64,000 bases of DNA, taken from Alphaproteobacteria bacterium. Its GTDB lineage: Bacteria > Pseudomonadota > Alphaproteobacteria > SHVP01. A program made the translations under genes and the position numbers. The stretch lies in assembly GCA_016869765.1 (NCBI GenBank), contig VGES01000008.1, positions 1 through 64,000 on the forward strand, written 5' to 3'. Of this stretch, positions 1-64,000 are shown one piece after another. Under the pieces are notes generated by a model that ran no database searches, had not been told where the DNA came from, and saw only the letters and a list, made by a program, of their open reading frames with translations. Numbering within the stretch: position 1 is the stretch's first letter; the number at the start of each line of letters is the position of its first letter.

Positions 1-104
1 TTCCTCTGAGACGTTTCATGGGTCCCTCCCGTTGCTGGCCGCGGCGAGAAACGCCCGGCTTGATGAACGCGACAGCCGCAACCACCGAGCAGCCCGGGAG
101 TCCC

Positions 105-268
105 GTGACCGATCTGCTGAGCGTCGTTCTCCGCGCCACCATCTTCGTTCAGAATCTGGATCGTTCAATCCTCATCTATCGGGGCTGCGGAGCAATCGGA
201 TTGCGGCCCGCGTCGCCCTCACCACCGATCCTGACGGACAATACTTTGAGCTTTTCCAGCGCTCCTGA
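105..268 (+). pseudogene. VOC (glyoxalase-fold) gene remnant with internal deletion
   Basis: A GTG-initiated stretch encodes LRATIFVQNLDRSI, which closely matches the N-terminus of the intact VOC protein just downstream (LRRATVFVQDLDRSI). About 30 codons later, in another frame, the DNA encodes DPDGQYFELFQRS and a stop, matching that protein's C-terminus (DPDQQFLEVFQRV). The central ~100 codons are missing and the two ends are out of frame. The simplest reading is a tandem paralogue that lost its middle. A tiny functional ORF is much less likely. Confidence 0.72.
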
Positions 269-302
269 GATTGGATAGGCTCGGGCCCAGGGGAGGACCA
301 CC

Positions 303-791
303 ATGGCTGACACTCCACACATGAGCGCGCTGCGCCGGGCCACCGTATTCGTTCAGGATCTCGATCGTTCGATCCGCTTCTACTCGGAAGCCTTCGCCAT
401 GAGCCTGTGGTTCCGGCGCGAGATGGCGCTGGTCGAAGGCTTCCCGGCGGGCGAACCCGGGCAGGGCGGCGACATGCGCTTCGTGATCTTGCGCGGCTGG
501 GACCCGCAGATCGGAATGATCGGCCTGATCGAGATCAAGAACCCACCGCTCAAGCCGCGCACCGACTATCAATTGCGTCAGGGCACGGCGGCACTCGTGG
601 TCGAAACGACCGACATGGCTCGCACCGCGGCCAAGGTCAGGGAGCTCGGCGGACGCGTCCTGCGTGGGCCTTGGGACGGGCGCAACATCGGGGATCTGAC
701 CGGGACGCCGTTTCCGGCGAAGGTCATGTTCGCGCTCGACCCCGATCAGCAGTTCCTCGAGGTCTTCCAGCGCGTCCAACCCTCGGCCTAG
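303..791 (+). CDS. VOC family protein (glyoxalase/dioxygenase fold)
   Basis: This 162-residue protein has the paired beta-alpha-beta-beta-beta layout of the vicinal oxygen chelate fold. Module one is roughly residues 8-75 and starts RRATVFVQDLDRSIRFY. Module two is roughly residues 90-160 and ends with the typical DPDQQFLEVF, whose Glu is often a metal ligand. The start follows a GGAGGACC ribosome site by four bases. The substrate cannot be read from sequence. It lies just after a decayed paralogue, and its last 4 bases overlap the convergent flotillin-like gene. Confidence 0.88.
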   Translation: MADTPHMSALRRATVFVQDLDRSIRFYSEAFAMSLWFRREMALVEGFPAGEPGQGGDMRFVILRGWDPQIGMIGLIEIKNPPLKPRTDYQLRQGTAALVVETTDMARTAAKVRELGGRVLRGPWDGRNIGDLTGTPFPAKVMFALDPDQQFLEVFQRVQPSA

Positions 792-2134
792 TCGTCGTCC
801 TTCTTGGTCGTCGCGGCGTTCGCTTGTAACGCGCTGAGCGCCGCCTTGATCGGGTCAGGTCCGTCCAACCCGACCTGCTTCAAGAGTTGGTCGACGACCG
901 GCGACTGCAGGCGATAGGCGAGGAGCGCGTTGACCAGCGACTCGGCCGGCGACGCGGAACCACCCGTGGCACCGGCGCTGCCGGTTGCGCCAGGGATGCC
1001 GCGACCACCGAGATCGATGATCTTCACGTCGCCGATTTTCTCCATCGGCTTGACCGCCTCGGCCAAGGCGAGCGGTACGATGCGCAACCGCTCCTTGGTC
1101 AATTCCATTTCGATGATGGCGGCGTTCAACGTGTTGCGCGCTTCGTTGATCAAGCGCTGGCCCTCGGCGTCGACCGTGTACTCGCGCGCCTTGCCCTCCG
1201 CCCGAATCCGCATGGCGTCGGCGTCGGCCTGCGCTTGCGTGCGGACGGCTTCGGCGAGGTCGTTGGCGGCCTGCTTCTCCGCCGTCGCCGCGATCGTACG
1301 CTTGGCAGCATCGCGCTCGGCTTCCTGGCGGGCCGCGATGACCACGATCTGGCGCTCACGTTCGGCTTTCGCGACATCGCGAGCCGTGGTCACCCCTTCC
1401 TCGGCGGAGGTCGCCAGGGCGCGGGCCTGCTCGGCACTGGCGCGGGCTTTCGATTCGTCCTCACTCTTGCGATTGACGGCGATCAGGCGGTCCTGGTCGG
1501 CGAGCGCTGCGGTCTGCTCGGCCTGAATTCGACGCTGCTTGACGGCCAGATCGGCCTCGATGACGGCGGTCTCTTGCGACTGGCGGGCGGCCGCCTGTTT
1601 TCGTGCGATCTCCAGGTCGGCCTCGATCCTGGCGGTCTGCTGGGCCTGATTGGCGGAGGCCTCGATCGCCGCCGACTCGGCTCGCGTGGTGGCCGTCTTC
1701 GACGCGACGTCGCGCTCGAGATTGAGGGTTGCATCCTGCTTCTGGCGATCGATCTCGAGGGTCCGTTGCTTGGCTTCGAGATCCTGCTGAGCGATCGCGA
1801 CTTCGGCCGCGCGAACGGTTTGATTGCGCTCCTGCTTCTTGGCTTCGGTGATGCGGGTGAGGGTGGCCAACCCTTCGGCGTCGAACGCGTTGTTCGGGTT
1901 GAAGTACTTGAAGTCTGTTTGATCGAGGCGGGTCAGCGACGCACTTTCGAGTTCGAGGCCGTTCTGTTCGAGGTCTTTGGCGACGAGCGTCTGCACCTTC
2001 TGCACGAAGACGGTGCGGTTCTCCTGAAGCTCGGCGAGCGCCATCGTCGCGGCGACGCCGCGCAGGCCGTCGACGAACTTGGCCTCGATGAGTTCGCGAA
2101 GCTGGGTGGCGTCGGTCAGGCTGAACGTCGACAT
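788..2134 (-). CDS. Flotillin-like (YqiK family) protein lacking the N-terminal membrane part
   Basis: A 448-residue protein. Residues ~1-110 resemble the second half of an SPFH domain (KVQTLVAKDLEQNGLELES, then LDQTDFKYF). Residues ~110-330 are a long Ala/Glu/Lys/Arg/Gln coiled coil, and residues ~330-448 are a flotillin C-terminus (MELTKERLRIVPLALAEAV, GGRGIPG). Flotillins usually start with a membrane anchor and a full SPFH domain and exceed 500 residues. Here the ATG sits behind a strong AGGAGGAG, so the short start looks genuine. It is the last gene of a leftward operon after pspA and an OB-fold membrane protein, a grouping tied to membrane-stress and membrane-domain organisation in other bacteria. 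Confidence 0.85.
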   Translation of the reverse strand: MSTFSLTDATQLRELIEAKFVDGLRGVAATMALAELQENRTVFVQKVQTLVAKDLEQNGLELESASLTRLDQTDFKYFNPNNAFDAEGLATLTRITEAKKQERNQTVRAAEVAIAQQDLEAKQRTLEIDRQKQDATLNLERDVASKTATTRAESAAIEASANQAQQTARIEADLEIARKQAAARQSQETAVIEADLAVKQRRIQAEQTAALADQDRLIAVNRKSEDESKARASAEQARALATSAEEGVTTARDVAKAERERQIVVIAARQEAERDAAKRTIAATAEKQAANDLAEAVRTQAQADADAMRIRAEGKAREYTVDAEGQRLINEARNTLNAAIIEMELTKERLRIVPLALAEAVKPMEKIGDVKIIDLGGRGIPGATGSAGATGGSASPAESLVNALLAYRLQSPVVDQLLKQVGLDGPDPIKAALSALQANAATTKKDDD

Positions 2135-2171
2135 GAATTCTCCTCCTGGTGCGGCGGATCGTTCGACCGCC

Positions 2172-2837
2172 TCAGCGTTGCAACGAATCCGGTGCGCGTG
2201 CGACGGCGACCGTCACGCCACGCGACTCGACCACCAACACGTTTTCGCCTTCCTCGAAGACATCCCCGGCGACGTGGGGCTCGGCTCGTGGGAAATGCGT
2301 GTTGCCACTGCGATCACGAATGCGAACTTTGGCGACCGAACCTTGGCGCACGGGACCGAGCACGACGACCCCCGTGAGGCCGACGAAATCCCCGGCTGCG
2401 AGGGCGTAGCTTTCATCGCGCGGAAACCAGCGTTGCCAGGCTCGGCTCGCGCTGCGTGTCAGCCGAAACGAAACCACGGCCGCGATGGGAACCGCGGCTG
2501 GCCACGGCAGAGGGGCGAGTATCGAACCCGCGATGCCTTGAATGACCAGGCCCGAGGCCGCGAACGTCGCCGTCAACAGCAACAGGAGGATCAGCAACGG
2601 CACGCGACCCACGTTGAGCCAATCGAGCGACTTGGCGACGAGGCCTTTGGATCCTGCCAGCCCGTCGGCGGCGCCGATGTCGTGATCGAGCGCGCCGTGG
2701 TCAAGGCCGAGTTCATGGACGACCGCCGAGAGCGGTTTGCCGACCAAACTCGTCGCAATCTCGACCACAGTAAGCCCGACGGCGACGAGCCCGGCGACCG
2801 AGAAGGGCAGGAACGGCGAGGTGGCAAGTTGCTCCAT
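2172..2837 (-). CDS. YqiJ/NfeD-like membrane protein with C-terminal OB-fold
   Basis: A 221-residue protein with hydrophobic segments near residues 8-30, 78-98 and 105-125. A soluble region at ~145-215 (AAGDFVGLTGVVVLGPVRQGSVAKVRIRD) reads as the small beta-barrel of YqiJ/NfeD partners of flotillins. The start lies behind GGGGAG. The next gene begins 37 bases downstream and encodes the flotillin-like partner, which fits the conserved YqiJ-YqiK pairing. In known families this protein sits in the inner membrane and works with the flotillin; that role is inferred here. Confidence 0.82.
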   Translation of the reverse strand: MEQLATSPFLPFSVAGLVAVGLTVVEIATSLVGKPLSAVVHELGLDHGALDHDIGAADGLAGSKGLVAKSLDWLNVGRVPLLILLLLLTATFAASGLVIQGIAGSILAPLPWPAAVPIAAVVSFRLTRSASRAWQRWFPRDESYALAAGDFVGLTGVVVLGPVRQGSVAKVRIRDRSGNTHFPRAEPHVAGDVFEEGENVLVVESRGVTVAVARAPDSLQR

Positions 2838-2850
2838 GGCGATCTCCCCG

Positions 2851-2884
2851 GCGCGGAAGGGGACAGTCTACAATCCTTCCGCGC
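2851..2884 (-). other. Perfect hairpin between pspA and the yqiJ-like gene
   Basis: The arms GCGCGGAAGG (2851-2860) and CCTTCCGCGC (2875-2884) are exact reverse complements around a 14-base loop. The hairpin lies between the pspA stop and the next gene's ribosome site. There is no T-run on the leftward strand, so it is not a standard intrinsic terminator. It could stabilise the upstream mRNA or tune read-through within the operon. Confidence 0.6.
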
Positions 2885-2890
2885 GGTGCC

Positions 2891-3553
2891 TTAGTCGCGA
2901 TTCGCCTTGAGGCGGGCGAGTCTTTCACTGATCTGGTTCTTACGGTGCATGCGGTGCAGCTCTTCGAGCACGGCGGGGTTCTCGGGCTTTGGTCCGGTGG
3001 CGACCCCGGTCAAGCGGGCCGCTACGGCCTCGGCACGTTCGACCTTGGCCTGAGCGCTGCCGATGCCACCGCCGGCGCGTCCCCCGACGCTATCCGCCGC
3101 AACGGCTTCGCGAGATTGGCGCAGATCGCGTAAACGGGCTTCCGCTTCGCGGCGGCTGGCCCGAATTGCTTCGAGCGTCGTTTCGAACTGGCCGATGCGC
3201 TCCTCGCAGTCGCCGAGGACGCGGCCGAGAAGCGCGGTCTGCGATTCGATGTCGATTTGTCGGGCGATGCCGGCTTCCGCCAAGTCGTCGCGACTGGACG
3301 ACACCGCCTTCGCCACCTTTTCGTCGAGGTCGGTGCGTTCCATCTCGAGCTCTTTGATCCGTGCGGAAACCCGATGCTTCTCGGCCATGACCTTTCCGAG
3401 CGCGCCGCGCAGCTCATCCGCGGCGCCGTCGATCTCGCGGATGGCCTGTTCCAAGGTGGCTTCCGGGCTCAGCTGTTCAGCGGCGTCCACGGCGGCGTGC
3501 GCCATGCCCGACATGACGCGCCCAATGCGTGAAAGAATGTTGTCCGTAGTCAT
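2891..3553 (-). CDS. pspA: PspA/IM30 family phage-shock membrane protein
   Basis: From the ATG at 3553 this is a 220-residue, almost wholly helical protein (MTTDNILSRIGRVMSGM). It has the PspA N-terminal amphipathic helix, then continuous coiled coil with the usual EQAIREIDGAADELR region. PspA proteins coat stressed membranes and form oligomeric scaffolds. The start is chosen because AAGGAG lies eight bases upstream and the length matches the family. Oddly, the same frame stays open for another 166 codons upstream (see 3554-4051). It heads the pspA - yqiJ-like - flotillin-like gene set. Confidence 0.85.
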   Translation of the reverse strand: MTTDNILSRIGRVMSGMAHAAVDAAEQLSPEATLEQAIREIDGAADELRGALGKVMAEKHRVSARIKELEMERTDLDEKVAKAVSSSRDDLAEAGIARQIDIESQTALLGRVLGDCEERIGQFETTLEAIRASRREAEARLRDLRQSREAVAADSVGGRAGGGIGSAQAKVERAEAVAARLTGVATGPKPENPAVLEELHRMHRKNQISERLARLKANRD

Positions 3554-4051
3554 GGTGTGCTCTCCTTCTGCTGTCGCAACGCCGATGTGGAACTCCCATT
3601 CGCCTGCCGGTGTGCGCCACAAGCGCGCGGGTACGCCACCCAACGATGTGTTTTGATAACCACGCGTAACGAACGGGATCGTGATTCGTCCGGCTGCGGT
3701 AGCGACGCTGAGGGTTGAGACGCCTCGAACCGCGTAGAGTCGTTCATCATAGGGCACGCCCTCCGTTGGCCCGCCACGGCGACGTTGCGCCCAGTCCTTG
3801 AGTGCCAACGTGATCAACTGCGAGGGGAGATCGAAGGTCGCACGGGCCCGCCCGTACCACTCGCGATGCAACGTCACGAGATTGGCGGATTGGGCTGATC
3901 CGACATTCTGGTCCAGCCAGGCGCGCAGCTCGGCGAACCGGACGAACGTCATCTCCAGCTGTTGCCGGGCCTCTTCGCCCGGGCGCAGCGCCAGAATGCA
4001 TATCGCAGGTTGGGTTCTTTGCCGCTGGGCCATGACCCAAAGATAGGCCAT
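3554..4051 (-). CDS. TnpB/OrfB N-terminal-like segment, in frame with pspA
   Basis: An open frame of about 166 codons (ATG at 4051, another at 4033) has no stop of its own and runs directly into the pspA start codon. Its content resembles the N-terminal part of IS200/IS605 TnpB proteins: NLVTLHREWYGRAR, FDLPSQLITLALK, VPYDERLYAV, then GRITIPFVTRGYQ and a short beta region. No RuvC nuclease motifs follow; PspA does. It could be a transposase remnant that lost its stop, or a domesticated domain fused to PspA. The embedded pspA ribosome site suggests PspA is also made alone. The TnpB assignment is from pattern memory. Confidence 0.45.
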
Positions 4052-4211
4052 AGGGTGCCCGAGTCAAGATGAAAAGTAATCATTTAGTCCTTTTGACAGA
4101 AGACTGCGATTTTTTTGTAGGTCAAACACGTAAGCCCCTGTTTGCGTACCGGCGCATCGGCCTCGCACCGCGACAGGCGGCGCTATAGTGTTGGCCCAAA
4201 GGGAGATCCCG

Positions 4212-5348
4212 ATGTTCCAGCCCGGTTTGCACGCGATGATGCCCGCGACGCAGCACGACGAGGACGCGCGGATGAGCTTCGTCTACCAGCTCAAGGAGCA
4301 CGTCGCGACCAAGATCGGGCCGGGAAACAAGCTGGTTTACGAGACCAGCGTCGAGCCGGCGTTTCGCAAGCGCCACGGTCGCTCGCCAAAGGATCGCCAT
4401 GAGGTGCATCGTGAGATGCGCGGTCAGGACTACTGGCGCATGTTCGGCTCGTTGTCGCGCCTCTATCAGGAACTAAAGCAGAGTTATGGCGGGGACATCG
4501 TCGATCGCCAGATCGGCGACCTCAATCAGCGGGCGCGTGGCTATCGTGAACAGGCCAAGAAGGGCTCGCTGCGGCTCGACCCGAACCTCGAAATTCCGCG
4601 CTACCAGAGCGGCGTCGACATTCACTGCCTCCCGGGCGGCTATCACACCGAACGCTCGCCCGATGATGTGACGGCGGGGGCGATGTATGACCCTGGCGTC
4701 TACTACTTCGCCATGGGCGCGATGGGCCCCTACAACGAGGACATGGGCGTGTCGATCGTCGGCTGGTTGAAGAAAACCCGGCCCCAGTTCAAGCCGCGAC
4801 GAATTCTCGACATGGGCTGCACCGTCGGTCATTGCACGACGCCCTATGTCGATGGGTTTCCGGGGGCGGAGGTCCACGCCATCGATCTGGCCGCCCCTGT
4901 GCTGCGCTATGCCCACGCTCGCGCCGAGGCGATGGGCAAGGCGGTCCATTTCGCCCAACAGAACGCCGAGCGTACAGACTACGAGGACGAGTCCTTCGAT
5001 CTCATCGTGTCGCACATCCTACTGCACGAAACGTCGTACCGGGCGGTCTACAACATCATGAAAGAGTGCCAACGCCTTTTGAAGCCGGGCGGGCTCGTCG
5101 TGCATGCCGAAGCTCCGGTGCGCAACGCCGAGATTCCGGCGTTCGATGCGTTCATGCACGACTGGGCGACGCACTACAACGCCGAGCCGTTCTGGGGCAC
5201 GCTGCACGACATGGATCTGAAGAAGCCTGCGCTCCAGGCGGGCTTCGCGGAAAAGGACGTGTTCGTCGCCTACACGCCCAAACTCTACGGCGGTGGGCCG
5301 GGTCTAACCGGGGGCGGCCAGTGGCTGCTGTACGGGGCGAACAAATAG
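4212..5348 (+). CDS. Class I SAM-dependent methyltransferase, paralogue 1 of 5
   Basis: A 378-residue protein starting at the ATG behind AAAGGGAG; an ATG eight codons earlier lacks a ribosome site. The N-terminal ~190 residues form a family-specific region (QHDEDARMSF, HGRSPKDRHEV, YQSGVDIHCLPGGYH). A Rossmann methyltransferase fold follows with motif I ILDMGCTVGHCT, acidic strand-two region EVHAIDLAAPVLRYAHARAE, SFDLIVSHILLHE, and LLKPGGLVVHAE. Four more genes in this window share the whole layout (starts near 8015, 37606, 54856, 55977). Two double-cupin genes follow immediately, suggesting a common pathway. The methyl acceptor is unknown. Confidence 0.88.
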   Translation: MFQPGLHAMMPATQHDEDARMSFVYQLKEHVATKIGPGNKLVYETSVEPAFRKRHGRSPKDRHEVHREMRGQDYWRMFGSLSRLYQELKQSYGGDIVDRQIGDLNQRARGYREQAKKGSLRLDPNLEIPRYQSGVDIHCLPGGYHTERSPDDVTAGAMYDPGVYYFAMGAMGPYNEDMGVSIVGWLKKTRPQFKPRRILDMGCTVGHCTTPYVDGFPGAEVHAIDLAAPVLRYAHARAEAMGKAVHFAQQNAERTDYEDESFDLIVSHILLHETSYRAVYNIMKECQRLLKPGGLVVHAEAPVRNAEIPAFDAFMHDWATHYNAEPFWGTLHDMDLKKPALQAGFAEKDVFVAYTPKLYGGGPGLTGGGQWLLYGANK

Positions 5349-5363
5349 CGCTCGGCCCCAGGG

Positions 5364-6209
5364 ATGGCGCGTCCCCATATCGAATTCGTACCAGCGCAGT
5401 TTCTGCCCTGGCAACGTGGCCTGTACGAAGATGTTCGTCCCGGCGTCGAAACGCGGGTGCTGAGCCGCGACTTCGACACTGGCGCCGCCAGTCTGATGTT
5501 GCGCTACCCCGCCGGCTTCGCCCGACCCGAGCGGGAGCACCTGTCCGCCGACGAAGAGTTTTTTGTGCTCGACGGCATCATCGAGATCAACGGCCAACGC
5601 TATGACCGGCATTGCTACGGCTTCTATCCGGCCGGCTACGTCCGTTACGGCGTCTACTCGGGCGCCGGGGCCGTCGTCCTCACGTTCTTTTCGCGCGAAC
5701 CGAGGGCTCGTTCGGGGATTCCCATTTTCGGACCCGACCCGGCGCGAGTCGTCCGCTGTCTCGATACACGCCGCATGGTGCCCTCGGACACCCACCGCGC
5801 GTCGATGTTCCCGGGCATCAAGCCGAGCGGGACTGTGCACAAGCGGCTGAAGACCGATCCGGCCACGGATGAGGTCACGTGGCTCGTCCTGATTCGTGGT
5901 GGATGGGCGATGACGCAGAACGAGATTCACCCGTGCGTCGAGGAGGAGTTCACGATCGCCGGTGAAATGGTCGGGCCCCACGGCACCATGCGTCCCGGGG
6001 CCTACTTCTGGCGCCCGCCCGGTATCGAGCACGGGCCGTTTGCCTCGGCGACGGGGACCATTCACTTCATTCGTGGCTTGGGTGGCCGCTACACGACCAA
6101 GCTTCGGGAGGTCGCCCCGTCGCCGTGGAACGTGCCCTACGACCCGATCCTGCCGCCGGATTACCGCCAGCACGTCGCCGGCTATCGCGATCTCGAGACC
6201 TGCTACTAG
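5364..6209 (+). CDS. Double-cupin protein, copy A
   Basis: A 281-residue bicupin. The first cupin spans about residues 35-125 (HLSADEEFFVLDG with a metal-type His/Glu pattern) and the second about residues 170-260 (EIHPCVEEEFTIAGEM, then PPGIEHGPF). Cupins of this kind bind a metal and act as dioxygenases, isomerases or small-molecule binders; the substrate is not readable. It starts 15 bases after methyltransferase 1 and is followed eight bases later by a close paralogue, so the three are probably one transcript. Confidence 0.86.
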   Translation: MARPHIEFVPAQFLPWQRGLYEDVRPGVETRVLSRDFDTGAASLMLRYPAGFARPEREHLSADEEFFVLDGIIEINGQRYDRHCYGFYPAGYVRYGVYSGAGAVVLTFFSREPRARSGIPIFGPDPARVVRCLDTRRMVPSDTHRASMFPGIKPSGTVHKRLKTDPATDEVTWLVLIRGGWAMTQNEIHPCVEEEFTIAGEMVGPHGTMRPGAYFWRPPGIEHGPFASATGTIHFIRGLGGRYTTKLREVAPSPWNVPYDPILPPDYRQHVAGYRDLETCY

Positions 6210-6217
6210 GAGACCCT

Positions 6218-7066
6218 GTGGCGCGACCACATATCGAATTCGTCCAGGCGCAGGTCATCCCGTGGCAGCGCGGCCTCTATGGCGGGTCGCGGCCGGGCAC
6301 CGAGACGCGCATCCTCAGTCTCGATGAAGACAACGGCGGGACGAGCCTGATGATTCGCTATCCGTCGGGATGGTCACGGATCGGGACGGAGCACCTCGCG
6401 GTCGACGAAGAGTTCCTCGTACTCGACGGGTCGATCGAGATCGACGGACAAGTCTACGGCAGGCTCGGCTACGGACATTTCCCACGACACTACGTCCGCC
6501 ACCGCATGTCCTCGGGCGGCGGTGCCGTCGTCATGACCTTCTTCTCGGGCGAGCCGAAAGCGATCAGCGGAACGCCGAGCGAGCCGTGTGACGTCAGGCG
6601 CCTCGTGCGCTTCATCGATGCGCTTCGGATGGAAGGAAACGAGAGCCACCGCGCCGAGATGTTCCCGGGCCTCAAGCCGGGCGGTGCCTTGCACAAGCGT
6701 CTGAAGACCGATCCCGTGACCGAGGAGGTCACGTGGATCGTCATGATCCGCGGTGGTCGGATCATGGAGCAAAACGAGATCCACCCGGTCGTCGAGGAGG
6801 AGTTCTCGCTCTCGGGCGACCAGATCGGCCCACGCGGCAACATGCGACCCGGCGCCTACTTCTGGCGTCCCCCCGGAATCCAACACGGGCCGTTCGGCAC
6901 GGCGACCGGAACGACCCACCTCGTGCGCGGCATCGGGGGCAAATACACGACCAGGCTGCAGGACGTGCCCGGGCCGTTCCCCTGGGACACGCCCTACAAC
7001 CCGATCCTGCCGCCCGCCTACCAGGAATACGTCCGCGCCTACGCCGATCGCGAAACCAGCTACTGA
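6218..7066 (+). CDS. Double-cupin protein, copy B
   Basis: A 282-residue bicupin paralogous end to end to the preceding gene; both begin ARPHIEFV and end with a Y-rich tail (ETSY versus ETCY). The start is the GTG at 6218, with AGGAG just upstream and the N-terminus aligned to copy A; the reading frame opens earlier but unsupported. Cupin one holds HLAVDEEFLVLDGSIEI; cupin two holds EIHPVVEEEFSLSGD and PPGIQHGPF. Metal-ligand positions are kept in both domains, so both copies look active. Divergence between copies suggests related but distinct substrates. Confidence 0.86.
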   Translation: MARPHIEFVQAQVIPWQRGLYGGSRPGTETRILSLDEDNGGTSLMIRYPSGWSRIGTEHLAVDEEFLVLDGSIEIDGQVYGRLGYGHFPRHYVRHRMSSGGGAVVMTFFSGEPKAISGTPSEPCDVRRLVRFIDALRMEGNESHRAEMFPGLKPGGALHKRLKTDPVTEEVTWIVMIRGGRIMEQNEIHPVVEEEFSLSGDQIGPRGNMRPGAYFWRPPGIQHGPFGTATGTTHLVRGIGGKYTTRLQDVPGPFPWDTPYNPILPPAYQEYVRAYADRETSY

Positions 7067-7080
7067 GGGACGTTCTTCGT

Positions 7081-7380
7081 TCAGTGACTGGAGGCCAGCG
7101 CCTCGATGATCGTGACCTCGAGGTCGGCCTTGCCCTCGCGCGTCTTCTTGGCCGCGAGGTAGTCGGGATCGGCTTAGAACGCCTTGGCCGTCGCGACGTC
7201 GGGGAATTCGATGAGCACGATCGAACCGGTCTGGGATGCTCCTTCGATGGCCGCAGGGTGGCGGTCGTTCGCGAGCAGACGCCCACGATACTTCTCGAGG
7301 AGCGGCGGCATGCGGTCGCGATACTGATCCATGGCGCCCGGTACGCGAATCGTGACGCGGATGATGGCATAGGCTGTCAT
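7081..7380 (-). pseudogene. DUF1330 family gene interrupted by an in-frame TAA
   Basis: The frame from the ATG at 7380 encodes a normal DUF1330 start (MTAYAIIRVTIRVPGAMDQY) and core FPDVATAKAF. It then hits TAA at 7174-7176. Past the stop the same frame continues perfectly as ADPDYLAAKKTREGKADLEV and ends ALASSH at a TGA (7081-7083), giving the family's usual length of ~95-99 residues. The family usually has Tyr right after AF, so TAC or TAT to TAA is a one-base change. The gene is either freshly inactivated or read through. Confidence 0.85.
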
Positions 7381-7388
7381 GGCGAGCC

Positions 7389-7817
7389 TCAGCGCTTGGG
7401 CGCGGGTTCGGTGATCGCCGGCACACCGGTCGGAACCGTCCCCTCGTGATGATGCCGGCGTAGCCACTGGCCGTTGGTGCGCCGAAAGACGTCGGTGATG
7501 CGAATACGGCCAGACATCGCATTCGGCGGCTGGTACACGAAGTTGAGGTAGTACAGGGCGAGCGCCGTGTCCGCCCAAATGTCGACCAGCACCGGTTCCT
7601 CGACGTTGATCGTCAATTTGCCGCGCTTCTTCGACTGCTCGACGTCGTTCTTGCGAAATCGGGCGCGTCCTTCGGCCCCGACGAACAATTCGGGCTCGAA
7701 CATGTCCCAGATCGTATGATCGGGGTGGTCCATGACCTTCATGCCCTCGATCGAGTGCGCGGCGAAGGCCGCGAAGTTGGCCTTGATCATCCGGACGAGT
7801 TCGTCTTTCTCGCTCAT
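7389..7817 (-). CDS. SnoaL/NTF2-like protein
   Basis: A 142-residue protein with the NTF2-like cone: an N-terminal helix (ELVRMIKANFAAFAAHSIE), a central TIWDMFEPE segment, and a C-terminal strand ending RRTNGQWLRRHHHEG, typical of SnoaL-like/DUF4440-type folds. The ATG at 7817 follows GGAAGGAAG; an in-frame ATG 20 codons earlier has no ribosome site. It sits eight bases upstream of the broken DUF1330 gene on the same strand, so the two probably formed an operon. Members bind or isomerise small molecules; the ligand is unknown. Confidence 0.8.
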   Translation of the reverse strand: MSEKDELVRMIKANFAAFAAHSIEGMKVMDHPDHTIWDMFEPELFVGAEGRARFRKNDVEQSKKRGKLTINVEEPVLVDIWADTALALYYLNFVYQPPNAMSGRIRITDVFRRTNGQWLRRHHHEGTVPTGVPAITEPAPKR

Positions 7818-8014
7818 TGGTCTTCCTTCCCCGAGATTGGCTCGGAACGATAGCGCAGGGCGCTCGTGTTGGCTCATTAGACGGCATGCCGGGGGAATTC
7901 AGTTTCTCTATCGCAAACCCCGAGAGGATTGGGGATATCGGCTCCCCACGGGTGTGGAGATGGCCGGGCTCCGGGGCTAAGATTTGCCGATACGCCATCA
8001 GTAGCGAGGACATC

Positions 8015-9202
8015 ATGGTCGTTCAAGTTTCCGAGCCGTTCCCTCACGCGATGATGCCGCGGGCCAACCACGACGAGTTGGCGCGACAGAACGCGACGCT
8101 GGGGATCAAGTTGTTCATGACTTACAACGTCTATCCCGGTGACGAGGTCGTCTACGAGAGGGAGGCCAAGCCGCGCTTCGTTCGTACGAAGGGCCGGGCG
8201 CCCAAGGACAAGAATGAGGTGCGTGAGCTGATGCTACAGCAGCCGTTCACGCAAACTTGGAGCTCGATCGCACGGACGCTGCAGGAGATGCTCTGGTACA
8301 ACGTCGGCGAGTGCATCGATCGCCAACTTCCCGAACTGAAGGAGAAGGCGCGGGACCTGCACAAGAGGGCCAAGGGGACCCTGAGGGTCAACGAGAAGAT
8401 GGAGGTGCCGCGCTACCTCTCGGCGGTCGACATTCACTGCGCGCCGGGCAGCTACGGCGTCGACCTCGGGGATGACGACGTGTTCGCCGGCGCGCTCTAC
8501 GACCGCGGCGCCTACTATTACGCCAAGGGGTTGGTCGGACCGAAGAACGATACGACGGGTCGCGGTTTGGTCTTCGTCTTCAAACAGAAATACCCGAACT
8601 TCAAGCCCAAGCGGATCCTCGACCTGGGATGCGCGGTCGGCGGCTCGACGCTGCCGTGGAAAGACGCTTATCCCGATGCCGAGGTCTATGGCATCGACGT
8701 GGGTGCTCCGCTCATGCGCTATGCTCATGCGCGCGCCGAAGCATTGGGCAAAAAGATCCACTACAGCCAGCAGAACGGCGAGAAGACCGACTTTCCAGAC
8801 GACTTCTTCGATATCGTCGCGACTGCGGGCGTGTTCCACGAGACATCGCACAGCGCGTCGCGGAACATCATGAAGGAGGTCTTCCGTGTCCTTCGTCCGG
8901 GTGGGATCTCGATCAACTCGGACATCCCGCACCAGCACTACAACAACATCCACGATCAGTGGATGCTCGACTGGGATTGTCACTACAACGCCGAGCCGTT
9001 CTGGGCCCAGTGGACCTCGATGACCTCGAAGGAACTGATGGGGCAGGCGGGCTTCCCGGCCAACAAGGTCTGGGAGTGCTGGCGCGACCGCGACCACAAG
9101 GGCAATTTCTTCCTGCACGACCAGCCCAAGTCTTCGCCCAAGGAATCGAACCAGGGCGGGATCGGCAAGGGCGTGTTCTGGGGGGTCGTGAAGCCTGCGT
9201 AA
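8015..9202 (+). CDS. Class I SAM-dependent methyltransferase, paralogue 2 of 5
   Basis: A 395-residue member of the same family as the gene at 4212. It has the hallmark NHDELARQN opening, GRAPKDKNEVRELM, QTWSSIARTLQEMLWYNVGE, YLSAVDIHCAPGSYG, then motif I ILDLGCAVGGST and GAPLMRYAHARAEALGKKIH. The tail (DRDHKGNFFLHDQPK and on) is longer than in the other paralogues. The start is the ATG at 8015 behind GCGAGGA. The gene ends just before a strong hairpin shared with the convergent peptidase gene. Acceptor unknown. Confidence 0.88.
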   Translation: MVVQVSEPFPHAMMPRANHDELARQNATLGIKLFMTYNVYPGDEVVYEREAKPRFVRTKGRAPKDKNEVRELMLQQPFTQTWSSIARTLQEMLWYNVGECIDRQLPELKEKARDLHKRAKGTLRVNEKMEVPRYLSAVDIHCAPGSYGVDLGDDDVFAGALYDRGAYYYAKGLVGPKNDTTGRGLVFVFKQKYPNFKPKRILDLGCAVGGSTLPWKDAYPDAEVYGIDVGAPLMRYAHARAEALGKKIHYSQQNGEKTDFPDDFFDIVATAGVFHETSHSASRNIMKEVFRVLRPGGISINSDIPHQHYNNIHDQWMLDWDCHYNAEPFWAQWTSMTSKELMGQAGFPANKVWECWRDRDHKGNFFLHDQPKSSPKESNQGGIGKGVFWGVVKPA

Positions 9203-9229
9203 CGCTCCAAGGACGTCGGAGAAATCGAT

Positions 9230-9263
9230 AACGCCGGCGCCTCAGGGTGCCGGCGTTTTCTTT
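9230..9263. terminator. Bidirectional intrinsic terminator
   Basis: A perfect nine-base stem AACGCCGGC (9230-9238) / GCCGGCGTT (9249-9257) is followed rightward by a T-rich run (TTTTCTTTT). The leading AA gives a weaker T end leftward. It lies between convergent methyltransferase 2 and the M24 peptidase. The peptidase TGA (9242-9244) lies inside the loop, so the hairpin overlaps the end of that gene. Confidence 0.82.
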
Positions 9264-10513
9264 TCCGGAACGACGACGAGTTCGTTTTGCATCGAGGTCA
9301 ACGGTTCGAAGCCGTTGTGTGTCACGAGAAGCGTGTCTTCAAGATGCATCGAGCCCCAGCCCCATTCGCTGAACGGCATATCGATGTTGATGATCATGTT
9401 TTCCTCGAACACGTAGTCGCTCTGCTCGCCATGGATCTCGCGGCCGTACGGCAGCGGGCTGTCGGTGTGTTCCAGGCCGATGGAGTGCGGCGACACATAG
9501 AAGAATTCGGGCAATCCCGCCTTCTGAACGGCCGTGATCGTCTCGGCGATCAAGTGACTGCGTCGGGTGCCGGGTTTGAGCAGGCGGCAGGCCACGTCCC
9601 AGCCGGCCTGCATGGCCTTGGCGCGCCGCACGAGTTCGGCGTCCGGTTCGCCCACGACGACGCTGCGGCCAAAGTCGCCGAAGTAGTGGCGGTACTCGCC
9701 GATGGCATCGACGAACATCGGGACGCCGCGCGTGACGCACCCATGACGAAAGCCTCCGAGGTTGCCGACGATGTGACCGTTGCGACCGCCGCGCCGGGCG
9801 TGCTCGGTGTGGAACACGTTCTCGATCTCCTCCCAACGTGCCCCGTCGTAAAGGGCCCACGCCGCTGCCATCGTCGCGACCTCATTGATCTGCGCTGCGG
9901 CGCGCATCAACGCGATCTCGTCGGGCGTCTTCACCATGCGGATCTCGCGAAAGATATTCGTGGCATCGACGATCTCGATGTCGTCGAGGCCCATCTCCTT
10001 CATCCATTGCAGGACTCGCGGATCGTCGGTCCCGATGCGGCCACGATCGAGGCCGGTCTGCTTCAGGGCCCGGCGGAGGGCCCAGGCCGGTGTCGCCGCC
10101 AGCCTGTCGGCATGCGCCGTCGAACGGTCGAGCCAACCCTGTTCGACCGGGGTAAGGCGGGCCCCCGGCCGGACGCGCCAGCCCGACCACGGCGCTGCCG
10201 GCGGCTCGTCGTTCGCGGCCCGGCGGTTCGCCTGGCCGACCTCCCGGCCGGAATAGTCGGAGAACGTCACGATGTTGGACATCCAGGTCGGCATCTCGCT
10301 CAGGCGATCGAGCTTGATCGTCGGCAAGATGAGCGAGGCTTCGCTGTGCTCGTCGCGCGGCAGCACCGCGTAGTCGAGGAACGGCCAGCCGCCGTCGGTC
10401 ATACTCTCCCAGTACTCGGAGAGGTAGTAGATGTTGATGTTCTCCTTGGCGAGGAGTCCGCGCAGCCGGTGTTTGTCCATCACGGCATAGGCGCGATCGC
10501 GGTTGAGCAGCAT
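9242..10513 (-). CDS. M24 family metallopeptidase (Xaa-Pro aminopeptidase-like)
   Basis: A 423-residue protein with a creatinase-like N-terminal domain (~1-160) and a pita-bread M24 domain (~185-415). The metal site is recognisable: Asp residues in VDAIGEYRHYFGDFGRS, His in HSIGLEHTD, and two Glu in EENMIINIDM and SMHLEDTLLV. The start is the ATG at 10513 with GGAGGG upstream; the frame stays open well beyond without a better signal. Family members cleave X-Pro bonds or hydrolyse creatine-like substrates; substrate is uncertain. Confidence 0.88.
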   Translation of the reverse strand: MLLNRDRAYAVMDKHRLRGLLAKENINIYYLSEYWESMTDGGWPFLDYAVLPRDEHSEASLILPTIKLDRLSEMPTWMSNIVTFSDYSGREVGQANRRAANDEPPAAPWSGWRVRPGARLTPVEQGWLDRSTAHADRLAATPAWALRRALKQTGLDRGRIGTDDPRVLQWMKEMGLDDIEIVDATNIFREIRMVKTPDEIALMRAAAQINEVATMAAAWALYDGARWEEIENVFHTEHARRGGRNGHIVGNLGGFRHGCVTRGVPMFVDAIGEYRHYFGDFGRSVVVGEPDAELVRRAKAMQAGWDVACRLLKPGTRRSHLIAETITAVQKAGLPEFFYVSPHSIGLEHTDSPLPYGREIHGEQSDYVFEENMIINIDMPFSEWGWGSMHLEDTLLVTHNGFEPLTSMQNELVVVPEKKTPAP

Positions 10514-10603
10514 GGCGGTTCCCTCCGGGAGTCGAGTATACGAGCGCGTTGACCCCGATGCCCGGCCACGGGCAATCTCCGCGCAAGCAAAACGGAGGCG
10601 CCG

Positions 10604-11290
10604 ATGAAGTTGTTCTACACCCCGATTCCCTACCTGATTCACAAGGCGCAGGTGGCGGCGATCCATGCCGGCGTCTACGAGAAACTGGAACGTATCCCGA
10701 CCAATCCGTTCAAGCGGGATCCGGCCCATGTTGCCGCCAATCCGCTGTCCAAAGTGCCGACCCTGGTGCTCGATGACGGGACGCCGCTCTACGGTGGTCC
10801 GGTGATCTACGAATACCTCGACTCCCTCCACAACGGCCCGAAGCTGTTTCCAGCGTCAGGTCCGGAGCGGTGGCTGGTGCTGCGGCGTTTGGCGCTGGCG
10901 GACGGCATGTGGGATGTGGCGGTCCAGCGGGAGGGCGAAAGCGGTCGTCCCGCAGAATTCCAGTACGCCGCGGAGATTGAAAAGCACGGGGCCACCGTGA
11001 ACCGTTGTCTCGATCAGATGGAGAAGGAAGCTTCGACCTATCGAGGTTTCACGATCGATCAGGTCTCCGCCGCCTGTGGCCTGATGTATTTCGACCGCTT
11101 GGTCATGCTAAAGCGTCCAGGAGCCGCAGATTGGCGTCCTGGACGGCCGACACTCGCCGCCTGGTACCAGGAGTTCGTCAAACACCCGGCGATGCGCCCG
11201 CACGACAACGAATTCCGTGCCGCGTTCAACGAGGGCGACACGCGATCGCGTTGGGGCACGGCGAACGCTCTGCGGCCACCGGCGGGTTAG
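10604..11290 (+). CDS. Glutathione S-transferase family protein
   Basis: A 228-residue protein with a thioredoxin-like N-terminal domain (MKLFYTPIPYLIHKAQVAA, then NPLSKVPTLVLDDGTPLYGG with the cis-Pro, then VIYEYLD). An all-helical C-terminal domain follows from about residue 85. The ATG follows ACGGAGGC. It is transcribed divergently from the M24 peptidase. Typical roles are conjugation or reductive dehalogenation in the cytoplasm; nothing here fixes the substrate. Confidence 0.88.
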   Translation: MKLFYTPIPYLIHKAQVAAIHAGVYEKLERIPTNPFKRDPAHVAANPLSKVPTLVLDDGTPLYGGPVIYEYLDSLHNGPKLFPASGPERWLVLRRLALADGMWDVAVQREGESGRPAEFQYAAEIEKHGATVNRCLDQMEKEASTYRGFTIDQVSAACGLMYFDRLVMLKRPGAADWRPGRPTLAAWYQEFVKHPAMRPHDNEFRAAFNEGDTRSRWGTANALRPPAG

Positions 11291-11360
11291 GCGGTCCCGA
11301 ATCGACGATAGAAGAATGGACTCCACCCCGGGGTCGAGTACGCCTTAAGCTTCTGTTGGT

Positions 11361-12527
11361 ATGGCTTCAGTCTTGACGCCGTCGATGCTCTCGCGCGCGC
11401 AGGTGCGGGAGTTGGACGGACACCTGCGCCGGCTGTGGAAACTCGGCGCCAACATGCTGATTCGCTGGCGTTACCACCGCGAGGGCCTCGAGGTGTTCCA
11501 CCTGACGAGTTACGGGCTCCCGGCGGCGGTCAAGAAATGTGCTTGGCTGATCGACGGCTCGCGACTCCTGACAGACGACGGGCGGATTGCTGCCGCAACG
11601 GCCGCCGGTTGCGAGCGCAGCACCATTCGGCTGGGCTTCATCCTGGCCGAAGACAACGGCACCAAACAGCTGATCGACGAACTGCTCGGCAAATACTCGG
11701 TCATCTACGTCGATTGCCGGGCGGTGGCGCTGTACGACATGGTGAGTTTCTCGCTGCACTCGCCGTTCGAGCAAGTCACGCAGGTGAACGTACTGTCGCA
11801 TTTCATCAATCTGGCCGGCGAGCGCATCCGGGCGTTGGGCCTGCCCGTCGATATTTGCATGACGACGACAGGGGACGGCTTCTACGCGTGGAACGACCGC
11901 ACCGGCCTGATGGCCGATGTCGGGCTCTACTGCGCGACGATGCTGGCGCTCGGCTATGTCTACGCGGTTCGCCCCCGGGCCGATCCGCGGACGGTGCCGC
12001 GGTTGCGGGCCTGCGTGCACTTCGGCAGCCACTACGAGTACAAGATGATGCGCGGCGGTGGCTCGGAGCCGGCGCCGTTCATCGTGGGCGACGTCACCAT
12101 CACGCTGGCACGGCTCATCTCCAAGGCGCTGACCCATCAACTCCTCGTCGGCACCTACACGCGACGTCTCGAAGGAATCGATGCGGAGTGGGGCGAGAAG
12201 TTCGGCATGCCGATCATGGAGACGCCGGCATTCGTGGCGCTGGCGCAACAGGAACTGGCCAAAATCAAGGGAACCGCCATCCCTGGAGGCGAAATCACCA
12301 GCGTGCGCTCGTATCTGACCGGGCCCCGAGTCGACGAGCGGTCATTCACGATTCGTAAGTACCTCGTGTCCGACAAACACGGTCTTGAGCACGCCTGCTA
12401 CAACGCGAAATTCAACCTAACCACAAAGGAAGGGGGCGAGGTGCGTTTCGGACTGCTCGAGAGCGACATGGCCGAATTCAAGGCGCGCCACGACCCGGCC
12501 GACGACATCATGATCCGGGTCGTTTAG
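11361..12527 (+). CDS. Class III nucleotidyl cyclase-like protein
   Basis: A 388-residue protein. Residues ~120-300 resemble a class III cyclase homology domain: the first metal Asp in YDMVSFSLHSPFEQV (D126) and the hairpin motif TTTGDGFYAW (D172), followed by a VHFGSHYEY strand. The N-terminal ~115 residues could be a sensor region. The C-terminal ~90 residues match nothing I recognise. Both metal-binding Asp are present, but the purine-selecting and transition-state residues cannot be placed confidently, so activity is uncertain. No strong ribosome site is visible. The end overlaps the convergent pentapeptide gene by 20 bases. Confidence 0.55.
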   Translation: MASVLTPSMLSRAQVRELDGHLRRLWKLGANMLIRWRYHREGLEVFHLTSYGLPAAVKKCAWLIDGSRLLTDDGRIAAATAAGCERSTIRLGFILAEDNGTKQLIDELLGKYSVIYVDCRAVALYDMVSFSLHSPFEQVTQVNVLSHFINLAGERIRALGLPVDICMTTTGDGFYAWNDRTGLMADVGLYCATMLALGYVYAVRPRADPRTVPRLRACVHFGSHYEYKMMRGGGSEPAPFIVGDVTITLARLISKALTHQLLVGTYTRRLEGIDAEWGEKFGMPIMETPAFVALAQQELAKIKGTAIPGGEITSVRSYLTGPRVDERSFTIRKYLVSDKHGLEHACYNAKFNLTTKEGGEVRFGLLESDMAEFKARHDPADDIMIRVV

Positions 12528-13725
12528 CGGCCGGCGCCCGATCGGTCGCACACTGGCGCAGGTCCACGCCGTCGAGCGCTGCGTCGCGCAGATCGGCGCG
12601 CTGCAGGTTGGTCTGCCGCAGGCGGCCGGTGCGTTGACCGCTGCGGTCGAAGAGGTCGATCGGCTTGACGATCGCACCCTTCAGGTTGGCGCCTTTGAGG
12701 TTCGCGCCACCGAGATTGCTTCCCGAAAGCACGGCCTGGCTGAGGTTCGCGCCGGTCAGGTTGGCCCGCGTCAAATTGGAAAGCGCGATGATTGCGCCCG
12801 ACAGGTTGGCGCCTTCGAAGGACGCATCCTTGAGCACCATGCCGCTCAGGATGCGACCCGAGAAATCGACGTGACTGAGGTTCTCGCCCGCCAACACGCC
12901 CGGCTGACCTTCCTTGCCGTTGCTCTTCACCCAGCGTTCGTGCTCGGTGAGGATTCGTCGCAGGTGGGGCGGCAACTGGTCCGCCGCGATCATCACCTTG
13001 GCGCCGGTCACTTGGCACTTGGCGAGATCGACCTTCTCGAGCCGGGCGCCGTCGAGATCGGCACCCGAGAAGTTCGAGTCCGCGGCGACGGCGCCGGTCA
13101 GGTCGGCCCCCTTGAGCGTCGCGTTCTTGAAGCTGACGCTGAGGAGTTTGGCGCCTGCGAGATTCGCCCCGGAGAGATCGGCATTGGCGAAGTTGGTCTG
13201 GCTCAAGTCGGCGCCCGAAAGCTGCGCGCCCTTGAGCTTGGCGGCGAACAGACTCGATCCTGTGAGGCGAGCGCCCGTCATCTGGGCCCGCATCAGCGTC
13301 GCGAAGTCGAGCACGCAATCACTCAGGTCGGCGGCGTCGCGGCCCATCCAGACGCCATCGGCGCCCAACACGGTGCCGCCACGAAGATCAGCGTCGGTCA
13401 AGTCGGCATGATCGAGTCGGGCTTTCGACAGGCGCGCACCACGCAACAACGTCTTGACCAGGATCGCGTTGGAGAAGTCCGCACCCTCGAGGCTGGCCGC
13501 AAACAGGTCGGCTTCGGAGAGATTGGCGCTGCTGAAAATCGTGCCAGTGGCATTGACGCCCACCATGATTGCGCGGCGCAAATCCACCGCGGACAGGTCG
13601 AAGCCAGAAAGTTGGGCGCGCGACAGATCGGCACGCGTGCCCTGGCCGGAGTTGCCCAGCCATTGGGCGTGCGCCTTGATGATGGGTACGACCACCGGCT
13701 TGCCCGCCGGCTTGGCCTGCGCCAT
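12508..13725 (-). CDS. Pentapeptide-repeat protein 1
   Basis: A 405-residue protein built almost entirely of A(D/N)LXX repeats (GADLS, GARL, GANLSQ), predicting right-handed quadrilateral beta-helices. It has two repeat blocks (about residues 30-245 and 275-395). They are separated by a non-repeat linker with EHERWVKSNGKEG, and the protein opens with the related HAQWLGNSGQGTRADLS. The paralogue at 26779-28041 has the same plan. Pentapeptide proteins include DNA mimics and scaffolds; no specific role can be assigned. No signal peptide, so cytoplasmic. It lies downstream of fliG on the same strand, 196 bases away. Confidence 0.9.
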   Translation of the reverse strand: MAQAKPAGKPVVVPIIKAHAQWLGNSGQGTRADLSRAQLSGFDLSAVDLRRAIMVGVNATGTIFSSANLSEADLFAASLEGADFSNAILVKTLLRGARLSKARLDHADLTDADLRGGTVLGADGVWMGRDAADLSDCVLDFATLMRAQMTGARLTGSSLFAAKLKGAQLSGADLSQTNFANADLSGANLAGAKLLSVSFKNATLKGADLTGAVAADSNFSGADLDGARLEKVDLAKCQVTGAKVMIAADQLPPHLRRILTEHERWVKSNGKEGQPGVLAGENLSHVDFSGRILSGMVLKDASFEGANLSGAIIALSNLTRANLTGANLSQAVLSGSNLGGANLKGANLKGAIVKPIDLFDRSGQRTGRLRQTNLQRADLRDAALDGVDLRQCATDRAPAAKRPGS

Positions 13726-13921
13726 CGGAACAATCCCCCCAATCGGTATGCCTGACTGTATTACTCATATGTTGCACAACCGTAAGGAATCAATGACGTA
13801 TCTCACGGTCGGACCAGATATCTGGGCCGTCAGACGCCCGACTATTGCTTGAAATTTTAGGAAAATGCCGGGAACGGCGCGCAGCACCGCACCCGGGCCG
13901 TGGCGTAACGCAGCGTTTGGG

Positions 13922-14992
13922 TTAGTAGACCAGTTCGTCGTCGCCGCCGGCCTCGGCGATAACGATCTCACCCTTGTCGGCCAACTCTTTGGCGACCGAG
14001 ACCATCTTGCCCTGGCCCTCCTCGACGTCCTTGAGGCGAACTGGGCCCATGGCCTCCATGTCCTCGCGGAGGATCTTGCCGGCGCGTTCGGACATGTTGC
14101 TGAGGAACAGATCGCGCAGCGACTCCGAAGCGCCCTTGAGCGACACCGCGAGGACCGTCTTGTCGACAGCGCGAAGCAGGGCTTGGACACCGGCCGGATC
14201 GAGCCGCGACAGGTCTTCGAAGGTGAACATCAACGACTTGATCTTCTCGGCCGACTCCTTGTTGCGCTCCTCAAGCGAGGACATGAAGCGCGCCTCGGTC
14301 GAGCGATCGAAGTTGTTGAAGATCTCGGCGATCATCTCATGGCTGTCGCGCTTCGAGGTTCGCGCGAGGTTGGCCATGAACTCCGTGCGCAAGGTTTGCT
14401 CGAGGCTGGCCAGCACCTCCTTGCGGACCGGCTCCGCGGTCAGCATGCGCATGACGACCTCGGTCGCCAACTCTTCGGGCAGTTCGCCAAGCACGCGCGC
14501 CGCATGGTCGGGCTTGATCTTGGTCATGACGACCGCGATCGTCTGCGGGTACTCGTTCTTGAGGTATTGCGCCAGGGTCTGCTCGTTCACGTTCGCGAGC
14601 TTCTCCCACATCGTGCGTCCGGCGGGACCGCGGATGTCCTCCATGATTTCGGATACCCGGTCGTTGCCCATGACCTTGGCGAGGAGGCGCTCGGTCGATT
14701 CGAACGAACCGACGAGCGAACCACCGCCGGCGAAGCCGGCGACGAAGTCCCGGAACAGCTCTTCGACAACGTCGGCCTTAACCTGACCGACAGTTGCCAT
14801 CGCCTGGGAGATCTCTTTGATCTCCTCATCGTCCATTTTTTCGATCAGTTTCCCGGCGCGGGCTTCACCGATCGCCATGATGACGACCGCCGCTTTCTGC
14901 GCCCCGGTCAGCTGGCGCAGTTCGAGCCGGGCCTGAGTCTTGGTTCGGCTTTTGCCATCGGTATCGGCGTCGTCGACCTGTGCCTGGGCCAT
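13922..14992 (-). CDS. fliG: Flagellar motor switch protein FliG
   Basis: A protein of about 356 residues (372 if a TTG at 15040 is used). It carries FliG N ([20 protein letters not shown]), middle ([27 protein letters not shown], the EHPQR-like motif) and C domains ([22 protein letters not shown], the charged torque helix). FliG forms the rotor ring contacting MotA. I prefer the ATG at 14992 because the TTG lacks a spaced ribosome site. It starts downstream of a histidine kinase gene on the same strand and is not beside other flagellar genes; flagellins and motA lie 9-16 kb away. Confidence 0.93.
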
Positions 14993-15073
14993 GGTGCGAA
15001 ACGTTCCGTCTGAGTTCGAGATGCCTTGGGCATCCTCCAACCCCTAAGCGTAGCCAAATTGGTTAACAAATGC

Positions 15074-16447
15074 CTAAAGCGATACCGAAGGACCGACGGG
15101 AATCCGCAGAATCGCCCGCAAACCCGGGCTGTTATCGGCCAAAATGAGCCGGCCGCGATGGAGATCGGCCACGGCTTTGGCCAAGCTCAGGCCGAGGCCC
15201 GCGCCCGGCGTGCCGCGGCTCTCCTCCAGGCGCGTGAAGCGTTCGACGGCCCTATCACGATCCCCGGCCGCGATGCCAGGCCCACGATCGGCGACCATGA
15301 CGGAGGCCTCTTCGCCGGCTCGCTCCAAGGTCAGCGTGATGGTTCCGCCTTTCGGCGAGAACTTTATGGCGTTGTCGAGCAAGTTGGCCAACGCCTGGGC
15401 CAGCAGGGCGCGATGGCCGTGGACGATCAAGGGTTGGGGCAGGGTCGAGCGAATGGGGGTACTGCGCTCCTCGGCCGTGGGCGCGTAAAGGTCGGCCACG
15501 TCGCGGCACACGGCCGCCAGATCGACTGGCCCCATCTCTCGTCGCAGGACTCCCGATTCGGCACGAGCGATATCGAGCAGGGCTGTGAACATCGCGAGGA
15601 GGCGGTCTGCGTCGGCGATGCTTTGCTCGAGCGCGTGGCGTGACTCTGGCGCAACCGATGGAGCCATCAGAGTAGCTTCGAGTCTGGTGCGTAGGCGGGT
15701 GAGCGGGGTGCGAAGATCATGGGCGATGTTGTCGGAAACCGATTGCAGGCCGCCCACCAGGCGCTCGATCTGGTCGAGCATCGCATTGAGGCTTTGCGCC
15801 AGGCGATCGAATTCATCGTTGCTGCCGGTCAATGGCATCCGGCGCGACCAGTCGCCGGCGATGATGTCCTGACTCGTCCGGGCGATGGCGTCGACCCGTC
15901 GCAACGTGTTGCGGCCCATGGCCAAGCCGCCAGCGACGGCCAGGACGACGACGAGGAGCCCGGCCCAGGACAGCGAGTCGCGCAGTCCGACGAGCAACTC
16001 CGTTCGTTCCTGCACGTCGCGTCCGACCAACAGTTGAAAGCCGCCGGCGAGTTGCAGGTGGCGTGCCCGTGCGTGGTGGACGCCGGCCGGAGACCCTGGG
16101 CGGTCAAAGTCGAAGTCGAACCAGCCGCTGGTTTGCTCGACCGGAAGGGGCCATTGGTCGAGGTTGCCGATGATTGGTCGGAAGGAACTGTCGGTCAGGA
16201 GGTACAGACTTTGCCGCTGGTTGCGACTGCGCTCTGCCAGGACATCGCGTAGGCCGACCAAACCATTCTGCCGGTAGTGCTCGGCGAGCCCCGTGATCTC
16301 GATGCTGATGGTCGATTCGGTCTGGGTTTTCACATACTCCGTGACGGACCAGAACACGAAGGCCAGTAGCGCAATGGACGATCCGCCGAACAACGCCAAA
16401 TAGATCGCGGCGATCCGGAAGACCGAGGTGCGCAGCAACCTAGGCAC
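15074..16447 (-). CDS. Sensor histidine kinase of a two-component system
   Basis: A 457-residue membrane kinase with a TM helix at ~12-34, a periplasmic domain ~36-158, a second TM ~160-178, then HAMP (NTLRRVDAIARTSQDIIAGD). HisKA follows with H243 in IAHDLRTPLTRLR, then HATPase (LANLLDNAIKFSPKG, DRGPGIA, GAGLGLSLAKAV). The start is a GTG overlapping the response-regulator stop by eight bases, showing translational coupling. It probably senses an envelope signal; the HtrA protease gene upstream points to envelope stress, as inference. Confidence 0.93.
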   Translation of the reverse strand: MPRLLRTSVFRIAAIYLALFGGSSIALLAFVFWSVTEYVKTQTESTISIEITGLAEHYRQNGLVGLRDVLAERSRNQRQSLYLLTDSSFRPIIGNLDQWPLPVEQTSGWFDFDFDRPGSPAGVHHARARHLQLAGGFQLLVGRDVQERTELLVGLRDSLSWAGLLVVVLAVAGGLAMGRNTLRRVDAIARTSQDIIAGDWSRRMPLTGSNDEFDRLAQSLNAMLDQIERLVGGLQSVSDNIAHDLRTPLTRLRTRLEATLMAPSVAPESRHALEQSIADADRLLAMFTALLDIARAESGVLRREMGPVDLAAVCRDVADLYAPTAEERSTPIRSTLPQPLIVHGHRALLAQALANLLDNAIKFSPKGGTITLTLERAGEEASVMVADRGPGIAAGDRDRAVERFTRLEESRGTPGAGLGLSLAKAVADLHRGRLILADNSPGLRAILRIPVGPSVSL

Positions 16448-17111
16448 GCAGGCAGTATCCTGCGCCCCGCACGGTGTGGAGGAGCGGCGTCGCGAATCCC
16501 TTGTCGATCTTGGCGCGCAAGCGGCTCATGTGGACGTCGATGACATTGGTCTGCGGGTCGAAGCGATAATCCCACACGGCCTCCAGCATCATCGTGCGGG
16601 TCACCACCTGGCCGGCGTGACGCATCAGGTATTCGAGCAGCGCGAACTCCCGGGGCAGGAGGTCGATCGCTGTCCCATTCCGCGACGCCGAACGGGCGAG
16701 GAGGTTGAGTTCGAGGTCGCCAACTTTCAGGATCCCATTGGTCATGGGTTTCGCGGCGCGTCGTCCCAGCGCCTCGACTCGCGCGAGAAGCTCGGAGAAG
16801 GAGAACGGCTTGGCGAGATAATCGTCGCCGCCCGCCCGCAGACCCTTCACACGTTCATCGACGTCGCCAAGCGCACTCAAGAACAGCACCGGGGTCTGTA
16901 CCTGTTCGGCCCGCAATCGGCGGACCAACGTCAGGCCGTCCTGCTTGGGCAACATCCGATCTACAACCAGGACATCGTAGAATCCGGTCTGCGCCATCAG
17001 GAATCCCTGATCACCGTCGTTGGCGCTGTCGACCGTGTGGCCGCTTTCGCGGAGCGCCCTGCTGGCATACGCCGCCGTCTCGCGATCGTCTTCGACTAGG
17101 AGGATGCGCAT
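16440..17111 (-). CDS. OmpR-family response regulator
   Basis: A 223-residue regulator. The receiver domain (1-120) has the acidic pair EDD, phospho-acceptor D51 (VVDRMLP), a conserved Ser (LFLSALG) and Lys (YLAKPF). The winged-helix DNA-binding domain (~128-222) includes LLPREFALLEYLMRHAGQVV and NVIDVHMSRLRAKID. It partners the overlapping kinase downstream and follows the HtrA protease gene on the same strand, beyond a terminator-like hairpin, so it probably also has its own promoter or relies on read-through. Confidence 0.94.
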   Translation of the reverse strand: MRILLVEDDRETAAYASRALRESGHTVDSANDGDQGFLMAQTGFYDVLVVDRMLPKQDGLTLVRRLRAEQVQTPVLFLSALGDVDERVKGLRAGGDDYLAKPFSFSELLARVEALGRRAAKPMTNGILKVGDLELNLLARSASRNGTAIDLLPREFALLEYLMRHAGQVVTRTMMLEAVWDYRFDPQTNVIDVHMSRLRAKIDKGFATPLLHTVRGAGYCLRA

Positions 17112-17151
17112 GGGCTCGTCCGCTCCATCGAAGATAGGGACGCCCGACCCG

Positions 17152-17187
17152 AGAGAAAAGGAGGGCGCCGATCGTGGCGCCCTCCTT
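17152..17187 (-). terminator. Intrinsic terminator after the HtrA protease gene
   Basis: A perfect 12-base stem AAGGAGGGCGCC (17158-17169) / GGCGCCCTCCTT (17176-17187) with a six-base loop. On the leftward strand it is followed by TTTTCTCTC. It lies five bases past the protease stop and 46 bases before the response-regulator start, so it should cut most protease transcripts before the two-component genes. Confidence 0.85.
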
Positions 17188-17192
17188 GAACG

Positions 17193-18695
17193 CTACGCCG
17201 GGAGGGGTAGGGCGACGTAGCGCTCTTGATCACGCCGGGCGACGCGCAGGACCACGGTCTTCTTGCGCTCCTGCTCGGCTCGCGCGACGGCGCTTCCCAG
17301 CTCGGCCGGGGTCGTTACGGGCGTCGCACCGACCGCCGTTACGACGTCCCCGGGGCGCAGTCCTTCTTCGGCGGCGACACTGTCCGGCCTGACGGCGGCG
17401 ACCAGGACACCGTCCATCTCGCGCGGAATTCCGTGGGCCAGTCGCGCTTCAGGCGTCAGCGGCGCGATCGCCAGGCCGAGTTTTCGGTCCGCCTCCCCGT
17501 TCTTGGCCGGTCCGGTGGCTGCTGATCGATCGGGCAAGGCGCCGATCGTGACCGTCGTTACGAGCGATTTGCCCTCGCGCACCACCTCGATGCGCGCCTC
17601 GCTGCCGTCCTTGAGCTCTGCGATCAGGCGGGGAAGGTCCTTCACGCTCGCGACCTCATTGGTATTGACGCGTCGGACGATGTCGCCCGCCCTCAGACCT
17701 GCGCGGGCGGCCGGGCTTCCGGGCGTTACGTTCGAGACGAGGGCGCCTTTGTGATCGGCGAGGCCCAATCCCTCGGCTAACGGCGGGGTTAGTTCCTGGA
17801 TCGCGACGCCGAGCCAGCCGCGTTCGACCCTGCCGGTCTGTCGCAGGGCCATGATCACGGATTTCGCCGACTCTGCGGGAACGGCGAAACCGATGCCGAC
17901 ATTGCCACCGCTCGGCGTGAAGATCGCGGTGTTGACCCCGACGACTTCGCCGCGAAGGTTGAACGCTGGGCCACCCGAACTCCCCGGGTTGATCGGTGCA
18001 TCGATTTGCAAGAAGCCCTCGTATGGGCCCTCGGCACCCACGCTTCGGCCGTGGGCCGAGACGATGCCGGCGGTCACCGTGTTCCCGAGACCGAACGGGC
18101 TGCCGACGGCCACGACCCAGTCTCCGACCTGTGGGCCATGATCGGCGAAACGCACGAACGGCAGGGGTCTATTTTCGTTGACTTTGAGCAACGCGAGGTC
18201 GGTCCGAGCGTCACGGCCCACGACCGTCGCCGACAGTTCGCGCCCCTCGTTCAAGGTCACCACGATCCTGTCCGCATCGCCGATGACGTGATTGTTGGTC
18301 ACCACATGCCCGTCGGCTTCGATCAGGAATCCGGAACCAAGCCCCGTGGCCCGACGGGGCGTCGGGCGTTCGGCGAATCCCGGTGGCGGCGAAAACCGGC
18401 GGCGGAAATCATCGCCGAAGAACCGCTCGGGCAACGTTGGTGCTGCTCCGTCATCGCCGCTACGGCCCTCGACCCGCTGAGTGACCCGGATATGAACCAC
18501 GGCTGGTTTCACGGCGGCGACCACGGCAGCGAAGCTTGCCGGCATGGCGGGCGCCGAAACGCTCGGAGCGGTCAGGGCCGTGGTGGCGTGCAACGCGGGC
18601 GCAATTCCGGCGCCGATGCCAACCCCCGCGACGATCGCCAGCGCCGGCCAGGCGATGGTCCGGACGCCGCGGGATTTGAGGATGGACTTGATCAT
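17193..18695 (-). CDS. HtrA/DegP-type periplasmic serine protease
   Basis: A 500-residue protein with an N-terminal hydrophobic segment (~12-35) for export or anchoring, then a trypsin-like domain with H136 (TNNHVIG), D166 (ARTDLALLK) and S240 (NPGSSGGPAF). Two PDZ domains follow at ~290-380 and ~400-490. This is the full Do/DegQ layout: periplasmic quality control and degradation of misfolded proteins. It is transcribed toward an OmpR-type two-component system, and a palindrome 69 bases upstream of its start could be an operator. Confidence 0.94.
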   Translation of the reverse strand: MIKSILKSRGVRTIAWPALAIVAGVGIGAGIAPALHATTALTAPSVSAPAMPASFAAVVAAVKPAVVHIRVTQRVEGRSGDDGAAPTLPERFFGDDFRRRFSPPPGFAERPTPRRATGLGSGFLIEADGHVVTNNHVIGDADRIVVTLNEGRELSATVVGRDARTDLALLKVNENRPLPFVRFADHGPQVGDWVVAVGSPFGLGNTVTAGIVSAHGRSVGAEGPYEGFLQIDAPINPGSSGGPAFNLRGEVVGVNTAIFTPSGGNVGIGFAVPAESAKSVIMALRQTGRVERGWLGVAIQELTPPLAEGLGLADHKGALVSNVTPGSPAARAGLRAGDIVRRVNTNEVASVKDLPRLIAELKDGSEARIEVVREGKSLVTTVTIGALPDRSAATGPAKNGEADRKLGLAIAPLTPEARLAHGIPREMDGVLVAAVRPDSVAAEEGLRPGDVVTAVGATPVTTPAELGSAVARAEQERKKTVVLRVARRDQERYVALPLPA

Positions 18696-18763
18696 GACGC
18701 TTTCTCCCTCGGATGGTGATGGCGGAAATCTGGGGCCGGCACCTTGCGGCGTCCTGACACCGA

Positions 18764-18781
18764 GATGAAATTTTCTTCATC
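18764..18781. promoter_or_regulatory. Palindromic candidate operator upstream of the HtrA gene
   Basis: GATGAA (18764-18769), six A/T-rich bases, then TTCATC (18776-18781) form an 18-base inverted repeat in the intergenic region between the divergent protease and radical SAM genes. It stands out against the GC-rich background. A binding protein is not identifiable; the neighbouring response regulator is one candidate, although OmpR-type sites are more often direct repeats. Confidence 0.4.
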
Positions 18782-18906
18782 GACGCGCCTTCCGCGTGGG
18801 GTGTGAAAAGGTTTCTCAACTCTTCGTTATCGGAATCGACGGGACGACCGGGCGGTGCGTTGACTTTGCCGAGTCGTTCCCCGAAGTTCGGCGCGCAGAG
18901 ACGCGC

Positions 18907-19962
18907 ATGGAATCGATCTACTATGTGATTGCTTGGGCCTGCCACCGGCGGTGCAAGCATTGTTACGACGACCGCTTTCGACCCTACGTTCGAGGCGAAC
19001 TCGAAACGGTCGTGACCGAAGCCTTGGCGAGTTTTCCGCGGATTGTCGATCATCTCCCGGAGTCGATGCTCTATCGCGACATCGAGGACCCTGCTCCGGA
19101 CGGCACGGTTCGGCGTCGCAAAGGGCGCATCATTCTGGCGGGGGGCGAAGTCCTGATCGATCCGGTCCGCGAGAGCGTGCTCTACCCGCTGCTTCGACGT
19201 CTGCAGGAGCGCTACCGATCGACGGGCGGCGTCAACGTCGTTATCCAGACGACCGGAGATCAACTCGATGAGCGGATGGTCGCCGAACTCCTGGAGCGCG
19301 GAGTCTGGTCGATTTCCGTGGCCGGGATGGACGACTTTCACGTCGGCATGGAAGGCGACAACAAGGTTCGTCGCCAAGCCGAACTGACGGCCCTGTTCGA
19401 ACGCATGGGAATGAATCGCTCTGGCCACCAGGCTGGCGAACGGAAGTGGACGGACGAGGATGGGCCGCTCTACTCGTTCTTTGGCGCCAATCCCGACACG
19501 TGGATCGGAAAGCTCTGGCCGCGCGGCCGGGCCTGGGAGAACGACCTGTCGAAGGCGACGATCGGCGACAACTTCTGCAACGCTTGGTCCGGCGGCCTCA
19601 ATTTCCTGCGCTACGGGCTTTCCGGGTCGGAAGTGTCCATCGAGCCCAATGGCAACGTGTATCCTTGTTGCATGAAGACCAAGTTGCCGCTCGGCAACCT
19701 CGTCGAGGAGTCGCTTGCCGACATTCTCGACAGTCTGCAGGGGCACCCCGTGTTCGAGGCGATTTCCAACGGCCATCCAGAACGCATGGGGGTGACGTAT
19801 GGCTGGGATGTGGCCAAGTTCTACGCCATGTCCGAGACGCTCACTCCTGCGGGCCGGCCGTATCGCAATCTGTGCATCGGGTGTGATCAGTTTTTCGATC
19901 GCGTGATGGCGCCAGTTCTGCGTGAGGCGAGCGATGCGCGGCGGCGCCGGCGGGCGGCATAA
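18907..19962 (+). CDS. Radical SAM protein with C-terminal SPASM-like cysteines
   Basis: About 351 residues from the ATG at 18907 (the frame is open 37 codons further). The cluster motif CHRRCKHC (C12, C16, C19) binds a [4Fe-4S] cluster and SAM. A C-terminal region carries NGNVYPCCMKTKLPLGNL and later CIGCDQFF, cysteines that could hold an auxiliary cluster as in SPASM enzymes. The PCCMKTKLPLGNLVEESL pattern is typical of peptide-modifying or cofactor-maturing radical SAM enzymes. It is followed 14 bases later by a three-gene YnjBCD-type importer, suggesting a shared substrate or product. No small precursor-peptide gene is obvious nearby. Confidence 0.88.
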   Translation: MESIYYVIAWACHRRCKHCYDDRFRPYVRGELETVVTEALASFPRIVDHLPESMLYRDIEDPAPDGTVRRRKGRIILAGGEVLIDPVRESVLYPLLRRLQERYRSTGGVNVVIQTTGDQLDERMVAELLERGVWSISVAGMDDFHVGMEGDNKVRRQAELTALFERMGMNRSGHQAGERKWTDEDGPLYSFFGANPDTWIGKLWPRGRAWENDLSKATIGDNFCNAWSGGLNFLRYGLSGSEVSIEPNGNVYPCCMKTKLPLGNLVEESLADILDSLQGHPVFEAISNGHPERMGVTYGWDVAKFYAMSETLTPAGRPYRNLCIGCDQFFDRVMAPVLREASDARRRRRAA

Positions 19963-19976
19963 CGAGGGGACGAGCG

Positions 19977-21179
19977 ATGGTGAGGAGAACTTTGGCCCTG
20001 GCGCTCGGAGCGGTGGCGTGGCTGGCGGGAACGGCGCACGCCCAGCCGGAAAACTGGTCGGCGATCCTCGAGAAGGCGCGCGGTCAGACCGTGTTCTTCA
20101 ATGCCTGGGGCGGGGACGACCGCATCAACACCTATGTCGCTTGGGCGGGCGAACAGGTGAAGACGCGTTTCGGAGTCACGGTGCAGCAGGTCAAGCTGAC
20201 CGATACCGCCGAAGCGGTCGCTCGTGTCCTTGCAGAAAAATCCGCGGGGCGATCCGTCGGTGGCTCGGTCGACCTGATCTGGATCAACGGCGAGAATTTT
20301 GCCGCGATGAAGCGAAACGGCCTCCTCCAGCCCTCATGGACCCACGTGTTGCCGAACTATCGCTTCGTCGACACCGAGGGAAAGCCGACGACGCTGTTCG
20401 ACTTCACGATTCCGGTCGAGGGCCAGGAAGCACCGTGGGGCATGGCGCAGGTCGTCTTCATGTACGATACCGCGCAGGTCCGTGAGCCGCCGCGGACCAT
20501 GGTGGCCCTGTCGGCCTGGGCCAAGGCCAATCCTGGTCGCCTGACCTACCCGCAGCCTCCGAACTTCCTCGGGACGACGTTCCTCAAACAGGCGCTGATC
20601 GAACTCGCCGTGGATCCCAAGCGCCTTGCCGAGCCCGCAGGCGAAGATGCCGAGAAAGTGCTGGCGCCGCTTTGGCCCTATCTCGACCAATTGCACCCCG
20701 TGCTGTGGCGCGGCGGGCGCGCATTTCCGGCCAATGGACCGCAGCAGCGTCGATTAATGGGCGATAACGAGGTCGATATCGCGATCTCGTTCAATCCATC
20801 GGAAGCGTCGTCCGCGATCGCCAACAAAGAACTCCCCGACACGGTACGAACCTTCGTGCTGGAGGGAGGTACGATCGGCAACACGAGCTTCGTTGCCATC
20901 CCGTTCAACGCCAAGGCGCGTGAAGGCGCCATGGTGCTGGCCGACTTTCTGCTGTCGCCCGAAGCCCAGGCCCGCAAGCAGGATCCGCGAGTCTGGGGCG
21001 GCCCAACCGTGCTGGCGCTCGACAAATTGATGGCGGCCGATCGGCAACGCTTTGTGGATCTGCCGTTGGGCGTTGCGACGCTACCGCCCGATCGCCTCGG
21101 CCGTGTTCTGCCTGAGCCCCATCCGACGTGGGTCGAACGGTTGGAGAAGGAGTGGCAGCGCCGGTACGCGACGCGCTGA
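19977..21179 (+). CDS. ynjB: ABC transporter substrate-binding protein, YnjB family
   Basis: A 400-residue exported protein with a signal peptide (residues 1-22, RRTLALALGAVAWLAG, cleaved after AHA). The mature region is typical of YnjB-type binding proteins (VFFNAWGGDDRINTYVAW, VDLIWINGENFAAMK, WGMAQVVFMYD). It captures a substrate in the periplasm for the permease and ATPase encoded next. The ligand of YnjB proteins is not established. The ATG lies just after the radical SAM gene. Confidence 0.86.
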   Translation: MVRRTLALALGAVAWLAGTAHAQPENWSAILEKARGQTVFFNAWGGDDRINTYVAWAGEQVKTRFGVTVQQVKLTDTAEAVARVLAEKSAGRSVGGSVDLIWINGENFAAMKRNGLLQPSWTHVLPNYRFVDTEGKPTTLFDFTIPVEGQEAPWGMAQVVFMYDTAQVREPPRTMVALSAWAKANPGRLTYPQPPNFLGTTFLKQALIELAVDPKRLAEPAGEDAEKVLAPLWPYLDQLHPVLWRGGRAFPANGPQQRRLMGDNEVDIAISFNPSEASSAIANKELPDTVRTFVLEGGTIGNTSFVAIPFNAKAREGAMVLADFLLSPEAQARKQDPRVWGGPTVLALDKLMAADRQRFVDLPLGVATLPPDRLGRVLPEPHPTWVERLEKEWQRRYATR

Positions 21180-22873
21180 ATCCGGCCCGCATGCTGCGAT
21201 TTTTTCCGGCAGCGACTCTGGTTTTTCTGCTTGGGCCGATTCTCGCCGGGTTGCTTGGCACGGCCTTGCCGGCATTCGGATTCCTTCCGGCGCTCGGCGG
21301 CGAGCAACTTTCGCTCCGGCCCTGGGAACAGCTGTTCGCGACCCCAGGCCTCGCCACATCGATCCGGCTGTCGCTGACAACCGGGCTTATCACCACGGCG
21401 CTTGCCCTCGCGATCGTGGTTCTCTTTGCTGCTGCGTGGCACGGCACAGCGGTGTTTCGTTGGGCACAACGCCTCCTGTCGCCACTCCTCTCCGTGCCCC
21501 ATGTCGCAGTCGCGTTGGGCTTCGCGTTTCTCCTTATTCCCTCCGGCTGGCTGATGCGGATGTTTTCGCCGTGGGCCACCGGCTATACGAGGCCGCCAGA
21601 CTATGTCCTGGTGCAGGATCCAGCCGGTATCAGCTTGATCCTCGGCCTGGTGATCAAGGAAGTGCCGTATCTGTTCCTTATGGTGATGGCCGCACTGGCC
21701 CAGGTCGATGCCGAACGGTATCGGACCGTTGCGCGTACCTTCGGCTATGGCCCGATGGTGGCATGGCTCAAGGCTGTGTTCCCGCGGATCTATCCTCAAA
21801 TCCGACTGCCGATCTTTGCCGTCCTGGCCTACGGGGTCTCCGTCGTCGACGTCGCGATGATCCTCGGGCCGACCGTCCCACCCCCGCTTTCCGTTCAGTT
21901 GATGCAGTGGTTCAACGATGCGGATCTCGCCTATCGTTTCGTGGCGTCGGCCGGCGCCCTTCTGCAATTCGGGCTGGTGATCGGCGCGATCGCCATCTGG
22001 TGTTTCGCCGAGCGCCTCGTCGCCTACGTCGGGCGTCGCTGGATCGATGCCGGGTCGCGCGGGCGCTCGGACGGCGCCATCCGTGCGGCCGCGGTCATCG
22101 CCCTCGCGATCGCCTTCATCGCGATCCTGTTCAGTATGGCGGCGATGGCTCTGTGGTCGGTCGCCGAGCGTTGGCGTTTCCCCGATGCCATGCCGAGCGT
22201 GCTCACGGCGGCAAATTGGCTCGAACGCACCCCGGACCTTTGGGCGATCGCGCTGACCACCCTCGTGATCGCCGTGATCGCGGCGATCGTGGCGACGATC
22301 CTGGTGGTCGGAAACCTCGAACTCGAAACGCGCCGACCCGAGAAGATCGCCCAGCGATCCTTGTGGTTGCTCTATGTTCCGCTCATCGTGCCTCAGATCG
22401 CGTTTCTGTTCGGGGCACAGATTCTCCTGGTCTGGGCCTCCCTCGATGGCGGCCTTCTGGCGGTCGTTTGGGGTCACTTTTTGTTCGTTCTCCCATACGT
22501 ATTTCTTTCGCTCGCCGATCCTTATCGGTCATGGGATGTCCGTTTCGCTCGCACCGCGCTGTGCTTGGGAGCGTCACCGCGCCGCGTGCTGTTTGCGGTG
22601 AAGCTGCCGATGCTCTTACGCGCTGTTCTCGTCGCATTCGCGGTCGGCTTTGCCGTGAGCGTCGCACAATACCTTCCGACGTTGTTCGCCGGGGCCGGGC
22701 GCGTGAGCACGTTGACCACCGAGGCGGTCGCGCTATCGGCTGGGGGCGATCGGCGCCTGATCGGCGTCTACGCGTTTCTCCAGATGGCGCTACCGTTCCT
22801 GGCGTTCGTCGTGGCTGCGGCCGTGCCGGCGTGGATGTTCCGCCGGCGCCGCGACCTCCAGGTCACGACGTGA
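21152..22873 (+). CDS. ynjC: ABC transporter permease, double-length YnjC type
   Basis: A protein of about 573 residues with some twelve hydrophobic segments in two homologous halves, each with a binding-protein-dependent permease loop (for example EVPYLFLMVMAALAQ and the second-half ARTALCLGASPRRVLF EAA-type motif). I chose the GTG at 21152 because GGAGAAGGA directly precedes it; an ATG at 21191 is the alternative. It overlaps ynjB by 28 bases and its stop overlaps the ATPase start (TGATG), so translation is coupled. Confidence 0.87.
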   Translation: MAAPVRDALNPARMLRFFPAATLVFLLGPILAGLLGTALPAFGFLPALGGEQLSLRPWEQLFATPGLATSIRLSLTTGLITTALALAIVVLFAAAWHGTAVFRWAQRLLSPLLSVPHVAVALGFAFLLIPSGWLMRMFSPWATGYTRPPDYVLVQDPAGISLILGLVIKEVPYLFLMVMAALAQVDAERYRTVARTFGYGPMVAWLKAVFPRIYPQIRLPIFAVLAYGVSVVDVAMILGPTVPPPLSVQLMQWFNDADLAYRFVASAGALLQFGLVIGAIAIWCFAERLVAYVGRRWIDAGSRGRSDGAIRAAAVIALAIAFIAILFSMAAMALWSVAERWRFPDAMPSVLTAANWLERTPDLWAIALTTLVIAVIAAIVATILVVGNLELETRRPEKIAQRSLWLLYVPLIVPQIAFLFGAQILLVWASLDGGLLAVVWGHFLFVLPYVFLSLADPYRSWDVRFARTALCLGASPRRVLFAVKLPMLLRAVLVAFAVGFAVSVAQYLPTLFAGAGRVSTLTTEAVALSAGGDRRLIGVYAFLQMALPFLAFVVAAAVPAWMFRRRRDLQVTT

Positions 22874-23532
22874 TGGCTCACGCGCTCGAACTCCATGACG
22901 TCCATATCGCCGTCGGCGGACGTGCGCTCATCGATCATCTGGATCTGGTCGTGTCACCGGGAACCGTCACGACGGTCATGGGCGAGAGCGGCGCGGGAAA
23001 GTCGAGCCTGCTCGCTTTTCTTTGCGGCACATTGTCGCCGGCGTTCGCGGCGAGTGGCCGGGTCGTGGCCGGGGGCGTCGACGTGTCCGCCGATCCCCCG
23101 GAGCGGCGCCGGATCGGGATCCTGTTCCAGGACGATCTCTTGTTTCCCCACATGTCGGTGGGCCAGAACCTCGCCTTCGGATTGCCCCGATCGATCGACG
23201 ATTGGCGCACGCGATCCCGGCTGATTGCAGATGGTTTGGCCGAGGTCGGGCTGGCAGGGTTTGGCGATCGTGATCCCGCGACGTTGTCGGGCGGACAACG
23301 GGCGCGGGTCGCGGTCATCCGCGTGATGTTGTCCCAGCCGCGAGCGCTCCTGCTGGACGAGCCGTTTTCCAAGCTCGATGCGGCGACGAAGGGCCGATTC
23401 CGCCCTTTCGTCTTCGATCACGTCCGAAAGCGCTCCATCCCGACGTTACTGGTTACCCACGATCCGCAGGACGCGTTGGCCGCGGCCGGCCCGGTCATAC
23501 ATTTGGGTTCGATCGACGGGGCGCCGGCCTAG
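22873..23532 (+). CDS. ynjD: ABC transporter ATP-binding protein, YnjD type
   Basis: A 219-residue ATPase with Walker A GESGAGKSS (K43), Q-loop region LFQDDLLFPHMSVGQNLAF, signature LSGGQRARVAV, Walker B ALLLDEPFSKLD and H-loop VTHDPQDAL. It powers the import system with the two upstream genes. The ATG overlaps the permease stop. The short length and single nucleotide-binding domain fit YnjD. Convergent flagellin genes begin 38 bases downstream. Confidence 0.9.
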   Translation: MAHALELHDVHIAVGGRALIDHLDLVVSPGTVTTVMGESGAGKSSLLAFLCGTLSPAFAASGRVVAGGVDVSADPPERRRIGILFQDDLLFPHMSVGQNLAFGLPRSIDDWRTRSRLIADGLAEVGLAGFGDRDPATLSGGQRARVAVIRVMLSQPRALLLDEPFSKLDAATKGRFRPFVFDHVRKRSIPTLLVTHDPQDALAAAGPVIHLGSIDGAPA

Positions 23533-23570
23533 TCGCCGAGGACCGCCCCACCGATACGAACCAGCGTCGC

Positions 23571-24395
23571 TTAGCCGCCGAACAGCGCGAGGATCGCCCC
23601 GGGGCTCGAATTGGCGATCGACAGCGCCTGCACACCAAGCTGCTGTTGAATCTGGAGCGATTGGAGTTTTGCGCTCTCCTCCGCCAGGTCGGCATCGACC
23701 AAGTTTCCGAGGCCTTCGGTCAGAATGTTGATCAGCGACGTCGTGAAATCGGTCTGCACCTCGATGCGCTTGGCCGATGAACCGAGCGCGGCAAGCTTGT
23801 CGGCGACCGTGGTGATCGCGGAATCGATGGCAGTCAGGGCTGCGGCTGCTCCCGAACTCGTATTGAGCACGCTGGTCGCGATCGACAGGGTCGTGACGTC
23901 CATCTTCTGGGCGCTGACCGTGATGGTGGAGCCATCCACCGTCGAGAGGACGGTGATTGTCGATGCGCCCGAGGAAATCAGGTTGACGTTGTTGAATTCG
24001 GCCGTTGCGACGATGGTCGTGAGCTGATCGCGCAACGACGTGAAGTCGTTGTTCAGCGCGGTGCGGGACGCCGAGTCGAGGCCGGCCTGGTTGGCCTGCA
24101 CGATTTTGGCCTTCATCTCGGTGAGCAGGTTGGCGATGGCTTTGCCGGCCGAAATCGCCACGTTGACCGTCGACTCGCCGTTGGCGAGCGCGATGCGGAC
24201 GGCCTTGGTGCCCTCGATGTCGCCGCGCAGGCGCTGCGCGATCGCGAAGGTGGAGGCGTCGTCCTTCGGCCCGTTGACCTTGAGGCCCGTCGTGATCCGA
24301 AGCTGCGTCGTGTTCAGCTTCTTGTTTGTGGCGTTCAGCTGCTCGAGCGCCGTGGCGGCGCCCACGTTCGTGATGATCGAAAGACCTTGAACCAT
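23571..24395 (-). CDS. Flagellin, second gene of tandem pair
   Basis: A 274-residue short flagellin with conserved N-terminal (SIITNVGAATALEQLN, then TTQLRITTGLKVNGPKDDAS) and C-terminal (FTTSLINILTEGLGNLVDADLAEESAKLQ) coiled-coil regions and only a small central part. It lacks the D2/D3 outer domains. It is almost identical to the gene upstream, differing mostly around residues 165-190. It is preceded by AGGAG, 21 bases after the first copy's stop. It forms the filament by export through the flagellar secretion channel. Confidence 0.94.
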   Translation of the reverse strand: MVQGLSIITNVGAATALEQLNATNKKLNTTQLRITTGLKVNGPKDDASTFAIAQRLRGDIEGTKAVRIALANGESTVNVAISAGKAIANLLTEMKAKIVQANQAGLDSASRTALNNDFTSLRDQLTTIVATAEFNNVNLISSGASTITVLSTVDGSTITVSAQKMDVTTLSIATSVLNTSSGAAAALTAIDSAITTVADKLAALGSSAKRIEVQTDFTTSLINILTEGLGNLVDADLAEESAKLQSLQIQQQLGVQALSIANSSPGAILALFGG

Positions 24396-24416
24396 GATTT
24401 TCTCTCCTGTTTCGCG

Positions 24417-25241
24417 TTAGCCGCCGAACAGCGCCAGAATGGCTTGGGGCCCCGCGTTGGCGATGGCCAGTGACTGAACACCCAGCTGCTGCTGGATCTG
24501 GAAGGCCTGCAACTTGGCGCTTTCCTCGGCAAGGTCGGCGTCGACGAGGTTGCCGAGACCCTCAGTCAAGATGTTGATCAGCGAGGTCGTGAACTCGGTC
24601 TGGACTTCGATGCGTTTGGCCGACGAACCGAGCGCGGCCAATTTGTCGGCGACCGACGTGATTGCCGAATCGATCGCGGTCAGCGCCGAGGCGGCTCCCG
24701 AACTCGACGTCAGGGACTGGGTGTTGATCGCTAGCGTCGTCGAAGACATAGCCTGAGCGCTGACGGTGATGGTCGAGCCATCCACCGTCGAGAGGACGGT
24801 GATCGTTGTCGCTCCCGAACGGATGAGGTTGACGTTGTTGAATTCGGCCGTCGCGACGATGGTGTCGAGCTGCTCGCGGAGCGCGGTGAAATCGTTGTGC
24901 AGCGCGGTTCGGGAAGCCGAGTCGAGTCCAGCCTGGTTGGCCTGCACGATCTTGGCCTTCATCTCGGTGAGCAGGTTGGCGATCGCCTTACCGGCCGAGA
25001 TCGCCACGTTGACCGTCGATTCGCCGTTGGCGAGCGCGATGCGGACGGCCTGGGTCCCGGCGATGTCGCCGCGCAAGCGTTGGGCGATTGCGAAGGTCGA
25101 GGCGTCGTCCTTCGGCCCGTTGACCTTGAGGCCCGTCGTGATCCGAAGCTGCGTCGTGTTCAGCTTCTTGTTCGTCGCATTCAGTTGTTCCAACGCGGCA
25201 GCTGCGCCGGTGTTGGTAATGATCGAAAGTCCCTGCACCAT
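24417..25241 (-). CDS. Flagellin, first gene of tandem pair
   Basis: A 274-residue flagellin (MVQGLSIITNTGAAAALEQL) with D0/D1 regions at both ends and a minimal centre (TVDGSTITVSAQAMSSTTL). It is the promoter-proximal copy of a tandem duplication; the second copy lies 846 bases away and is highly similar at DNA and protein level. Short flagellins of this size occur in many alphaproteobacteria. No clear sigma-28 promoter is seen in the 166 bases upstream. Confidence 0.94.
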   Translation of the reverse strand: MVQGLSIITNTGAAAALEQLNATNKKLNTTQLRITTGLKVNGPKDDASTFAIAQRLRGDIAGTQAVRIALANGESTVNVAISAGKAIANLLTEMKAKIVQANQAGLDSASRTALHNDFTALREQLDTIVATAEFNNVNLIRSGATTITVLSTVDGSTITVSAQAMSSTTLAINTQSLTSSSGAASALTAIDSAITSVADKLAALGSSAKRIEVQTEFTTSLINILTEGLGNLVDADLAEESAKLQAFQIQQQLGVQSLAIANAGPQAILALFGG

Positions 25242-25407
25242 CGGTCCACCTTTGCCTTTCTACAAAAGGGTCGAAGTCGCGGAGGCTTTCTGCCTTCCAC
25301 AACCGGATCGTGTGGGACTCTGGGACTCCCCGGGTTAACGGGAGGTAAACGGGCAGGCTCGTCGTGAGGCGCAGGAAACTGCGAGTCTCAGCGCAAGGAT
25401 CAGGGTA

Positions 25408-26757
25408 TCACGCCCGATTCTGGCGATGCGTCCACCAAACTTGGGCCACGGCGGCCGAGTCGACCACCTCGGCGAAGTACAAGCCCATGGTTTCGAGCGA
25501 CGCGGCTTTCAGGTGGCGGTGCCGCCCGCGCGAGGCGACGGCATCTCGTGGAACGACGATCCGGTAGTCGCGCATCTGGCCATCGCGAACGGTCGATTCG
25601 ACGCACGTCTGGGTCGCCGTCCCGGTGACCACCAGCGAGCGGATGCGGTTAGCGCGGAGCAGCGTCTCGAGCCGCGTGTCGACGAACGCACCGTAACGGT
25701 GCTTGGGCACGATCAGTTCACTTGGCCGGGGCGCCAACTCATCGACACTGGCGGCGCCCCACGAGCCTGGGACGGTGAGACGTCGGACCTTGTCGTGTTC
25801 GCTTACGAGGCCTCGGGCCGACCACGGCCGAGCAGCCGGGAGGTTGGTGTTCTGAACGTGTACGACCATCACGCCCGCCGCACGGGCCGCGGCGAGAAGT
25901 TCGGCGTTGGCAGCGATAGCACCCGGGAACTCGCCAAGATCCTCCCCGGCCTTGCCCATGACTCCGTTCGGATGGCAGAAGTCGTTCTGCATGTCGACGA
26001 TGACGAGCGCGCTGTGGCGCGGGTCGACGAGCGCATCGAAAGGCATTGCAGCCGCCGTGTCTTTCGTGGCGGCGTGCCATCCGCGGTCTCCGTCGCTCGG
26101 GTGCTTCGCCCAGACCTGCAAAAGGTCGGTGGTGTCGTGGACCGATCCGAAGACCCGGTTCAGGGCATCGAGCGCCGCTTGGTGGAACGCCGGCCGCGAC
26201 GAGCAGGCGTCAGCGGCGACGACCACGAAATAGTTGCGGAAAAAGGCGTCGCGGGCCGTCGATTCGACACACACGTCGGTGCTGACGCCGCACACCACGA
26301 CGGTTTCAATCCCGTTGGAACGTAGGTAAAGGTCGACAGCGGAGTCCCAAAAGGCGCTATAGCGGTGTTTGGTCGCAACGACCTCGTTGGGCGCCTCACG
26401 AGGGCGCAACGGCTCGAACCAGTCGGCGCCGAAGGATCCTGCTTGGCAGCTGCCCGAGGTTCGGCCGGGGCGATTGAGGATTTCGCTCATCGGAGCGCCG
26501 AGGTTGACGTCGTCGTAATGCGCCTGCACCCAAACGATCAGCAGGCCGAGTCGACGTGCCTCTGTCACAAGAGCCTGCGCCCGTGACGCAACCGCCGGCA
26601 TCGCCGACACGTCCATGCCTCGCCGCCCGTAGAAGCCGTCTGGATGACAAAAGTCGTTCTGTATGTCGACGACGACCAGCGCCGTCCGGGCCGGGTCGGT
26701 TTTCTCCGCGAGCGAGCGCTGACGGGCCTTGTGCGGATCGATCATGGCTGCCGCCAT
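25408..26757 (-). CDS. Tandem-domain isochorismatase-like cysteine hydrolase
   Basis: A 449-residue protein made of two complete isochorismatase-like domains. Domain one (~20-220) has the Asp-Lys-Cys triad as D31 (VVDIQNDFCHPDG), K130 (TKHRYSAF) and C163 (VSTDVCVESTARDA). Domain two (~245-445) repeats it as D255 (VDMQNDFCHPNG), K352 (PKHRYGAF) and C385 (TATQTCVESTVRD). Single-domain relatives of ~190-220 residues hydrolyse amides, N-carbamoyl compounds or vinyl ethers. Both halves appear catalytically intact. There is a second possible ATG four codons in. It is upstream of the flagellins on the same strand. Confidence 0.9.
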   Translation of the reverse strand: MAAAMIDPHKARQRSLAEKTDPARTALVVVDIQNDFCHPDGFYGRRGMDVSAMPAVASRAQALVTEARRLGLLIVWVQAHYDDVNLGAPMSEILNRPGRTSGSCQAGSFGADWFEPLRPREAPNEVVATKHRYSAFWDSAVDLYLRSNGIETVVVCGVSTDVCVESTARDAFFRNYFVVVAADACSSRPAFHQAALDALNRVFGSVHDTTDLLQVWAKHPSDGDRGWHAATKDTAAAMPFDALVDPRHSALVIVDMQNDFCHPNGVMGKAGEDLGEFPGAIAANAELLAAARAAGVMVVHVQNTNLPAARPWSARGLVSEHDKVRRLTVPGSWGAASVDELAPRPSELIVPKHRYGAFVDTRLETLLRANRIRSLVVTGTATQTCVESTVRDGQMRDYRIVVPRDAVASRGRHRHLKAASLETMGLYFAEVVDSAAVAQVWWTHRQNRA

Positions 26758-26778
26758 TATGCCATAGCCGCGGACGGA

Positions 26779-28041
26779 CTAAGACTTGGCCGGTTTGGCC
26801 GGCGGCTTTCGCGGTTTAGACGGCTTGCTCGCCGATCCCCGAGCCGGATCGAGGATCGTGTATTTGAGGTTGGCTTCGGCGAACACGGCCTCGGCGAGGT
26901 TGGCCGAGAACATGTCGGCGCGTTCGAGGTTGGCGCCCGTGAGATCGGTCGCTTGAGCGCGCCCGGTGTCGCCGTTGGTGTCGTTGATGTCCTTGGGTGA
27001 CAGGTTGGCGCCGACCAGTTGGGCGCCGACAAGGTTCGCCTTGCGCAGGATGCTGCCCCGAAGGCGGGCACGCCGGAGATTGGCTCCCTCGAGATTGGCC
27101 TCGGTCAGATCGGCGAGTTCGAGTACGGCTTCGCTCAGGTTGCAGGTCGACAGGTTGCAGTTCTTCAGCATCGCGCCGCTGAGATACAGATGCCGAAGGT
27201 CCTTGCCGCTGAGATCGCGCCCTGACAGATCGGCCCGGGTTCCGGCCTTGCCCGCGGAATCGACCCAAACGGCATGCTCGCGGAGCGCGCGCTGAAGCTC
27301 GGGATCGAGCTTGAGGACCCCGGACGTCAGGCGAGCCTCGCTGAGGCCGGCAAGCGTGAGGTCGACGGCGACGAGCATCGTGCCCTGGAGATTGGCGCCG
27401 CGCAGTTCCGAGTGTTCGAGCTTGGTTCCCTCGAGCAGGGCACCGCGCAGGTTCGCTCCGTTCAGCTTGGCGCCGCGCAGGTCGGCCCCGGAGAGGTCGG
27501 CGCCGGCCAAATTGACGGCGTCGAGGTTGACGCGATCGAGAACGGCGTTCTTCAGGCTGGCGCCCTTGGCGGTCGCTCCCGCCAGATTGGCCTCGCTCAG
27601 CTTGGCGCGATCCAGATTGGCGCGGTCGAGTTTCGCCCCGGTCGCATCCGTCGTCGTGGGCTTTGCCGACTTTGCCGCGAACTTTGCGTCGCTGACGTCG
27701 AGAATGCGGCCGGGTCGCAGATCGGCTTCGGTCAGCGCACAGCCCTGGAGGTTCGCACCCTTCAGTTTGGCGCCTCTTAGGTCGGCGCGGGCGAGATTGG
27801 CGCCGCTCAGGTCTGCGCCTTCGAGGTTGGCGCAGAAGAGGTCGGCATCGCTGAGGTTGGCGGCCGTGGGATTGGTTAGGCTGAAATCCGCGCGGGTGAG
27901 GATCGCCCCCTGCAGCACGACCTGGGGTAGCTTCAGTCCGCGCAGCGTCGCCGATCGCAGATCGGCGCGTTCCCCACCGGGATGCCGTTCGACGAAATAT
28001 CGGTGTTTGCGGAGGGTCTCGACAAGCGAAGCGGAATCCAT
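26779..28041 (-). CDS. Pentapeptide-repeat protein 2
   Basis: A 420-residue beta-helix protein of ADLXX/ANLXX repeats in two blocks (~25-225 and ~250-385) split by a linker with LREHAVWVDSAGKAG. The N-terminus begins HRYFVERHPGGERADLR. The same plan occurs in pentapeptide protein 1 at 12508-13725. The C-terminal ~25 residues are Lys/Pro/Arg-rich (SKPSKPRKPPAKPAKS), which could contact nucleic acid or membrane; this is speculation. No export signal. It ends 21 bases upstream of the isochorismatase start, on the same strand. Confidence 0.9.
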   Translation of the reverse strand: MDSASLVETLRKHRYFVERHPGGERADLRSATLRGLKLPQVVLQGAILTRADFSLTNPTAANLSDADLFCANLEGADLSGANLARADLRGAKLKGANLQGCALTEADLRPGRILDVSDAKFAAKSAKPTTTDATGAKLDRANLDRAKLSEANLAGATAKGASLKNAVLDRVNLDAVNLAGADLSGADLRGAKLNGANLRGALLEGTKLEHSELRGANLQGTMLVAVDLTLAGLSEARLTSGVLKLDPELQRALREHAVWVDSAGKAGTRADLSGRDLSGKDLRHLYLSGAMLKNCNLSTCNLSEAVLELADLTEANLEGANLRRARLRGSILRKANLVGAQLVGANLSPKDINDTNGDTGRAQATDLTGANLERADMFSANLAEAVFAEANLKYTILDPARGSASKPSKPRKPPAKPAKS

Positions 28042-28126
28042 GCGCCCAACCTAGATTCAGCGCCAACCACTTCTTCTCCCCGGCCGCAGCCTACACCGGG
28101 ACCACGCTGGCCATCAAACCGCGGTC

Positions 28127-29284
28127 CTATTCGGCCGCTGCCTTCGTGGATCTCTCCCCGAGGTGCCGCGTCGCCGGGAACACGATATCGCGCAAATAGT
28201 CCAGTGTGCGGGTGACATGGGCATCGCTGATGTCGCCCACCTTGATCGAGAGGCCGAGGCGGGCGTTGCCCAGTTCGCGGTGCACGCGCTCGATCTGTTG
28301 CACCACCATCTCTGGGGTTCCGCACAGAACCAGACCGCGCTCGACGCGCTCATCGAATGACAGATTGCCCTGCCGGTTGTTGACGAATTTCTTGGCCCCG
28401 GATTCGGCCGCCTTGTTGTCGACGAAGTAGCGGGTCTTCTGGACGACCAGACGTTGCGCGGTTCGGATGCCGCCACCCAACACGCCGAAGAAGTACTCCT
28501 GGCCCTTGGACAGGATGGCGCGGGCTTCCTCGTAGGTCGGGGCGACGCAGCAGTTGAGGCCGATCATGATGTAGTCGGGGTTCGCTTCCCAACCTTCCTC
28601 GCGGGCGAATTGATAGTAACGATCGACGACCTTCCGTCCTTCCGCCATGTCGGTCAGGGCCAGAATGCCGGCGACCGCGCGATGTTTGGCGGCCAAGCGT
28701 GCCGAGGTTTCGCTCGTGGTCGACATGACCATGGGGGGCATCTTCTGGACAGGCTTGGGCCAGATCGATACGGCGCGGAATTGGTAGTACTCACCCTCCC
28801 AGCCGAACGGCTCGGGTTCGGTCCAAGCCTTCTTGATCAACTCGACGGCCTCTGCCATGCGTCCGTAGGACTCGTCCGCCGGGATGTTGTAGGCGACATA
28901 CTCGTGGGGAATGCCACGCATGAATCCGGCGACCAGGCGGCCACCGCTCATGACGTCGAGCATGGCGTATTCTTCGGCGACGCGGATCGGATTGACGATC
29001 GGGACGATGTTGCCGGACATCAGGATGCCGGACTTCTTCGTCTGGTGACACAGCACCGCGCCCACGAGGTTGGGATTGGGCATGAGTCCATAGGGGCTCA
29101 TGTGGTGCTCGTTGCACGCAATCCAGTCGAAGCCGGCCTGCTCGGCGTAAATCTTGTCGTCGAGATACGCCTTGAACATCGTGACGGCCTTCGCCGGGTC
29201 GAATTGTTTGTTGGGCACCGGCCAGTCCTGACCGCCCTTGGCGATATCGGTGTAAGGCATATGGTGCGTGTACGAGAACTTCAC
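28127..29284 (-). CDS. LLM-class flavin-dependent oxidoreductase
   Basis: A 385-residue TIM-barrel flavoprotein of the bacterial luciferase/alkane monooxygenase superfamily (FDWIACNEHHMSPYG, SGNIVPIVNPIRVAEEYAMLDVMSGGRLVAGFMRG, then MVMSTTSETSARLAAKH). The start is a GTG behind AGGAGG. Such enzymes use FMNH2 or F420 and O2 to oxidise small organics; a reductase partner is not adjacent. The nearest same-strand gene downstream is the second pentapeptide protein. Confidence 0.9.
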   Translation of the reverse strand: MKFSYTHHMPYTDIAKGGQDWPVPNKQFDPAKAVTMFKAYLDDKIYAEQAGFDWIACNEHHMSPYGLMPNPNLVGAVLCHQTKKSGILMSGNIVPIVNPIRVAEEYAMLDVMSGGRLVAGFMRGIPHEYVAYNIPADESYGRMAEAVELIKKAWTEPEPFGWEGEYYQFRAVSIWPKPVQKMPPMVMSTTSETSARLAAKHRAVAGILALTDMAEGRKVVDRYYQFAREEGWEANPDYIMIGLNCCVAPTYEEARAILSKGQEYFFGVLGGGIRTAQRLVVQKTRYFVDNKAAESGAKKFVNNRQGNLSFDERVERGLVLCGTPEMVVQQIERVHRELGNARLGLSIKVGDISDAHVTRTLDYLRDIVFPATRHLGERSTKAAAE

Positions 29285-29396
29285 GGGAACCTCCTACCAT
29301 CGCGACGGGCGGACGATCGCTCGTCACCAAGAAAACGTAGCACCAAGCTCGAACACCGAGCTAGCGCCCGAGCCCGTCCGACCGCATGGTGAACGC

Positions 29397-29960
29397 TCAG
29401 CCTGCGGCGCGCCGCGCCGCGGTGACCGCCGTCACCAGGGCCTCGGGGTAGTAGTCCTTCACGGGGTCGAGCGATTTTACAGCAGCGCGAATTCGCGGCA
29501 GGCGTTCATCGATGGCGCGCTCGATGCCCTTTCGCAGCCGGTCGGCTGCCGCTTGGGCGGCGGCGGCCCGCGTGTCGCACTGCTCGCCGGGATCCACCGT
29601 CAACAGGAAGTCTGGGATTGCGCGTTGGTTCGAGTCGATCGAGAACACGACCGAATTCCCGCCGTCACCGAGGTCGACTCGATCCACGCACGCCTCGGGT
29701 TTGCGCAATGCGTCGCGCGCGATCGTCATGAACAGGTAGGCCAGTACTTCCGCGGCCGCCCGGGCAACCGAAAGTTCGTGGCAGGCGAATCCGACCTCGA
29801 TCGGCACATCCGTTTGTGCCAGCCCTTGGAAATCGATTTCGATGTCCGCCGTGCCCTTGGTCTGGCCGGACAGCCACTTGACATTGACGGCCATCGAAAT
29901 CGCCAGGTCGCTCGTATTCGTCGGCGCTGACGACGATGCATCGTCCGCTCGTTTCGCCAT
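29397..29960 (-). CDS. Hypothetical protein next to motA
   Basis: A 187-residue cytoplasmic protein (from the ATG at 29960; the frame opens 25 codons earlier). Beta-rich N-terminal half (AISMAVNVKWLSGQTKGTADIEIDF, DVPIEVGFACHELSVARAAAEVLAYLFM), helical C-terminus (AAQAAADRLRKGIERAIDERLPRIRAAV). I do not recognise the family. Codon use and conserved-looking hydrophobic patterning suggest a real gene. It is divergent from motA (158 bases between starts), which raises the possibility of a motility link. Confidence 0.6.
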   Translation of the reverse strand: MAKRADDASSSAPTNTSDLAISMAVNVKWLSGQTKGTADIEIDFQGLAQTDVPIEVGFACHELSVARAAAEVLAYLFMTIARDALRKPEACVDRVDLGDGGNSVVFSIDSNQRAIPDFLLTVDPGEQCDTRAAAAQAAADRLRKGIERAIDERLPRIRAAVKSLDPVKDYYPEALVTAVTAARRAAG

Positions 29961-30117
29961 GTCCAAAGTAAAAGCTGATGTCGACGGCGCGACTCTAGTG
30001 GGGTTCCTGGCCAGAGCAAGGGCCAGGTTAACCAAACCCGTGGTGCGGTGGGCTTGCCCCCTGGCCGATTCGGCTCATATTGCGGGCCGGCAAGGGAAAA
30101 CCCGGTATTTTCGACCC

Positions 30118-30984
30118 ATGTTTGCGATTGTCGGCCTCATCGTGGTGATGGTGATGGTGTTCGGCGGTTTCGTCGCCGCCGGCGGAAAGTTCGGCATCAT
30201 CCTCGCGTCGTTGCCGTTCGAAATGATGATGATCGGCGGGGCCGCCGTTGGCAGCTTTGTTGCCGCCAACTCAGGCGAGGTCATGGGCGCTGGCGCCAAG
30301 GGTTTCGGTCGGGTCATCAAGGGTTCCAAATGGAAGAAGCAGGACTACCAGGACCTGCTGTGTCTGTTGTTTGCGCTCACCAAAATGATCCGCACCAAAG
30401 GGCCGATCGCCGCTGAAGCACATGTCGAGAACCCAACGGAAAGTTCCCTGTTCAGCGAGTATCCGAAAATCCTGGCCGACAAGTTCACGATCACATTCAT
30501 ATGCGACTTCCTGCGCATGATGACCATGAACTTCGATGACGTGCACCAGATCGAAGAGATCATGGAGAAGGAACTCGAAAAGCATCACCACGAAGATATG
30601 CGCGCCCAGGAGGCGCTGCAGGCGGTCGCCGACGCCCTCCCAGCGCTCGGCATCGTCGCGGCCGTGCTCGGCGTCATCAAGACGATGGCCTCGATCACCG
30701 AGCCACCCGAGGTGCTGGGCGCTCTGATCGGTGGTGCGTTGACGGGCACCTTCCTCGGCGTATTGCTCGCCTACGGTATGGTCGGTCCATTGGCTTCCCG
30801 GCTGAAACAGGTGATCGACGAGGATTCGAAGTACGTCAACATCGTACGCGACACGTTGGTCGCGCACCTGCATGGCAACTCGCCGCAGATTTCGGTCGAG
30901 ATCGGCCGCCAGGCGGTTCCCTCGAAGCTGAAGCCCAGCTTCTACGAACTCGAAGAGAAACTCGCCGAAGCGCCGGTCGCCTAG
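30118..30984 (+). CDS. motA: Flagellar motor stator protein MotA
   Basis: A 288-residue proton-channel stator subunit with four TM segments (residues ~2-20, ~28-50, ~170-192, ~205-225). The cytoplasmic loop carries charged residues and the ILADKFTITFICDFLRMMTM region; the conserved PALGIVAAVLGVIKTM and GALTGTFLGVLLAYGMVGPLA segments are present. The start is the ATG at 30118; no strong ribosome site is visible. MotB is not adjacent, since the next gene is convergent. So the stator partner must lie outside this window. Confidence 0.93.
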   Translation: MFAIVGLIVVMVMVFGGFVAAGGKFGIILASLPFEMMMIGGAAVGSFVAANSGEVMGAGAKGFGRVIKGSKWKKQDYQDLLCLLFALTKMIRTKGPIAAEAHVENPTESSLFSEYPKILADKFTITFICDFLRMMTMNFDDVHQIEEIMEKELEKHHHEDMRAQEALQAVADALPALGIVAAVLGVIKTMASITEPPEVLGALIGGALTGTFLGVLLAYGMVGPLASRLKQVIDEDSKYVNIVRDTLVAHLHGNSPQISVEIGRQAVPSKLKPSFYELEEKLAEAPVA

Positions 30985-30990
30985 CGCCGA

Positions 30991-31917
30991 TTAGTCGAGA
31001 TTGATGCGTCGCTCGACGGGGCTGGCCCGATCGGCCGCCCAGTCGGCCATGCCGCCGGCATAGAGACGTGTTCGCCGGTTGCCGAGGACCTCGAAAAGCA
31101 CGAACCATGCAAGCGAGCCCGTCTGCGAGCCGTTGCCAAACGTGATCATGTCTTCGCGGTAGTCGATCTGCAGATGTTCGAGGATCTTCACATACTCCGC
31201 GGTGTCGCGAAGTGATCCTCGACCATCGGTCGTGAGCCAATTGGCCGGCAGATTCTTGGCGCCCGGAATTGTCCCATATCGCGCCACCCATTCCGCGCGA
31301 TTGATTCCGAGGTAGTCGCCCTGAAGACGCGCATCGATCAGCACGGTCGCTCGACTGGCAGACAGCACGCGGTTGCGGCTCGCCGCGAGGTCGTCGTTGG
31401 GTTGCACGACGTAGGGCACGCGCGGTCTCGGGCGCGCCTGCCCTTGAGATACCGGCGCGCCGATCGCCGCCCGATAGGCGAGGAAGCCGCCATCGAGGAT
31501 CGAGACGCGTCGATGCCCCATGCGCTTGAACGTCCAATACACGTCCGTCGCCGCGGCGGTTTCGGTCCACGTCCGTCCGGCAGCCACGACCACGACGTGG
31601 TCATTTGTGGAGACGCCGAAACCAGCGACGAGACCGGCGAAATCCTCGGGGCTCGGAACCATGGGCACACCGCGGCGGCCCGTGAAGCGCCACGGCGTGT
31701 CCGCGTAGTCGGCATTGATCGACCCGGGAATGTGGCTCTGTCTGAAATCCTCGGCATCACGAACGTCGATTACGACGAGGCCCGGCTCAGCGTGATTGCG
31801 CGCCAGCCACTCCGCGTCGACGATCGGGCGGACCGTTTGAGCCAATGCGCCGATGCCAATCACAGGAAACAAGAAGAGACAGGCGAGGAAGCAAAAAAGC
31901 GGGGGCAGAGAGCGCAT
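30991..31917 (-). CDS. Exported sulfurtransferase-like (double rhodanese) protein without catalytic Cys
   Basis: A 308-residue protein with a signal peptide (residues 1-27) and two rhodanese domains (~30-155 and ~180-300). It matches thiosulfate/3-mercaptopyruvate sulfurtransferases (VVIDVRDAEDFRQSHIPGSINAD, VSILDGGFLAYRA, GTIPGAKNLPANWL). The active-site loop that normally begins FCNTG reads FGNGSQTGSLAW, with Gly261 (GGC) in place of the catalytic Cys (TGC). The mature protein has no cysteine at all. It is probably a binding or pseudo-enzyme version in the periplasm, or the protein has lost function. Confidence 0.87.
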   Translation of the reverse strand: MRSLPPLFCFLACLFLFPVIGIGALAQTVRPIVDAEWLARNHAEPGLVVIDVRDAEDFRQSHIPGSINADYADTPWRFTGRRGVPMVPSPEDFAGLVAGFGVSTNDHVVVVAAGRTWTETAAATDVYWTFKRMGHRRVSILDGGFLAYRAAIGAPVSQGQARPRPRVPYVVQPNDDLAASRNRVLSASRATVLIDARLQGDYLGINRAEWVARYGTIPGAKNLPANWLTTDGRGSLRDTAEYVKILEHLQIDYREDMITFGNGSQTGSLAWFVLFEVLGNRRTRLYAGGMADWAADRASPVERRINLD

Positions 31918-32020
31918 GGCTCGGAGATAGGCGGTACGCGCCAGACAGACAATGGCGGAGGAACGCGTGTTTGGAAGGTTCCTCGGCGGAGCAACGACCA
32001 ATGTGGTTTCCTCTCGGCTG

Positions 32021-32056
32021 AAAAAAGGGCCCGCGCCCGTATCAGGACGCGAGCCC
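32021..32056 (-). terminator. Intrinsic terminator after the cytochrome c gene
   Basis: Arms 32027-32035 (GGGCCCGCG) and 32048-32056 (CGCGAGCCC) pair over eight of nine positions. On the leftward strand the hairpin is followed by six T residues (32021-32026). It separates the cytochrome c transcript from the sulfurtransferase-like gene start at 31917. The rest of 31918-32147 holds no gene I can support. Confidence 0.75.
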
Positions 32057-32147
32057 CTACCACACGAGGTACTAACCGCCCATTCGTTCTAACGGGTTCC
32101 TTCCCATGACACTGTGACGATGGTCACGATCCCCCGACATGGGGAGT

Positions 32148-32468
32148 CTAGTTCCGCAACGATTGGACGTAGGCCGTCAGATCATCGATCTGTTGATCGC
32201 TCAGGAAACTGGCCCCGAACGGATGGTTCTGCGCGCGAAGAAAGGGCCGCAAATCGTTGGAATTTCGGAGGCGTTCGGTCGCAACCACAGGAAACGGCGG
32301 GGCCACACCGGCGCGTGGCCCATTGCCGGCGGCGGAGAGGTGGCACAGTCCACACACCTGATTGGCGAGGACACGGCCGTTGGCCGCGTCCGCGGCCAGC
32401 GCGCTTCCGGACAGGAGCGCGAAGACGGGTCCGATTAGGGCGATACGACGCCAGGAAAGGCGATACAC
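32148..32468 (-). CDS. Exported c-type cytochrome without a Met ligand
   Basis: A 106-residue protein with a signal peptide (1-25, cleaved after ALA) and one haem motif CGLCH (C39, C42, H43). The C-terminal helix DQQIDDLTAYVQSLRN is typical of small class I cytochromes c. Where such proteins have a Met ligand in a Gly-His-Pro-Met-type segment, this one has NHPFGASFLS. The mature chain has no Met at all, so H82 or another residue must fill the sixth site, or it is vacant. Periplasmic electron carrier or sensor by family. Confidence 0.88.
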   Translation of the reverse strand: MYRLSWRRIALIGPVFALLSGSALAADAANGRVLANQVCGLCHLSAAGNGPRAGVAPPFPVVATERLRNSNDLRPFLRAQNHPFGASFLSDQQIDDLTAYVQSLRN

Positions 32469-32660
32469 CGCGCCACGCTAAAAGACGGAGTCCGCCCATG
32501 CAACCGCTTTCCCGAGCGTCTTGCAGCGCGCCGGCTGGGCTCACGGTCGTGTGCGCATCGCATCGACCGTTTCGCGAGTAATGTTTCCGTGATCCACCTG
32601 AACGATTCGGAAATAGGCCAAGGCGCCAGGACGTTGGTAAGAGCAGCAAGGGAGCTTTCG

Positions 32661-33203
32661 ATGGTTCAACGATCGCTGGTCGTCCTCGTGGCGTGGGCAT
32701 TTCTCGTGTTCGACGGGTCGCCTGTAAATGCCCTCGCGGGTTCACGGGTGAATTCGGGCTATTCCGATTCGCTCGTCATCGACTTGGCGCAACGCGGCAT
32801 TCCAACGGTGGTTGAAGGGTCTTTGAGCGGAACGACCGGAGAGGGCTTGGCCGAACGTATTCGTTCCATGCTGCGTTTGCCGGCCTACTTCGCCTCGGGT
32901 CGCTTCGTGCCCGGCCCACGCGAGGCCGGACGGGGCTTGCGCCTCGTGCTCATCGTCAATCCGGACAACCCGATCCAGGCCGGTCAGCGCCTCTGTGGAG
33001 AAACGGCCGGGTTGGCGAGTGGTGGGAATCCCGGGCGGTTCGTCCTGATTGGGGCGTTTTGCCGCGACGGCGCGATTCTGAGCGAGGTCGACATTCGCGA
33101 ATCCTCCGTCAGCGGCATCGATGATCCTCGATTTCGCCGTCACCTCGACCAGGCGATGGGCCTCGTGTTCCCCAATAGCCTTCGCGTAAGCCCGAACCTC
33201 TAG
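32661..33203 (+). CDS. Hypothetical exported protein
   Basis: A 180-residue protein starting at the ATG behind AAGGGAG (an earlier in-frame start at 32589 lacks a site). An N-terminal signal peptide (~1-26, LVVLVAWAFLVFDGSPVNALA) is followed by a domain with LRLVLIVNPDNPIQAGQRLCG and FVLIGAFCRDGAILSEVDIR, containing two cysteines that could form a disulfide. I do not recognise the family. It is divergent from the cytochrome c gene, and its stop overlaps a small convergent membrane-protein gene by four bases. Confidence 0.7.
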   Translation: MVQRSLVVLVAWAFLVFDGSPVNALAGSRVNSGYSDSLVIDLAQRGIPTVVEGSLSGTTGEGLAERIRSMLRLPAYFASGRFVPGPREAGRGLRLVLIVNPDNPIQAGQRLCGETAGLASGGNPGRFVLIGAFCRDGAILSEVDIRESSVSGIDDPRFRRHLDQAMGLVFPNSLRVSPNL

Positions 33204-33415
33204 CCGAGCATGCCGTGCAAGCGGACGCCGCTCACCAAGCTGACGAGGTGGGCGGCCAGCAGCACCGCGACTAGGCCGGCGCCATACTGAAGGGCGGTCC
33301 AAGGGACGAGCGATGGATTCCCGGGCTGGTCGCGACGCTGACGCCACAACGCCAGGATGAAAATCCCGAGAGCGGCAAGAAGTCCGACGACGGTGGCATT
33401 GAGCCCGAGTTCCAC
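33200..33415 (-). CDS. Small two-helix membrane protein
   Basis: A 71-residue protein with two hydrophobic helices (about 6-24 and 42-62) joined by a basic loop RQRRDQPGNPS. No known family recognised. It follows the SGNH hydrolase gene on the same strand with a 14-base gap, suggesting co-transcription, and overlaps the convergent exported-protein gene by four bases. Confidence 0.6.
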   Translation of the reverse strand: MELGLNATVVGLLAALGIFILALWRQRRDQPGNPSLVPWTALQYGAGLVAVLLAAHLVSLVSGVRLHGMLG

Positions 33416-33429
33416 AGGTTAGGGGCTCG

Positions 33430-34599
33430 TCACGGGGATCGGTTTGCGGACCTCAGGGCGAGCCAGGGCCCGAGGGTGTCGCTGATGATGGTGGCCGCCA
33501 CCCGGGAACCCGCGTCGGAAAAGTGAAGGCCGTCGTAGGTCTCCTGTTCGGTCCATGGATGGGCTCGCGCGAGGTCGATCAGGATGGCACCCTCGTCCTG
33601 CGCGACACGGCGGATGATCTCGTTGAATCGGGCGTGGACGCCAGCGAAGGAGTCCGCGTTGAAACCGCGTTGCTCCAGGCGATCCCGCGCCAAGAGGCCG
33701 GGATCTCCGCGTTCTCCGGGCGATCCGATCCACACTTGGGTCATTAGAACCGGATGGACTCGCCAGGCGCGGGCCGTGCCCACGAACTGTCGTACCGCCA
33801 TTTCGTATTGGTGCTCCCACAGCGCGGACTTCTCCGCTGGGATCGCTGCCTCGGGTACCACAGAGGCGGCGCGTTCCGGGGCCCCACTGCGGTCGTCCTG
33901 CCGACGTAACGCGCGCCGTATAGCGCGGTAGGTATGGGGGATGACGGCGTCACGCATGCTGCGGAACGCGGTCTCGATCGGCCGACGAACCGTGCGGACC
34001 AGGGCATAGTCGCTGCTCGCATTCCAATACGTTCCATAGGTCGACAGCGTCCCCATATCGTTGACGTTTTCCATCAACACGACAGCGGTAGGTCGAAGCG
34101 CGAGAACCTTGCCCGTGAGCAACAGGTTTGCGTGCATGGTGTTGTTGCCCGATCGGCCGCCGTTCAGTGTGTTGACTTTGAGGCCCGTCCGTTTGCTCAA
34201 CAGGGCGGCGGCCTCGGCGGGGAAGCGGTTCGGGGGGGCGACGAACATGCCCTCCGTGGTGGACCCCCCGAGGAAAACGATCGTCGCGTCCGCGGCCTCA
34301 TGCCACATTTCGCTTCGGATGAAGCCGTCGCGGTCGGTTACGATTGGATAGAGCGGCAGCGCATTCTCGTCGTGGGTCGAACGGATCGGCGGCGGGGCGA
34401 AGGCGAGACGCGTGCTCGGCCGGTATTCGCGAAGCGCAAGCGTGCGTTCCGCTCCGAACGCCCGCTCTCCGGTCTGAACGATGTGCGACGCCGGACTCGC
34501 CGAAAGGACGATTTCCACGGCCGCGATGGCCGCGACCAAGGCGACCACGATCGTAACGACGACCAGAAGTCCGTTATGGAGCTTTTTTCTGCGACGCAC
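33430..34599 (-). CDS. Membrane-anchored SGNH/GDSL-type hydrolase
   Basis: About 389 residues from a GTG at 34599 preceded by GGAGGAG (the frame opens at a TTG 26 codons earlier). An Arg/Lys-rich start and one TM helix (RRRKKLHNGLLVVVTIVVAL) are followed by an extracytoplasmic domain with SGNH blocks: FLGGSTTEG (nucleophile Ser), NGGRSGNNT (Gly), MENVND (Asn) and YDGLHFSDAG (Asp-His). These enzymes act as esterases or O-acetyl transferases on polysaccharides or lipids. Substrate unknown. Confidence 0.82.
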   Translation of the reverse strand: MRRRKKLHNGLLVVVTIVVALVAAIAAVEIVLSASPASHIVQTGERAFGAERTLALREYRPSTRLAFAPPPIRSTHDENALPLYPIVTDRDGFIRSEMWHEAADATIVFLGGSTTEGMFVAPPNRFPAEAAALLSKRTGLKVNTLNGGRSGNNTMHANLLLTGKVLALRPTAVVLMENVNDMGTLSTYGTYWNASSDYALVRTVRRPIETAFRSMRDAVIPHTYRAIRRALRRQDDRSGAPERAASVVPEAAIPAEKSALWEHQYEMAVRQFVGTARAWRVHPVLMTQVWIGSPGERGDPGLLARDRLEQRGFNADSFAGVHARFNEIIRRVAQDEGAILIDLARAHPWTEQETYDGLHFSDAGSRVAATIISDTLGPWLALRSANRSP

Positions 34600-34732
34600 C
34601 GCTTCCCATCTCCTCCGCGTATGCCACCTCTCACGGACGACCCCGTCGCCTATGGCACGCCCTAGCGATTGCGGCAAGTCGTTGCTGGCAAGGTGGGGTT
34701 GCCACTAGCATCGCCCCAGGGAGGGAACCCGA

Positions 34733-36112
34733 ATGGACGCAAAGGTGGAGACCCTTGATCGCACGCGCGCGCTGGCCGACTGGTCGATCGGTCTCGGCGA
34801 GCAGGACCTGTCGCGCGAGGACAAGATCCAAATCGGTAAGCTGTTGCTCGATCACCTCGGTGTCTGCTACCGGGGGGCGTTCCTGCCTTGGGGTGGGGCG
34901 CTGAAGGATTGGGCGACGGTCTATGCCAGCTCGGGAAAGGCGACGGTCTTTGGTTCAGACCTGAAGGTGGCGCCCCCGGTTGCCGGCTTGGTCAATGCCT
35001 CGTGCGCGCACGGGCTCGAGCACGACGACACGCACGATGAAGGCATGAGCCACCCCGGCGCGATCGTCATGGCTGTAGCCTTGGCCGTCGGCACGGAGAT
35101 CGGGGCCTCCGGGCGACAGGTGCTTCCGGCGATCGTCGCCGGATACGAGGTGATGGCCCGGGTCGGCATGGCGTGTGGTCCCTCGATCATGCATCGCGGC
35201 TACCACCCGACCGCCCTCTTTGGCGGTTTTGGTGCGACAACGACCGCGGCCAAGCTCTACGGACTCTCGGCCAAGCAGTTGGTCGAAGCTTGGGGTCTGA
35301 TGCTTTCGATGGCCGGCGGGTCGATGCAGTTCAGCCAGGATCCGCACGGCACGGTGGTCAAACGTCTCCACGGCGGCTACGGCGCTCACAACGGCACTGT
35401 CGCGGCGCAGCTGGCGAAACGCGGAATCGCCGGCCCAGCGCAGGCTTTCGATGGCACCTATGGGCTGTGCCGGTTGTTCTCGGACAAGCCGAACTTCGAC
35501 AAATTGGTGAGGGCGAAGGGTACACCCTTCGAGATCCACCGCATCAGCTTCAAGCCCTATCCGTCGTGTCGATTGTTTCACTCGACCATCGACGCGCTAC
35601 GTTCGGTCACCGATGGCTTCAAGACGACGGCCGAGGTCGAAAAGATTCTGGTCGGTGGCCCGAAGGTGTTCCTGCATCAGCACATGATGTATCGCCCCGG
35701 CTCGATGATGGCGGCGCAATACAGTCTGCCCTATGTCGTCGGTGCCGCGATGGTGGCCGGGCCCTATACCGAAAATGCCTTTGCCGAGGGGAACCTGGGC
35801 AACGCCGATATCCTGGGCGTTGCCGACAAGGTCGAGGCCATCGAGGACGCCAATCTCGAGAAAGCCTTTCCCGCGCACTTCGGGAGTTGGGTCGAAGTCA
35901 CGTTTCGGGGTGGTCGCAAAGCCAAAGCCGAGGTTCTCGACTCCTATGGAACGCCGGCCAACCCGATGTCGATTGCGGCGTTGACCGAAAAATTCTCGGG
36001 GCTCGTGAAGGGCGTCAATGGATCGTTTCCAGTCGAGCGCGTCGTCGCGGCGGCCACCGACATATCGACGCTCGATCATGTCGGCACACTCGTCGGACAC
36101 TTCGGGGGCTGA
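34733..36112 (+). CDS. MmgE/PrpD family protein
   Basis: A 459-residue protein with the MmgE/PrpD all-helical domain (LLDHLGVCYRG, VNASCAHGLEHDDTHDEG, HPTALFGGFGATTTAAKLYGL) and C-terminal lid domain. The strong GGGAGGG ribosome site fixes the start. Characterised relatives include 2-methylcitrate dehydratase, cis-aconitate decarboxylase and iminodisuccinate epimerase. No other methylcitrate-cycle gene adjoins it, so its substrate is open. The amidase gene starts three bases after its stop, implying a shared catabolic route. Confidence 0.9.
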   Translation: MDAKVETLDRTRALADWSIGLGEQDLSREDKIQIGKLLLDHLGVCYRGAFLPWGGALKDWATVYASSGKATVFGSDLKVAPPVAGLVNASCAHGLEHDDTHDEGMSHPGAIVMAVALAVGTEIGASGRQVLPAIVAGYEVMARVGMACGPSIMHRGYHPTALFGGFGATTTAAKLYGLSAKQLVEAWGLMLSMAGGSMQFSQDPHGTVVKRLHGGYGAHNGTVAAQLAKRGIAGPAQAFDGTYGLCRLFSDKPNFDKLVRAKGTPFEIHRISFKPYPSCRLFHSTIDALRSVTDGFKTTAEVEKILVGGPKVFLHQHMMYRPGSMMAAQYSLPYVVGAAMVAGPYTENAFAEGNLGNADILGVADKVEAIEDANLEKAFPAHFGSWVEVTFRGGRKAKAEVLDSYGTPANPMSIAALTEKFSGLVKGVNGSFPVERVVAAATDISTLDHVGTLVGHFGG

Positions 36113-36114
36113 GG

Positions 36115-37542
36115 ATGACCGCGTCGCGCCCCACGGTCGCCGCGGCGTTGCCGACGGGTGAGAACCTCGCCTACGCGGAAATCTCCGATTTGGCGGCTCT
36201 GTATCGCCAACGTCGGCTATCCCCCGTCGACGTGACGCGAGCGACGCTCGACCGCATCGCCGCCTACGACGGGACGTTTCACGCCTTTGCCCTGGTCGAT
36301 CCCGACGCGACCCTGAGCGAGGCCAAACGTGTCGCGTTCGCCATGGAGCGCGCCCAGATCAAGGGTCCGCTCGCCGGCATTCCGATTGCCGTCAAAGATC
36401 TCTGCGACGTGGCGGGTCAGCCGACGGCCGCGGGTACGTTGGTCTGGCGCGATCGCGTTGCGGCTGAGGATTCGACCGTCGTTCGTCGACTGCGCGAGGC
36501 CGGCGCCATCATCGTCGGGCGAACCCGGATGGCGGAGGCAGCGTCCGGGACCCATCACCCCAAATTGCCGGTGCCGGTCAACCCATGGAATCGAACGAGG
36601 GTCCCCGGCATCTCTTCGTCGGGTTCTGCGGTCGCTTTGGCGGCTGGTTTGTGTGCCGGGGCGATCGGCACGGACACCGGCGGATCGATCCGTTTTCCCA
36701 GCGCGGCCTGCAATTTGACGGGCGTCAAGCCGACGTTCGGGAGGGTGAGTCGCCGCGGCGTGGCGTTTTACGCGCCGTCCCTCGATCACGTCGGTCCGAT
36801 GGCGCGATCGGCGATCGACTGTGCGGCGATGCTGACGGCCATGGCGGGCTTCGATCCGGAAGATCCGGTGAGTCGAACCGAGGTCGTTCCAGACTACTTT
36901 GCGCGGGCGATTCGCCCGGTCGGGGGCGTGAGGATCGGGATCGACGAGCACTATTGCAGCGAGGGCGTGGATCCGTCGGTTCGCGATGCCGTGCTGGCGA
37001 GCGCGGCCGTGTTTGCCGGCGCCGGGGCGGAGATTCGCAGTATTTCGCTGCCAAGCCTCGGCGAGCTGCTGCCGCGGATCATCGACCTCGCGACGGCGGA
37101 AGGCGCGGTCACGCACGCCGATACGTTTCCGGCCCGCGAGACCGAGTACGGCCCGGTGTTGGCGGCGGCGTTGCATCGTGGCCGCACGCTCGCGCTCGAT
37201 CACTATGTCAGGTTGCGGTTGGCGGGAACGATGTTCGCGGGCCGCTTGGCGGCGCTGTTCCGTGACGTCGATCTCATCCTCTGTCCGTCGTGGCCTGTTC
37301 CACCGCCGCCGATCGATCAGTCGCCGGTCGCGGATCCGAAGGGCCTGCGCCTGAAGTTCACCATGCCCTTCAACGTCACGGGAAACCCCACGATCTCCAT
37401 GCCGTGCGGCGTGACGCCCGACGGAATGCCACTCTCGCTCCAGTTGATCGGGCGTCACCTCGAAGAGGAGTTGCTGTTGCGGGCCGGTTTTGCCTTTCAA
37501 CAGGCCAGCGACTGGCATCGCCGACTCCCCGACCTGCACTGA
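36115..37542 (+). CDS. Amidase-signature family amidase
   Basis: A 475-residue amidase with the Ser-cisSer-Lys triad: K94 (IAVKDLCDV), S167 in GISSSGSAVALAAG and nucleophile S191 in DTGGSIRFPS. The Gly/Ser-rich stretch is slightly unusual (Ser at a position that is usually Gly). Full length for the family. It hydrolyses an amide to acid plus ammonia; substrate unknown, although the window also encodes a nitrile hydratase-type enzyme 25 kb away whose product would be an amide. Directly behind the MmgE/PrpD gene. Confidence 0.92.
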   Translation: MTASRPTVAAALPTGENLAYAEISDLAALYRQRRLSPVDVTRATLDRIAAYDGTFHAFALVDPDATLSEAKRVAFAMERAQIKGPLAGIPIAVKDLCDVAGQPTAAGTLVWRDRVAAEDSTVVRRLREAGAIIVGRTRMAEAASGTHHPKLPVPVNPWNRTRVPGISSSGSAVALAAGLCAGAIGTDTGGSIRFPSAACNLTGVKPTFGRVSRRGVAFYAPSLDHVGPMARSAIDCAAMLTAMAGFDPEDPVSRTEVVPDYFARAIRPVGGVRIGIDEHYCSEGVDPSVRDAVLASAAVFAGAGAEIRSISLPSLGELLPRIIDLATAEGAVTHADTFPARETEYGPVLAAALHRGRTLALDHYVRLRLAGTMFAGRLAALFRDVDLILCPSWPVPPPPIDQSPVADPKGLRLKFTMPFNVTGNPTISMPCGVTPDGMPLSLQLIGRHLEEELLLRAGFAFQQASDWHRRLPDLH

Positions 37543-37605
37543 CGGGGAAGTCCGTGCCAGGGCGCTGGAACGCGGTTAGGATCACCGCATCCAGGGGAGG
37601 CACGC

Positions 37606-38766
37606 ATTCCTGATCAACAAACGCGCCACGCCGTGTTGGCAGGGCCCGACCATGACGAGGCTGCTCGCCAAGGGTTCGTCGGCAATTTGCGTCGCTATGT
37701 GATGTCCGACATCTCGGAAGGGAACCGAACGATCTACGAACGCCGTGTCCGGCCGCAGTTCCAGCGCGAACACGGGCGGGCTCCGAAAGATCGCCACGAG
37801 GTTCGCCGAGCGATGGAGCCGCACCCGTACTATCAGGCCTGGGGTTCGATCCTACGTACGACGCAGGAACTGATGTGGGATTCGGTGGGGGAATCGGTCG
37901 CGCGGCAACTCCCGACCCTGATGGCGCGGGCCAAGGCGTTCGCCGACCGGCCGCGACTCGGTTCGCTGCGGCTCGATCGCGCACTCGCGATCCCGCGCTA
38001 TCAGTCGGCAGTCGATATCCACGTAATGCCCGGCTCCTACCACAGCGACTTGGCCCAAGGAGATGTGTTCGCCGGAGCGCTATACGATCGCGGCCTCTAT
38101 CTCTATGCCATGGGCGGGTTAGGCCCGTGCAACGAGGATATCGGGGCCGGCGGCTGCGCTTATCTCAAGAAACACTTTCCGGATTTCGCCCCCAAACGGA
38201 TTCTCGATCTCGGGTGCACGATCGGGAATTCGACCCTTGCGTATGCCCAGGCCTATCCCGAGGCCGAAGTGTTCGGCGTCGACCTGGGAGCGGCCAGTTT
38301 GCGTTACGCTCACGCGCGGGCGGAGTCGCTCGGCGTTGCTGCGCACTTTTCCCAGCAGAACGCGGAACGCACGGATTTCGAGGAGTGTTCGTTCGACCTT
38401 GTGGTCAGTGCCGTCCTACTCCATGAAACCTCGATGGCTGCGTTGCCGCGGATCATCCAGGAGTGCCGTCGACTCCTGCGGGCGGGCGGCATCATGTGCC
38501 ACACGGATGTTCCCCAGGTGGAAGGGGATGCCTTCGACCTGTTCATTCCGGATTGGGACACAGAGGGCAACAACGAGCCCTTCATGAGCAAGATGCGCGA
38601 TCTCGATTTTCGACAACTGTTCGAGGCCGCAGGATTTCGACGCCGCTCCTTCTTTTCGGGCTACGTTCCGAACGAACACCTCAATGCCAAACGACCGGTG
38701 ACCTTCCGCGGCGGGAGCGGAAAGAAGGGCAAGCCTTGGGCGGTCTACGGCGCCATTGCCGGCTGA
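37606..38766 (+). CDS. Class I SAM-dependent methyltransferase, paralogue 3 of 5 (likely ATT start)
   Basis: A 386-residue family member (HDEAARQGF, HGRAPKDRHEVRRAM, QAWGSILRTTQELMWDSVGE, YQSAVDIHVMPGSYH, motif I ILDLGCTIGNST, RYAHARAESLG, FSQQNAERTDF). The best ribosome site, GGGGAGG, is six bases before an ATT at 37606, precisely where paralogue 4 has its ATG. The two proteins then align (HAVLAGPDHDE versus HAVLPRTTHDE). The fallback is a GTG at 37633 with no ribosome site. Initiation at ATT is known but rare in bacteria. Confidence 0.85.
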   Translation: MPDQQTRHAVLAGPDHDEAARQGFVGNLRRYVMSDISEGNRTIYERRVRPQFQREHGRAPKDRHEVRRAMEPHPYYQAWGSILRTTQELMWDSVGESVARQLPTLMARAKAFADRPRLGSLRLDRALAIPRYQSAVDIHVMPGSYHSDLAQGDVFAGALYDRGLYLYAMGGLGPCNEDIGAGGCAYLKKHFPDFAPKRILDLGCTIGNSTLAYAQAYPEAEVFGVDLGAASLRYAHARAESLGVAAHFSQQNAERTDFEECSFDLVVSAVLLHETSMAALPRIIQECRRLLRAGGIMCHTDVPQVEGDAFDLFIPDWDTEGNNEPFMSKMRDLDFRQLFEAAGFRRRSFFSGYVPNEHLNAKRPVTFRGGSGKKGKPWAVYGAIAG

Positions 38767-38772
38767 ACGGCG

Positions 38773-38964
38773 ATGCGAAGTCTCGCGAAGAAACTCGGAT
38801 CGCGCTGGGGCGCCTACACGGTGGTCCTTGCTTGGCTTCTCATCATCTCGTCACTCTGGGGCGGTACGCAGCCCGGGCCAGGGATCGCCATCGCGGTGAT
38901 CGCAGCGGCGATCCTCACCGTGCTCGTACTGTTCGGCGCCTGGGCGCGCCTGCAGGACGAATAG
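38773..38964 (+). CDS. Small two-helix membrane protein
   Basis: A 63-residue protein with a basic start (MRSLAKKLGSRWG) and two hydrophobic helices (~14-30, ~36-57). It sits six bases after methyltransferase 3 and 21 bases before a GST gene, on the same strand, so is probably translated from their transcript. Family not recognised. The short length lowers confidence, but the hydrophobic pattern and operon position support it. Confidence 0.55.
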   Translation: MRSLAKKLGSRWGAYTVVLAWLLIISSLWGGTQPGPGIAIAVIAAAILTVLVLFGAWARLQDE

Positions 38965-38985
38965 CGGTCGACAAGGAGGAACGCG

Positions 38986-39684
38986 ATGATCGACTTCTAC
39001 ACATGGCCGACACCGAATGGCCGCAAGCCGGCAATTTTCTTCGCCGAGACCGCTCTGGCCCATCGCGTGATCGCGATCGACATTACGAAGGGCGAGCAAT
39101 TTCACTCGACCTTCCTAAAGATCAATCCCAACCACAAGATCCCAGCGATCGTCGATCCAGCCGGACCGGAGGGCCGGCCGTTGGTGCTGTTCGAGTCGGG
39201 AACGATCCTCGAATACCTCGCCGAGAAGACCGGCCGGTTCCTGCCGCGCGGCGGTGCCGCGCGCTGGATCGTCAAGCAGTGGCTGATGTTCCAAATGGCC
39301 GGCGTGGGTCCGATGTTCGGGCAGCACGGTCATTTCCATCGCTACGCGCCTGAAAAAATTCCTTATGCGATCGAACGATATCGGCGCGAGACCCTACGCC
39401 TCTATGACGTGATGAACGCGCGCCTCAAGGACGCCGAGTTCCTGGGCGGCGACTACTCGATCGCCGACATGGCGACCTACCCTTGGGCCGTCACCTATGA
39501 GCGGCGCGGGATGTCGTTGGACGATTTCCCCCACGTCAAACGCTGGATTGGCGCGATGGCGGCGCGCCCTGCGGTTGCCCAGGGGATGAGCATTCTCGCC
39601 GACAGGGAGGCGCCGCCCGGACCGATCACCGCCGAGCATCGGGCGGCCTATTTCGGCGATCTGCAATACCAGCGGCGCAGCTGA
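38986..39684 (+). CDS. Glutathione S-transferase family protein (YfcG-like)
   Basis: A 232-residue GST with MIDFYTWPTPNGRKPAIFFAE and NPNHKIPAIVDP (cis-Pro) in the thioredoxin-like half, then ESGTILEYLAEKTG and a helical half with WLMFQMAGVGPMFGQHGHF, typical of Nu-class/YfcG-like GSTs. The ATG follows AAGGAGG. Members show disulfide reductase or peroxidase activity with glutathione. It is in the rightward run after methyltransferase 3. Confidence 0.9.
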   Translation: MIDFYTWPTPNGRKPAIFFAETALAHRVIAIDITKGEQFHSTFLKINPNHKIPAIVDPAGPEGRPLVLFESGTILEYLAEKTGRFLPRGGAARWIVKQWLMFQMAGVGPMFGQHGHFHRYAPEKIPYAIERYRRETLRLYDVMNARLKDAEFLGGDYSIADMATYPWAVTYERRGMSLDDFPHVKRWIGAMAARPAVAQGMSILADREAPPGPITAEHRAAYFGDLQYQRRS

Positions 39685-39697
39685 CCGGAGGAGCACA

Positions 39698-40402
39698 ATT
39701 TCGTTCACCATTCAGAGCGGTCGCTATCGCGTAACCGAAGCCGACGGCGCGACGTTCGACTACGAACGGTTCACCGTGACGCTGAATCCCGATGGCACAC
39801 GGACGATGCGGACATTGACGCGATCGCCCAAGGGCGATCTCCTGCGCGACGTCAATCAATTGGACGCGGCCGACTGGCGGCCGATCGAAGGCATCGGACG
39901 GCTGTTCTACAAGGGTGAGGCGCACGGCACCGTGGTGCGCCGGATCGTCGACAACCAACTGCACTCTTACGTCTGGAACCAGGGCACGCCGACCGACTAC
40001 GCCGTGTTTGACGCGCCAGAGAACCTCACGGTTGGGTATCACCCGATCCTCCACGAAGCCTGGAAGATGAACTTCGTCGACATAGCCTCGTCGGCTTGGC
40101 AGGAGGTGCTGACCCACACGGTCTCGAACACGTGGAATGGCCGCTCGCTCGGCCATGGGATGAAATTGAAATCGTCGGCGCGTTTCGAAGGCATCGAGGA
40201 CGTAGTGACTCCCGCAGGTCGCTTTCGTTGCGAACGGTTCACGTGGCTTACGCCCTTCGACAAAGAACTGCACATCTGGCGCACGGGTCCGCTGCGGATC
40301 CTGGTCAAAGAGGTCGTCGCCAAGGGCGACAAGCACGGCACGACGTATGAACTCGCGGAGTTCGCCGAGGAAAAGGTCCACTGGTCGGCTGAGGAACGTT
40401 GA
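39698..40402 (+). CDS. Uncharacterised beta-rich protein, paralogue A (likely ATT start)
   Basis: About 234 residues when begun at the ATT at 39698, which lies six bases after GGAGG. The N-terminus then reads ISFTIQSGRYRVTEADG and aligns with the ATG start of the next gene (MSFSVFSGSLQLTEPDG). The first canonical start in frame (GTG 39776) would remove 26 conserved residues and has no ribosome site. The protein is beta-rich with a VVTPAGRFRCERFTW signature resembling DUF3108-type barrels. No catalytic motif; function unknown. Confidence 0.78.
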   Translation: MSFTIQSGRYRVTEADGATFDYERFTVTLNPDGTRTMRTLTRSPKGDLLRDVNQLDAADWRPIEGIGRLFYKGEAHGTVVRRIVDNQLHSYVWNQGTPTDYAVFDAPENLTVGYHPILHEAWKMNFVDIASSAWQEVLTHTVSNTWNGRSLGHGMKLKSSARFEGIEDVVTPAGRFRCERFTWLTPFDKELHIWRTGPLRILVKEVVAKGDKHGTTYELAEFAEEKVHWSAEER

Positions 40403-40404
40403 TC

Positions 40405-41100
40405 ATGTCGTTTTCGGTGTTCAGCGGATCCCTGCAACTGACCGAGCCGGACGGGCGAACGACCGGCTACGAACGGTTTCTCATCACCCACAACCCCGAT
40501 GGGTCGCGGACGCTGCGAACGCTGACGCGGTCTCCGACGGGCGACCTCCTGCGCGATACCAACCAACTGGTCGGCCCCGATTGGCAAGCGATCGAGGCGA
40601 TCGGTCGTCTGTTCGTCAAAGGTCAGTCCCATGGCACGGTCATGCGCCGAATCGAGGGCGGCATGCTCCATTCCTGGGTCTGGAACCACAGCACCGAAGC
40701 CGACTATGCGACGTTTGCGGCCCCGAGAAACTTGCTGCTCGGGTTTCACCCGATTAGCCACGACGCCTGGAAGATGAATTTCCTGGATCGTGCCCACAAG
40801 GACTGGCAGGACGTCTGGGTCCACACCGTTTCGGTCACTTGGAATGGATCGACCCTGGGACACGGCGAGCTTCGCCGCTCCCAGGGCCGCTTCGAGGGAC
40901 TCGAGGACGTGTCGGTTCCGGCCGGGCGCTTCGCATGCGAGCGCTATACCTGGGCATCCCCGTCCGGCTCGGAACTCGGAATCTGGCGCACCGGGGATGC
41001 CAACGTGCTTGTGAAAATGGTCTCCCTCGGTGGTGCGCGCAAAGGGGCGTTCTACGAGCTCGCCGACTACCGTGAAGAGCGCGTCAACTGGCGTCCGTAG
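40405..41100 (+). CDS. Uncharacterised beta-rich protein, paralogue B
   Basis: A 231-residue protein homologous along its full length to the preceding gene (YERF, TLTRSPTGDLLRDTNQL, SWVWN, HDAWKMNFLDRA, VPAGRFACERYTW). No signal peptide. It starts two bases after the upstream stop, so the pair is translationally linked. A third, more distant relative is at 47020-47700. The pattern suggests a lipocalin-like or DUF3108-like ligand-binding barrel; this is inference from strand-rich sequence only. Confidence 0.78.
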   Translation: MSFSVFSGSLQLTEPDGRTTGYERFLITHNPDGSRTLRTLTRSPTGDLLRDTNQLVGPDWQAIEAIGRLFVKGQSHGTVMRRIEGGMLHSWVWNHSTEADYATFAAPRNLLLGFHPISHDAWKMNFLDRAHKDWQDVWVHTVSVTWNGSTLGHGELRRSQGRFEGLEDVSVPAGRFACERYTWASPSGSELGIWRTGDANVLVKMVSLGGARKGAFYELADYREERVNWRP

Positions 41101-41974
41101 AGTCCCACGTCGCCTCGCCGAGCATCGCGACACCCCCCTGAGGGTTCTCCGCCCATAGGTGCCAGCTTCGGGAACCATCGCCCTTCGGCGCCCCGTTCAA
41201 GGTGAACGGCTGCATGTCGAACAATGGCGAGTGCGCCCGAAAGGCAAACGTCCTGAGTCGTGCCTGCGGAGCCTCGCGGGCGACGAGGTCCAATAGCAGG
41301 GTCGCGATGAGTGGGCCCGTCACGACGAGGCCGGGATAGCCCTCCTCGTTCATCGCATAGGGGCGATCATAGTGAATGCGATGCGAGTTGAAGGTGAGAG
41401 CGGAGTAGCGAAACAACAGGACTGGCCCCGCTTGAATACTGCGCCGCCAGACGGGCTTCGCAGGAGGCATCGGCGCGCCGGCCTGCAGCTGTTCGACCGT
41501 CAGGGCGGCGGACGTTCGCGCACTCGCTTCACGGAACGCGATGTCCACGTCGATACTGAGCGCGACGCCTTCGCCCGTCGCATAGTCCTCGCGCAACCCG
41601 AGAAACACCAGTCGGCCGCTTCGCCCCGCCTTCTCCGAGATGCTGGTGATCGTGCGCGAGCGGGTAACGCGATCGCCGACGACCAGGGGGCTGTGAAACG
41701 TCATCCGCGCGCCGCCGAACATGCGGCGAGGCAGATCGATCGGGGGTAGGAATTCGCCCCGCCGGCCGTGGCCATCGGGGCCAACGCTCGACAACGGGGC
41801 GCGTTCCAGGAAGTAGAGCCAATGACCGCCCGGCGGAAGCGGCGTTCCGGCAACCGGCCGTGGGTCGGGATGGTCGAGCGTGACGGCGAGGAGCGCGACC
41901 GGTGCCGCGGTGATGACGTCTTCGCGCTCTTCACGCGTTCCTACCCAGTTTGCCCACGCTTGGCCGGTGCTCAT
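41084..41974 (-). CDS. MaoC/FAS1-like hot-dog dehydratase
   Basis: A 296-residue double hot-dog protein. The N-terminal half (~1-150) resembles FAS1-like dehydratases (PPGGHWLYFLERAPLSSVGPDGH, GDRVTRSRTI) and the C-terminal half (~175-285) holds FRYSALTFNSHRIHYDRPYA, the hydratase signature with its Asn/His residues. Close families are HTD2-like 3-hydroxyacyl thioester dehydratases and mesaconyl-C4-CoA hydratase. The ATG at 41974 is set by GGAGGAGG; the open frame upstream is not used. It overlaps the convergent beta-rich gene by 17 bases. Confidence 0.85.
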   Translation of the reverse strand: MSTGQAWANWVGTREEREDVITAAPVALLAVTLDHPDPRPVAGTPLPPGGHWLYFLERAPLSSVGPDGHGRRGEFLPPIDLPRRMFGGARMTFHSPLVVGDRVTRSRTITSISEKAGRSGRLVFLGLREDYATGEGVALSIDVDIAFREASARTSAALTVEQLQAGAPMPPAKPVWRRSIQAGPVLLFRYSALTFNSHRIHYDRPYAMNEEGYPGLVVTGPLIATLLLDLVAREAPQARLRTFAFRAHSPLFDMQPFTLNGAPKGDGSRSWHLWAENPQGGVAMLGEATWDSTDAS

Positions 41975-42289
41975 GGCGACCTCCTCCAGGATCGATGATC
42001 TGCGGGGTTCCCCTGGCCGGAGCCCCCGTTGGGCGCGTCGGTCGACGCGCGTGCGGCCAGGACGACACACCGATGCCGCATCGCCCCGAACGTCTGCGAA
42101 ACACGACACGTAAGCCCGCCGACGGTCGAAGCACCCGAGCAGCGTGCCGCAGCACGTCCGATCGCACGCCGTAGTCCTTACACCGGGAAACCGCAGAGGA
42201 TAAGCCTGTGGATAACTGCCGAGCAGCCCGGCGGGGCAGAGCGCGTCCCACAGCCGCGACGCGGGGCCGAGGCGCCACGCCGGTCGGGC

Positions 42290-42544
42290 CTACTTGTAAC
42301 GGAGCTTGGCGACCAAGATCGCACTCGCCAAGACGAACGAAACGGTGTTTGCGGCGATCAGGGGCGCATCCTCGGTCAACAGCCCGTAGGTCAACCAACA
42401 GATGATTCCGACGAAGATCATCAGGAACATGGCGAGCGAGACGTCGCGGGTCGAGCGACTCCGCCAGGCTTTGACGGCCTGGGGAATGAACGCAACCGTG
42501 GTCAAGATCGCCCCTGCGAATCCGATCAGTTCGACGTAGGCCAT
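42290..42544 (-). CDS. SemiSWEET-type sugar transporter
   Basis: An 84-residue protein with three TM helices and the PQ-loop motif (TVAFIPQAVKAW), matching SemiSWEET length and topology (GFAGAILTT, FVGIICWLTYGLL). These form dimers that pass sugars across the inner membrane. The ATG at 42544 matches the family N-terminus; a start 10 codons earlier is less likely. The 178 bases between here and the dehydratase start hold nothing I can assign. Confidence 0.88.
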   Translation of the reverse strand: MAYVELIGFAGAILTTVAFIPQAVKAWRSRSTRDVSLAMFLMIFVGIICWLTYGLLTEDAPLIAANTVSFVLASAILVAKLRYK

Positions 42545-42626
42545 GGCGTCTCCGAGGCGCGGACTGGCAAGCACTCAAAACGAAAGCGGCCCGGATGGAT
42601 CGGGCCGCTTCGTCACAACCACATCG

Positions 42627-44168
42627 TTAGTTCTTCAACTTGATCTTGTGGTACTGCACGTGACGTTGGATGACCTCGTATCCTTCGACCCGCTTGGACA
42701 CACCGTCGATGTCGGACTCGGCCAAGAGATAAATGACCGGCGGATCGTCGTGATAGATCTGCATCAGTTCCTGGGTCATCTGCCGGCGCTTGTCGACCGA
42801 AGGCTCGTTGAGGGCAGCCTCCATTTTGGCTTGCGTCTCGGGGAAACAGTACCAGGTGCTCATGCGATTGAAGCACGAATGCCACGTCTTCAGGCGCAAT
42901 GCATCGGCTGACGGAAGCGTTTCGAAGTCGAAATCGAACGCCACGCCGTCGAACGGCCGCTGCTTGGTAAGCTTGCCCAGGAGATCGGGGATCGTGATCT
43001 GCTGAAGCTCGAGATCGATTCCGACCTTCTTCAGGTCGGCGGAGATCAGCTGGTAGGCCGAAATGTACGACGCCCCGGTATTGAGGATCTCAGCCTTCGC
43101 CTTGAAGCCGTTGGGAAAGCCTGCCTCGGTCAGCAACTGCTTGGCCTTGGCTTGGTCGAAGGCGTACGGACGAATGTTCGGGTTGTGGCCGAACGTCCCC
43201 TCCAACGCTGGCTGGCCAGCCAGCTTGGACGATCCCGAGAACAGGGCGTCGTTGATCGCGGCTTTGTTGCTGGCGTAGTTCACCGCCTGGCGCACGCGCT
43301 TGTCGCGGAACGGGCTGCCGTCGTCGAGGGCGCGCAGCACCATGCCGCGCACGCCGGTCCCGGGTGAGGCAACGATGTTATGACCCGCCTGTTTGATGCG
43401 CGGAACATCGTCATGGTCCGGCCGCAACGCAATATCGACCTGTCCTGAAAGCAAGGCACCCACGCGGGCCGGGCTTTCCGGGACCGCCGTAATCTCGAAC
43501 TTCTTGACCTGCGGTTGACGAACGGCGGCGCCCTCGAAGGCCTCCATGCGGATCGTCTGGTCGGTCCAGGAGATGACCTTGAACGGTCCGGTGCCATAGG
43601 GCTGCTTGATCGCGTTGGCGAGGCCCGCTTCGGCCCAGTACTTCGGCGCCGGGGGACGCAAGCCCGCCATCTGATGGGGCAGCATGGCGTTGGGGGCGTT
43701 CGACTTCACGTCGACCGTGAGTTCGTCGACCACTGTAGCGTCGACCACTTGGTTCAATTCGGTCGCGAGTTGGAATCGCTTGCCTTCATCACTGCGCAGA
43801 TAGTCGAGCGACGCCTTGATGGCTGCCGCGTTCATCGCCTCGCCGTTCTGGAACTTGACGTTCGGCCGAATCTTGAACCGCCAGGTCGTGGCGTCGACCA
43901 GCTCCCAGGACGCTGCCAACATCGGTGTCACGGCACCCTTGGCGTCGAGCTGGGTCACCGAATCGAACATGGCGTTGTAGAGATAGACGTGCGGCCGGGC
44001 GGTACCCGAATAGGTATTGCCGAACGTGGGAACCAGGCTCCAGATCGCCAGTCTCAGCGTATCCTTGTCCTGGGCCGCGACCGGCATACTTACGGTGCCC
44101 GCCAATAGCGCGGCGCCGGCCAGCTGCATCGCGCGACGCGTTCTGGCGTGTGAATGTTGTTTCGTCAT
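42627..44168 (-). CDS. ABC transporter substrate-binding protein, peptide/nickel family 5
   Basis: A 513-residue exported protein: signal peptide ~1-31 (RRAMQLAGAALLAGTVSMPVAA), then a type 5 solute-binding fold (MLAASWELVDATTWRFKIRPNVKFQNGEAM, PYGTGPFKVISWTD, SPFRDKRVRQAVNYASNKAAI, WHSCFNRMSTWYCFP). The ATG at 44168 has AGGA upstream. Permease and ATPase genes are not adjacent, so it works with subunits encoded elsewhere. It follows an alpha/beta hydrolase gene on the same strand by 52 bases; together they may take up and process one compound. Confidence 0.9.
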   Translation of the reverse strand: MTKQHSHARTRRAMQLAGAALLAGTVSMPVAAQDKDTLRLAIWSLVPTFGNTYSGTARPHVYLYNAMFDSVTQLDAKGAVTPMLAASWELVDATTWRFKIRPNVKFQNGEAMNAAAIKASLDYLRSDEGKRFQLATELNQVVDATVVDELTVDVKSNAPNAMLPHQMAGLRPPAPKYWAEAGLANAIKQPYGTGPFKVISWTDQTIRMEAFEGAAVRQPQVKKFEITAVPESPARVGALLSGQVDIALRPDHDDVPRIKQAGHNIVASPGTGVRGMVLRALDDGSPFRDKRVRQAVNYASNKAAINDALFSGSSKLAGQPALEGTFGHNPNIRPYAFDQAKAKQLLTEAGFPNGFKAKAEILNTGASYISAYQLISADLKKVGIDLELQQITIPDLLGKLTKQRPFDGVAFDFDFETLPSADALRLKTWHSCFNRMSTWYCFPETQAKMEAALNEPSVDKRRQMTQELMQIYHDDPPVIYLLAESDIDGVSKRVEGYEVIQRHVQYHKIKLKN

Positions 44169-44220
44169 CGTTCCTGAAGTCTCCCTGTCTGATCGGCTTC
44201 GTTCCGACCGGGGTCGTATT

Positions 44221-45084
44221 CTATGCGACTTTTGCCCCGCTTGGGGCTGCTCCGCCGTCCAGGAAAGCCGCGATCTCGGCGACATTGGCCTCGAGCGCCT
44301 TGGCGTTCGCGGCGTAGTTGTCGAAGCGAGGCGAAGTCTTCTTGATAGCGCCGGGGATGAAGGGACAGGCATTGCCGAGGGCCAAGGTCGGCCGTCGTAC
44401 GAGCGCGGCACGGGCACGCCAGTCATGACGAAAGGCAGCGCGCACCCCGAGGTGTTGGGTCCGCGCACCCTTGAGCAGTTCGACGACCTGATCGTGGAGT
44501 ATCGCCGCCTCCGGCACGCTGGTCGTCCGTCGATGGGCGCCCTGGCGCGCGTACGAGGGCCAGAACAACCATGAGTCGCGCATCAGGTGCCAAGCCTGGC
44601 GAAACTGGGAACCGAACGCGTCGAGGGTCAGCGCCGGCGCGTAGTGATCGTGCAGCTCTTCGACGGTCGGTGCGGGGTAGGGGTTTGTCCACGGCAGTTC
44701 CTTCGGCCAAGGGAAGTGCCAGAGTCCGTCGATGACGATACTCTGAACGCTGGGGTCGGTTATGGCGAGCTCAATTGCCATGTGTGCGCCGCCACGATTG
44801 CCATAAACGCAATATTGCGAAAGCCCGAGGGCATCGACCGTCCGCCGGGTGGCATCGGCGAAGTACGCGAGGTCGGGGGCGGCCACAGCGGGCGGGGAAG
44901 AATCGCCCATCCCGAGGCAATCGAGCGCGTAGCAAGCCCGAGTTCGCCCGAGCCCCTCCGTCAGTGGGTCGAGCCCGGCGGCCGTGCCCGGCGCGACATG
45001 AAGAAGCAGGAGGGGCAGCCCACCTTGTCCCGCCCGGCGCACATGAACCTGCCCTTCGGCGATATCGACGAATTGACGTTTCAC
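44221..45084 (-). CDS. Alpha/beta-hydrolase-fold protein with Arg at the nucleophile elbow
   Basis: A 287-residue protein starting at the GTG behind GGGAGAAACC. The fold is clear: LPLLLLHVAPGTAAG oxyanion region, then a strand ending CVYGNRGGAHMAIELA, where the usual G-x-S-x-G nucleophile motif reads G-N-R-G-G (R97 in place of Ser). Late residues include TLALGNACPF. Without Ser, Cys or Asp at the elbow, standard hydrolysis is unlikely, although some relatives with GNHTG-type elbows exist. It precedes a peptide-type binding protein gene. Confidence 0.83.
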   Translation of the reverse strand: MKRQFVDIAEGQVHVRRAGQGGLPLLLLHVAPGTAAGLDPLTEGLGRTRACYALDCLGMGDSSPPAVAAPDLAYFADATRRTVDALGLSQYCVYGNRGGAHMAIELAITDPSVQSIVIDGLWHFPWPKELPWTNPYPAPTVEELHDHYAPALTLDAFGSQFRQAWHLMRDSWLFWPSYARQGAHRRTTSVPEAAILHDQVVELLKGARTQHLGVRAAFRHDWRARAALVRRPTLALGNACPFIPGAIKKTSPRFDNYAANAKALEANVAEIAAFLDGGAAPSGAKVA

Positions 45085-45355
45085 CTTGGTTTCTCCCCGC
45101 GTGCGCCCGGAACAGCATAGGCCGATCGAAAACCACACGGCAAAGGTGTGGGCCTCAGGGCCGCCCGATCGGTCGGGGTCCGGGAATCCGCAAAAAAACT
45201 CTTGCCCCCGGGTCACCCCGCCTTGAAGTCCTCGTGGCGACGCCTATCTCCACCAAAACCCGGGTCCGGGCCCCTCTGGCAGCCGAGGCGTCGGCTGCGA
45301 TGTCGGATCCTTCTAGTGCCTTGCGGACGCAGCGCCCAGCCCTGAAGGATCGCCC

Positions 45356-46296
45356 CTGGAAACCTCGTTCTGGCTTTGGCTCGGGTTTGTCGCCTTTGTT
45401 CTCGCCCTCCTCGCGTTCGACCTCGGTCTGTTGCATCGCAGAGAGCGGGTCATCACGGCGCGCGAGTCGCTGCTCCTATCTGCGTTTTATGTCGCGCTGT
45501 CGCTGATTTTCGCTGCCGGCGTCTACGTGTTCCGGGGCGAACAAGCCGGGACGGAGTTCCTCACCGGCTACTTGATCGAATACAGCCTGAGCCTCGACAA
45601 TATCTTCGTTATCGCGCTCATTTTCGGCTATTTCGCAGTTCCGGCCGCCTACCAGCACCGTGTCCTGTTCTGGGGATCATTGGTGCCCTCGTCATGCGCG
45701 CCATCTTCATTCTCGCTGGTACCGCGCTCATCGCGGAGTTTCACTGGATCATTTACGTGTTCGGGGCGTTCCTGGTCGTCACCGGAATCAAGATGTTGAT
45801 GATGGCCGACAAGGAGCCCGACATCGGCGGCAACCCGATCGTCGGGTTCATGCGCCGGCGTTTTCGCGTGACCGAGGGTTACGAAGGAAAGGCGTTCTGG
45901 GTTCGCCGCAACGGGGTGCTCTATCTGACGCCGCTGTTCCTCGCCCTGGTCATGGTCGAGGTCACGGACCTGGTATTCGCCGTCGATTCGATTCCTGCGA
46001 TCTTCGCGATCACCACCGACCCATTCATCGTTTGGACTTCGAACGTCTTCGCCATTCTTGGACTGAGGGCCCTCTACTTCGCCCTGGCCGACATCATCCG
46101 ACGTTTCGAGTACCTCAAGTACGGCCTGTCGTTGGTGCTCCTCGTGATCGGCGCCAAGATGCTGTTGGTCGACGTTTGGAAGATGCCGACCGAACTGGCC
46201 CTCGGGATCACGGCTCTACTGATTGGCGGGTCGGTCATCTACTCCTTGCTCAAAACCGCTCGTGCCACTTCGGCGACGGACTCTGCGTCACCCTGA
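45356..46296 (+). pseudogene. terC-family membrane protein gene, frameshifted
   Basis: The first part encodes a TerC N-terminus (FWLWLGFVAFVLALLAFDLG, then IEYSLSLDNIFVIALIFGYF) up to QHRVLFWG at ~45675. The homologous continuation IIGALVMRAIFILAG then appears in another frame, consistent with loss of one base within TGGGGATC (45671-45678). The downstream part runs intact to 46296 (MVEVTDLVFAVDSIPAIFAI). No ATG, GTG or TTG lies between the in-frame TAG at 45314 and the first helix; the homologous start position is CTG at 45356 behind AAGGA. Either a decayed gene or a sequencing indel in a G run. Confidence 0.85.
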
Positions 46297-46404
46297 CGTC
46301 GCCCCGATGGCGCGCGCCCGGCTATGGACCGACTTGTGGCTTTGGCTTGATTGGCGGTAGCGAACCCGCTAAAGCGCCGTGCATGACGCGAGGAAGGGGC
46401 AGTC

Positions 46405-47013
46405 GTGGAACGTTTGATTGAAGGATTCCGCCGGTTTCGAGCCAGTTATTTTCGCGATCACGGAGAACTGTTCGCCGATCTCGCGCAACATGGACAGTCA
46501 CCCCATGCCTTGATCGTTTCGTGCTGCGACTCCCGCGTCGACCCACAGCTGCTCTTCAGCACCCAGCCGGGCGACATCTTCGTCATCCGCAACGTCGCGA
46601 ACCTGGTTCCGCCCTACGATCCGTCCTCTGGCTATCACGGTACGTCGGCGGCGCTCGAGTTCGGGGTTCGGTCGCTACGGGTGAAGAACGTGGTCGTCCT
46701 CGGGCACAAGCATTGCGGCGGCGTTCAGGCGTTACTGCAACAGACTGTCCGCCCGACCGGCGAGTTCATCGGACCGTGGATGAACATCGCGTGGCCGGCC
46801 CGCGAACGCGCCATCGCCGCTGGCCCGCCGGAGACTCATCAAACCCTCTGCGAGAAGGAAGTGATCCGAGAATCGGTCTACAACCTGCGGACCTTTCCAT
46901 GGATCAGTGAGGCTGAGGCCAAGGGCGAGATCCGGATCCACGGGTGGTACTTCGACGTCGGGCGCGGCGAACTCCTCGCGATGAACGATCATGGCGGGTT
47001 CGATCTGATCTGA
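46405..47013 (+). CDS. Beta-class carbonic anhydrase
   Basis: A 202-residue zinc enzyme interconverting CO2 and bicarbonate. Zinc ligands are C40 (in CCDSRV, with the Asp42-Arg44 dyad), H101 and C104 (LGHKHCGG). The segment IRNVANLVPPY is the typical active-site neighbour. GTG start with AAGGGG upstream. Cytoplasmic; it supplies bicarbonate for carboxylations. Stands alone between terC and the convergent beta-rich gene. Confidence 0.94.
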   Translation: MERLIEGFRRFRASYFRDHGELFADLAQHGQSPHALIVSCCDSRVDPQLLFSTQPGDIFVIRNVANLVPPYDPSSGYHGTSAALEFGVRSLRVKNVVVLGHKHCGGVQALLQQTVRPTGEFIGPWMNIAWPARERAIAAGPPETHQTLCEKEVIRESVYNLRTFPWISEAEAKGEIRIHGWYFDVGRGELLAMNDHGGFDLI

Positions 47014-47019
47014 CCGCGT

Positions 47020-47700
47020 TCACCGCGAGGGCGTGAACTCCGCGAGTTCGTAGGTCGCGTCATAGATCGGATAGGCGACCTTGAGCGGCACGATCTCGGG
47101 GCCGTAGCACCACAGGATCTCGTTTGCCGGATGCGGGGCGCCGAGGACGAACTCGAAACGGTCGGCCTCGAACGTTCCTGCCGGGACGGTCAGCCGCTCC
47201 TTGCCCGTATACTCTATTGTCAGGTTCTTGCGCGACAGCATCGGGCCGGAGCCGCCGTCCGGCCTTGGTGACGACAGAAAAATCCCTTCTAGGGTCTGAC
47301 GCCGCGGGCCATTCCGATCGAACTGGGATAGGTGCCACATGTCGCACACGATCGGGTGCGCGCCGAAGGACGGCGGGCGACGGGGCACATCGTACCGCTG
47401 GTCGATCCGCCCCTCGGCAGCCGTGAACGCCTGACACTCGACCGTGCGATCGGTGAACGAAAACCAGGCCGAACCGACGAACTGCTCGTGGATGGTCAGT
47501 CGAACGAAACAATCGCGCGGCCGCCAGTCGCCACCGACGGTGTAGGTGACGTCGCGCAGAAGGTCATGGTCGTCCATCTCGCAGTGGGCGCGGAGTGTGC
47601 GCTGTCCGTCGCCGTGCTTGGTGATGGTGAACCACTCGCGGCCGGTTTCCTGGCCGGCGCGGAGGTAGAGGATCTTGCCGCGCGTGGTTTCGTGCTTCAT
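47020..47700 (-). CDS. Uncharacterised beta-rich protein, paralogue C
   Basis: A 226-residue relative of the two genes at 39698-41100. Shared elements are REWFTITKHGDGQRTLRA, HDLLRDVTY, a central HPIVCDMWHLSQFD where the others have HPISHDAWKMNF, and LTVPAGTFEADRFEF. It is more divergent than A and B are from each other. ATG with GGGGAG upstream. No signal peptide. It lies downstream of the transhydrogenase gene on the same strand by 25 bases. Function unknown. Confidence 0.75.
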   Translation of the reverse strand: MKHETTRGKILYLRAGQETGREWFTITKHGDGQRTLRAHCEMDDHDLLRDVTYTVGGDWRPRDCFVRLTIHEQFVGSAWFSFTDRTVECQAFTAAEGRIDQRYDVPRRPPSFGAHPIVCDMWHLSQFDRNGPRRQTLEGIFLSSPRPDGGSGPMLSRKNLTIEYTGKERLTVPAGTFEADRFEFVLGAPHPANEILWCYGPEIVPLKVAYPIYDATYELAEFTPSR

Positions 47701-47725
47701 TCCTGACTCCCCTGGTCGCGTCCAA

Positions 47726-49135
47726 TCAAGCCGCTGCAGGGCTTCGCTTTGCCCGCTGCCCGAGGGCGTCGTACGTCGCGTATTTGTAGATCTCCGAAAG
47801 GGTCGGATAGTTGAAGCACGTCTGGATGAACAGATCGGCTCCGGACCCGGTGTTCAACGCCATCAGGCCGATGTGGACGAGTTCGCTCGCTTGCTCACCG
47901 ATAATATGGACGCCGAGCAGCCTCATGTCGTCGGCATGGAACAGCAATTTGAGGAACCCGAGGTCGTCACCGATGATCTGGCCTCGGGCGTTGGCGCTAT
48001 ACCGCGCGCGGCCGGCGACGAACGGGATTCCTTTCTTGGTCAGTTCCTCTTCGGCGGCCCCGGCCATCGAGCACTCCGGGATCGTGTAGATGCCATAGGG
48101 CAGGATCGGAGCGACCTGGGTCTTGTATCGCAGGTCGAAGGCGTGGACCATTGCCACCCGGGCTTGCTCCATGGATGTCGAGGCGAGCGCCGGAAACCCG
48201 ATGACGTCGCCGACGGCGTAGATGTGGGGCACCGGCGTCTGATAGCGGTCGTTGACCTCGATGTTGCCGCGCGCCGTCGCTTTGATTCCGGCATTGGTCA
48301 AGGCCAGGCTTTCGGTGTTGCCGACGCGGCCCGTGGCCGCAAGGATGGCGTCCGCCGTCAAGGTCTTGCCCGACTTCAGTCGTGCCCGGAACGTCTCGGC
48401 GAGGTCGATCTGCTCGATCGTGTCCGCCAGATGCAGATCGACGCCCATCTCCCGCATGGCCGTGGTGAGAGTCTGCGTAATCTCGGCATCCATGAAAGCG
48501 AGAAGCCGTTCGCGACCCTCGACCAAACTCACCTTGATCCCGAGGGCCGAGAACATGCAGGCGTATTCGCAGCCGATCACGCCGCCGCCGGCGACCAGGA
48601 TCGTCGGGGGTAGGTCATGGATGTTGAGGATGGTGTCGGAATCGTAGACGCGTGCGTCGTGGAACGGGAGATTGTTCGGGCGATAGGGATGAGAGCCCGT
48701 TGCGATCAGGATCACGGACCCTCGGATCTGCACCGCGTCCGCCCGATCGGGTTGGATGGCAATCGTATGAGGGTCGACGAACGAGGCGCGCCCGCGATAG
48801 AGGTCGACACGGTGCTTCTTCAGGTTGTCGGCGATCCGCGATCGTTCGCTCTGCACCACAAGCCGTTCGCGATAGAGGAAATCCCGGGCGCTTACGCGCT
48901 CTTTCATCCGGAACTCGATGCCGTAGAGGCCGCGTTGACGGAATCCGGAGAGGTAGAGCGCCGATTCGCGCAGCGTCTTCGACGGCAGCGTGCCGGTGTT
49001 GGCAGCCGCGCCGCCCAGTGCGAGGTCCTTTTCGATCAGAGCCACCGATTTTCCGAAATAGGCGGCCTGAGCGGCGCCCTTTTCGCCCGCTGGACCTGAA
49101 CCGATCACGACAAGGTCGTACGACTTGACGTTCAT
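47726..49135 (-). CDS. sthA: Soluble pyridine nucleotide transhydrogenase
   Basis: A 469-residue flavoprotein of the disulfide reductase family: FAD motif GSGPAGEKGA, then GGAAANTGTLPSKTLRES where true reductases have a redox CxxxxC, a second Rossmann motif VAGGGVIGCEYACMFSALGIKV for NAD(P), and GDVIGFPALAS. The absent redox disulfide and the TGTLPSKTLRE signature fit SthA, which moves hydride between NADPH and NAD+. Start ATG overlaps the upstream gene's stop (ATGA). Confidence 0.92.
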   Translation of the reverse strand: MNVKSYDLVVIGSGPAGEKGAAQAAYFGKSVALIEKDLALGGAAANTGTLPSKTLRESALYLSGFRQRGLYGIEFRMKERVSARDFLYRERLVVQSERSRIADNLKKHRVDLYRGRASFVDPHTIAIQPDRADAVQIRGSVILIATGSHPYRPNNLPFHDARVYDSDTILNIHDLPPTILVAGGGVIGCEYACMFSALGIKVSLVEGRERLLAFMDAEITQTLTTAMREMGVDLHLADTIEQIDLAETFRARLKSGKTLTADAILAATGRVGNTESLALTNAGIKATARGNIEVNDRYQTPVPHIYAVGDVIGFPALASTSMEQARVAMVHAFDLRYKTQVAPILPYGIYTIPECSMAGAAEEELTKKGIPFVAGRARYSANARGQIIGDDLGFLKLLFHADDMRLLGVHIIGEQASELVHIGLMALNTGSGADLFIQTCFNYPTLSEIYKYATYDALGQRAKRSPAAA

Positions 49136-49917
49136 GCCCGCGGCGGCTCCCCTCGTGCACGCCGGGTCGATGGACGGCCACGCTCGGCCGCGACAGTCCG
49201 CAGCGCCAATTTACCACGCTCCTGCACCGCCGAGGAGGCGCGGCCTCGGCGATGGTTGCCGCAGAGGAAACGATAGGTCGCCAAGTCCTGTGCCAGGGAA
49301 ACACCTCGACGATTCAGGGATTCCGTCAACTCTCGGGTCGCGTGCAACGTGGGCCCGTCCTCCGCGCCTTCCACATAGACGACCCACTCCGGCCGCGTGG
49401 GATGATCGAACGTGATGATCGGCGATTGGGCGGGCCCGTTGGCGACGGCGAGATCGTTCTCCCAGAGGCCAGCGCCGATGACGCCCGGACGCACGACGAG
49501 CGCTGGCAGAGACTCGTCGAGGTGCCGCCGAGTCGCATCGTCCTCTCCCGTTGCCGGGAAGAAGCACAGCACGCCCATGGTTCCACCGAAGCCAAGACTG
49601 CCGCATTGGATCGACCGCCGACAGGTGAGGCGATGAAGCGTCGTGAAGCGGCTCATGATCCGTCGACTCTCGGCCGATTGCTCCCGGAGCAGTCGTTGGT
49701 AGGCAGGGGAGGCGAGATCGCTCACGTCGGTGGTATCGTAGATGGCCAGGTATCGCGGCCCACCGGTTATCGCGCGGTAACGCCGAACGCGGCGGAAGCC
49801 CGGCATCGCAAGTCGTTCACCCAGGTGTTCGCGGTCGTACCATTCGTTGAAGGCTGGTTCGTCCCGGTCCGCGACATCGGTCCAGGTCAGCAACGCGCCG
49901 TGACACGCATTCGCCAT
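49132..49917 (-). CDS. Two-domain ferredoxin-like (dimeric alpha/beta barrel) protein
   Basis: A 261-residue protein. The first half (CHGALLTWTDVADRDEPAFNEWYDREHLGERL, GFRRVRRYRA, YLAIYDTTDV) has the pattern of small dimeric alpha/beta-barrel proteins such as DUF4286/EthD-like families. The second half (GVLCFFPATGEDDATRRHLDES, WVVYVEGAEDG) looks like a second, weaker copy. An Arg-rich tail follows. Function unknown; its stop overlaps the sthA start by four bases, so the two are co-translated. Confidence 0.68.
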   Translation of the reverse strand: MANACHGALLTWTDVADRDEPAFNEWYDREHLGERLAMPGFRRVRRYRAITGGPRYLAIYDTTDVSDLASPAYQRLLREQSAESRRIMSRFTTLHRLTCRRSIQCGSLGFGGTMGVLCFFPATGEDDATRRHLDESLPALVVRPGVIGAGLWENDLAVANGPAQSPIITFDHPTRPEWVVYVEGAEDGPTLHATRELTESLNRRGVSLAQDLATYRFLCGNHRRGRASSAVQERGKLALRTVAAERGRPSTRRARGEPPRA

Positions 49918-49970
49918 AGTCGAAGGTTAGCAGACATCCCGCGGACCGGAGGGCGGATAGGGGCCATGCC

Positions 49971-50426
49971 ATGAGATTCGCGGCAATCGTTGTGATCCTC
50001 TTGTCGACAACAGGCCCGTCCGTCGCGGCGGACGTCCACGGATACGCCGTGATCGGCCGCGATGGTACGGTCCGTGTCGACGGTCAAACGTTCCGACTGG
50101 CCGGCGTACTGATGCCCGACAGCGGATTCTTCTGTGATCGCGTCACCATCCCGGCGCGGTGCGCGCCGCGTGCCGTCCTGGCGCTGGAGGCATTTTTGCG
50201 CCACTTCGTATCGTGCCGGCCGCACGGTCGCTCCTCCGACGGCGCGATCGAAGCCACCTGCTGGCAGACCCTTCGCCCTGGGACAACGATTGACTTGTCC
50301 GCCTGGCTCATCGAACAGGGGTGGGCGTTGGCCGCACCAGGGGCCCCGCCGCTGTACGCGGCGCTCGAGCGGCTGGCACGCCAGCGCCGCGCCGGGCTGT
50401 GGGGGATCCCTGTCGATTCGCGCTAG
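49971..50426 (+). CDS. Exported staphylococcal-nuclease-like protein
   Basis: A 151-residue protein with a signal peptide (1-20) and an OB-fold resembling thermonuclease-like domains: VHGYAVIGRDGTVRVDGQTFRLAGVLMPDSG at the front and LSAWLIEQGWALAAPGAPPLYAALERLARQRRAGLW at the end, as in many small SNase-like secreted proteins. The catalytic Arg-Glu-Arg set is not evident, so nuclease activity is doubtful. Four cysteines may form disulfides. Confidence 0.72.
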   Translation: MRFAAIVVILLSTTGPSVAADVHGYAVIGRDGTVRVDGQTFRLAGVLMPDSGFFCDRVTIPARCAPRAVLALEAFLRHFVSCRPHGRSSDGAIEATCWQTLRPGTTIDLSAWLIEQGWALAAPGAPPLYAALERLARQRRAGLWGIPVDSR

Positions 50427-50449
50427 GCCGTTGCCGGAGACCCTCGCGC

Positions 50450-51481
50450 ATGGGACAAATCGTCATGAACTCGAAACACCGACGCCTCGGGAAAAGTGGG
50501 GTTGTGGTCTCGCCTCTCTGCCTGGGCACGATGATGTTCGGCGGCCCCACGGATGGCGCGACCGCGCTCGCGATCATCGACGCAGCGCGCGACGCTGGCG
50601 TCAATTTCATCGATACGGCCAACGTCTACACAGCCGGGGAATCCGAGCGCCTGACCGGCCAAGGGATCGCTCGTGACCGCGAACACTGGGTGCTTGCCAC
50701 GAAGTTCAGCCAGCCGTTCGGGCAGGGTCCGAACGAGCGTGGGGCCTCGCGCAAAGCCATGATGCGGGCCTGCGAGGACAGTCTGCGACGGCTGGCGACC
50801 GATTACATCGACATCTACTACGTCCATGTCGACGACGAAGGGACACCGCTGGAGGAAACCTTCGAGAGCCTCGCGGTTTTGCTCGATCGCGGCCGAATCC
50901 GGCATATCGGTCTGTCGAACTTCCCCGGATTTCGCATCGGCGAAGCCGTCCATCAATGTCGCCGGCTCGGTCTTCAAGCGCCGGTGGTGTGTCAACCCAA
51001 CTACAACGCGGTGTCCCGCGTAGCGGAAGCCGAGGTCCTCCCCGCATGCGACCATTTCGGCATCGGGGTTGCGTCCTACAGCCCCATCGCGCGCGGTGTT
51101 CTCAGCGGCAAGTACCGTCGCAATGAGGCCCTGCCCGAGGGCAGCCGTGCGGCCCGTCGTGACCCGCGGCTGCTGCAGGCCGAATGGCGAGTGGAATCGC
51201 TCGACATCGCGCAACAATTCGTCGATCGCGCGCGGCACCGCAACTTGTCACCCGTCCAATTCGCGACGCTCTGGTGCCTCAACAATCGCGTGGTGACGTC
51301 CGTGATCGCCGGCCCGCGGACGCTCGAACAGTGGCGGGACTATTTGGGAATCGAAGGTCACGCGTGGCACGACGAGGACGAAGCCTTCGTCAATCGCCTG
51401 GTTGCCCCAGGTCATAATTCGACCCCAGGCTTCACTGATCCCCGCCAGCCGGTGCGCGGGCGTTTGCCTCTCGCGCCCTAA
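50450..51481 (+). CDS. Aldo/keto reductase
   Basis: A 343-residue TIM-barrel oxidoreductase with the catalytic tetrad D55, Y60, K85 and H126 (NFIDTANVYTAGESE, LATKFS, IYYVHVDD) and NADPH-binding end SVIAGPRTLEQWRDYL. It reduces carbonyl compounds; substrate unspecified. The start at 50450 has GGAGA nine bases upstream; an ATG five codons later also possible. Stands as a single gene. Confidence 0.91.
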   Translation: MGQIVMNSKHRRLGKSGVVVSPLCLGTMMFGGPTDGATALAIIDAARDAGVNFIDTANVYTAGESERLTGQGIARDREHWVLATKFSQPFGQGPNERGASRKAMMRACEDSLRRLATDYIDIYYVHVDDEGTPLEETFESLAVLLDRGRIRHIGLSNFPGFRIGEAVHQCRRLGLQAPVVCQPNYNAVSRVAEAEVLPACDHFGIGVASYSPIARGVLSGKYRRNEALPEGSRAARRDPRLLQAEWRVESLDIAQQFVDRARHRNLSPVQFATLWCLNNRVVTSVIAGPRTLEQWRDYLGIEGHAWHDEDEAFVNRLVAPGHNSTPGFTDPRQPVRGRLPLAP

Positions 51482-51607
51482 TCGGTTCTGTCGCCTTGGC
51501 GGCAGAACAGGTTGAGGATCGCAGGGCGACCAAGCCTCGTTGTGGTGTTGTTCGCCAACGCTCGCCGGGGCGCAGGTTCACGTTGAGATCGCAAGCTCGA
51601 GGGGGTC

Positions 51608-51865
51608 ATGGCCGACACTACTCACAAGGGCTACGTCGGGACCACCGGCGGGCAAATCCACTATCTCGAATGCGGGCAGGGTCCGGCGATCGTCCTCCTG
51701 CACGCAACGTCCGATTCGGCGGTGATGTGGGAAGAACTTCTCCCGCGCCTCGCCCACCGAAATGCGGGTTTCGTCGCCATGCCGTGGGTCGGGCCGGATG
51801 CCGTCGACGAGGAGCCCGATCTGTTCTGCCGCGTGGTCGTCGATTTCCTGCGGGCATCGGGTTGA
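51608..51865 (+). pseudogene. Alpha/beta hydrolase remnant with internal deletion
   Basis: An 85-codon ORF with a good ribosome site (GAGGGGG). It begins like a normal alpha/beta hydrolase (GGQIHYLECGQGPAIVLLHAT, then MWEELLPRLA) but jumps after ~60 residues to what looks like the extreme C-terminus (DLFCRVVVDFLRASG). The nucleophile elbow, lid and acid/His regions are absent. Such proteins are normally 250-290 residues, so the middle two-thirds has been lost, leaving the frame open. Confidence 0.72.
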
Positions 51866-51996
51866 AGCAGGACGGCGCGGACCCGAGCCGCGCCCTAGAA
51901 ACGGTGCGGCCGGGTCGTGGACCCCTATCCAAGTTGTTGGTGACGCGAGGGACCAGGATAGAGCGCCCGCGCGACCCGGCCACGACGTTCATGTAC

Positions 51997-52017
51997 AATC
52001 TGTAGCGACTACAGATT
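51997..52017. promoter_or_regulatory. Perfect palindrome, likely MerR-family operator
   Basis: AATCTGTAG (51997-52005), three bases, CTACAGATT (52009-52017) form a perfect inverted repeat nine bases before the MerR-type regulator start. The CTGTAG/CTACAG core resembles metal-responsive MerR-family boxes. A good -10 hexamer TACAAT (51994-51999) overlaps its left edge, consistent with autoregulation. Leftward, TTGAAT at 52020-52015 could be a -35 across the palindrome. Confidence 0.72.
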
Positions 52018-52026
52018 CAAGCGGAC

Positions 52027-52578
52027 ATGACGAAGAAAATTGATCAAATGATCAGTATCGGGGCCCTGGCCCGCTCTAGCGGCGTCCACATCGAAACCAT
52101 TCGCTATTACGAGCGATGCGGATTGCTCGATCCACCACAAAGGAGCGCAGGCGGACATCGCAAGTATTCTCCGGCGGCGGCCGCGCGTTTGCGGTTCGTG
52201 CGGAGAGCGCGCGAACTGGGCTTCGGTCTCGACGAAGTTCGCCAACTGCTGGATATCTCGGTCGACTCGGCTGCCCGCGACGCCGATGCGCTCGCGATGA
52301 CGCGGGCGCGCTTGAAAGAGGTCCGGAAGAAAATCGCCGATATGCAGAACGTCGAACGGGTGCTATGCAGCGTTATCGGCGAGTCCGGGAACCGGGCGAC
52401 TGGCGGCATTCTGGCGGCGCTGTCGCATGGTGAAAGCGGGCGGACCCCTGTGCTTCACGACCCGCCGTCCTCCACCAACGTGCGCAAGGCATCTTCGTCG
52501 GTCGCGTCGATGACGCGTCGTGCGACATCGGGAGCAAAACCGGCCCGACCGAGTACGGCCAGATCTCTGCGCCGGTAA
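52027..52578 (+). CDS. MerR-family transcriptional regulator with extended C-terminus
   Basis: A 183-residue protein. The winged-helix domain (~8-75) is classic: SIGALARSSGVHIETIRYYERCGLL and GGHRKYSPAAAARLRFVRRARELGF. A dimerisation coiled coil follows (~85-120, RARLKEVRKKIADMQNVERVL), as in metal-type MerR proteins. The metal-binding Cys pattern of MerR/ZntR is not kept: the effector loop reads CSVIGESGNRATGG with one Cys. The last ~45 residues (SSTNVRKASSSVASMTRR and on) overlap recX on the other strand and look like extension past a lost stop. No obvious target gene is adjacent. Confidence 0.82.
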   Translation: MTKKIDQMISIGALARSSGVHIETIRYYERCGLLDPPQRSAGGHRKYSPAAAARLRFVRRARELGFGLDEVRQLLDISVDSAARDADALAMTRARLKEVRKKIADMQNVERVLCSVIGESGNRATGGILAALSHGESGRTPVLHDPPSSTNVRKASSSVASMTRRATSGAKPARPSTARSLRR

Positions 52579-53012
52579 TCGGCGCGGTCCTTGCCGCGAA
52601 ACGGTCCGAGGCGCCGCCGCCGCGCGAGGGTAATCGCCGCCTCGAGATCTGGCGTCGCCGACTGATGGCGCAGCGCCGCCAGCGCCGCTTCCACCTCGGG
52701 CGCGGCCAGCCCTTTGGCCCGTAGGGCCACCCGTACCGCGCCGAGCGCTTTGCCTCGCCGCCACAAGGTTTCGGCCGTCATCGTGGCAAAGGCCGCGTCA
52801 TCGAGGGCGCGCTGGGAGACAAGGCGGTTCAAGGTCGTGTCGACCCAGACGCTCGCCTTCTCGAGGTCGGTGCCATGGTCCCGGGCCGAGCGCTTCACCC
52901 GATGCATAAGCAGGCGTCGAAGATGGCCGACGGAGGCGTTGTAGCGCAGCAGGTAGCGTTCGGCGTCGCGGTCGAGGGAGCTTGCGGTGACGGGCGGAGG
53001 GCGGCGCGGCAC
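52455..53012 (-). CDS. recX: Regulatory protein RecX
   Basis: About 185 residues from a GTG at 53012; the frame is open to an ATG at 53063, but that segment lies inside a terminator hairpin. Three-helix repeats typical of RecX are present (LDRDAERYLLRYNASVGHLRRLLMHRVKRSA, LVSQRALDDAAFATMTAETLWRRGKA, GKDRADYRRRDLAVLGRAGFAPDVARRVI). RecX limits RecA filament activity. recA is not next to it. Its 3' end overlaps the merR-like gene by 124 bases in antisense. Confidence 0.85.
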   Translation of the reverse strand: MPRRPPPVTASSLDRDAERYLLRYNASVGHLRRLLMHRVKRSARDHGTDLEKASVWVDTTLNRLVSQRALDDAAFATMTAETLWRRGKALGAVRVALRAKGLAAPEVEAALAALRHQSATPDLEAAITLARRRRLGPFRGKDRADYRRRDLAVLGRAGFAPDVARRVIDATDEDALRTLVEDGGS

Positions 53013-53035
53013 GACGCAACACTGCCAGAGGGGCC

Positions 53036-53073
53036 GAGAAAAACAAACCGGCCCGACGTTCACCGCCGGGCCG
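53036..53073 (-). terminator. Intrinsic terminator after the small membrane-protein gene
   Basis: Leftward, the stem CGGCCCG (53073-53067) / CGGGCCG (53055-53049) with an 11-base loop is followed by GGTTTGTTTTTCT. It lies 18 bases past the stop of the 53091-53324 gene and before recX, so recX needs its own start signal or read-through. Confidence 0.78.
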
Positions 53074-53090
53074 ACCCGAGTAATGGTGCG

Positions 53091-53324
53091 TTAGCGTTTG
53101 GCGCGATCGGAGAACAGATAAAGGATGATGGCCAACGAGATCAGGCCGACCAAGCCGGCGCCACCGAGATCGCTAACGATTTTTGTGAGATTGGCAACGA
53201 TCCCGGAGAAAAACGGGACCTGAGGTCCGAACATCACCTGGATCACTATCGCCAGAGCGATCAGCGCCAGCGCGACCTCGATGATCCGGTAAATCCAACC
53301 CTTGATCTGGTTGATGACGTCCAT
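53091..53324 (-). CDS. Small two-helix membrane protein
   Basis: A 77-residue protein with two hydrophobic helices (~9-30 and ~52-70) and a basic C-terminus SDRAKR. The ATG follows a GGGGGAG site with tight spacing. A terminator follows directly, supporting a discrete transcription unit. The family is not recognised; the size and layout resemble holin-like or stress-induced membrane proteins, without firm support. Confidence 0.62.
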   Translation of the reverse strand: MDVINQIKGWIYRIIEVALALIALAIVIQVMFGPQVPFFSGIVANLTKIVSDLGGAGLVGLISLAIILYLFSDRAKR

Positions 53325-53557
53325 AGCTCCCCCTGTTGGTAAGACCAACCCCCTGGGCGCAGGCGCGGGACCTCGCGTGGCGCCGCCCGGCCGATGGCCC
53401 AATGGCCTCTGCCGGACGCGGCATGCTAGGCCCGGCCGGAAATTGCTGTCAATCGTTCGCCCCAATAAATTGGGGCGAGTGCCCACACGGTGTGGAAATG
53501 CTGCGCTCCGTGCCGAGCTTGGTAGCGCCTATGGTATGTGGCGAAGGCGAGGTGCCC

Positions 53558-53962
53558 ATGACGGAGACGAAGAAGGTCCTTGCCGCCAACGACGCGTTCT
53601 ATCGCGCGTTCGGGGCCGGCGATTACGCAGCGATGGACGGCTTGTGGTCGCGACAGGCGCCGGTCGCCTGCACCCATCCTGGCTGGACGGCCCTCACTGA
53701 GCGGGCACGGATCATGGAGAGTTGGCGGTCGATCCTGTCCGACGTGCCTGGAAGCAGCGTGTCCTGCTTCGACGCCGAAGCCCACGTCGTCGGGGCGACC
53801 GCCTTCGTGACGTGCAACGAGGCGGTCGGACACAACATGCTGGCCGCCACCAACGTGTTCGTTCGCGAGGATGGTGAGTGGCGCATGGTGCATCACCACG
53901 CTTCCCCGGTCGCTCGCGCCTATGTCAAGGGCGGACCGACCCGCGACGATCGGATTCACTAG
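53558..53962 (+). CDS. SnoaL/NTF2-like protein (DUF4440 type)
   Basis: A 134-residue protein with the NTF2-like pattern: AANDAFYRAFGAGDYAAMDGLWS, then ACTHPGWTALTERARIMESWRSIL and the final strand NVFVREDGEWRMVHHHASP. This is the common SnoaL_3-like arrangement of stress and small-molecule-binding proteins. The ATG at 53558 has GGCGAGG upstream. It overlaps the convergent alpha/beta hydrolase gene by 38 bases. Confidence 0.84.
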   Translation: MTETKKVLAANDAFYRAFGAGDYAAMDGLWSRQAPVACTHPGWTALTERARIMESWRSILSDVPGSSVSCFDAEAHVVGATAFVTCNEAVGHNMLAATNVFVREDGEWRMVHHHASPVARAYVKGGPTRDDRIH

Positions 53963-54776
53963 TTCGCAGAAACTCGACGATGGCGCCGTCGTAGGCGCGC
54001 CGATGATGAACGAACGCCGCATGGTTGCGGCCGGGAAACAGGCGCACGGTTCCAGCCCCGACCAACGCCGCGGCCTCGGTCAGCAGGGCCCCCGAGAAGA
54101 ACGGATCGTCCCGACTCCCGATGAACAGCGTGGGGGCCGTGACGCGGGGCAGCAGTTCGGTGAGATCGATTTCGCTGATCAGGTGGAGGTACCGGGCCGC
54201 ATCAGGAAGGAAAGAGGGTCGCCCGCCGAGCCACGGGGCCAATAGCAGCAACACCAGGCGGGCCAGAGCGCCTCGACCGCCGCCGACGCTGTCGCCAAAA
54301 AACGAGCGGAGCAACGCCTGCGGGCGGCCTTGTTCGGCCAGCGCGAGCCAGCGAAGGCCGAGACCAAATCCCGTCGGAGCCAACCGGTGTGCCGCCATCT
54401 GCACGATGAGGCGCCGAACGAGCGCCGGGTAGTGCGCTGCGATCAGCAGGGAAAATACGCCGCCGTAGGAGGCCCCGGTGAGGTCCACTTGGCCGTTCTC
54501 TGGCCGCTCGCGGTCGACAATCTCCTGAATTCCGTTCGCCGTGTCATCGGCCAGTGTGCGTAGCGAGTGATGCGGTGCGAGGGCGGGACGGCTCAAACCG
54601 TAGATCGTGTGGCTCATCCGGCAGGCCCCGAACTGCCAGGACCGCAGCCGCGGCGACCACGTCAGGTCGCGCCAACAATCGTCGAGACCCGGCAGGTAGA
54701 CCAGGATTCGCCGGCCGCCATGCAGCCTCAGGTAATGAAGGCCGTTGCGGGTGGTTCCGGTTTCGTGCCGCCGCAT
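53925..54776 (-). CDS. Alpha/beta hydrolase
   Basis: About 283 residues from the ATG at 54776. The fold has RILVYLPGLDDCWRD near the oxyanion hole, nucleophile elbow GASYGG, acid LFIGSRDDPFF and His in GRNHAAFVHH, so the Ser-Asp-His triad is complete, unlike the hydrolase at 44221. No export signal. Divergent from methyltransferase 4 with 79 bases between starts. Substrate unknown. Confidence 0.85.
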   Translation of the reverse strand: MRRHETGTTRNGLHYLRLHGGRRILVYLPGLDDCWRDLTWSPRLRSWQFGACRMSHTIYGLSRPALAPHHSLRTLADDTANGIQEIVDRERPENGQVDLTGASYGGVFSLLIAAHYPALVRRLIVQMAAHRLAPTGFGLGLRWLALAEQGRPQALLRSFFGDSVGGGRGALARLVLLLLAPWLGGRPSFLPDAARYLHLISEIDLTELLPRVTAPTLFIGSRDDPFFSGALLTEAAALVGAGTVRLFPGRNHAAFVHHRRAYDGAIVEFLRTSESDRRGSVRP

Positions 54777-54855
54777 GTCCCATCGTAGCCGATCGTTGGC
54801 GGGCGTCGTGACGCTTCGGATACAATACGCCGCGAGGTGATCAGGGGAGGGACCC

Positions 54856-55974
54856 ATGCGTGCTCAGGCCAGCCACGCCGTATTGCCGCGCACGACGCAC
54901 GACGAATTGGCGCGTCAGAACTTCGTTCAGAGCATGCGAACGAACGTCACGGGGCCGTTAACGGCTGGCAACCGCATCGTTTTCGAGCAGCATGCCAAAC
55001 CGCTTTTTCGACGCGAGCATGACCGCGAACCGGTCAGTCGCACCGAGGTCGGCAGCGTGATGCGACGTGAACCCTACTACCAAGCCTGGAGCGCGTTGAT
55101 GCGCACGACCCAGGAGATGCTTTGGGACTCGGTGGGTGACAGCGTCGAGCGTCAGCTGCCCGAGCTGATCGCGCGGGCGCGACGGCCGAGCCGCCGAACG
55201 AACGGCTCGCTCACGCTCGATCCGGCTTTGGCCATGCCGCGCTACATCGAGGCAGTCGACATCCACGTCATGCCGGGAAACTTCCAGACCGAAACGACGA
55301 CCGACGATGTCTACGCCGGCGCCCTCTATGACCGCGGGGTCTATGTCTTCCTGATGGGCAACATCGGTTCGTTCAACGAAGGCCTCGGCTCGCTCAACTG
55401 CGAGTTCCTCAAGAGCGATCTCCCCGAATTCCGCCCTCGCCGGATTCTCGACATGGGGTGCTCGGTCGGGCACTCGACCTTGCCCTACGTCGACGCCTTC
55501 CCCGATGCCGAGGTCTATGGCCTCGACGTCGGTGCACCGATGCTGCGCTACGCTCACGCGCGCTCCCAGTCCCTCGGCAAGCGAGTCCACTGGGTACAGA
55601 TGGACGCGACGGCAACCACGTTCCCCGACGGCCACTTCGACCTCGTGGTCTCGCACCTGCTGCTTCACGAGTGCCCGCAATCGACGATCCGGTCGCTCTT
55701 CCGAGAGTCGCACCGTCTGCTCGCGTCCGGCGGCATCATGCTTCATTCGGATGCGCCGAAACGCAACATGACGGCCTACGACGAATGGTTGATGGATTGG
55801 AACACGCACTACAACAACGAGCCGTTCGCCAGGGGAAGCCGCGATCTCGATTTCGAGCGCGAGGCGCTGGCAGCGGGGTTCCGTCGTGAGAATCTGCTGA
55901 CGTTCGGGCGCAAGGCGCTCTATCTGGCCGAGATGTTCCGCGAAAGCGGCGCCCGTGGCGCCCGCAAGGCCTGA
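54856..55974 (+). CDS. Class I SAM-dependent methyltransferase, paralogue 4 of 5
   Basis: A 372-residue family member with a model ribosome site (GGGGAGGG). N-terminal family domain ~1-165 (HDELARQNF, QAWSALMRTTQEMLWDSVGDSVERQLPELIARA, YIEAVDIHVMPGNFQ), Rossmann domain with ILDMGCSVGHST, GLDVGAPMLRYAHARSQSLGK, FDLVVSHLLLHECPQ. Paralogue 5 starts two bases after its stop, so the pair is co-translated and may act as partners or on successive steps. Confidence 0.9.
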   Translation: MRAQASHAVLPRTTHDELARQNFVQSMRTNVTGPLTAGNRIVFEQHAKPLFRREHDREPVSRTEVGSVMRREPYYQAWSALMRTTQEMLWDSVGDSVERQLPELIARARRPSRRTNGSLTLDPALAMPRYIEAVDIHVMPGNFQTETTTDDVYAGALYDRGVYVFLMGNIGSFNEGLGSLNCEFLKSDLPEFRPRRILDMGCSVGHSTLPYVDAFPDAEVYGLDVGAPMLRYAHARSQSLGKRVHWVQMDATATTFPDGHFDLVVSHLLLHECPQSTIRSLFRESHRLLASGGIMLHSDAPKRNMTAYDEWLMDWNTHYNNEPFARGSRDLDFEREALAAGFRRENLLTFGRKALYLAEMFRESGARGARKA

Positions 55975-55976
55975 TC

Positions 55977-57089
55977 GTGGCGGCACCCTTCGCCCATGCC
56001 CTATTGCCCGAACCGACGCACGATGAGTGGGCTCGGCAATCGTTCGCCCAGGCTATGCGACAAGCCTGCACGGTCACGTTGGCACCAGGCAACAGCGAGG
56101 TCTACCGCGCGCGGATCCAGCCGGCGCTTCGCCGTGCGCTGGGGCGGGACCCACACACCCGGCATGAAGTGAGCCGGGCCCTTTTGGCCGAACCCTACTA
56201 TCAGTACTGGAGTGCCCTGCAGCGCACGACCCAGGAGATGCTCTGGGACGGGGTCGGCGAGACGGTCGAACGCCAGTTGCCGACTCTGATCGCTCGGGCG
56301 AGGGCCGAGCCTGGGCCCGGCACGTTGCGCCTCGATCCCGCGTTCGTCACGCCGCGTTACATGGCCGAGGTCGACATTCACGTCATGCCGGGAAATTATC
56401 AGAGCGAACTCGTCGCGGACGACGTGTTCGCCGGCGCGATCTACGACCGAGGCGTCTATCTCTACGGCATGGGGGCGTTGGGCCCCACGAGCGCCGGTTA
56501 CGGCGAAGCCCTGATCGGCTACCTGCGGGAGCGTTTTCCGGAGTTCGAACCGCACCGCATCCTCGACCTCGGTTGCTCCGTGGGACACTCGACGGTGCCC
56601 TGGGCGCAGGCTTTTGCAAACGCCGAGGTTCACGCGATCGACATCGGAGCGCCGATGCTGCGTTACGCCCACGCGCGTGCCCGGGCGCTCGGAGCGGCCG
56701 TGCACTTTTCCCAGCAGAATGCCGAAACCACCGACTTCTCCGTTAGGTCGTTCGATCTCGTGGTGTCCCACATCCTGCTGCACGAGTTGCCCGCGCCGGC
56801 GCTGCGGCGCGTGCTTCGGGAATGCCGTCGCCTGTTGCGAACCGGCGGCCTGATGCTTCATCTCGACGGCCTTGCCTACGGCGGTCGCGACCCGTTCGAA
56901 CAGGCCGTGCAGGACTGGAACACCCACTTCAACAACGAACCGTTTCAGGGTGCCAGCCACGACTTTCCGTTTACCGAGGAGGCCATAAAATCGGGTTTCG
57001 ACCGGGGCGGCATCATCGTCGAGGACTTGGCGATCCCGCGCGCCGGCGGCGGGCACCGGTTCTTGAGCCTGCGTGGCGCGCGCGCCTAG
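55977..57089 (+). CDS. Class I SAM-dependent methyltransferase, paralogue 5 of 5
   Basis: A 370-residue family member starting at a GTG two bases after paralogue 4. Family N-domain (HDEWARQSF, QYWSALQRTTQEMLWDGVGETVERQLPTLIARA, YMAEVDIHVMPGNYQ) and Rossmann domain (ILDLGCSVGHST, IDIGAPMLRYAHARARALG, FSQQNAETTDF, LLHELPAPALRRVL). More similar to paralogue 4 than to the others across the N-domain, suggesting local duplication. Acceptor unknown. Confidence 0.9.
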   Translation: MAAPFAHALLPEPTHDEWARQSFAQAMRQACTVTLAPGNSEVYRARIQPALRRALGRDPHTRHEVSRALLAEPYYQYWSALQRTTQEMLWDGVGETVERQLPTLIARARAEPGPGTLRLDPAFVTPRYMAEVDIHVMPGNYQSELVADDVFAGAIYDRGVYLYGMGALGPTSAGYGEALIGYLRERFPEFEPHRILDLGCSVGHSTVPWAQAFANAEVHAIDIGAPMLRYAHARARALGAAVHFSQQNAETTDFSVRSFDLVVSHILLHELPAPALRRVLRECRRLLRTGGLMLHLDGLAYGGRDPFEQAVQDWNTHFNNEPFQGASHDFPFTEEAIKSGFDRGGIIVEDLAIPRAGGGHRFLSLRGARA

Positions 57090-57093
57090 TCGG

Positions 57094-57963
57094 TCATGCG
57101 GCGCGAATCTTCGCGCTGACCTCGTTGAGCTCCGGCAAGCCGAGGGCGGAGTTGGTCTCCTCGAGCGAGGCCATGCGATCGAGCCAGGAACGCGAGTCGC
57201 CGGTCTCACGCAGCGTTTTCAGAAACGACGTCAGCTGACGCACCATCACGCGGATCATCGACGACGGGAAGATGACGATCTTGAAGCCGATCGCTTCCAG
57301 TTCCTTGGCCGACATGAGCGGCGTCTTGCCCGTCTCCGACATGTTGACCATGTGAGGTCCGGGCAACTCATTGACCTGACGCTTCATCTCGGCGACCGAT
57401 TCGACCGCGTCCATGAATAGAATGTCCGCGCCGGCCTCCTTGTAGAGTTTGAGCCGTCGCATCGCTTCCTCGAGACCCAATGGCGCCCGGGCGTCGGTGC
57501 GGGCAATGATCTTGAAATCGGGGCTCGGCCGGCCTGACACCGCGGCCCGAATGCGCTCGGCGGCGCGCTCGGCCGGTTCGATCACTTTGCCTTCCATGTG
57601 GCCGCACTTTTTGGGCCAGGTCTGGTCCTCGAACTGGGCGGCGGACGCTCCCGCCAACTGCAACCCGCGAACGGTGCGGATCACGTTCGCGATGTCGCCG
57701 TAGCCGGTGTCGCAGTCGACGATCAGCGGCATCTGAGTCACGGCGCGAATGGCGCGCACGTTGGCTTCGACCTCGTGGTAGGCGATCAACCCGACATCGG
57801 GCACGCCGTAGACAGCGGCCGAGGTCGCGTAGCCCGAAACATAGCCGGCTTCGAAGCCCGCAAGTTCGGCCAGTCGCAACTCGAGGGCCGTACCACCCCC
57901 GGGGACGACCACGGCACCGGGGCGAGCGAGGAGATTGGAAAGCGAGGCGAAACGGTTTGGCAT
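57094..57963 (-). CDS. Isocitrate lyase/PEP mutase superfamily enzyme
   Basis: A 289-residue TIM barrel of the methylisocitrate lyase group: Mg-binding VDCDTGYGD (D83, D85), FEDQTWPKKCGHMEGK with the catalytic KKCGH (C120), and ARTDARAPLGLEEAMRR. The full KKCGH loop supports C-C lyase activity on a 2-hydroxy-dicarboxylate such as dimethylmalate or methylisocitrate. The MmgE/PrpD gene at 34733 could in principle belong to the same chemistry but is far away. It lies one base downstream of the DUF427 gene, same strand. Confidence 0.9.
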   Translation of the reverse strand: MPNRFASLSNLLARPGAVVVPGGGTALELRLAELAGFEAGYVSGYATSAAVYGVPDVGLIAYHEVEANVRAIRAVTQMPLIVDCDTGYGDIANVIRTVRGLQLAGASAAQFEDQTWPKKCGHMEGKVIEPAERAAERIRAAVSGRPSPDFKIIARTDARAPLGLEEAMRRLKLYKEAGADILFMDAVESVAEMKRQVNELPGPHMVNMSETGKTPLMSAKELEAIGFKIVIFPSSMIRVMVRQLTSFLKTLRETGDSRSWLDRMASLEETNSALGLPELNEVSAKIRAA

Positions 57964-57964
57964 G

Positions 57965-58786
57965 TCAGGACCACGGGGTCAGGGGTTTCGGTTCGGCGGC
58001 GCCGTCGATCAGGATCGCATCGACCTTCTCGTTGTAGAAAGAAAGAAGGCCCATGATTTTCAGCGCTTCGGTCGTCGTCTCGGGGTAGTACCACACGAGG
58101 TTGTCGTAACGCTTGCCTTTGACGCTGACGTGGAAGTACTTGGCGAAGCCCTTGTACGGGCACCCCGTCTGCAGGTCGGACGGTGACAGCACGCCAGGCT
58201 TCACGTCTTCCTTGGGAATGTAATAGCGGGTTGGCAGCGTCGTCTCGAACAGGAAGACGGCGCGGCGGGTATCGGCGACCGTCTCGCCGTTGACCACGAC
58301 CTGCACGCGTCGTGAGGAGCGGACGCAGTCGATGCGTTTGTAGGGGTCGCGCGGGTGGATGAAGATCTCCTCATCCTCCTCGAACCAGTGGTCGACCTTG
58401 TTCCAGTAGAACGCGACGTGGCCCTTGATCGCGGCGGATTGCGGGATCGGGTTCTCGTAGCCCCATACCGCGTTCTCGGCTTTCCGTTCGCCGACGCCGA
58501 TGGTCCAGTAGGAACAGTCTCCTTTGTAGGGGCAATGCGTCGTGTGCGTCGTTTTGCCCAGGAGATCCATGCGCACGTCGGTCATGGGGAAGTAATAGAT
58601 TGGCAGGTGCCCGTCCTCGAAGAGGATCTTGGCGCGAGTCGAATCGGCGATGGTGACGCCGTTCATCATCGTGCGCAGGCGGCGCGGACAGTCCTCGATG
58701 AAGATCTGATGCCCCTCGGTGCCATGGCGCGGCCCCGAACGGTAGCGTGGAATGCGTTTGTTGGCGGGCGACTCGATGAGCGCCAT
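57965..58786 (-). CDS. Duplicated DUF427 domain protein
   Basis: A 273-residue protein with two DUF427 units, ~20-120 (MMNGVTIADSTRAKILFED, YYFPMTDVRMDLL, HCPYKGDCSYWTI) and ~155-255 (VVNGETVADTRRAVFLFET, YYIPKEDVKPGVL, GCPYKGFAKYFHV). The CPYKG signature occurs in both. Single-domain versions are ~95-120 residues and uncharacterised. The ATG at 58786 has GGGAG upstream. The gap to the isocitrate-lyase-type gene is one base, so they are one operon. Confidence 0.88.
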   Translation of the reverse strand: MALIESPANKRIPRYRSGPRHGTEGHQIFIEDCPRRLRTMMNGVTIADSTRAKILFEDGHLPIYYFPMTDVRMDLLGKTTHTTHCPYKGDCSYWTIGVGERKAENAVWGYENPIPQSAAIKGHVAFYWNKVDHWFEEDEEIFIHPRDPYKRIDCVRSSRRVQVVVNGETVADTRRAVFLFETTLPTRYYIPKEDVKPGVLSPSDLQTGCPYKGFAKYFHVSVKGKRYDNLVWYYPETTTEALKIMGLLSFYNEKVDAILIDGAAEPKPLTPWS

Positions 58787-58912
58787 GGCCTTCTCCCTGT
58801 CGGATTGCCGATCCATCATAAAAGCGCCTCTGGCAGGCGGCCAGTCGCTCATTCCCGACATTGTCGCCATTGGGGCGGCATCCTAGAGTCGCCAGCAACA
58901 GGGAACGTCAGC

Positions 58913-59749
58913 ATGCATCCTTCGATCAAAGACAAGGTCGTCATCATCACCGGCGGTGGTCGGGGTCTCGGCCGTGCCATGGCCCTGGGGTTGGTGGGCG
59001 CCGGAGCCAAAGTCGCGATCACGGCCGCGCGGGAAGGGGCCGAGCTCAAGGAAACCGCGGAGGACTGTCGCCGACTCGCGGGTCAGGACTGCGTTCTGCC
59101 GCTGCAGGCCGACGTCACGAGTGAGGCCGACTGCGAGCGCGTGATGCGTGAGACCAAGGCCAAATGGGGGCGCATTCATGTGCTCGTGAACAACGCGGGT
59201 CGCGGAATGACCTTCGTCCACGCCGACTTCATCAAGGCGCGGCCGTCGTTCTGGGAGATCCCCAACGACCGCTTCAAGTTGATCATCGACACCAACGTCA
59301 CCGGCACGTTCAACATGGCAAAGGCCGCGACGCCGCATCTTCTCGAGGGCGGCTGGGGTCGCATCGTCAACGTTTCGACCAGCCTCGTCACCATGCAGCG
59401 CAAGGGCTATTTGCCCTACGGCGCTTCGAAATGGGCCGTCGAAGGCGCCACGGTGATCATGGCCGAGGATTTGGCGGAGACACCGGTGACCGTCAATGCG
59501 TTGCTGCCGGGGGGCGCGACCAATACCAAGATGATTCCTGGAAGCCTCGACGACAAGAATCGCACCGGCGCCGACGGCAACCTGTTCGAACCCGACATCA
59601 TGGTGCCGCCGATCCTCTATCTCACCTCGGATCTGTCCAACGGCAAGCGCGGCGACCGTTATGTCGCGAAGCTGTGGGACAAGACGTTGGCGCCGCAGGA
59701 AGCCGCGAGCAAGAGTCGCTTCCCGTGCCGTCGCAATCGCATCTATTGA
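58913..59749 (+). CDS. Short-chain dehydrogenase/reductase
   Basis: A 278-residue SDR: nucleotide motif TGGGRGLG (13-20), NNAG (93-96), catalytic S155, Y169 and K173 (NVSTSLVT, PYGASKWAVEGAT), and a PGG turn after the last core strand. It oxidises or reduces an alcohol/carbonyl with NAD(P)(H). The C-terminus (DRYVAKLWDKTL and on) is slightly extended. The next methyltransferase gene overlaps its 3' end. Confidence 0.92.
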   Translation: MHPSIKDKVVIITGGGRGLGRAMALGLVGAGAKVAITAAREGAELKETAEDCRRLAGQDCVLPLQADVTSEADCERVMRETKAKWGRIHVLVNNAGRGMTFVHADFIKARPSFWEIPNDRFKLIIDTNVTGTFNMAKAATPHLLEGGWGRIVNVSTSLVTMQRKGYLPYGASKWAVEGATVIMAEDLAETPVTVNALLPGGATNTKMIPGSLDDKNRTGADGNLFEPDIMVPPILYLTSDLSNGKRGDRYVAKLWDKTLAPQEAASKSRFPCRRNRIY

Positions 59750-60555
59750 GCCCGTCGCACGATCCCTACGCGCGCTTGGCCGAGGCCGACGCCGAGTCGG
59801 TTCGGGTGATCGCCGACCGGCTCGAGCGGCGTGCCGCCCATCCCGATCAGCGCGCGATGACCGAGCGCTATCTCGCCGACATTCCTTGGCCCGTCCAAGC
59901 GCGCGTTCTCGACGCCGGCTGCGGCACGGGGGCGGTCACGCGCCGTTTGGCGGCCCGGCCGGAGGTGGCCTCCGTGCTGGGCATCGACCCGTCACCGATC
60001 CTGATCGCACGGGCGCGTGAGTTGGCTCGCGCCGGCGCCATAAGTTTCGAGGTGGGCGACGCCCGGGCGCTGGCGGCGGCGGACACCACCTTCGATGTCG
60101 TGGTGTTCCATACGGTCCTCTGCCATCTGCCGGGGGCCGACAAGGCGCTCGCCGAGGCGCGACGCGTGCTGAAGCCCGGCGGATGGCTCGCGGTCTTCGA
60201 TGGCGACTATGCGAGTGCCACCGTCGCGCTCGGGCCCGACGACCCGCTGCAAGCGTGCACCGCGGCGGCGATCGCCCACAACGTGCATGACCGTTGGCTC
60301 GTGCGTCGGCTGCCGTTCTTGATCGAGCAGGCCGGATTCGCGCTGGGCCGTTTTCAGAGCCATGGCTATGCCGAAATCGCCGAGCCCGAGTACCTGGTGG
60401 GCCAGATTGCCAGGGGCGCCGACTTCCTCGCGGCCGATGGGATGATCGGCCGAGACCTCGCGGATGCCCTGAAGAACGAGGCCAAACGTCGCGCCACCGA
60501 AGGACGCTTCTTCGGTCACATCGCCTACGCGAGTATCGTGGCGCAAAAGGCTTAG
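59725..60555 (+). CDS. Class I SAM-dependent methyltransferase (UbiE/Methyltransf_11 type)
   Basis: About 276 residues from a GTG overlapping the SDR end by 25 bases (TTG at 59746 is an alternative). Rossmann motifs: VLDAGCGTGAVTRRLA (canonical GCGTG, unlike the five-member family), GIDPSPILIARAREL, FEVGDARALAAADTTFDVVVFHTVLCHLP and LKPGGWLAVFDGD. It lacks the five-member family's N-terminal domain. Likely co-transcribed with the SDR. Acceptor unknown. Confidence 0.87.
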   Translation: MPSQSHLLSPSHDPYARLAEADAESVRVIADRLERRAAHPDQRAMTERYLADIPWPVQARVLDAGCGTGAVTRRLAARPEVASVLGIDPSPILIARARELARAGAISFEVGDARALAAADTTFDVVVFHTVLCHLPGADKALAEARRVLKPGGWLAVFDGDYASATVALGPDDPLQACTAAAIAHNVHDRWLVRRLPFLIEQAGFALGRFQSHGYAEIAEPEYLVGQIARGADFLAADGMIGRDLADALKNEAKRRATEGRFFGHIAYASIVAQKA

Positions 60556-60655
60556 TCTTCCGCCAGCGGATCGTCCGAGATCGCGATCGTGCCGCGCCAG
60601 AGATCGGTGGTCCTAGCCCCGCACCAGAAGATTGCCAACGGCCGTGGGTCGTCGA

Positions 60656-61276
60656 TCAGCTACTGCCGTCGCCACCCGAGCCTCCGCCACCGCCCCCATC
60701 GCCGCTTCCACCCGAGCCTCCGCCACCACTCCAACCCGCCACGCCCCCACCTGTTCCGCCGCCGAGCCACGTGATCCCAGAGTAATGCCCCTGATCCTGA
60801 GCGCTCGATTCACCGCGATCGCCTCCCATCGTCGTTGGATCATCGCCGGAAACCCCGCGGCGGATCGCCATCAGGCGTGCGGCCCGACCGGCGGCTGAGA
60901 TCCCGGCCACGAACATCGCGGCGATGACGATCACTTCGCCGATCAAACCCAGGAGCATCTCGACGCCATGCCCCAATCCGGCGATCGCCAAGAGAAAGAG
61001 CACGAGCGCGCTCGTGAGCAAGTCCCAGGCGAGATGACGCGTCTGTTCGGTGACGATGACGTCCCGCTCGTCGTCGCGCGCAATGTTGAACGGATAGGCG
61101 CGTACCGAACGAACGAGCGTCATCACAAAGGCGTAGGCCAAGACCGCCAAACCGACGAGCATCGCCGGAAACTCGAGGAACGAGGTTTGGCTCACGATCG
61201 ACTCGGCCGCCGCCGCTGGCCGAGGGGTCGGCAGCGCAAGAACCGTCAGGAGTGCCAGGCAGAGGGGCCCACGCAT
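60656..61276 (-). CDS. Membrane protein with Gly/Ser-rich tail
   Basis: A 206-residue protein with a signal peptide (1-22), TM helices at ~34-54, ~82-102 and ~105-128, then a cytoplasmic or surface tail of about 35 residues made almost only of Gly, Ser and Asp (WLGGGTGGG, WSGGGGSGGSGDG). Start ATG behind GGAGGTGG. Such tails occur on exported TPM/DUF2207-type membrane proteins. No enzymatic motif. Function unknown. Confidence 0.72.
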   Translation of the reverse strand: MRGPLCLALLTVLALPTPRPAAAAESIVSQTSFLEFPAMLVGLAVLAYAFVMTLVRSVRAYPFNIARDDERDVIVTEQTRHLAWDLLTSALVLFLLAIAGLGHGVEMLLGLIGEVIVIAAMFVAGISAAGRAARLMAIRRGVSGDDPTTMGGDRGESSAQDQGHYSGITWLGGGTGGGVAGWSGGGGSGGSGDGGGGGGSGGDGSS

Positions 61277-61332
61277 GCACCACCTCCAAGTCTCGCCGCG
61301 CGCGGTGAGAACGGGCCGCGGGCCAACGTTGG

Positions 61333-61743
61333 TCAGAGCACCTTGCTCTTGTCGCGATAGCTCTTGAACTCGACGAAGTTCCCGGAGGGATCCTTCAGGA
61401 ACATATTGCCGACTTCGCCAATGCCCTTGTGGGTCTTGATGTTTGGTTTGATGCGGAACTTGACCCTCTTGCGCTCCAGGCGTCGGCGTAACGCATGCCA
61501 TTCGTCCCAGTCGAGAATCCAGCCGAAGTGCTTGTACGGTTCGACCTCGGGGTCGTCCTTGCTCTTTTCGACCATCTTCGGCGCCTGGATCGCCACCAAC
61601 TGGGCGCCCCAGAAGTTGATCACCGCGTAATTCTTTCGGCTCGTGTCGCGGCGTTCCTTGCAGCCGAGGGTATTGACATAGAACTGACGCGCCTTGGCGA
61701 TATCGTCGACGGCGATGGCGACGTGAAAGATCGGATTTGGCAT
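61333..61743 (-). CDS. VOC family protein
   Basis: A 136-residue glyoxalase-fold protein: IFHVAIAVDDIAKARQFYVNTLGC opens module one (His ligand candidate) and MFLKDPSGNFVEFKSY closes module two (Glu ligand), matching a metal-binding VOC enzyme. The ATG at 61743 follows GGGAGGTGG. The middle (EVEPYKHFGWILDWDEWHALRRRL) resembles bleomycin-resistance or dioxygenase members. Substrate unknown. Not closely similar to the VOC pair at the left end. Confidence 0.9.
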   Translation of the reverse strand: MPNPIFHVAIAVDDIAKARQFYVNTLGCKERRDTSRKNYAVINFWGAQLVAIQAPKMVEKSKDDPEVEPYKHFGWILDWDEWHALRRRLERKRVKFRIKPNIKTHKGIGEVGNMFLKDPSGNFVEFKSYRDKSKVL

Positions 61744-61815
61744 GGCCACCTCCCTGGTTGGGCCAACTTCAGGGTAGGGAGGGGGGTGGGGCGACGCAAG
61801 CGCGCCCGCGCCGGG

Positions 61816-62463
61816 CTACAGGCCCAATTCGGGAAACAGCTCTGCCGTCCCGTCCCAGATCATTTTGAGCGAGACGTAGGCGATCAATATGACGCCGACA
61901 TAGGCGATCCAGCGGTGGCGTTCGAGCAGGCGGGCGATGAAAACCGCGGCAACCCCCATTAGCGCGACCGAAAGCCCGAGGCCGATCATCAAGATATAGG
62001 GGTGGTCGCGCGCGACTCCGGCGACGGCCAGAACATTGTCGAGAGACATCGAGACGTCGGCCGCCACGATCTGCATCGCCGCCTGGCGGAAGGTCTTTGG
62101 CGGCGCTTTGACCGGTTCACCCTCGAGGGCGGCCTCGCCGACTTTTTCTTCATCGTGGGCGCCCGCCCGCAGTTCGCGCCAGAGCTTCCAAGTCACCCAC
62201 AGCAAGAGGACCCCACCGGCCAACACCAGGGCGCCACCGCCATAGTACAGCAGCTGGGTCGTGAACAGCGCGAAGACGATGCGCAGCACCGTGGCGGCGA
62301 TGATGCCGATCAGGATGAAGCGACCGCGTTGCTCCTTCGGCAAACCCGCGGCTGCGACACCCACGGCCACCGCGTTGTCGCCGGCGAGAACGATGTCGAT
62401 CAGGATGACCGAGCCAAGCGCCCAAAGTTCATCAAGTAGTTCGCCGGAGAACATCGCGTTCAC
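61816..62463 (-). CDS. TerC family integral membrane protein
   Basis: A 215-residue protein with about seven TM helices and both TerC signatures: LIDIVLAGDNAVAVG near the N-terminus and VAADVSMSLDNVLAVAGVA in the middle, whose Asp/Asn residues bind metal in relatives. Short YjbE/YkoY-type TerC proteins are linked to manganese export or metalation of exported proteins. It is intact, unlike the longer terC relative at 45356. Divergent from the nitrile hydratase-type operon (113 bases). Confidence 0.88.
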   Translation of the reverse strand: MNAMFSGELLDELWALGSVILIDIVLAGDNAVAVGVAAAGLPKEQRGRFILIGIIAATVLRIVFALFTTQLLYYGGGALVLAGGVLLLWVTWKLWRELRAGAHDEEKVGEAALEGEPVKAPPKTFRQAAMQIVAADVSMSLDNVLAVAGVARDHPYILMIGLGLSVALMGVAAVFIARLLERHRWIAYVGVILIAYVSLKMIWDGTAELFPELGL

Positions 62464-62538
62464 GAATGGAGGGTCGCCTCTGCGCGGCCGAGAACGTGCC
62501 TGACTTGGATGGTCGGCGCAACGACTGTTTTGGGTGGT

Positions 62539-62569
62539 TTGACCTCGGCCCTTGAGTTGTCTTGTATAA
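62539..62569 (+). promoter_or_regulatory. Promoter for a leaderless nitrile hydratase-type operon
   Basis: A perfect -10 hexamer TATAAT (62565-62570) is preceded by TTGACC at 62539, although the 20-base spacing is long. From the -10 there are only six bases (AGTCCT) to the ATG at 62577, putting the expected transcription start on or next to the A of ATG. No Shine-Dalgarno precedes that ATG. This fits a leaderless mRNA. The long spacer could mean an activator is needed. Confidence 0.65.
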
Positions 62570-62576
62570 TAGTCCT

Positions 62577-62879
62577 ATGCCCGGTCCTCATGACGTTGGC
62601 GGCAAGGATTTCGGTCCGATCGACCGCCAAGATCACCAGCGCACGGCCTTCGACACCCATGTCGACGTGTTACAGCAGCTCATGGGCGGAGGCGGCGCGC
62701 GGCTCTATCGCGTCGATGAACTGCGACGCTGCATCGAGTCGCTGGCACCCGCCGACTACCACCGGTTCTCCTACTACCAGAAATGGTTGACGGCGATGCG
62801 AACGTTGCTCCTGGAAAAAGGCCTCTTCTCGCGACAGGAGTTGGATCGCAGGCTCGAACACATGCGGCGGCAGTCATGA
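62577..62879 (+). CDS. Nitrile hydratase beta-subunit N-terminal-like protein
   Basis: A 100-residue protein (MPGPHDVGGKDFGPI start) matching the N-terminal half of nitrile hydratase beta subunits, including the helix segment YYQKWLTAMRTLLLEKGLFSRQELDRRL. In thiocyanate hydrolase and toyocamycin-type nitrile hydratase this region is a separate subunit, as here. Start is the ATG at 62577 with no ribosome site, directly behind a -10 box. Its stop overlaps the next gene's start (ATGA), so subunits are made in concert. Confidence 0.87.
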   Translation: MPGPHDVGGKDFGPIDRQDHQRTAFDTHVDVLQQLMGGGGARLYRVDELRRCIESLAPADYHRFSYYQKWLTAMRTLLLEKGLFSRQELDRRLEHMRRQS

Positions 62880-63154
62880 ACCTGTCGATCGGCGATCGCG
62901 TGCGGGTTCGCGCCGGCGACCCACCGGGACACATTCGGACGCCGTATTACCTTCGCGGCAAAGAGGGTGTAATCGTCGCGCGTTGGGGCGAGTTCCGAAA
63001 CCCCGAGGAACTGGCCTACGGCAAGCAGGGGCTGCCCAAGCGGACGCTGTTCTTGGTGCGTTTTCGTCAGTGCGACGTGTGGCCCGACTTCATCGGCGGA
63101 GCGCATGACACCGTAAGCGCCGACATTTATGACCATTGGCTCGAGCAGGCGTAG
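62876..63154 (+). CDS. Nitrile hydratase beta-subunit C-terminal-like protein
   Basis: A 92-residue SH3-like barrel protein (SIGDRVRVRAGDPPGHIRTPYYLRGKEGVI), the C-terminal half of nitrile hydratase beta. It contributes to the active-site wall and the Arg contacts with oxidised Cys of the metal subunit. Translationally coupled to the previous gene by a four-base overlap. With its neighbours it gives a three-gene split-beta arrangement. Confidence 0.9.
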   Translation: MNLSIGDRVRVRAGDPPGHIRTPYYLRGKEGVIVARWGEFRNPEELAYGKQGLPKRTLFLVRFRQCDVWPDFIGGAHDTVSADIYDHWLEQA

Positions 63155-63164
63155 GAGGGACCCC

Positions 63165-63818
63165 ATGCCAGGCCACGACCACCATGATCACGATCATGAC
63201 CACGACCACGCCCTGGACCCGCATGCAGCCGTGACCGAGGAGGAACGGCGTGAGTTCGAGTTGCTCGAACGCTCGATCCGCGAATTGCTGATCGAAAAAG
63301 GGGTCTTCACCGCCGACGACGTGCGGCGCGTCATCGACCGCGCGGCAACGCGTACGCCGGCCGATGGGGCTCGCGTGATCGCGCGCGCCTGGACGGATCC
63401 CGCCTACAAGAAGCGTCTGATCGAGACGCCCAAGGAGGCCGTCGAGGAGCTTGGCTACGATCTCGGACCGGCCGAGCCGAATCTCGTCGTGCTCGAACAG
63501 AGCGAGCGTGTTCATTACGTCGTCGTTTGCACCCTGTGCTCGTGTTATCCGCGCGTGCTGTTGGGGCCGCCGCCCGATTGGTACAAAAGCGTCGCCTACC
63601 GCGCGCGCGTCGTGCGCGATCCACGTGGTGTGCTGCAGGAGTTCGGCACCGAAATCGCGTCAGACGTCGAGGTTCGGGTCGTCGATTCGACGGCCGACAT
63701 GCGCTACCTCGTCTTGCCGCAGCGTCCGAAAGGAAGCGAACGCCTGAACGAATCGGAGCTGTCCCGCCTCGTGACGCGCGACTGCATGGTCGGCGTTACG
63801 TTCCCCGATCGTCCCTAG
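63165..63818 (+). CDS. Nitrile hydratase alpha / thiocyanate hydrolase gamma-like metal subunit with His-rich N-terminus
   Basis: A 217-residue metal subunit. The active-site loop VCTLCSCYPR (C122, C125, C127) is the cobalt-type claw; C125 and C127 are the residues oxidised to sulfinate/sulfenate in the family. The N-terminus PGHDHHDHDHDHDHALDPH is unusually His/Asp-rich and may bind or store cobalt during maturation; His-rich stretches are known near this domain in a fused choanoflagellate enzyme. ATG behind AGGAGGG. It hydrates a nitrile or hydrolyses thiocyanate; the substrate cannot be settled here. Confidence 0.92.
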   Translation: MPGHDHHDHDHDHDHALDPHAAVTEEERREFELLERSIRELLIEKGVFTADDVRRVIDRAATRTPADGARVIARAWTDPAYKKRLIETPKEAVEELGYDLGPAEPNLVVLEQSERVHYVVVCTLCSCYPRVLLGPPPDWYKSVAYRARVVRDPRGVLQEFGTEIASDVEVRVVDSTADMRYLVLPQRPKGSERLNESELSRLVTRDCMVGVTFPDRP

Positions 63819-63828
63819 GGAACCCCCG

Positions 63829-64000
63829 ATGACGAGCAAACTGGTTCGGGTGACGACCGGCGACGGCCACCCGATGGACGCGTTCGTCTCCGCCGCGGGC
63901 ACCGGCTCGGCGCCGGGAGTGGTCATTCTGCACGAGATCTTCGGTGTCACCGATTTCATCCGTTCGCGGCTGCCGTTCTTCAATGATCGTGGCTATACCG
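63829..64000 (+). CDS. Dienelactone hydrolase family protein (partial, cut by window end)
   Basis: The first 57 codons of an alpha/beta hydrolase: MTSKLVRVTTGDGHPMDAFVS and GVVILHEIFGVTDFIRSRL. The HEIFG motif and spacing match dienelactone hydrolase-like proteins, which use a Cys or Ser nucleophile further along, outside the window. It starts ten bases after the nitrile hydratase alpha-type gene and may be part of that operon. Confidence 0.85.
   Translation, partial: MTSKLVRVTTGDGHPMDAFVSAAGTGSAPGVVILHEIFGVTDFIRSRLPFFNDRGYT

What the first reader, a model, noticed from the sequence alone, without database searches (positions are those of the whole stretch)
2891..4051. TnpB-like N-terminal segment read in frame into PspA
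An open frame of ~166 codons resembling the N-terminal part of TnpB (NLVTLHREWYGRAR, VPYDERLYAV, GRITIPFVTRGYQ) has no stop and leads straight into the pspA ATG, whose own AAGGAG site is embedded in the frame. It could be a domesticated guide-RNA-nuclease fragment fused to a membrane-stress protein, giving a long and a short PspA. No RuvC part is present.
Basis: partly seen in the sequence, partly recalled or inferred. Interest (0 to 1): 0.72.

Follow-up and report, generated by a model that had tools for sequence, protein, structure and literature searches.

The report
TnpB nuclease lobe fused to PspA
Many alphaproteobacteria, including nitrogen-fixing Rhizobium and Bradyrhizobium, carry a membrane-stress protein (PspA) with the front half of a gene-cutting transposon protein (TnpB, the ancestor of CRISPR-Cas12) joined to it, minus the cutting part, apparently as a stable, selected two-product gene whose new job is not yet known.

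Summary
AlphaFold2 gives the N-segment a confident fold (pLDDT 93.5). The best structural matches are Cas12f and ISDra2 TnpB residues 1-178 (all 50 VIA-align rows shown are TnpB, Fanzor2, TranC or Cas12-type, top Z 11.7), so it is the WED-REC lobe without RuvC. The profile also finds a complete TnpB by sequence (E 3.9e-9). Searching with the N-segment alone returned 80 database loci; all 80 are fused in frame to PspA. Of 87 distinct members YqiJ follows in 87, flotillin in all 78 with room. dN/dS of the N-segment is 0.03-0.16 in 14 of 15 pairs. The 5' end looks leaderless (in-frame start 5-8 nt after the -10 box in 85 of 87, no strong Shine-Dalgarno), whereas the internal PspA start has one in 79 of 87. 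A palindrome private to this promoter suggests a dedicated regulator. The lobe has lost TnpB's positive charge (median 0 versus +17.5), so guide-RNA binding is unlikely. Autoregulatory DNA binding is my leading, unproven function.

The parts
3563..4033 (-). TnpB/Cas12-type WED-REC lobe (N-segment), ATG 4033 as the likely leaderless start; frame is open from ATG 4051
   Evidence: AF2 pLDDT 93.5; Foldseek and VIA-align to Cas12f/TnpB; profile hit to a full TnpB; dN/dS
2891..3553 (-). PspA/IM30 (ESCRT-III) domain with its own internal ATG at 3553
   Evidence: PF04012 E 3.8e-13; Foldseek to Vipp1/PspA
3562..3567 (-). Internal Shine-Dalgarno AAGGAG inside the long frame
   Evidence: at least 5 nt of SD complementarity in 79 of 87 members
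4040..4067 (-). Promoter TTGACT-N16-TATCTT, -10 box 6 nt before ATG 4033
   Evidence: (1 found, mean 0.1 in shuffles)
4072..4094 (-). Imperfect palindrome AAAAGGAC-N7-TTACTTTT, counterpart of the conserved AAAGCAC-N7-GTGCTTT operator of relatives
2172..2837 (-). YqiJ (YqiJ_N + YqiJ_OB), downstream gene of the operon
   Evidence: PF21001 and PF07290; present downstream in 87 of 87 members
788..2134 (-). Flotillin (YqiK-like), third gene; this copy appears to lack the N-terminal part
   Evidence: PF15975 E 2.7e-33, Band_7 profile 84-174 of 176 at residues 9-100

Best explanation
A TnpB-type WED-REC lobe, without RuvC and zinc ribbon, was fused (probably once) in Alphaproteobacteria to the first gene of a PspA-YqiJ-flotillin membrane-stress operon, and has been kept by purifying selection. 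One transcript most likely gives two proteins: a long form that starts leaderless at the lobe's ATG, and a short, ordinary PspA that starts at the internal Shine-Dalgarno/ATG. The lobe no longer looks built to hold a guide RNA. My most likely mechanism is that the lobe, brought together by PspA oligomerisation, binds the private palindrome between -35 and -10 of its own promoter and represses the operon, and that recruitment of the PspA part to stressed membrane relieves this. Shown by computation: the fold, homology to TnpB, the fusion, operon, selection, and conservation of both start sites and of the operator. Inferred: two products in vivo, DNA binding by the lobe, repression, release at the membrane. 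The confidence below is for fusion plus two products; autoregulation alone I put at about 0.35.
For: Fold: AF2; Foldseek top 9i8y Cas12f1 E 7.3e-3 and 8exa TnpB E 8.7e-3, both prob 1.00; VIA-align Z 11.7-6.1, all 50 rows shown TnpB, Fanzor2, TranC or Cas12-type. Sequence: profile hit to TnpB P0003 E 3.9e-9, which bears PF07282 and PF01385; profile-profile with 19 other TnpBs, P-value 6e-4 local and 3.6e-5 global. Fusion in 87 distinct members. YqiJ 87 of 87, flotillin 78 of 78 with at least 3.6 kb of room. dN/dS. Internal SD of 5 or more nt: 79 of 87 against a codon-resampled mean of 42.3 (max 51 in 200 rounds); other in-frame Met codons 6 of 375. Long start 5-8 nt after the -10 hexamer in 85 of 87, SD of 5 or more nt before it in 0 of 85. 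Palindrome at least 7 of 8 in 78 of 87 versus 49 of 435 shuffles. In 10 of 10 genomes it lies at the fusion gene, with one other 1-mismatch place in one genome. No conserved upstream gene among the loci compared. N-lobe and PspA distances correlate, r 0.90, 0 of 2000 permutations as high.
Against: No experiment was seen for either product or for DNA binding. The lobe's net charge is median 0 (-7 to +5, n 30) against +17.5 in TnpB lobes (10 to 25, n 18), which speaks against RNA binding and does not favour DNA binding. Foldseek E-values are modest (none at or below 0.001). Among the TnpB loci the lobe profile scored only three frames (L111, its duplicate L143, phage L117); the other TnpBs gave no hit. 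The profile-profile probability is only 29-45%. The window's own palindrome is imperfect and sits upstream of a shifted promoter. The node joining all fused PspAs has support 0.24.
Confidence: 0.7

Rival explanations
1. The lobe is used as a protein-interaction or assembly-control part: it keeps long PspA soluble or sets how PspA polymerises on membrane with YqiJ and flotillin, and the long:short ratio tunes this. An unlinked transcription factor reads the palindrome.
For: Neutral lobe charge; always with membrane partners; fused directly in front of the first PspA helix.
Against: The palindrome is private to this gene in the 10 genomes tested, bar one 1-mismatch place, and no regulator gene is conserved beside it; the fold's known relatives bind nucleic acid.
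Confidence: 0.35
2. The lobe still binds a small RNA and acts as an RNA-guided regulator like TldR.
For: WED-REC is part of the guide-holding lobe in TnpB/Cas12 (recalled knowledge); fold match.
Against: Loss of positive charge; no RuvC or zinc-ribbon part, whereas TldRs are TnpBs with a mutated RuvC (passages of PMC13418256); no Rfam hit in window 1-8000.
Confidence: 0.05
3. Only the long protein is made and the internal Shine-Dalgarno is incidental, set by glutamates of the linker.
For: Glu-Glu codons alone give many SD-like sites: codon-resampled mean 42.3 of 87.
Against: Observed 79 of 87 and 25 of 30 representatives exceed every resampling (max 51 and 18); an ATG is there in all 87. The unfused sister operon L162 has the same AAGGAG before its PspA ATG.
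Confidence: 0.2
4. The N-segment is an untranslated or meaningless open frame in GC-rich DNA and the gene is plain PspA.
For: Long chance frames exist in this window.
Against: Protein-level conservation over 87 members, dN/dS 0.03-0.16 in 14 of 15 pairs, confident fold.
Confidence: 0.02

Closest known systems
TnpB (IS200/IS605 OrfB), e.g. ISDra2 TnpB 8exa/8h1j, and Cas12f
   Same: WED-REC lobe: fold over 125-142 residues and sequence profile
   Different: No RuvC, no zinc ribbon, neutral charge, fused to PspA; transposon ends were not searched for
TldR (TnpB-like nuclease-dead repressors)
   Same: TnpB domesticated for a cellular role; possible transcriptional control
   Different: TldRs are described as RuvC-inactivated and guide-RNA dependent (passages of PMC13418256); here the nuclease lobe is absent altogether
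PspA/IM30/Vipp1 (bacterial ESCRT-III)
   Same: C-terminal domain by PF04012 and fold
   Different: An N-terminal lobe of nuclease origin; a survey reports over 98% of PspA homologues with little variation in domain architecture, with NlpC/P60 and PspAA named among the fusions (PMC11237479 section 14)
PspA-YqiJ-flotillin operons with an upstream gene (CesT/Tir-PspA class in PMC11237479; Vitreoscilla type here)
   Same: PspA together with YqiJ and flotillin
   Different: The upstream slot holds a separate, apparently unrelated protein there; here the TnpB lobe, fused

Membership tests
TnpB / IS605 OrfB | WED-REC N-lobe fold | tested here: met
TnpB / IS605 OrfB | RuvC nuclease domain (PF01385) and zinc ribbon (PF07282) | tested here: not met
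   No such domain in P0001; PspA follows instead. It is TnpB-derived, not a TnpB
TnpB / IS605 OrfB | Guide (omega) RNA binding | not testable with these tools
   Charge loss argues against; no RNA family hit
TldR | TnpB with mutated RuvC plus guide RNA | tested here: not met
   RuvC part absent, not mutated
PspA/IM30 (ESCRT-III) | PspA_IM30 domain over its cut-off and ESCRT-III fold | tested here: met
   PF04012 50 bits, cut-off 33.9; Vipp1/PspA structures top
PspA-YqiJ-flotillin operon | YqiJ and flotillin directly downstream on the same strand | tested here: met
   for the window; 87 of 87 and 78 of 78
Leaderless gene | Transcription start at or within a few bases of the start codon | tested here: inconclusive
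   Spacing of -10 box to start in 85 of 87 and no SD; no transcript data

The most novel reading that the evidence does not exclude
A Cas12/TnpB WED-REC lobe has been turned into a guide-free, sequence-specific DNA-binding domain that reads paired T-rich half-sites (GTGC-TTTA, resembling a target-adjacent motif) in its own promoter. Being fused to an ESCRT-III protein, it wires membrane damage directly to transcription, while a second start in the same message supplies the free effector.
Probability: 0.3. Interest if true: 0.92.

Novelty: new variant of a known kind. Interest (0 to 1): 0.78.

Why it matters
The TnpB domestications I know of (TldR, Cas12) keep the whole protein and its guide RNA. 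Here only the non-catalytic lobe survives, in a membrane-stress gene conserved across Rhizobium, Bradyrhizobium and other alphaproteobacteria. It is a test case for what a WED-REC lobe can do without RNA and RuvC, and for how PspA operons without a neighbouring regulator gene could be controlled. The strains are ordinary laboratory rhizobia, so both questions are easy to test.

Tried and rejected
Acid-induced PspA of R. tropici CIAT 899 (RS28825, PMC5936775 passages): considered as expression evidence and rejected. A nucleotide search with a R. tropici fusion gene finds nothing in the plasmid collection, which holds pRtrCIAT899c, and that record was not among the protein hits either. R. leguminosarum RL1106 pspA was set aside as probably another gene, judged from its tag number only.

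RNA hairpin instead of DNA palindrome: the arms could form a hairpin, but in L031 the same half-sites are rearranged around a likely -10 box and Bradyrhizobium promoters carry a third half-site (read by eye), so a DNA operator is more likely; not proven.

Vitreoscilla-type upstream protein (A6): looks like a ribbon-helix-helix protein by eye, but Pfam at E up to 10 and PDB sequences gave no support. I claim only that it is separate and, for the Vitreoscilla member, not matched by the lobe profile.

Weak places (ten places in nine genomes, E 5e-4 to 0.0095): my script read the + strand only, so for minus-strand places it printed the wrong frame. Only L017, L018 and L019 were read properly, and show no resemblance by eye; the other seven were not examined and are not counted as members. 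The same slip misread L009, corrected. The first script for start spacing stopped at internal GTG/TTG codons and was replaced. The viral-contig scan with A4 found no relative. The column-shuffle control printed nothing and is not used.

Literature searches for the fusion: PspA+TnpB, 5 papers, none relevant by title; PspA/flotillin/YqiJ; TnpB domestication; PspA in rhizobia; TnpB WED fusions; the palindrome. Seen: passages of PMC11237479 plus its section 14 whole; passages of PMC9239133 plus its section 7 whole; passages of PMC5936775, PMC11406972, PMC5575495, PMC13418256 and PMC2636767. No mention was found there; the library lacks most subscription papers and holds no bioRxiv collection.

Full report
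Observation. The frame window:2891-4051(-) codes for 386 residues. Residues 171-341 match PspA_IM30 (PF04012, E 3.8e-13). The 166 residues before the PspA ATG (3553) have no convincing single-sequence match in Pfam, NCBIfam, PHROGs or PDB sequences. Downstream on the same strand are YqiJ (2172-2837) and flotillin (788-2134). AAGGAG at 3567-3562 precedes the internal ATG.

Relatives. A search of 385 genomes of the class with the N-segment gave 14 genomes at E<=0.01; five were strong (E 1.7e-18 or better, the window's own included), and all five read through into PspA. A single-sequence scan of genome contigs found no relative. A scan with an alignment of the five N-segments found 190 relatives among 320 pattern matches and kept the best 80. 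By record title these are alphaproteobacteria (Rhizobium, Bradyrhizobium, Ensifer, Neorhizobium, Vineibacter, Reyranella, Dongia, Microvirga and others; a few say only Proteobacteria), except one labelled Frankia. All 80 of 80 have lobe and PspA in one open frame. A phylum search of 398 genomes gave 15 genomes at E<=0.01: nine fused ones, G396 with a TnpB (E 3.9e-9), and five weaker. After removing identical frames there are 87 distinct fused members. The nine other genomes searched in the window's order show no fusion (one of them 64% complete). Plasmid copies in Rhizobium, Agrobacterium, Bosea and Shinella are annotated as PspA/IM30 family protein from the long start.

What the lobe is. The G396 hit P0003 is a complete TnpB: PF07282 E 6.5e-23 and PF01385 E 3.1e-12. 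A 30-member profile of the lobe scores it E 7.5e-12 in a set of 110 frames; the canonical TnpBs in that set are not hit. Profile-profile comparison with 19 TnpB frames, none of them P0003, gives P 6e-4 local and 3.6e-5 global over 143-165 columns, but only 29-45% probability. AlphaFold2 on the lobe with 30 sequences: pLDDT 93.5, pTM 0.86, one strand, three helices, then six strands. Foldseek against PDB: ranks 1-8 are Cas12f, ISDra2 TnpB, Fanzor2, Cas12k and TranC, the best at E 7.3e-3 with probability 1.00. VIA-align: 8j3r Z 11.7, 8exa Z 11.5 over 138 residues of TnpB 2..178; all 50 rows shown are TnpB, Fanzor2, TranC or Cas12-type proteins. The lobe is therefore a WED-REC module that ends where RuvC would begin (the domain names and borders are recalled knowledge). 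In the full-length model the PspA part matches Vipp1/PspA.

Selection and inheritance. dN/dS in the lobe is 0.03-0.16 in 14 of 15 close pairs and 0.44 in one pair with dS 0.068; in PspA it is 0.04-0.15. Distances in lobe and PspA correlate at r 0.90 over 30 representatives (0 of 2000 permutations as high). In a FastTree of the PspA parts the 30 fused ones form one group next to four unfused ones, but with node support 0.24.

Two starts. In 85 of 87 members an in-frame ATG or GTG lies 5-8 nt after the -10 hexamer at the end of the palindrome; none of those 85 has a Shine-Dalgarno of 5 or more nt. The exceptions are the window's gene and L031. The window's gene instead has TTGACT-16-TATCTT 6 nt before ATG 4033. 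The internal PspA ATG has a Shine-Dalgarno of 5 or more nt in 79 of 87, above every codon resampling (mean 42.3, max 51 in 200 rounds; for 30 representatives 25 against mean 10.9, max 18 in 400 rounds); other in-frame Met codons have one in 6 of 375. One leaderless start and one Shine-Dalgarno start in the same message is the natural reading. It is inferred, not measured.

Operator. A palindrome, AAAGCAC-N7-GTGCTTT in most Rhizobiales and AAAGGAT, AAAGTAT or other variants elsewhere, sits between the -35 and -10 boxes. The best 8-nt arms match in at least 7 positions in 78 of 87 members versus 49 of 435 shuffles (in a few members the best arms found were elsewhere; anchored on the element itself, 71 of 87). 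In ten genomes searched with the Rhizobiales form at up to one mismatch, the site lies at the fusion gene in ten of ten, with one further place in one genome; the window's own form was not searched genome-wide. No gene upstream is shared by four or more of the loci compared (24 named, of which two were removed duplicates). A private site with no neighbouring regulator points to a regulator encoded in the operon, and the lobe is the only part with a fold related to nucleic-acid enzymes. This is an argument by exclusion; an unlinked regulator remains possible.

Charge. The net charge of the lobe is median 0 (-7 to +5, n 30), against +17.5 (10 to 25, n 18 of 19 TnpB frames in which the RuvC motif was found) for TnpB lobes. 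Guide-RNA holding is therefore unlikely. DNA binding is not excluded but not favoured by this alone.

Novelty. Two PSP surveys do not describe this architecture in the parts I read, and the paper searches listed under Tried and rejected found none. PspA fusions and TnpB domestications are both known; this combination, with the RuvC half gone, appears to be new, as far as these searches reach.

Noticed in passing
L117:1480-1947 (IMGVR_UViG_3300023313_000004): A phage contig codes for a stand-alone 155-aa TnpB N-lobe (profile E 1.2e-8) without RuvC, among ORFs that look like ParB and terminase genes by eye; no second phage copy was found.
   Followed up: partly
window 788-2134 (-): The window's flotillin (448 aa) seems to lack its N-terminal part: Band_7 matches only profile 84-174 at residues 9-100, while annotated relatives are about 560-581 aa.
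   Followed up: no
L116:1414-1680: An 89-aa frame in a same-class genome resembles a degraded piece of the lobe (E 2.5e-4), perhaps a pseudogene.
   Followed up: no
L154:3105-3638, L162:987-1505, L165:714-1166: Unfused PspA-YqiJ-flotillin operons begin with a separate protein that looks like a ribbon-helix-helix DNA binder by eye, unsupported by Pfam or PDB searches.
   Followed up: partly
L101: A record titled Frankia sp. RB7 carries a copy like those of Bradyrhizobium; probably a mislabelled or contaminated genome.
   Followed up: no
window 4188-9202 (+): Divergent from the operon, two methyltransferase-like ORFs (4188-5348, 7817-9202) and two look-alike ORFs (5364-6209, 6125-7066) occur as apparent paralogue pairs.
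   Followed up: no

Follow-up and report, generated by a model that had tools for sequence, protein, structure and literature searches.

The window, by which we mean the whole 64,000-nucleotide stretch of DNA analysed here, carries three consecutive genes that most likely encode a three-subunit, cobalt-type nitrile hydratase (NHase) which matures without a separate activator (we put the probability of this reading at roughly 0.78). The locus is a well-conserved further case of a known enzyme type, otherwise ordinary, and not a new thiocyanate enzyme. Its layout, with the N-terminal and C-terminal halves of the beta subunit encoded separately and followed by the alpha gene (betaN-betaC-alpha), is common in bacteria, and an enzyme arranged in this way is already known in purified form from a Streptomyces.

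The three-gene operon and its conserved parts

The first gene, betaN (62577..62879, + strand; 100 aa), encodes the AnhD-like N-terminal half of an NHase beta subunit (PF21006, 72 bits) and is followed by betaC (62876..63154, +; 92 aa) for the AnhE-like, SH3-like C-terminal half (PF02211, 64.7 bits). The third gene, alpha (63165..63818, +; 217 aa), encodes the metal-binding subunit of the cobalt type (PF02979, 252.5 bits). All three reading frames are intact and open at these coordinates, and all three Pfam scores lie far over their cut-offs. The ATG of betaC overlaps the TGA of betaN as ATGA. Among approximately 106 betaN-betaC-alpha loci the overlap was −4 in 66 and −8 in 19, and because these overlaps recur across the loci, coupling of betaN and betaC is a conserved trait. 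Coupled translation would be expected to supply the two halves in equal amounts.

The alpha subunit contains the cobalt ligand motif CTLCSC at residues 122-127 (63528..63545, +), identified in the sequence and in PDB alignments and present in 106 of 107 betaN-betaC-alpha loci, thiocyanate hydrolases (SCNases) included. By homology to NHases, this loop probably binds cobalt, and its cysteines would be oxidised. Each beta half carries a conserved arginine: R50 of betaN lies in the motif DELRR, accompanied by SYYxxW, and R21 of betaC lies in GHIR. The betaN column is Arg in 99% of the split and 100% of the canonical and SCNase homologues, and the betaC column in 100% of the split loci. From known NHase structures we take the two columns to be the active-site arginines (beta Arg52 and Arg157 in Pseudonocardia numbering); by the same homology, one arginine from each half would complete the active site. 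The split beta subunit, the coupled genes and the cobalt-type motif claimed in the sequence-only reading are thus borne out by the reading frames, the Pfam matches and CTLCSC, and the predicted product is a heteromeric Co(III) enzyme of alpha, betaN and betaC that would convert nitriles to amides.

A TATAAT lies a few bases 5′ of the betaN ATG (window 62565-62576), and the transcript may be leaderless. No −35 matching this TATAAT was detected by a consensus scan, and a promoter and terminator scan of 62400-62700 gave nothing above chance.

Relation to thiocyanate hydrolases and to known nitrile hydratases

Three-subunit thiocyanate hydrolases of the scnB-scnA-scnC type, which convert thiocyanate to carbonyl sulfide and ammonia, have a gene order identical to that of the window locus. 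The enzyme of Thiobacillus thioparus (PDB 2dd4) likewise has a beta subunit split in this order, the CTLCSC motif and an HD tract in the gamma subunit, and its gamma subunit is the best single PDB match of the window alpha (2.2e-59), with cobalt-type NHases nearly equal. We nevertheless rejected this identity on the family cut-off, the operon comparison and the tree tests described below, and consider it very improbable. The window alpha scored 206.5 with the SCNase gamma equivalog TIGR03887 and did not reach its cut-off of 291.45. The NHase alpha equivalog TIGR01323 was not reached either, with 235.1 for the window alpha and 247.3 for the alpha of a second locus in the same genome against 249.85, a curated annotation threshold that carries no biochemical definition; scores slightly below it are as expected of a divergent clade. 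The products of betaN and betaC matched NHase beta far better than SCNase.

For comparison of the operons we used nine loci over the TIGR03887 cut-off, found among 369 genomes from a different proteobacterial class. In the SCNase loci inspected, betaN was 143-148 aa and betaC 122-128 aa long, and downstream of gamma lay a P15K-like gene and an ABC transporter. Relative to these loci, the window locus has no beta extensions and no P15K or ABC transporter genes; longer beta halves, a downstream P15K activator and an ABC transporter likewise set the T. thioparus system apart from it, as does the substrate. The neighbourhood of the window locus also points to aromatic catabolism and not to sulfur metabolism. 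In a tree of 94 alpha sequences, all SCNases including that of T. thioparus formed one clade (100/96), and the window alpha lay outside it, grouping with relatives from its own family among other split loci. Forcing the window clade together with the SCNases was rejected by the AU test (p 0.0002). A single group of the window clade and the canonical NHase clade was also rejected (p 0.012).

Some loci in the comparison departed from the common motif. Two mycobacterial loci with fused beta (L040, L263), sister to the SCNases in the alpha tree, have CALCSC in place of CTLCSC, and two NHase alpha genes with fused beta and no adjacent activator (L077, L168) have CTQCSC.

For the gene order, which the sequence-only reading had matched to a three-subunit thiocyanate hydrolase or a toyocamycin-type NHase, the best fit is anhD-anhE-anhA of ScNHase from Streptomyces canus CGMCC 13662. 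ScNHase was purified and is active although its genome contains no activator; it incorporates cobalt directly if conditions are reducing, and AnhD, the N-terminal half of beta, acts in it as a metal and self-subunit-swapping chaperone (PMC7329996). It is the known system closest in design to the window locus, sharing gene order, split beta, cobalt type and the lack of an activator. Its subunits have masses of 10.41, 11.35 and 21.33 kDa (PMC7329996), which fit the masses predicted for the Streptomyces split loci where starts were clear (10.3-10.7, 10.9-11.4 and 21.0-21.5 kDa), and we infer that these loci are ScNHase orthologues. Unlike the window locus, the Streptomyces loci that fit ScNHase have no His tract, and their alpha subunits group with the canonical NHases (100/98), apart from the window alpha.

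Canonical cobalt-type NHases (alpha-beta-activator or beta-alpha-activator) resemble the window enzyme in their folds, metal motif and both beta arginines, and many have a His tract, but their beta is usually fused and they come with a P14K/NhlE-type activator. The toyocamycin NHase ToyJKL of Streptomyces rimosus also has three subunits, and its alpha is described as maturing alone (Nelp 2014, as cited in PMC7329996). The genes around the window locus are catabolic and do not belong to pyrrolopyrimidine biosynthesis. We also considered whether a Streptomyces-like locus (L259/L311) was a toyocamycin cluster and discarded the idea, as no such genes occur around that locus.

Activator, His/Asp tract and maturation

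It had been noted that no activator gene appears before the window ends, and this was confirmed: the next gene, starting at 63830, belongs to the dienelactone-hydrolase family. The contig extends 33 kb further and contains no activator past the window edge. In the window genome, which is 99.6% complete, searches with PF21006 and TIGR03889, which leave activators of other folds undetectable, found no activator over the TIGR03889 cut-off. The same was true of all nine genomes G000-G008 (the window genome and eight alpha-bearing members of the family), in which TIGR03889 matched weakly, for the most part to betaN itself, or not at all. Among 60 relatives TIGR03889 was exceeded in 15, all of them with an alpha-first canonical locus. 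In fused-beta genomes PF21006 recovered betaN and activators, but in the split genomes tested it recovered a single betaN only.

To place this result we assembled 185 loci by searching genomes with models for NHase or SCNase, and added the two loci of the window genome. NHase alpha was present in 103 of 289 genomes of the class sample, and betaN-betaC-alpha was the most frequent single layout in the 185-locus set. With counts restricted to loci with flanks of at least 500 bp and SCNases left out of the split group, an activator was adjacent to none of 68 betaN-betaC-alpha loci compared with 55 of 70 fused-beta loci. Fourteen Streptomyces loci were likewise split as betaN-betaC-alpha, with no activator within ~1.5 kb.

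A general rule that split beta means no activator at first appeared perfect and then had to be narrowed to the betaN-betaC-alpha layout. Eleven truly split loci in the canonical clade, with the order alpha-betaN-betaC-activator, keep their activator (L063, L106, L115, L117, L131, L133, L209, L231, L232, L233 and L237). Because betaN and betaC are separate reading frames in these loci too, beta was split on more than one occasion, and fission alone does not remove the need for an activator; SCNase with its P15K says the same. Another arrangement was seen in family f26, where betaN is fused to alpha in one reading frame with a His tract between them (L082, L190, L273); the fetched stretches contained no betaC.

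The window alpha begins with MPGHDHHDHDHDHDHALD, which includes the His/Asp tract HDHHDHDHDHDH (63174..63209, +). Its codons are mixed (CAC/CAT and GAC/GAT), and the tract is therefore not a slipped DNA repeat. Similar tracts occur in T. thioparus SCNase gamma and in many NHases. We scored a tract as at least four His in 20 residues and left out loci found partly through the peptide HDHHDHDH. On this count it was present in 62 of 71 split loci and 40 of 72 alpha-first loci (Fisher p 3e-5, a value that ignores kinship), in 4 of 18 beta-first loci with an activator, and in 2 of 9 SCNases.

The sequence-only reading had proposed that the tract could store cobalt within the enzyme itself and so stand in for the activator. 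Its enrichment in split over alpha-first loci, the latter mostly with an activator, agrees with this proposal, as do the His stretches known as metal-chaperone features of CobW and UreG proteins (PMC2770081). However, most tract-bearing alpha-first loci also have an activator, T. thioparus SCNase has both, and 13 of the 14 Streptomyces betaN-betaC-alpha loci have neither a tract nor an adjacent activator. In a eukaryotic NHase, moreover, a (His)17 linker was reported to be unnecessary for metal incorporation (PMC7193024). Since the tract is common beside activators and missing from nearly all Streptomyces split loci, it is not confined to activator-free enzymes, nor do these enzymes require it. 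We rejected activator replacement as a general explanation and hold it to be quite unlikely for the window locus; a general role in cobalt binding or metal gathering is possible.

Maturation could alternatively depend on an activator that was not recognised because it is encoded elsewhere, for example a betaN-like/cupin protein or, in one genus, a second betaN beside terC. The window genome encodes a protein in which a betaN-like domain is joined to a cupin (C1:112253-112921; L277:4254-4922, − strand); this protein lacks the catalytic Arg and could act in trans. In G003, G006 and G008 its two parts are encoded by separate reading frames that lie side by side. Most split-NHase members of the family have such a betaN-like orphan, and the known cobalt activators are themselves betaN-like. 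The orphan, on the other hand, adjoins an isochorismatase-family hydrolase and MBL-fold hydrolases and not NHase, bears no activator signature (no TIGR03889 match), and was not found in most other split-locus genomes, and we regard such an activator as unlikely. The extra copy of betaN, which lies beyond terC, was seen in two genomes of one genus (L306:8540-8824 and L310:2950-3241), in one of which it is broken across frames.

Our preferred reading is thus activator-free maturation of an NHase. By analogy with ScNHase, cobalt would enter alpha directly under reducing conditions with no dedicated activator, and betaN may serve as the metal and self-subunit-swapping chaperone. The His/Asp tract may contribute to metal gathering, although not as a replacement of the activator. 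Because the ScNHase-like Streptomyces clade groups with the canonical NHases, away from the window alpha, this mechanism may not carry over to the window locus, and we offer the transfer as a hypothesis.

Gene neighbourhood and wider meaning

The divergent neighbour of betaN encodes a membrane protein of the TerC/YjbE type (61816..62463, −; PF03741, 146 bits; TIGR03717, 193.8 over a cut-off of 134.8). The gene suspected of a link to metal supply is thus real, and it points away from betaN in the window as well as in G002, G003 and G008. It is not adjacent to the second locus, nor to the locus in three other relatives; since the divergent pairing is therefore not constant, a metal-supply link of TerC is possible at most.

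Beyond terC lies a gene for a glyoxalase/extradiol-fold protein (61333..61749, −; PF00903), which was found in six of seven relatives examined. On the other side, the window ends within the start of the dienelactone-hydrolase family gene (63830..64000, +), identified by PF01738 on L003:1430-2134 and by its conservation. This is the first gene of a downstream SDR/Rieske-oxygenase cluster; after it come genes for an SDR, for two large subunits and one small subunit of Rieske oxygenase, for a reductase and for a Rieske ferredoxin. In relatives from the family the locus is flanked, with varying completeness, by glyoxalase-fold, DUF427 and PEP-mutase/isocitrate-lyase type genes on one side, and on the other by genes for dienelactone hydrolase, SDR and Rieske oxygenase. 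Because this neighbourhood of Rieske oxygenase with its small subunit and reductase, dienelactone hydrolase, SDR and PEP-mutase/isocitrate-lyase type genes is conserved, it suggests a role in the catabolism of organic, perhaps aromatic, nitriles. No amidase gene lies next to the window locus. The second betaN-betaC-alpha locus of the genome (C41:2873-4084) also has an HD tract, and near it are a gene of the CN-hydrolase family (amidase/nitrilase type) and a peptide-type ABC transporter.

More broadly, and tentatively, betaN-betaC-alpha NHases outside Streptomyces may represent a large, mostly uncharacterised set in Alphaproteobacteria, Chloroflexota and Actinomycetota whose free betaN subunit also serves as maturation chaperone. 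The known activators might then be relatives of a once-free betaN that is dispensable or indispensable depending on the lineage. Split loci that keep an activator, set against those that have none, offer a natural test of when activators are dispensable. NHases are used as catalysts in industry, and their activators limit how well they can be expressed; activator-less enzymes encoded in single operons, if available in large numbers, would serve heterologous expression.
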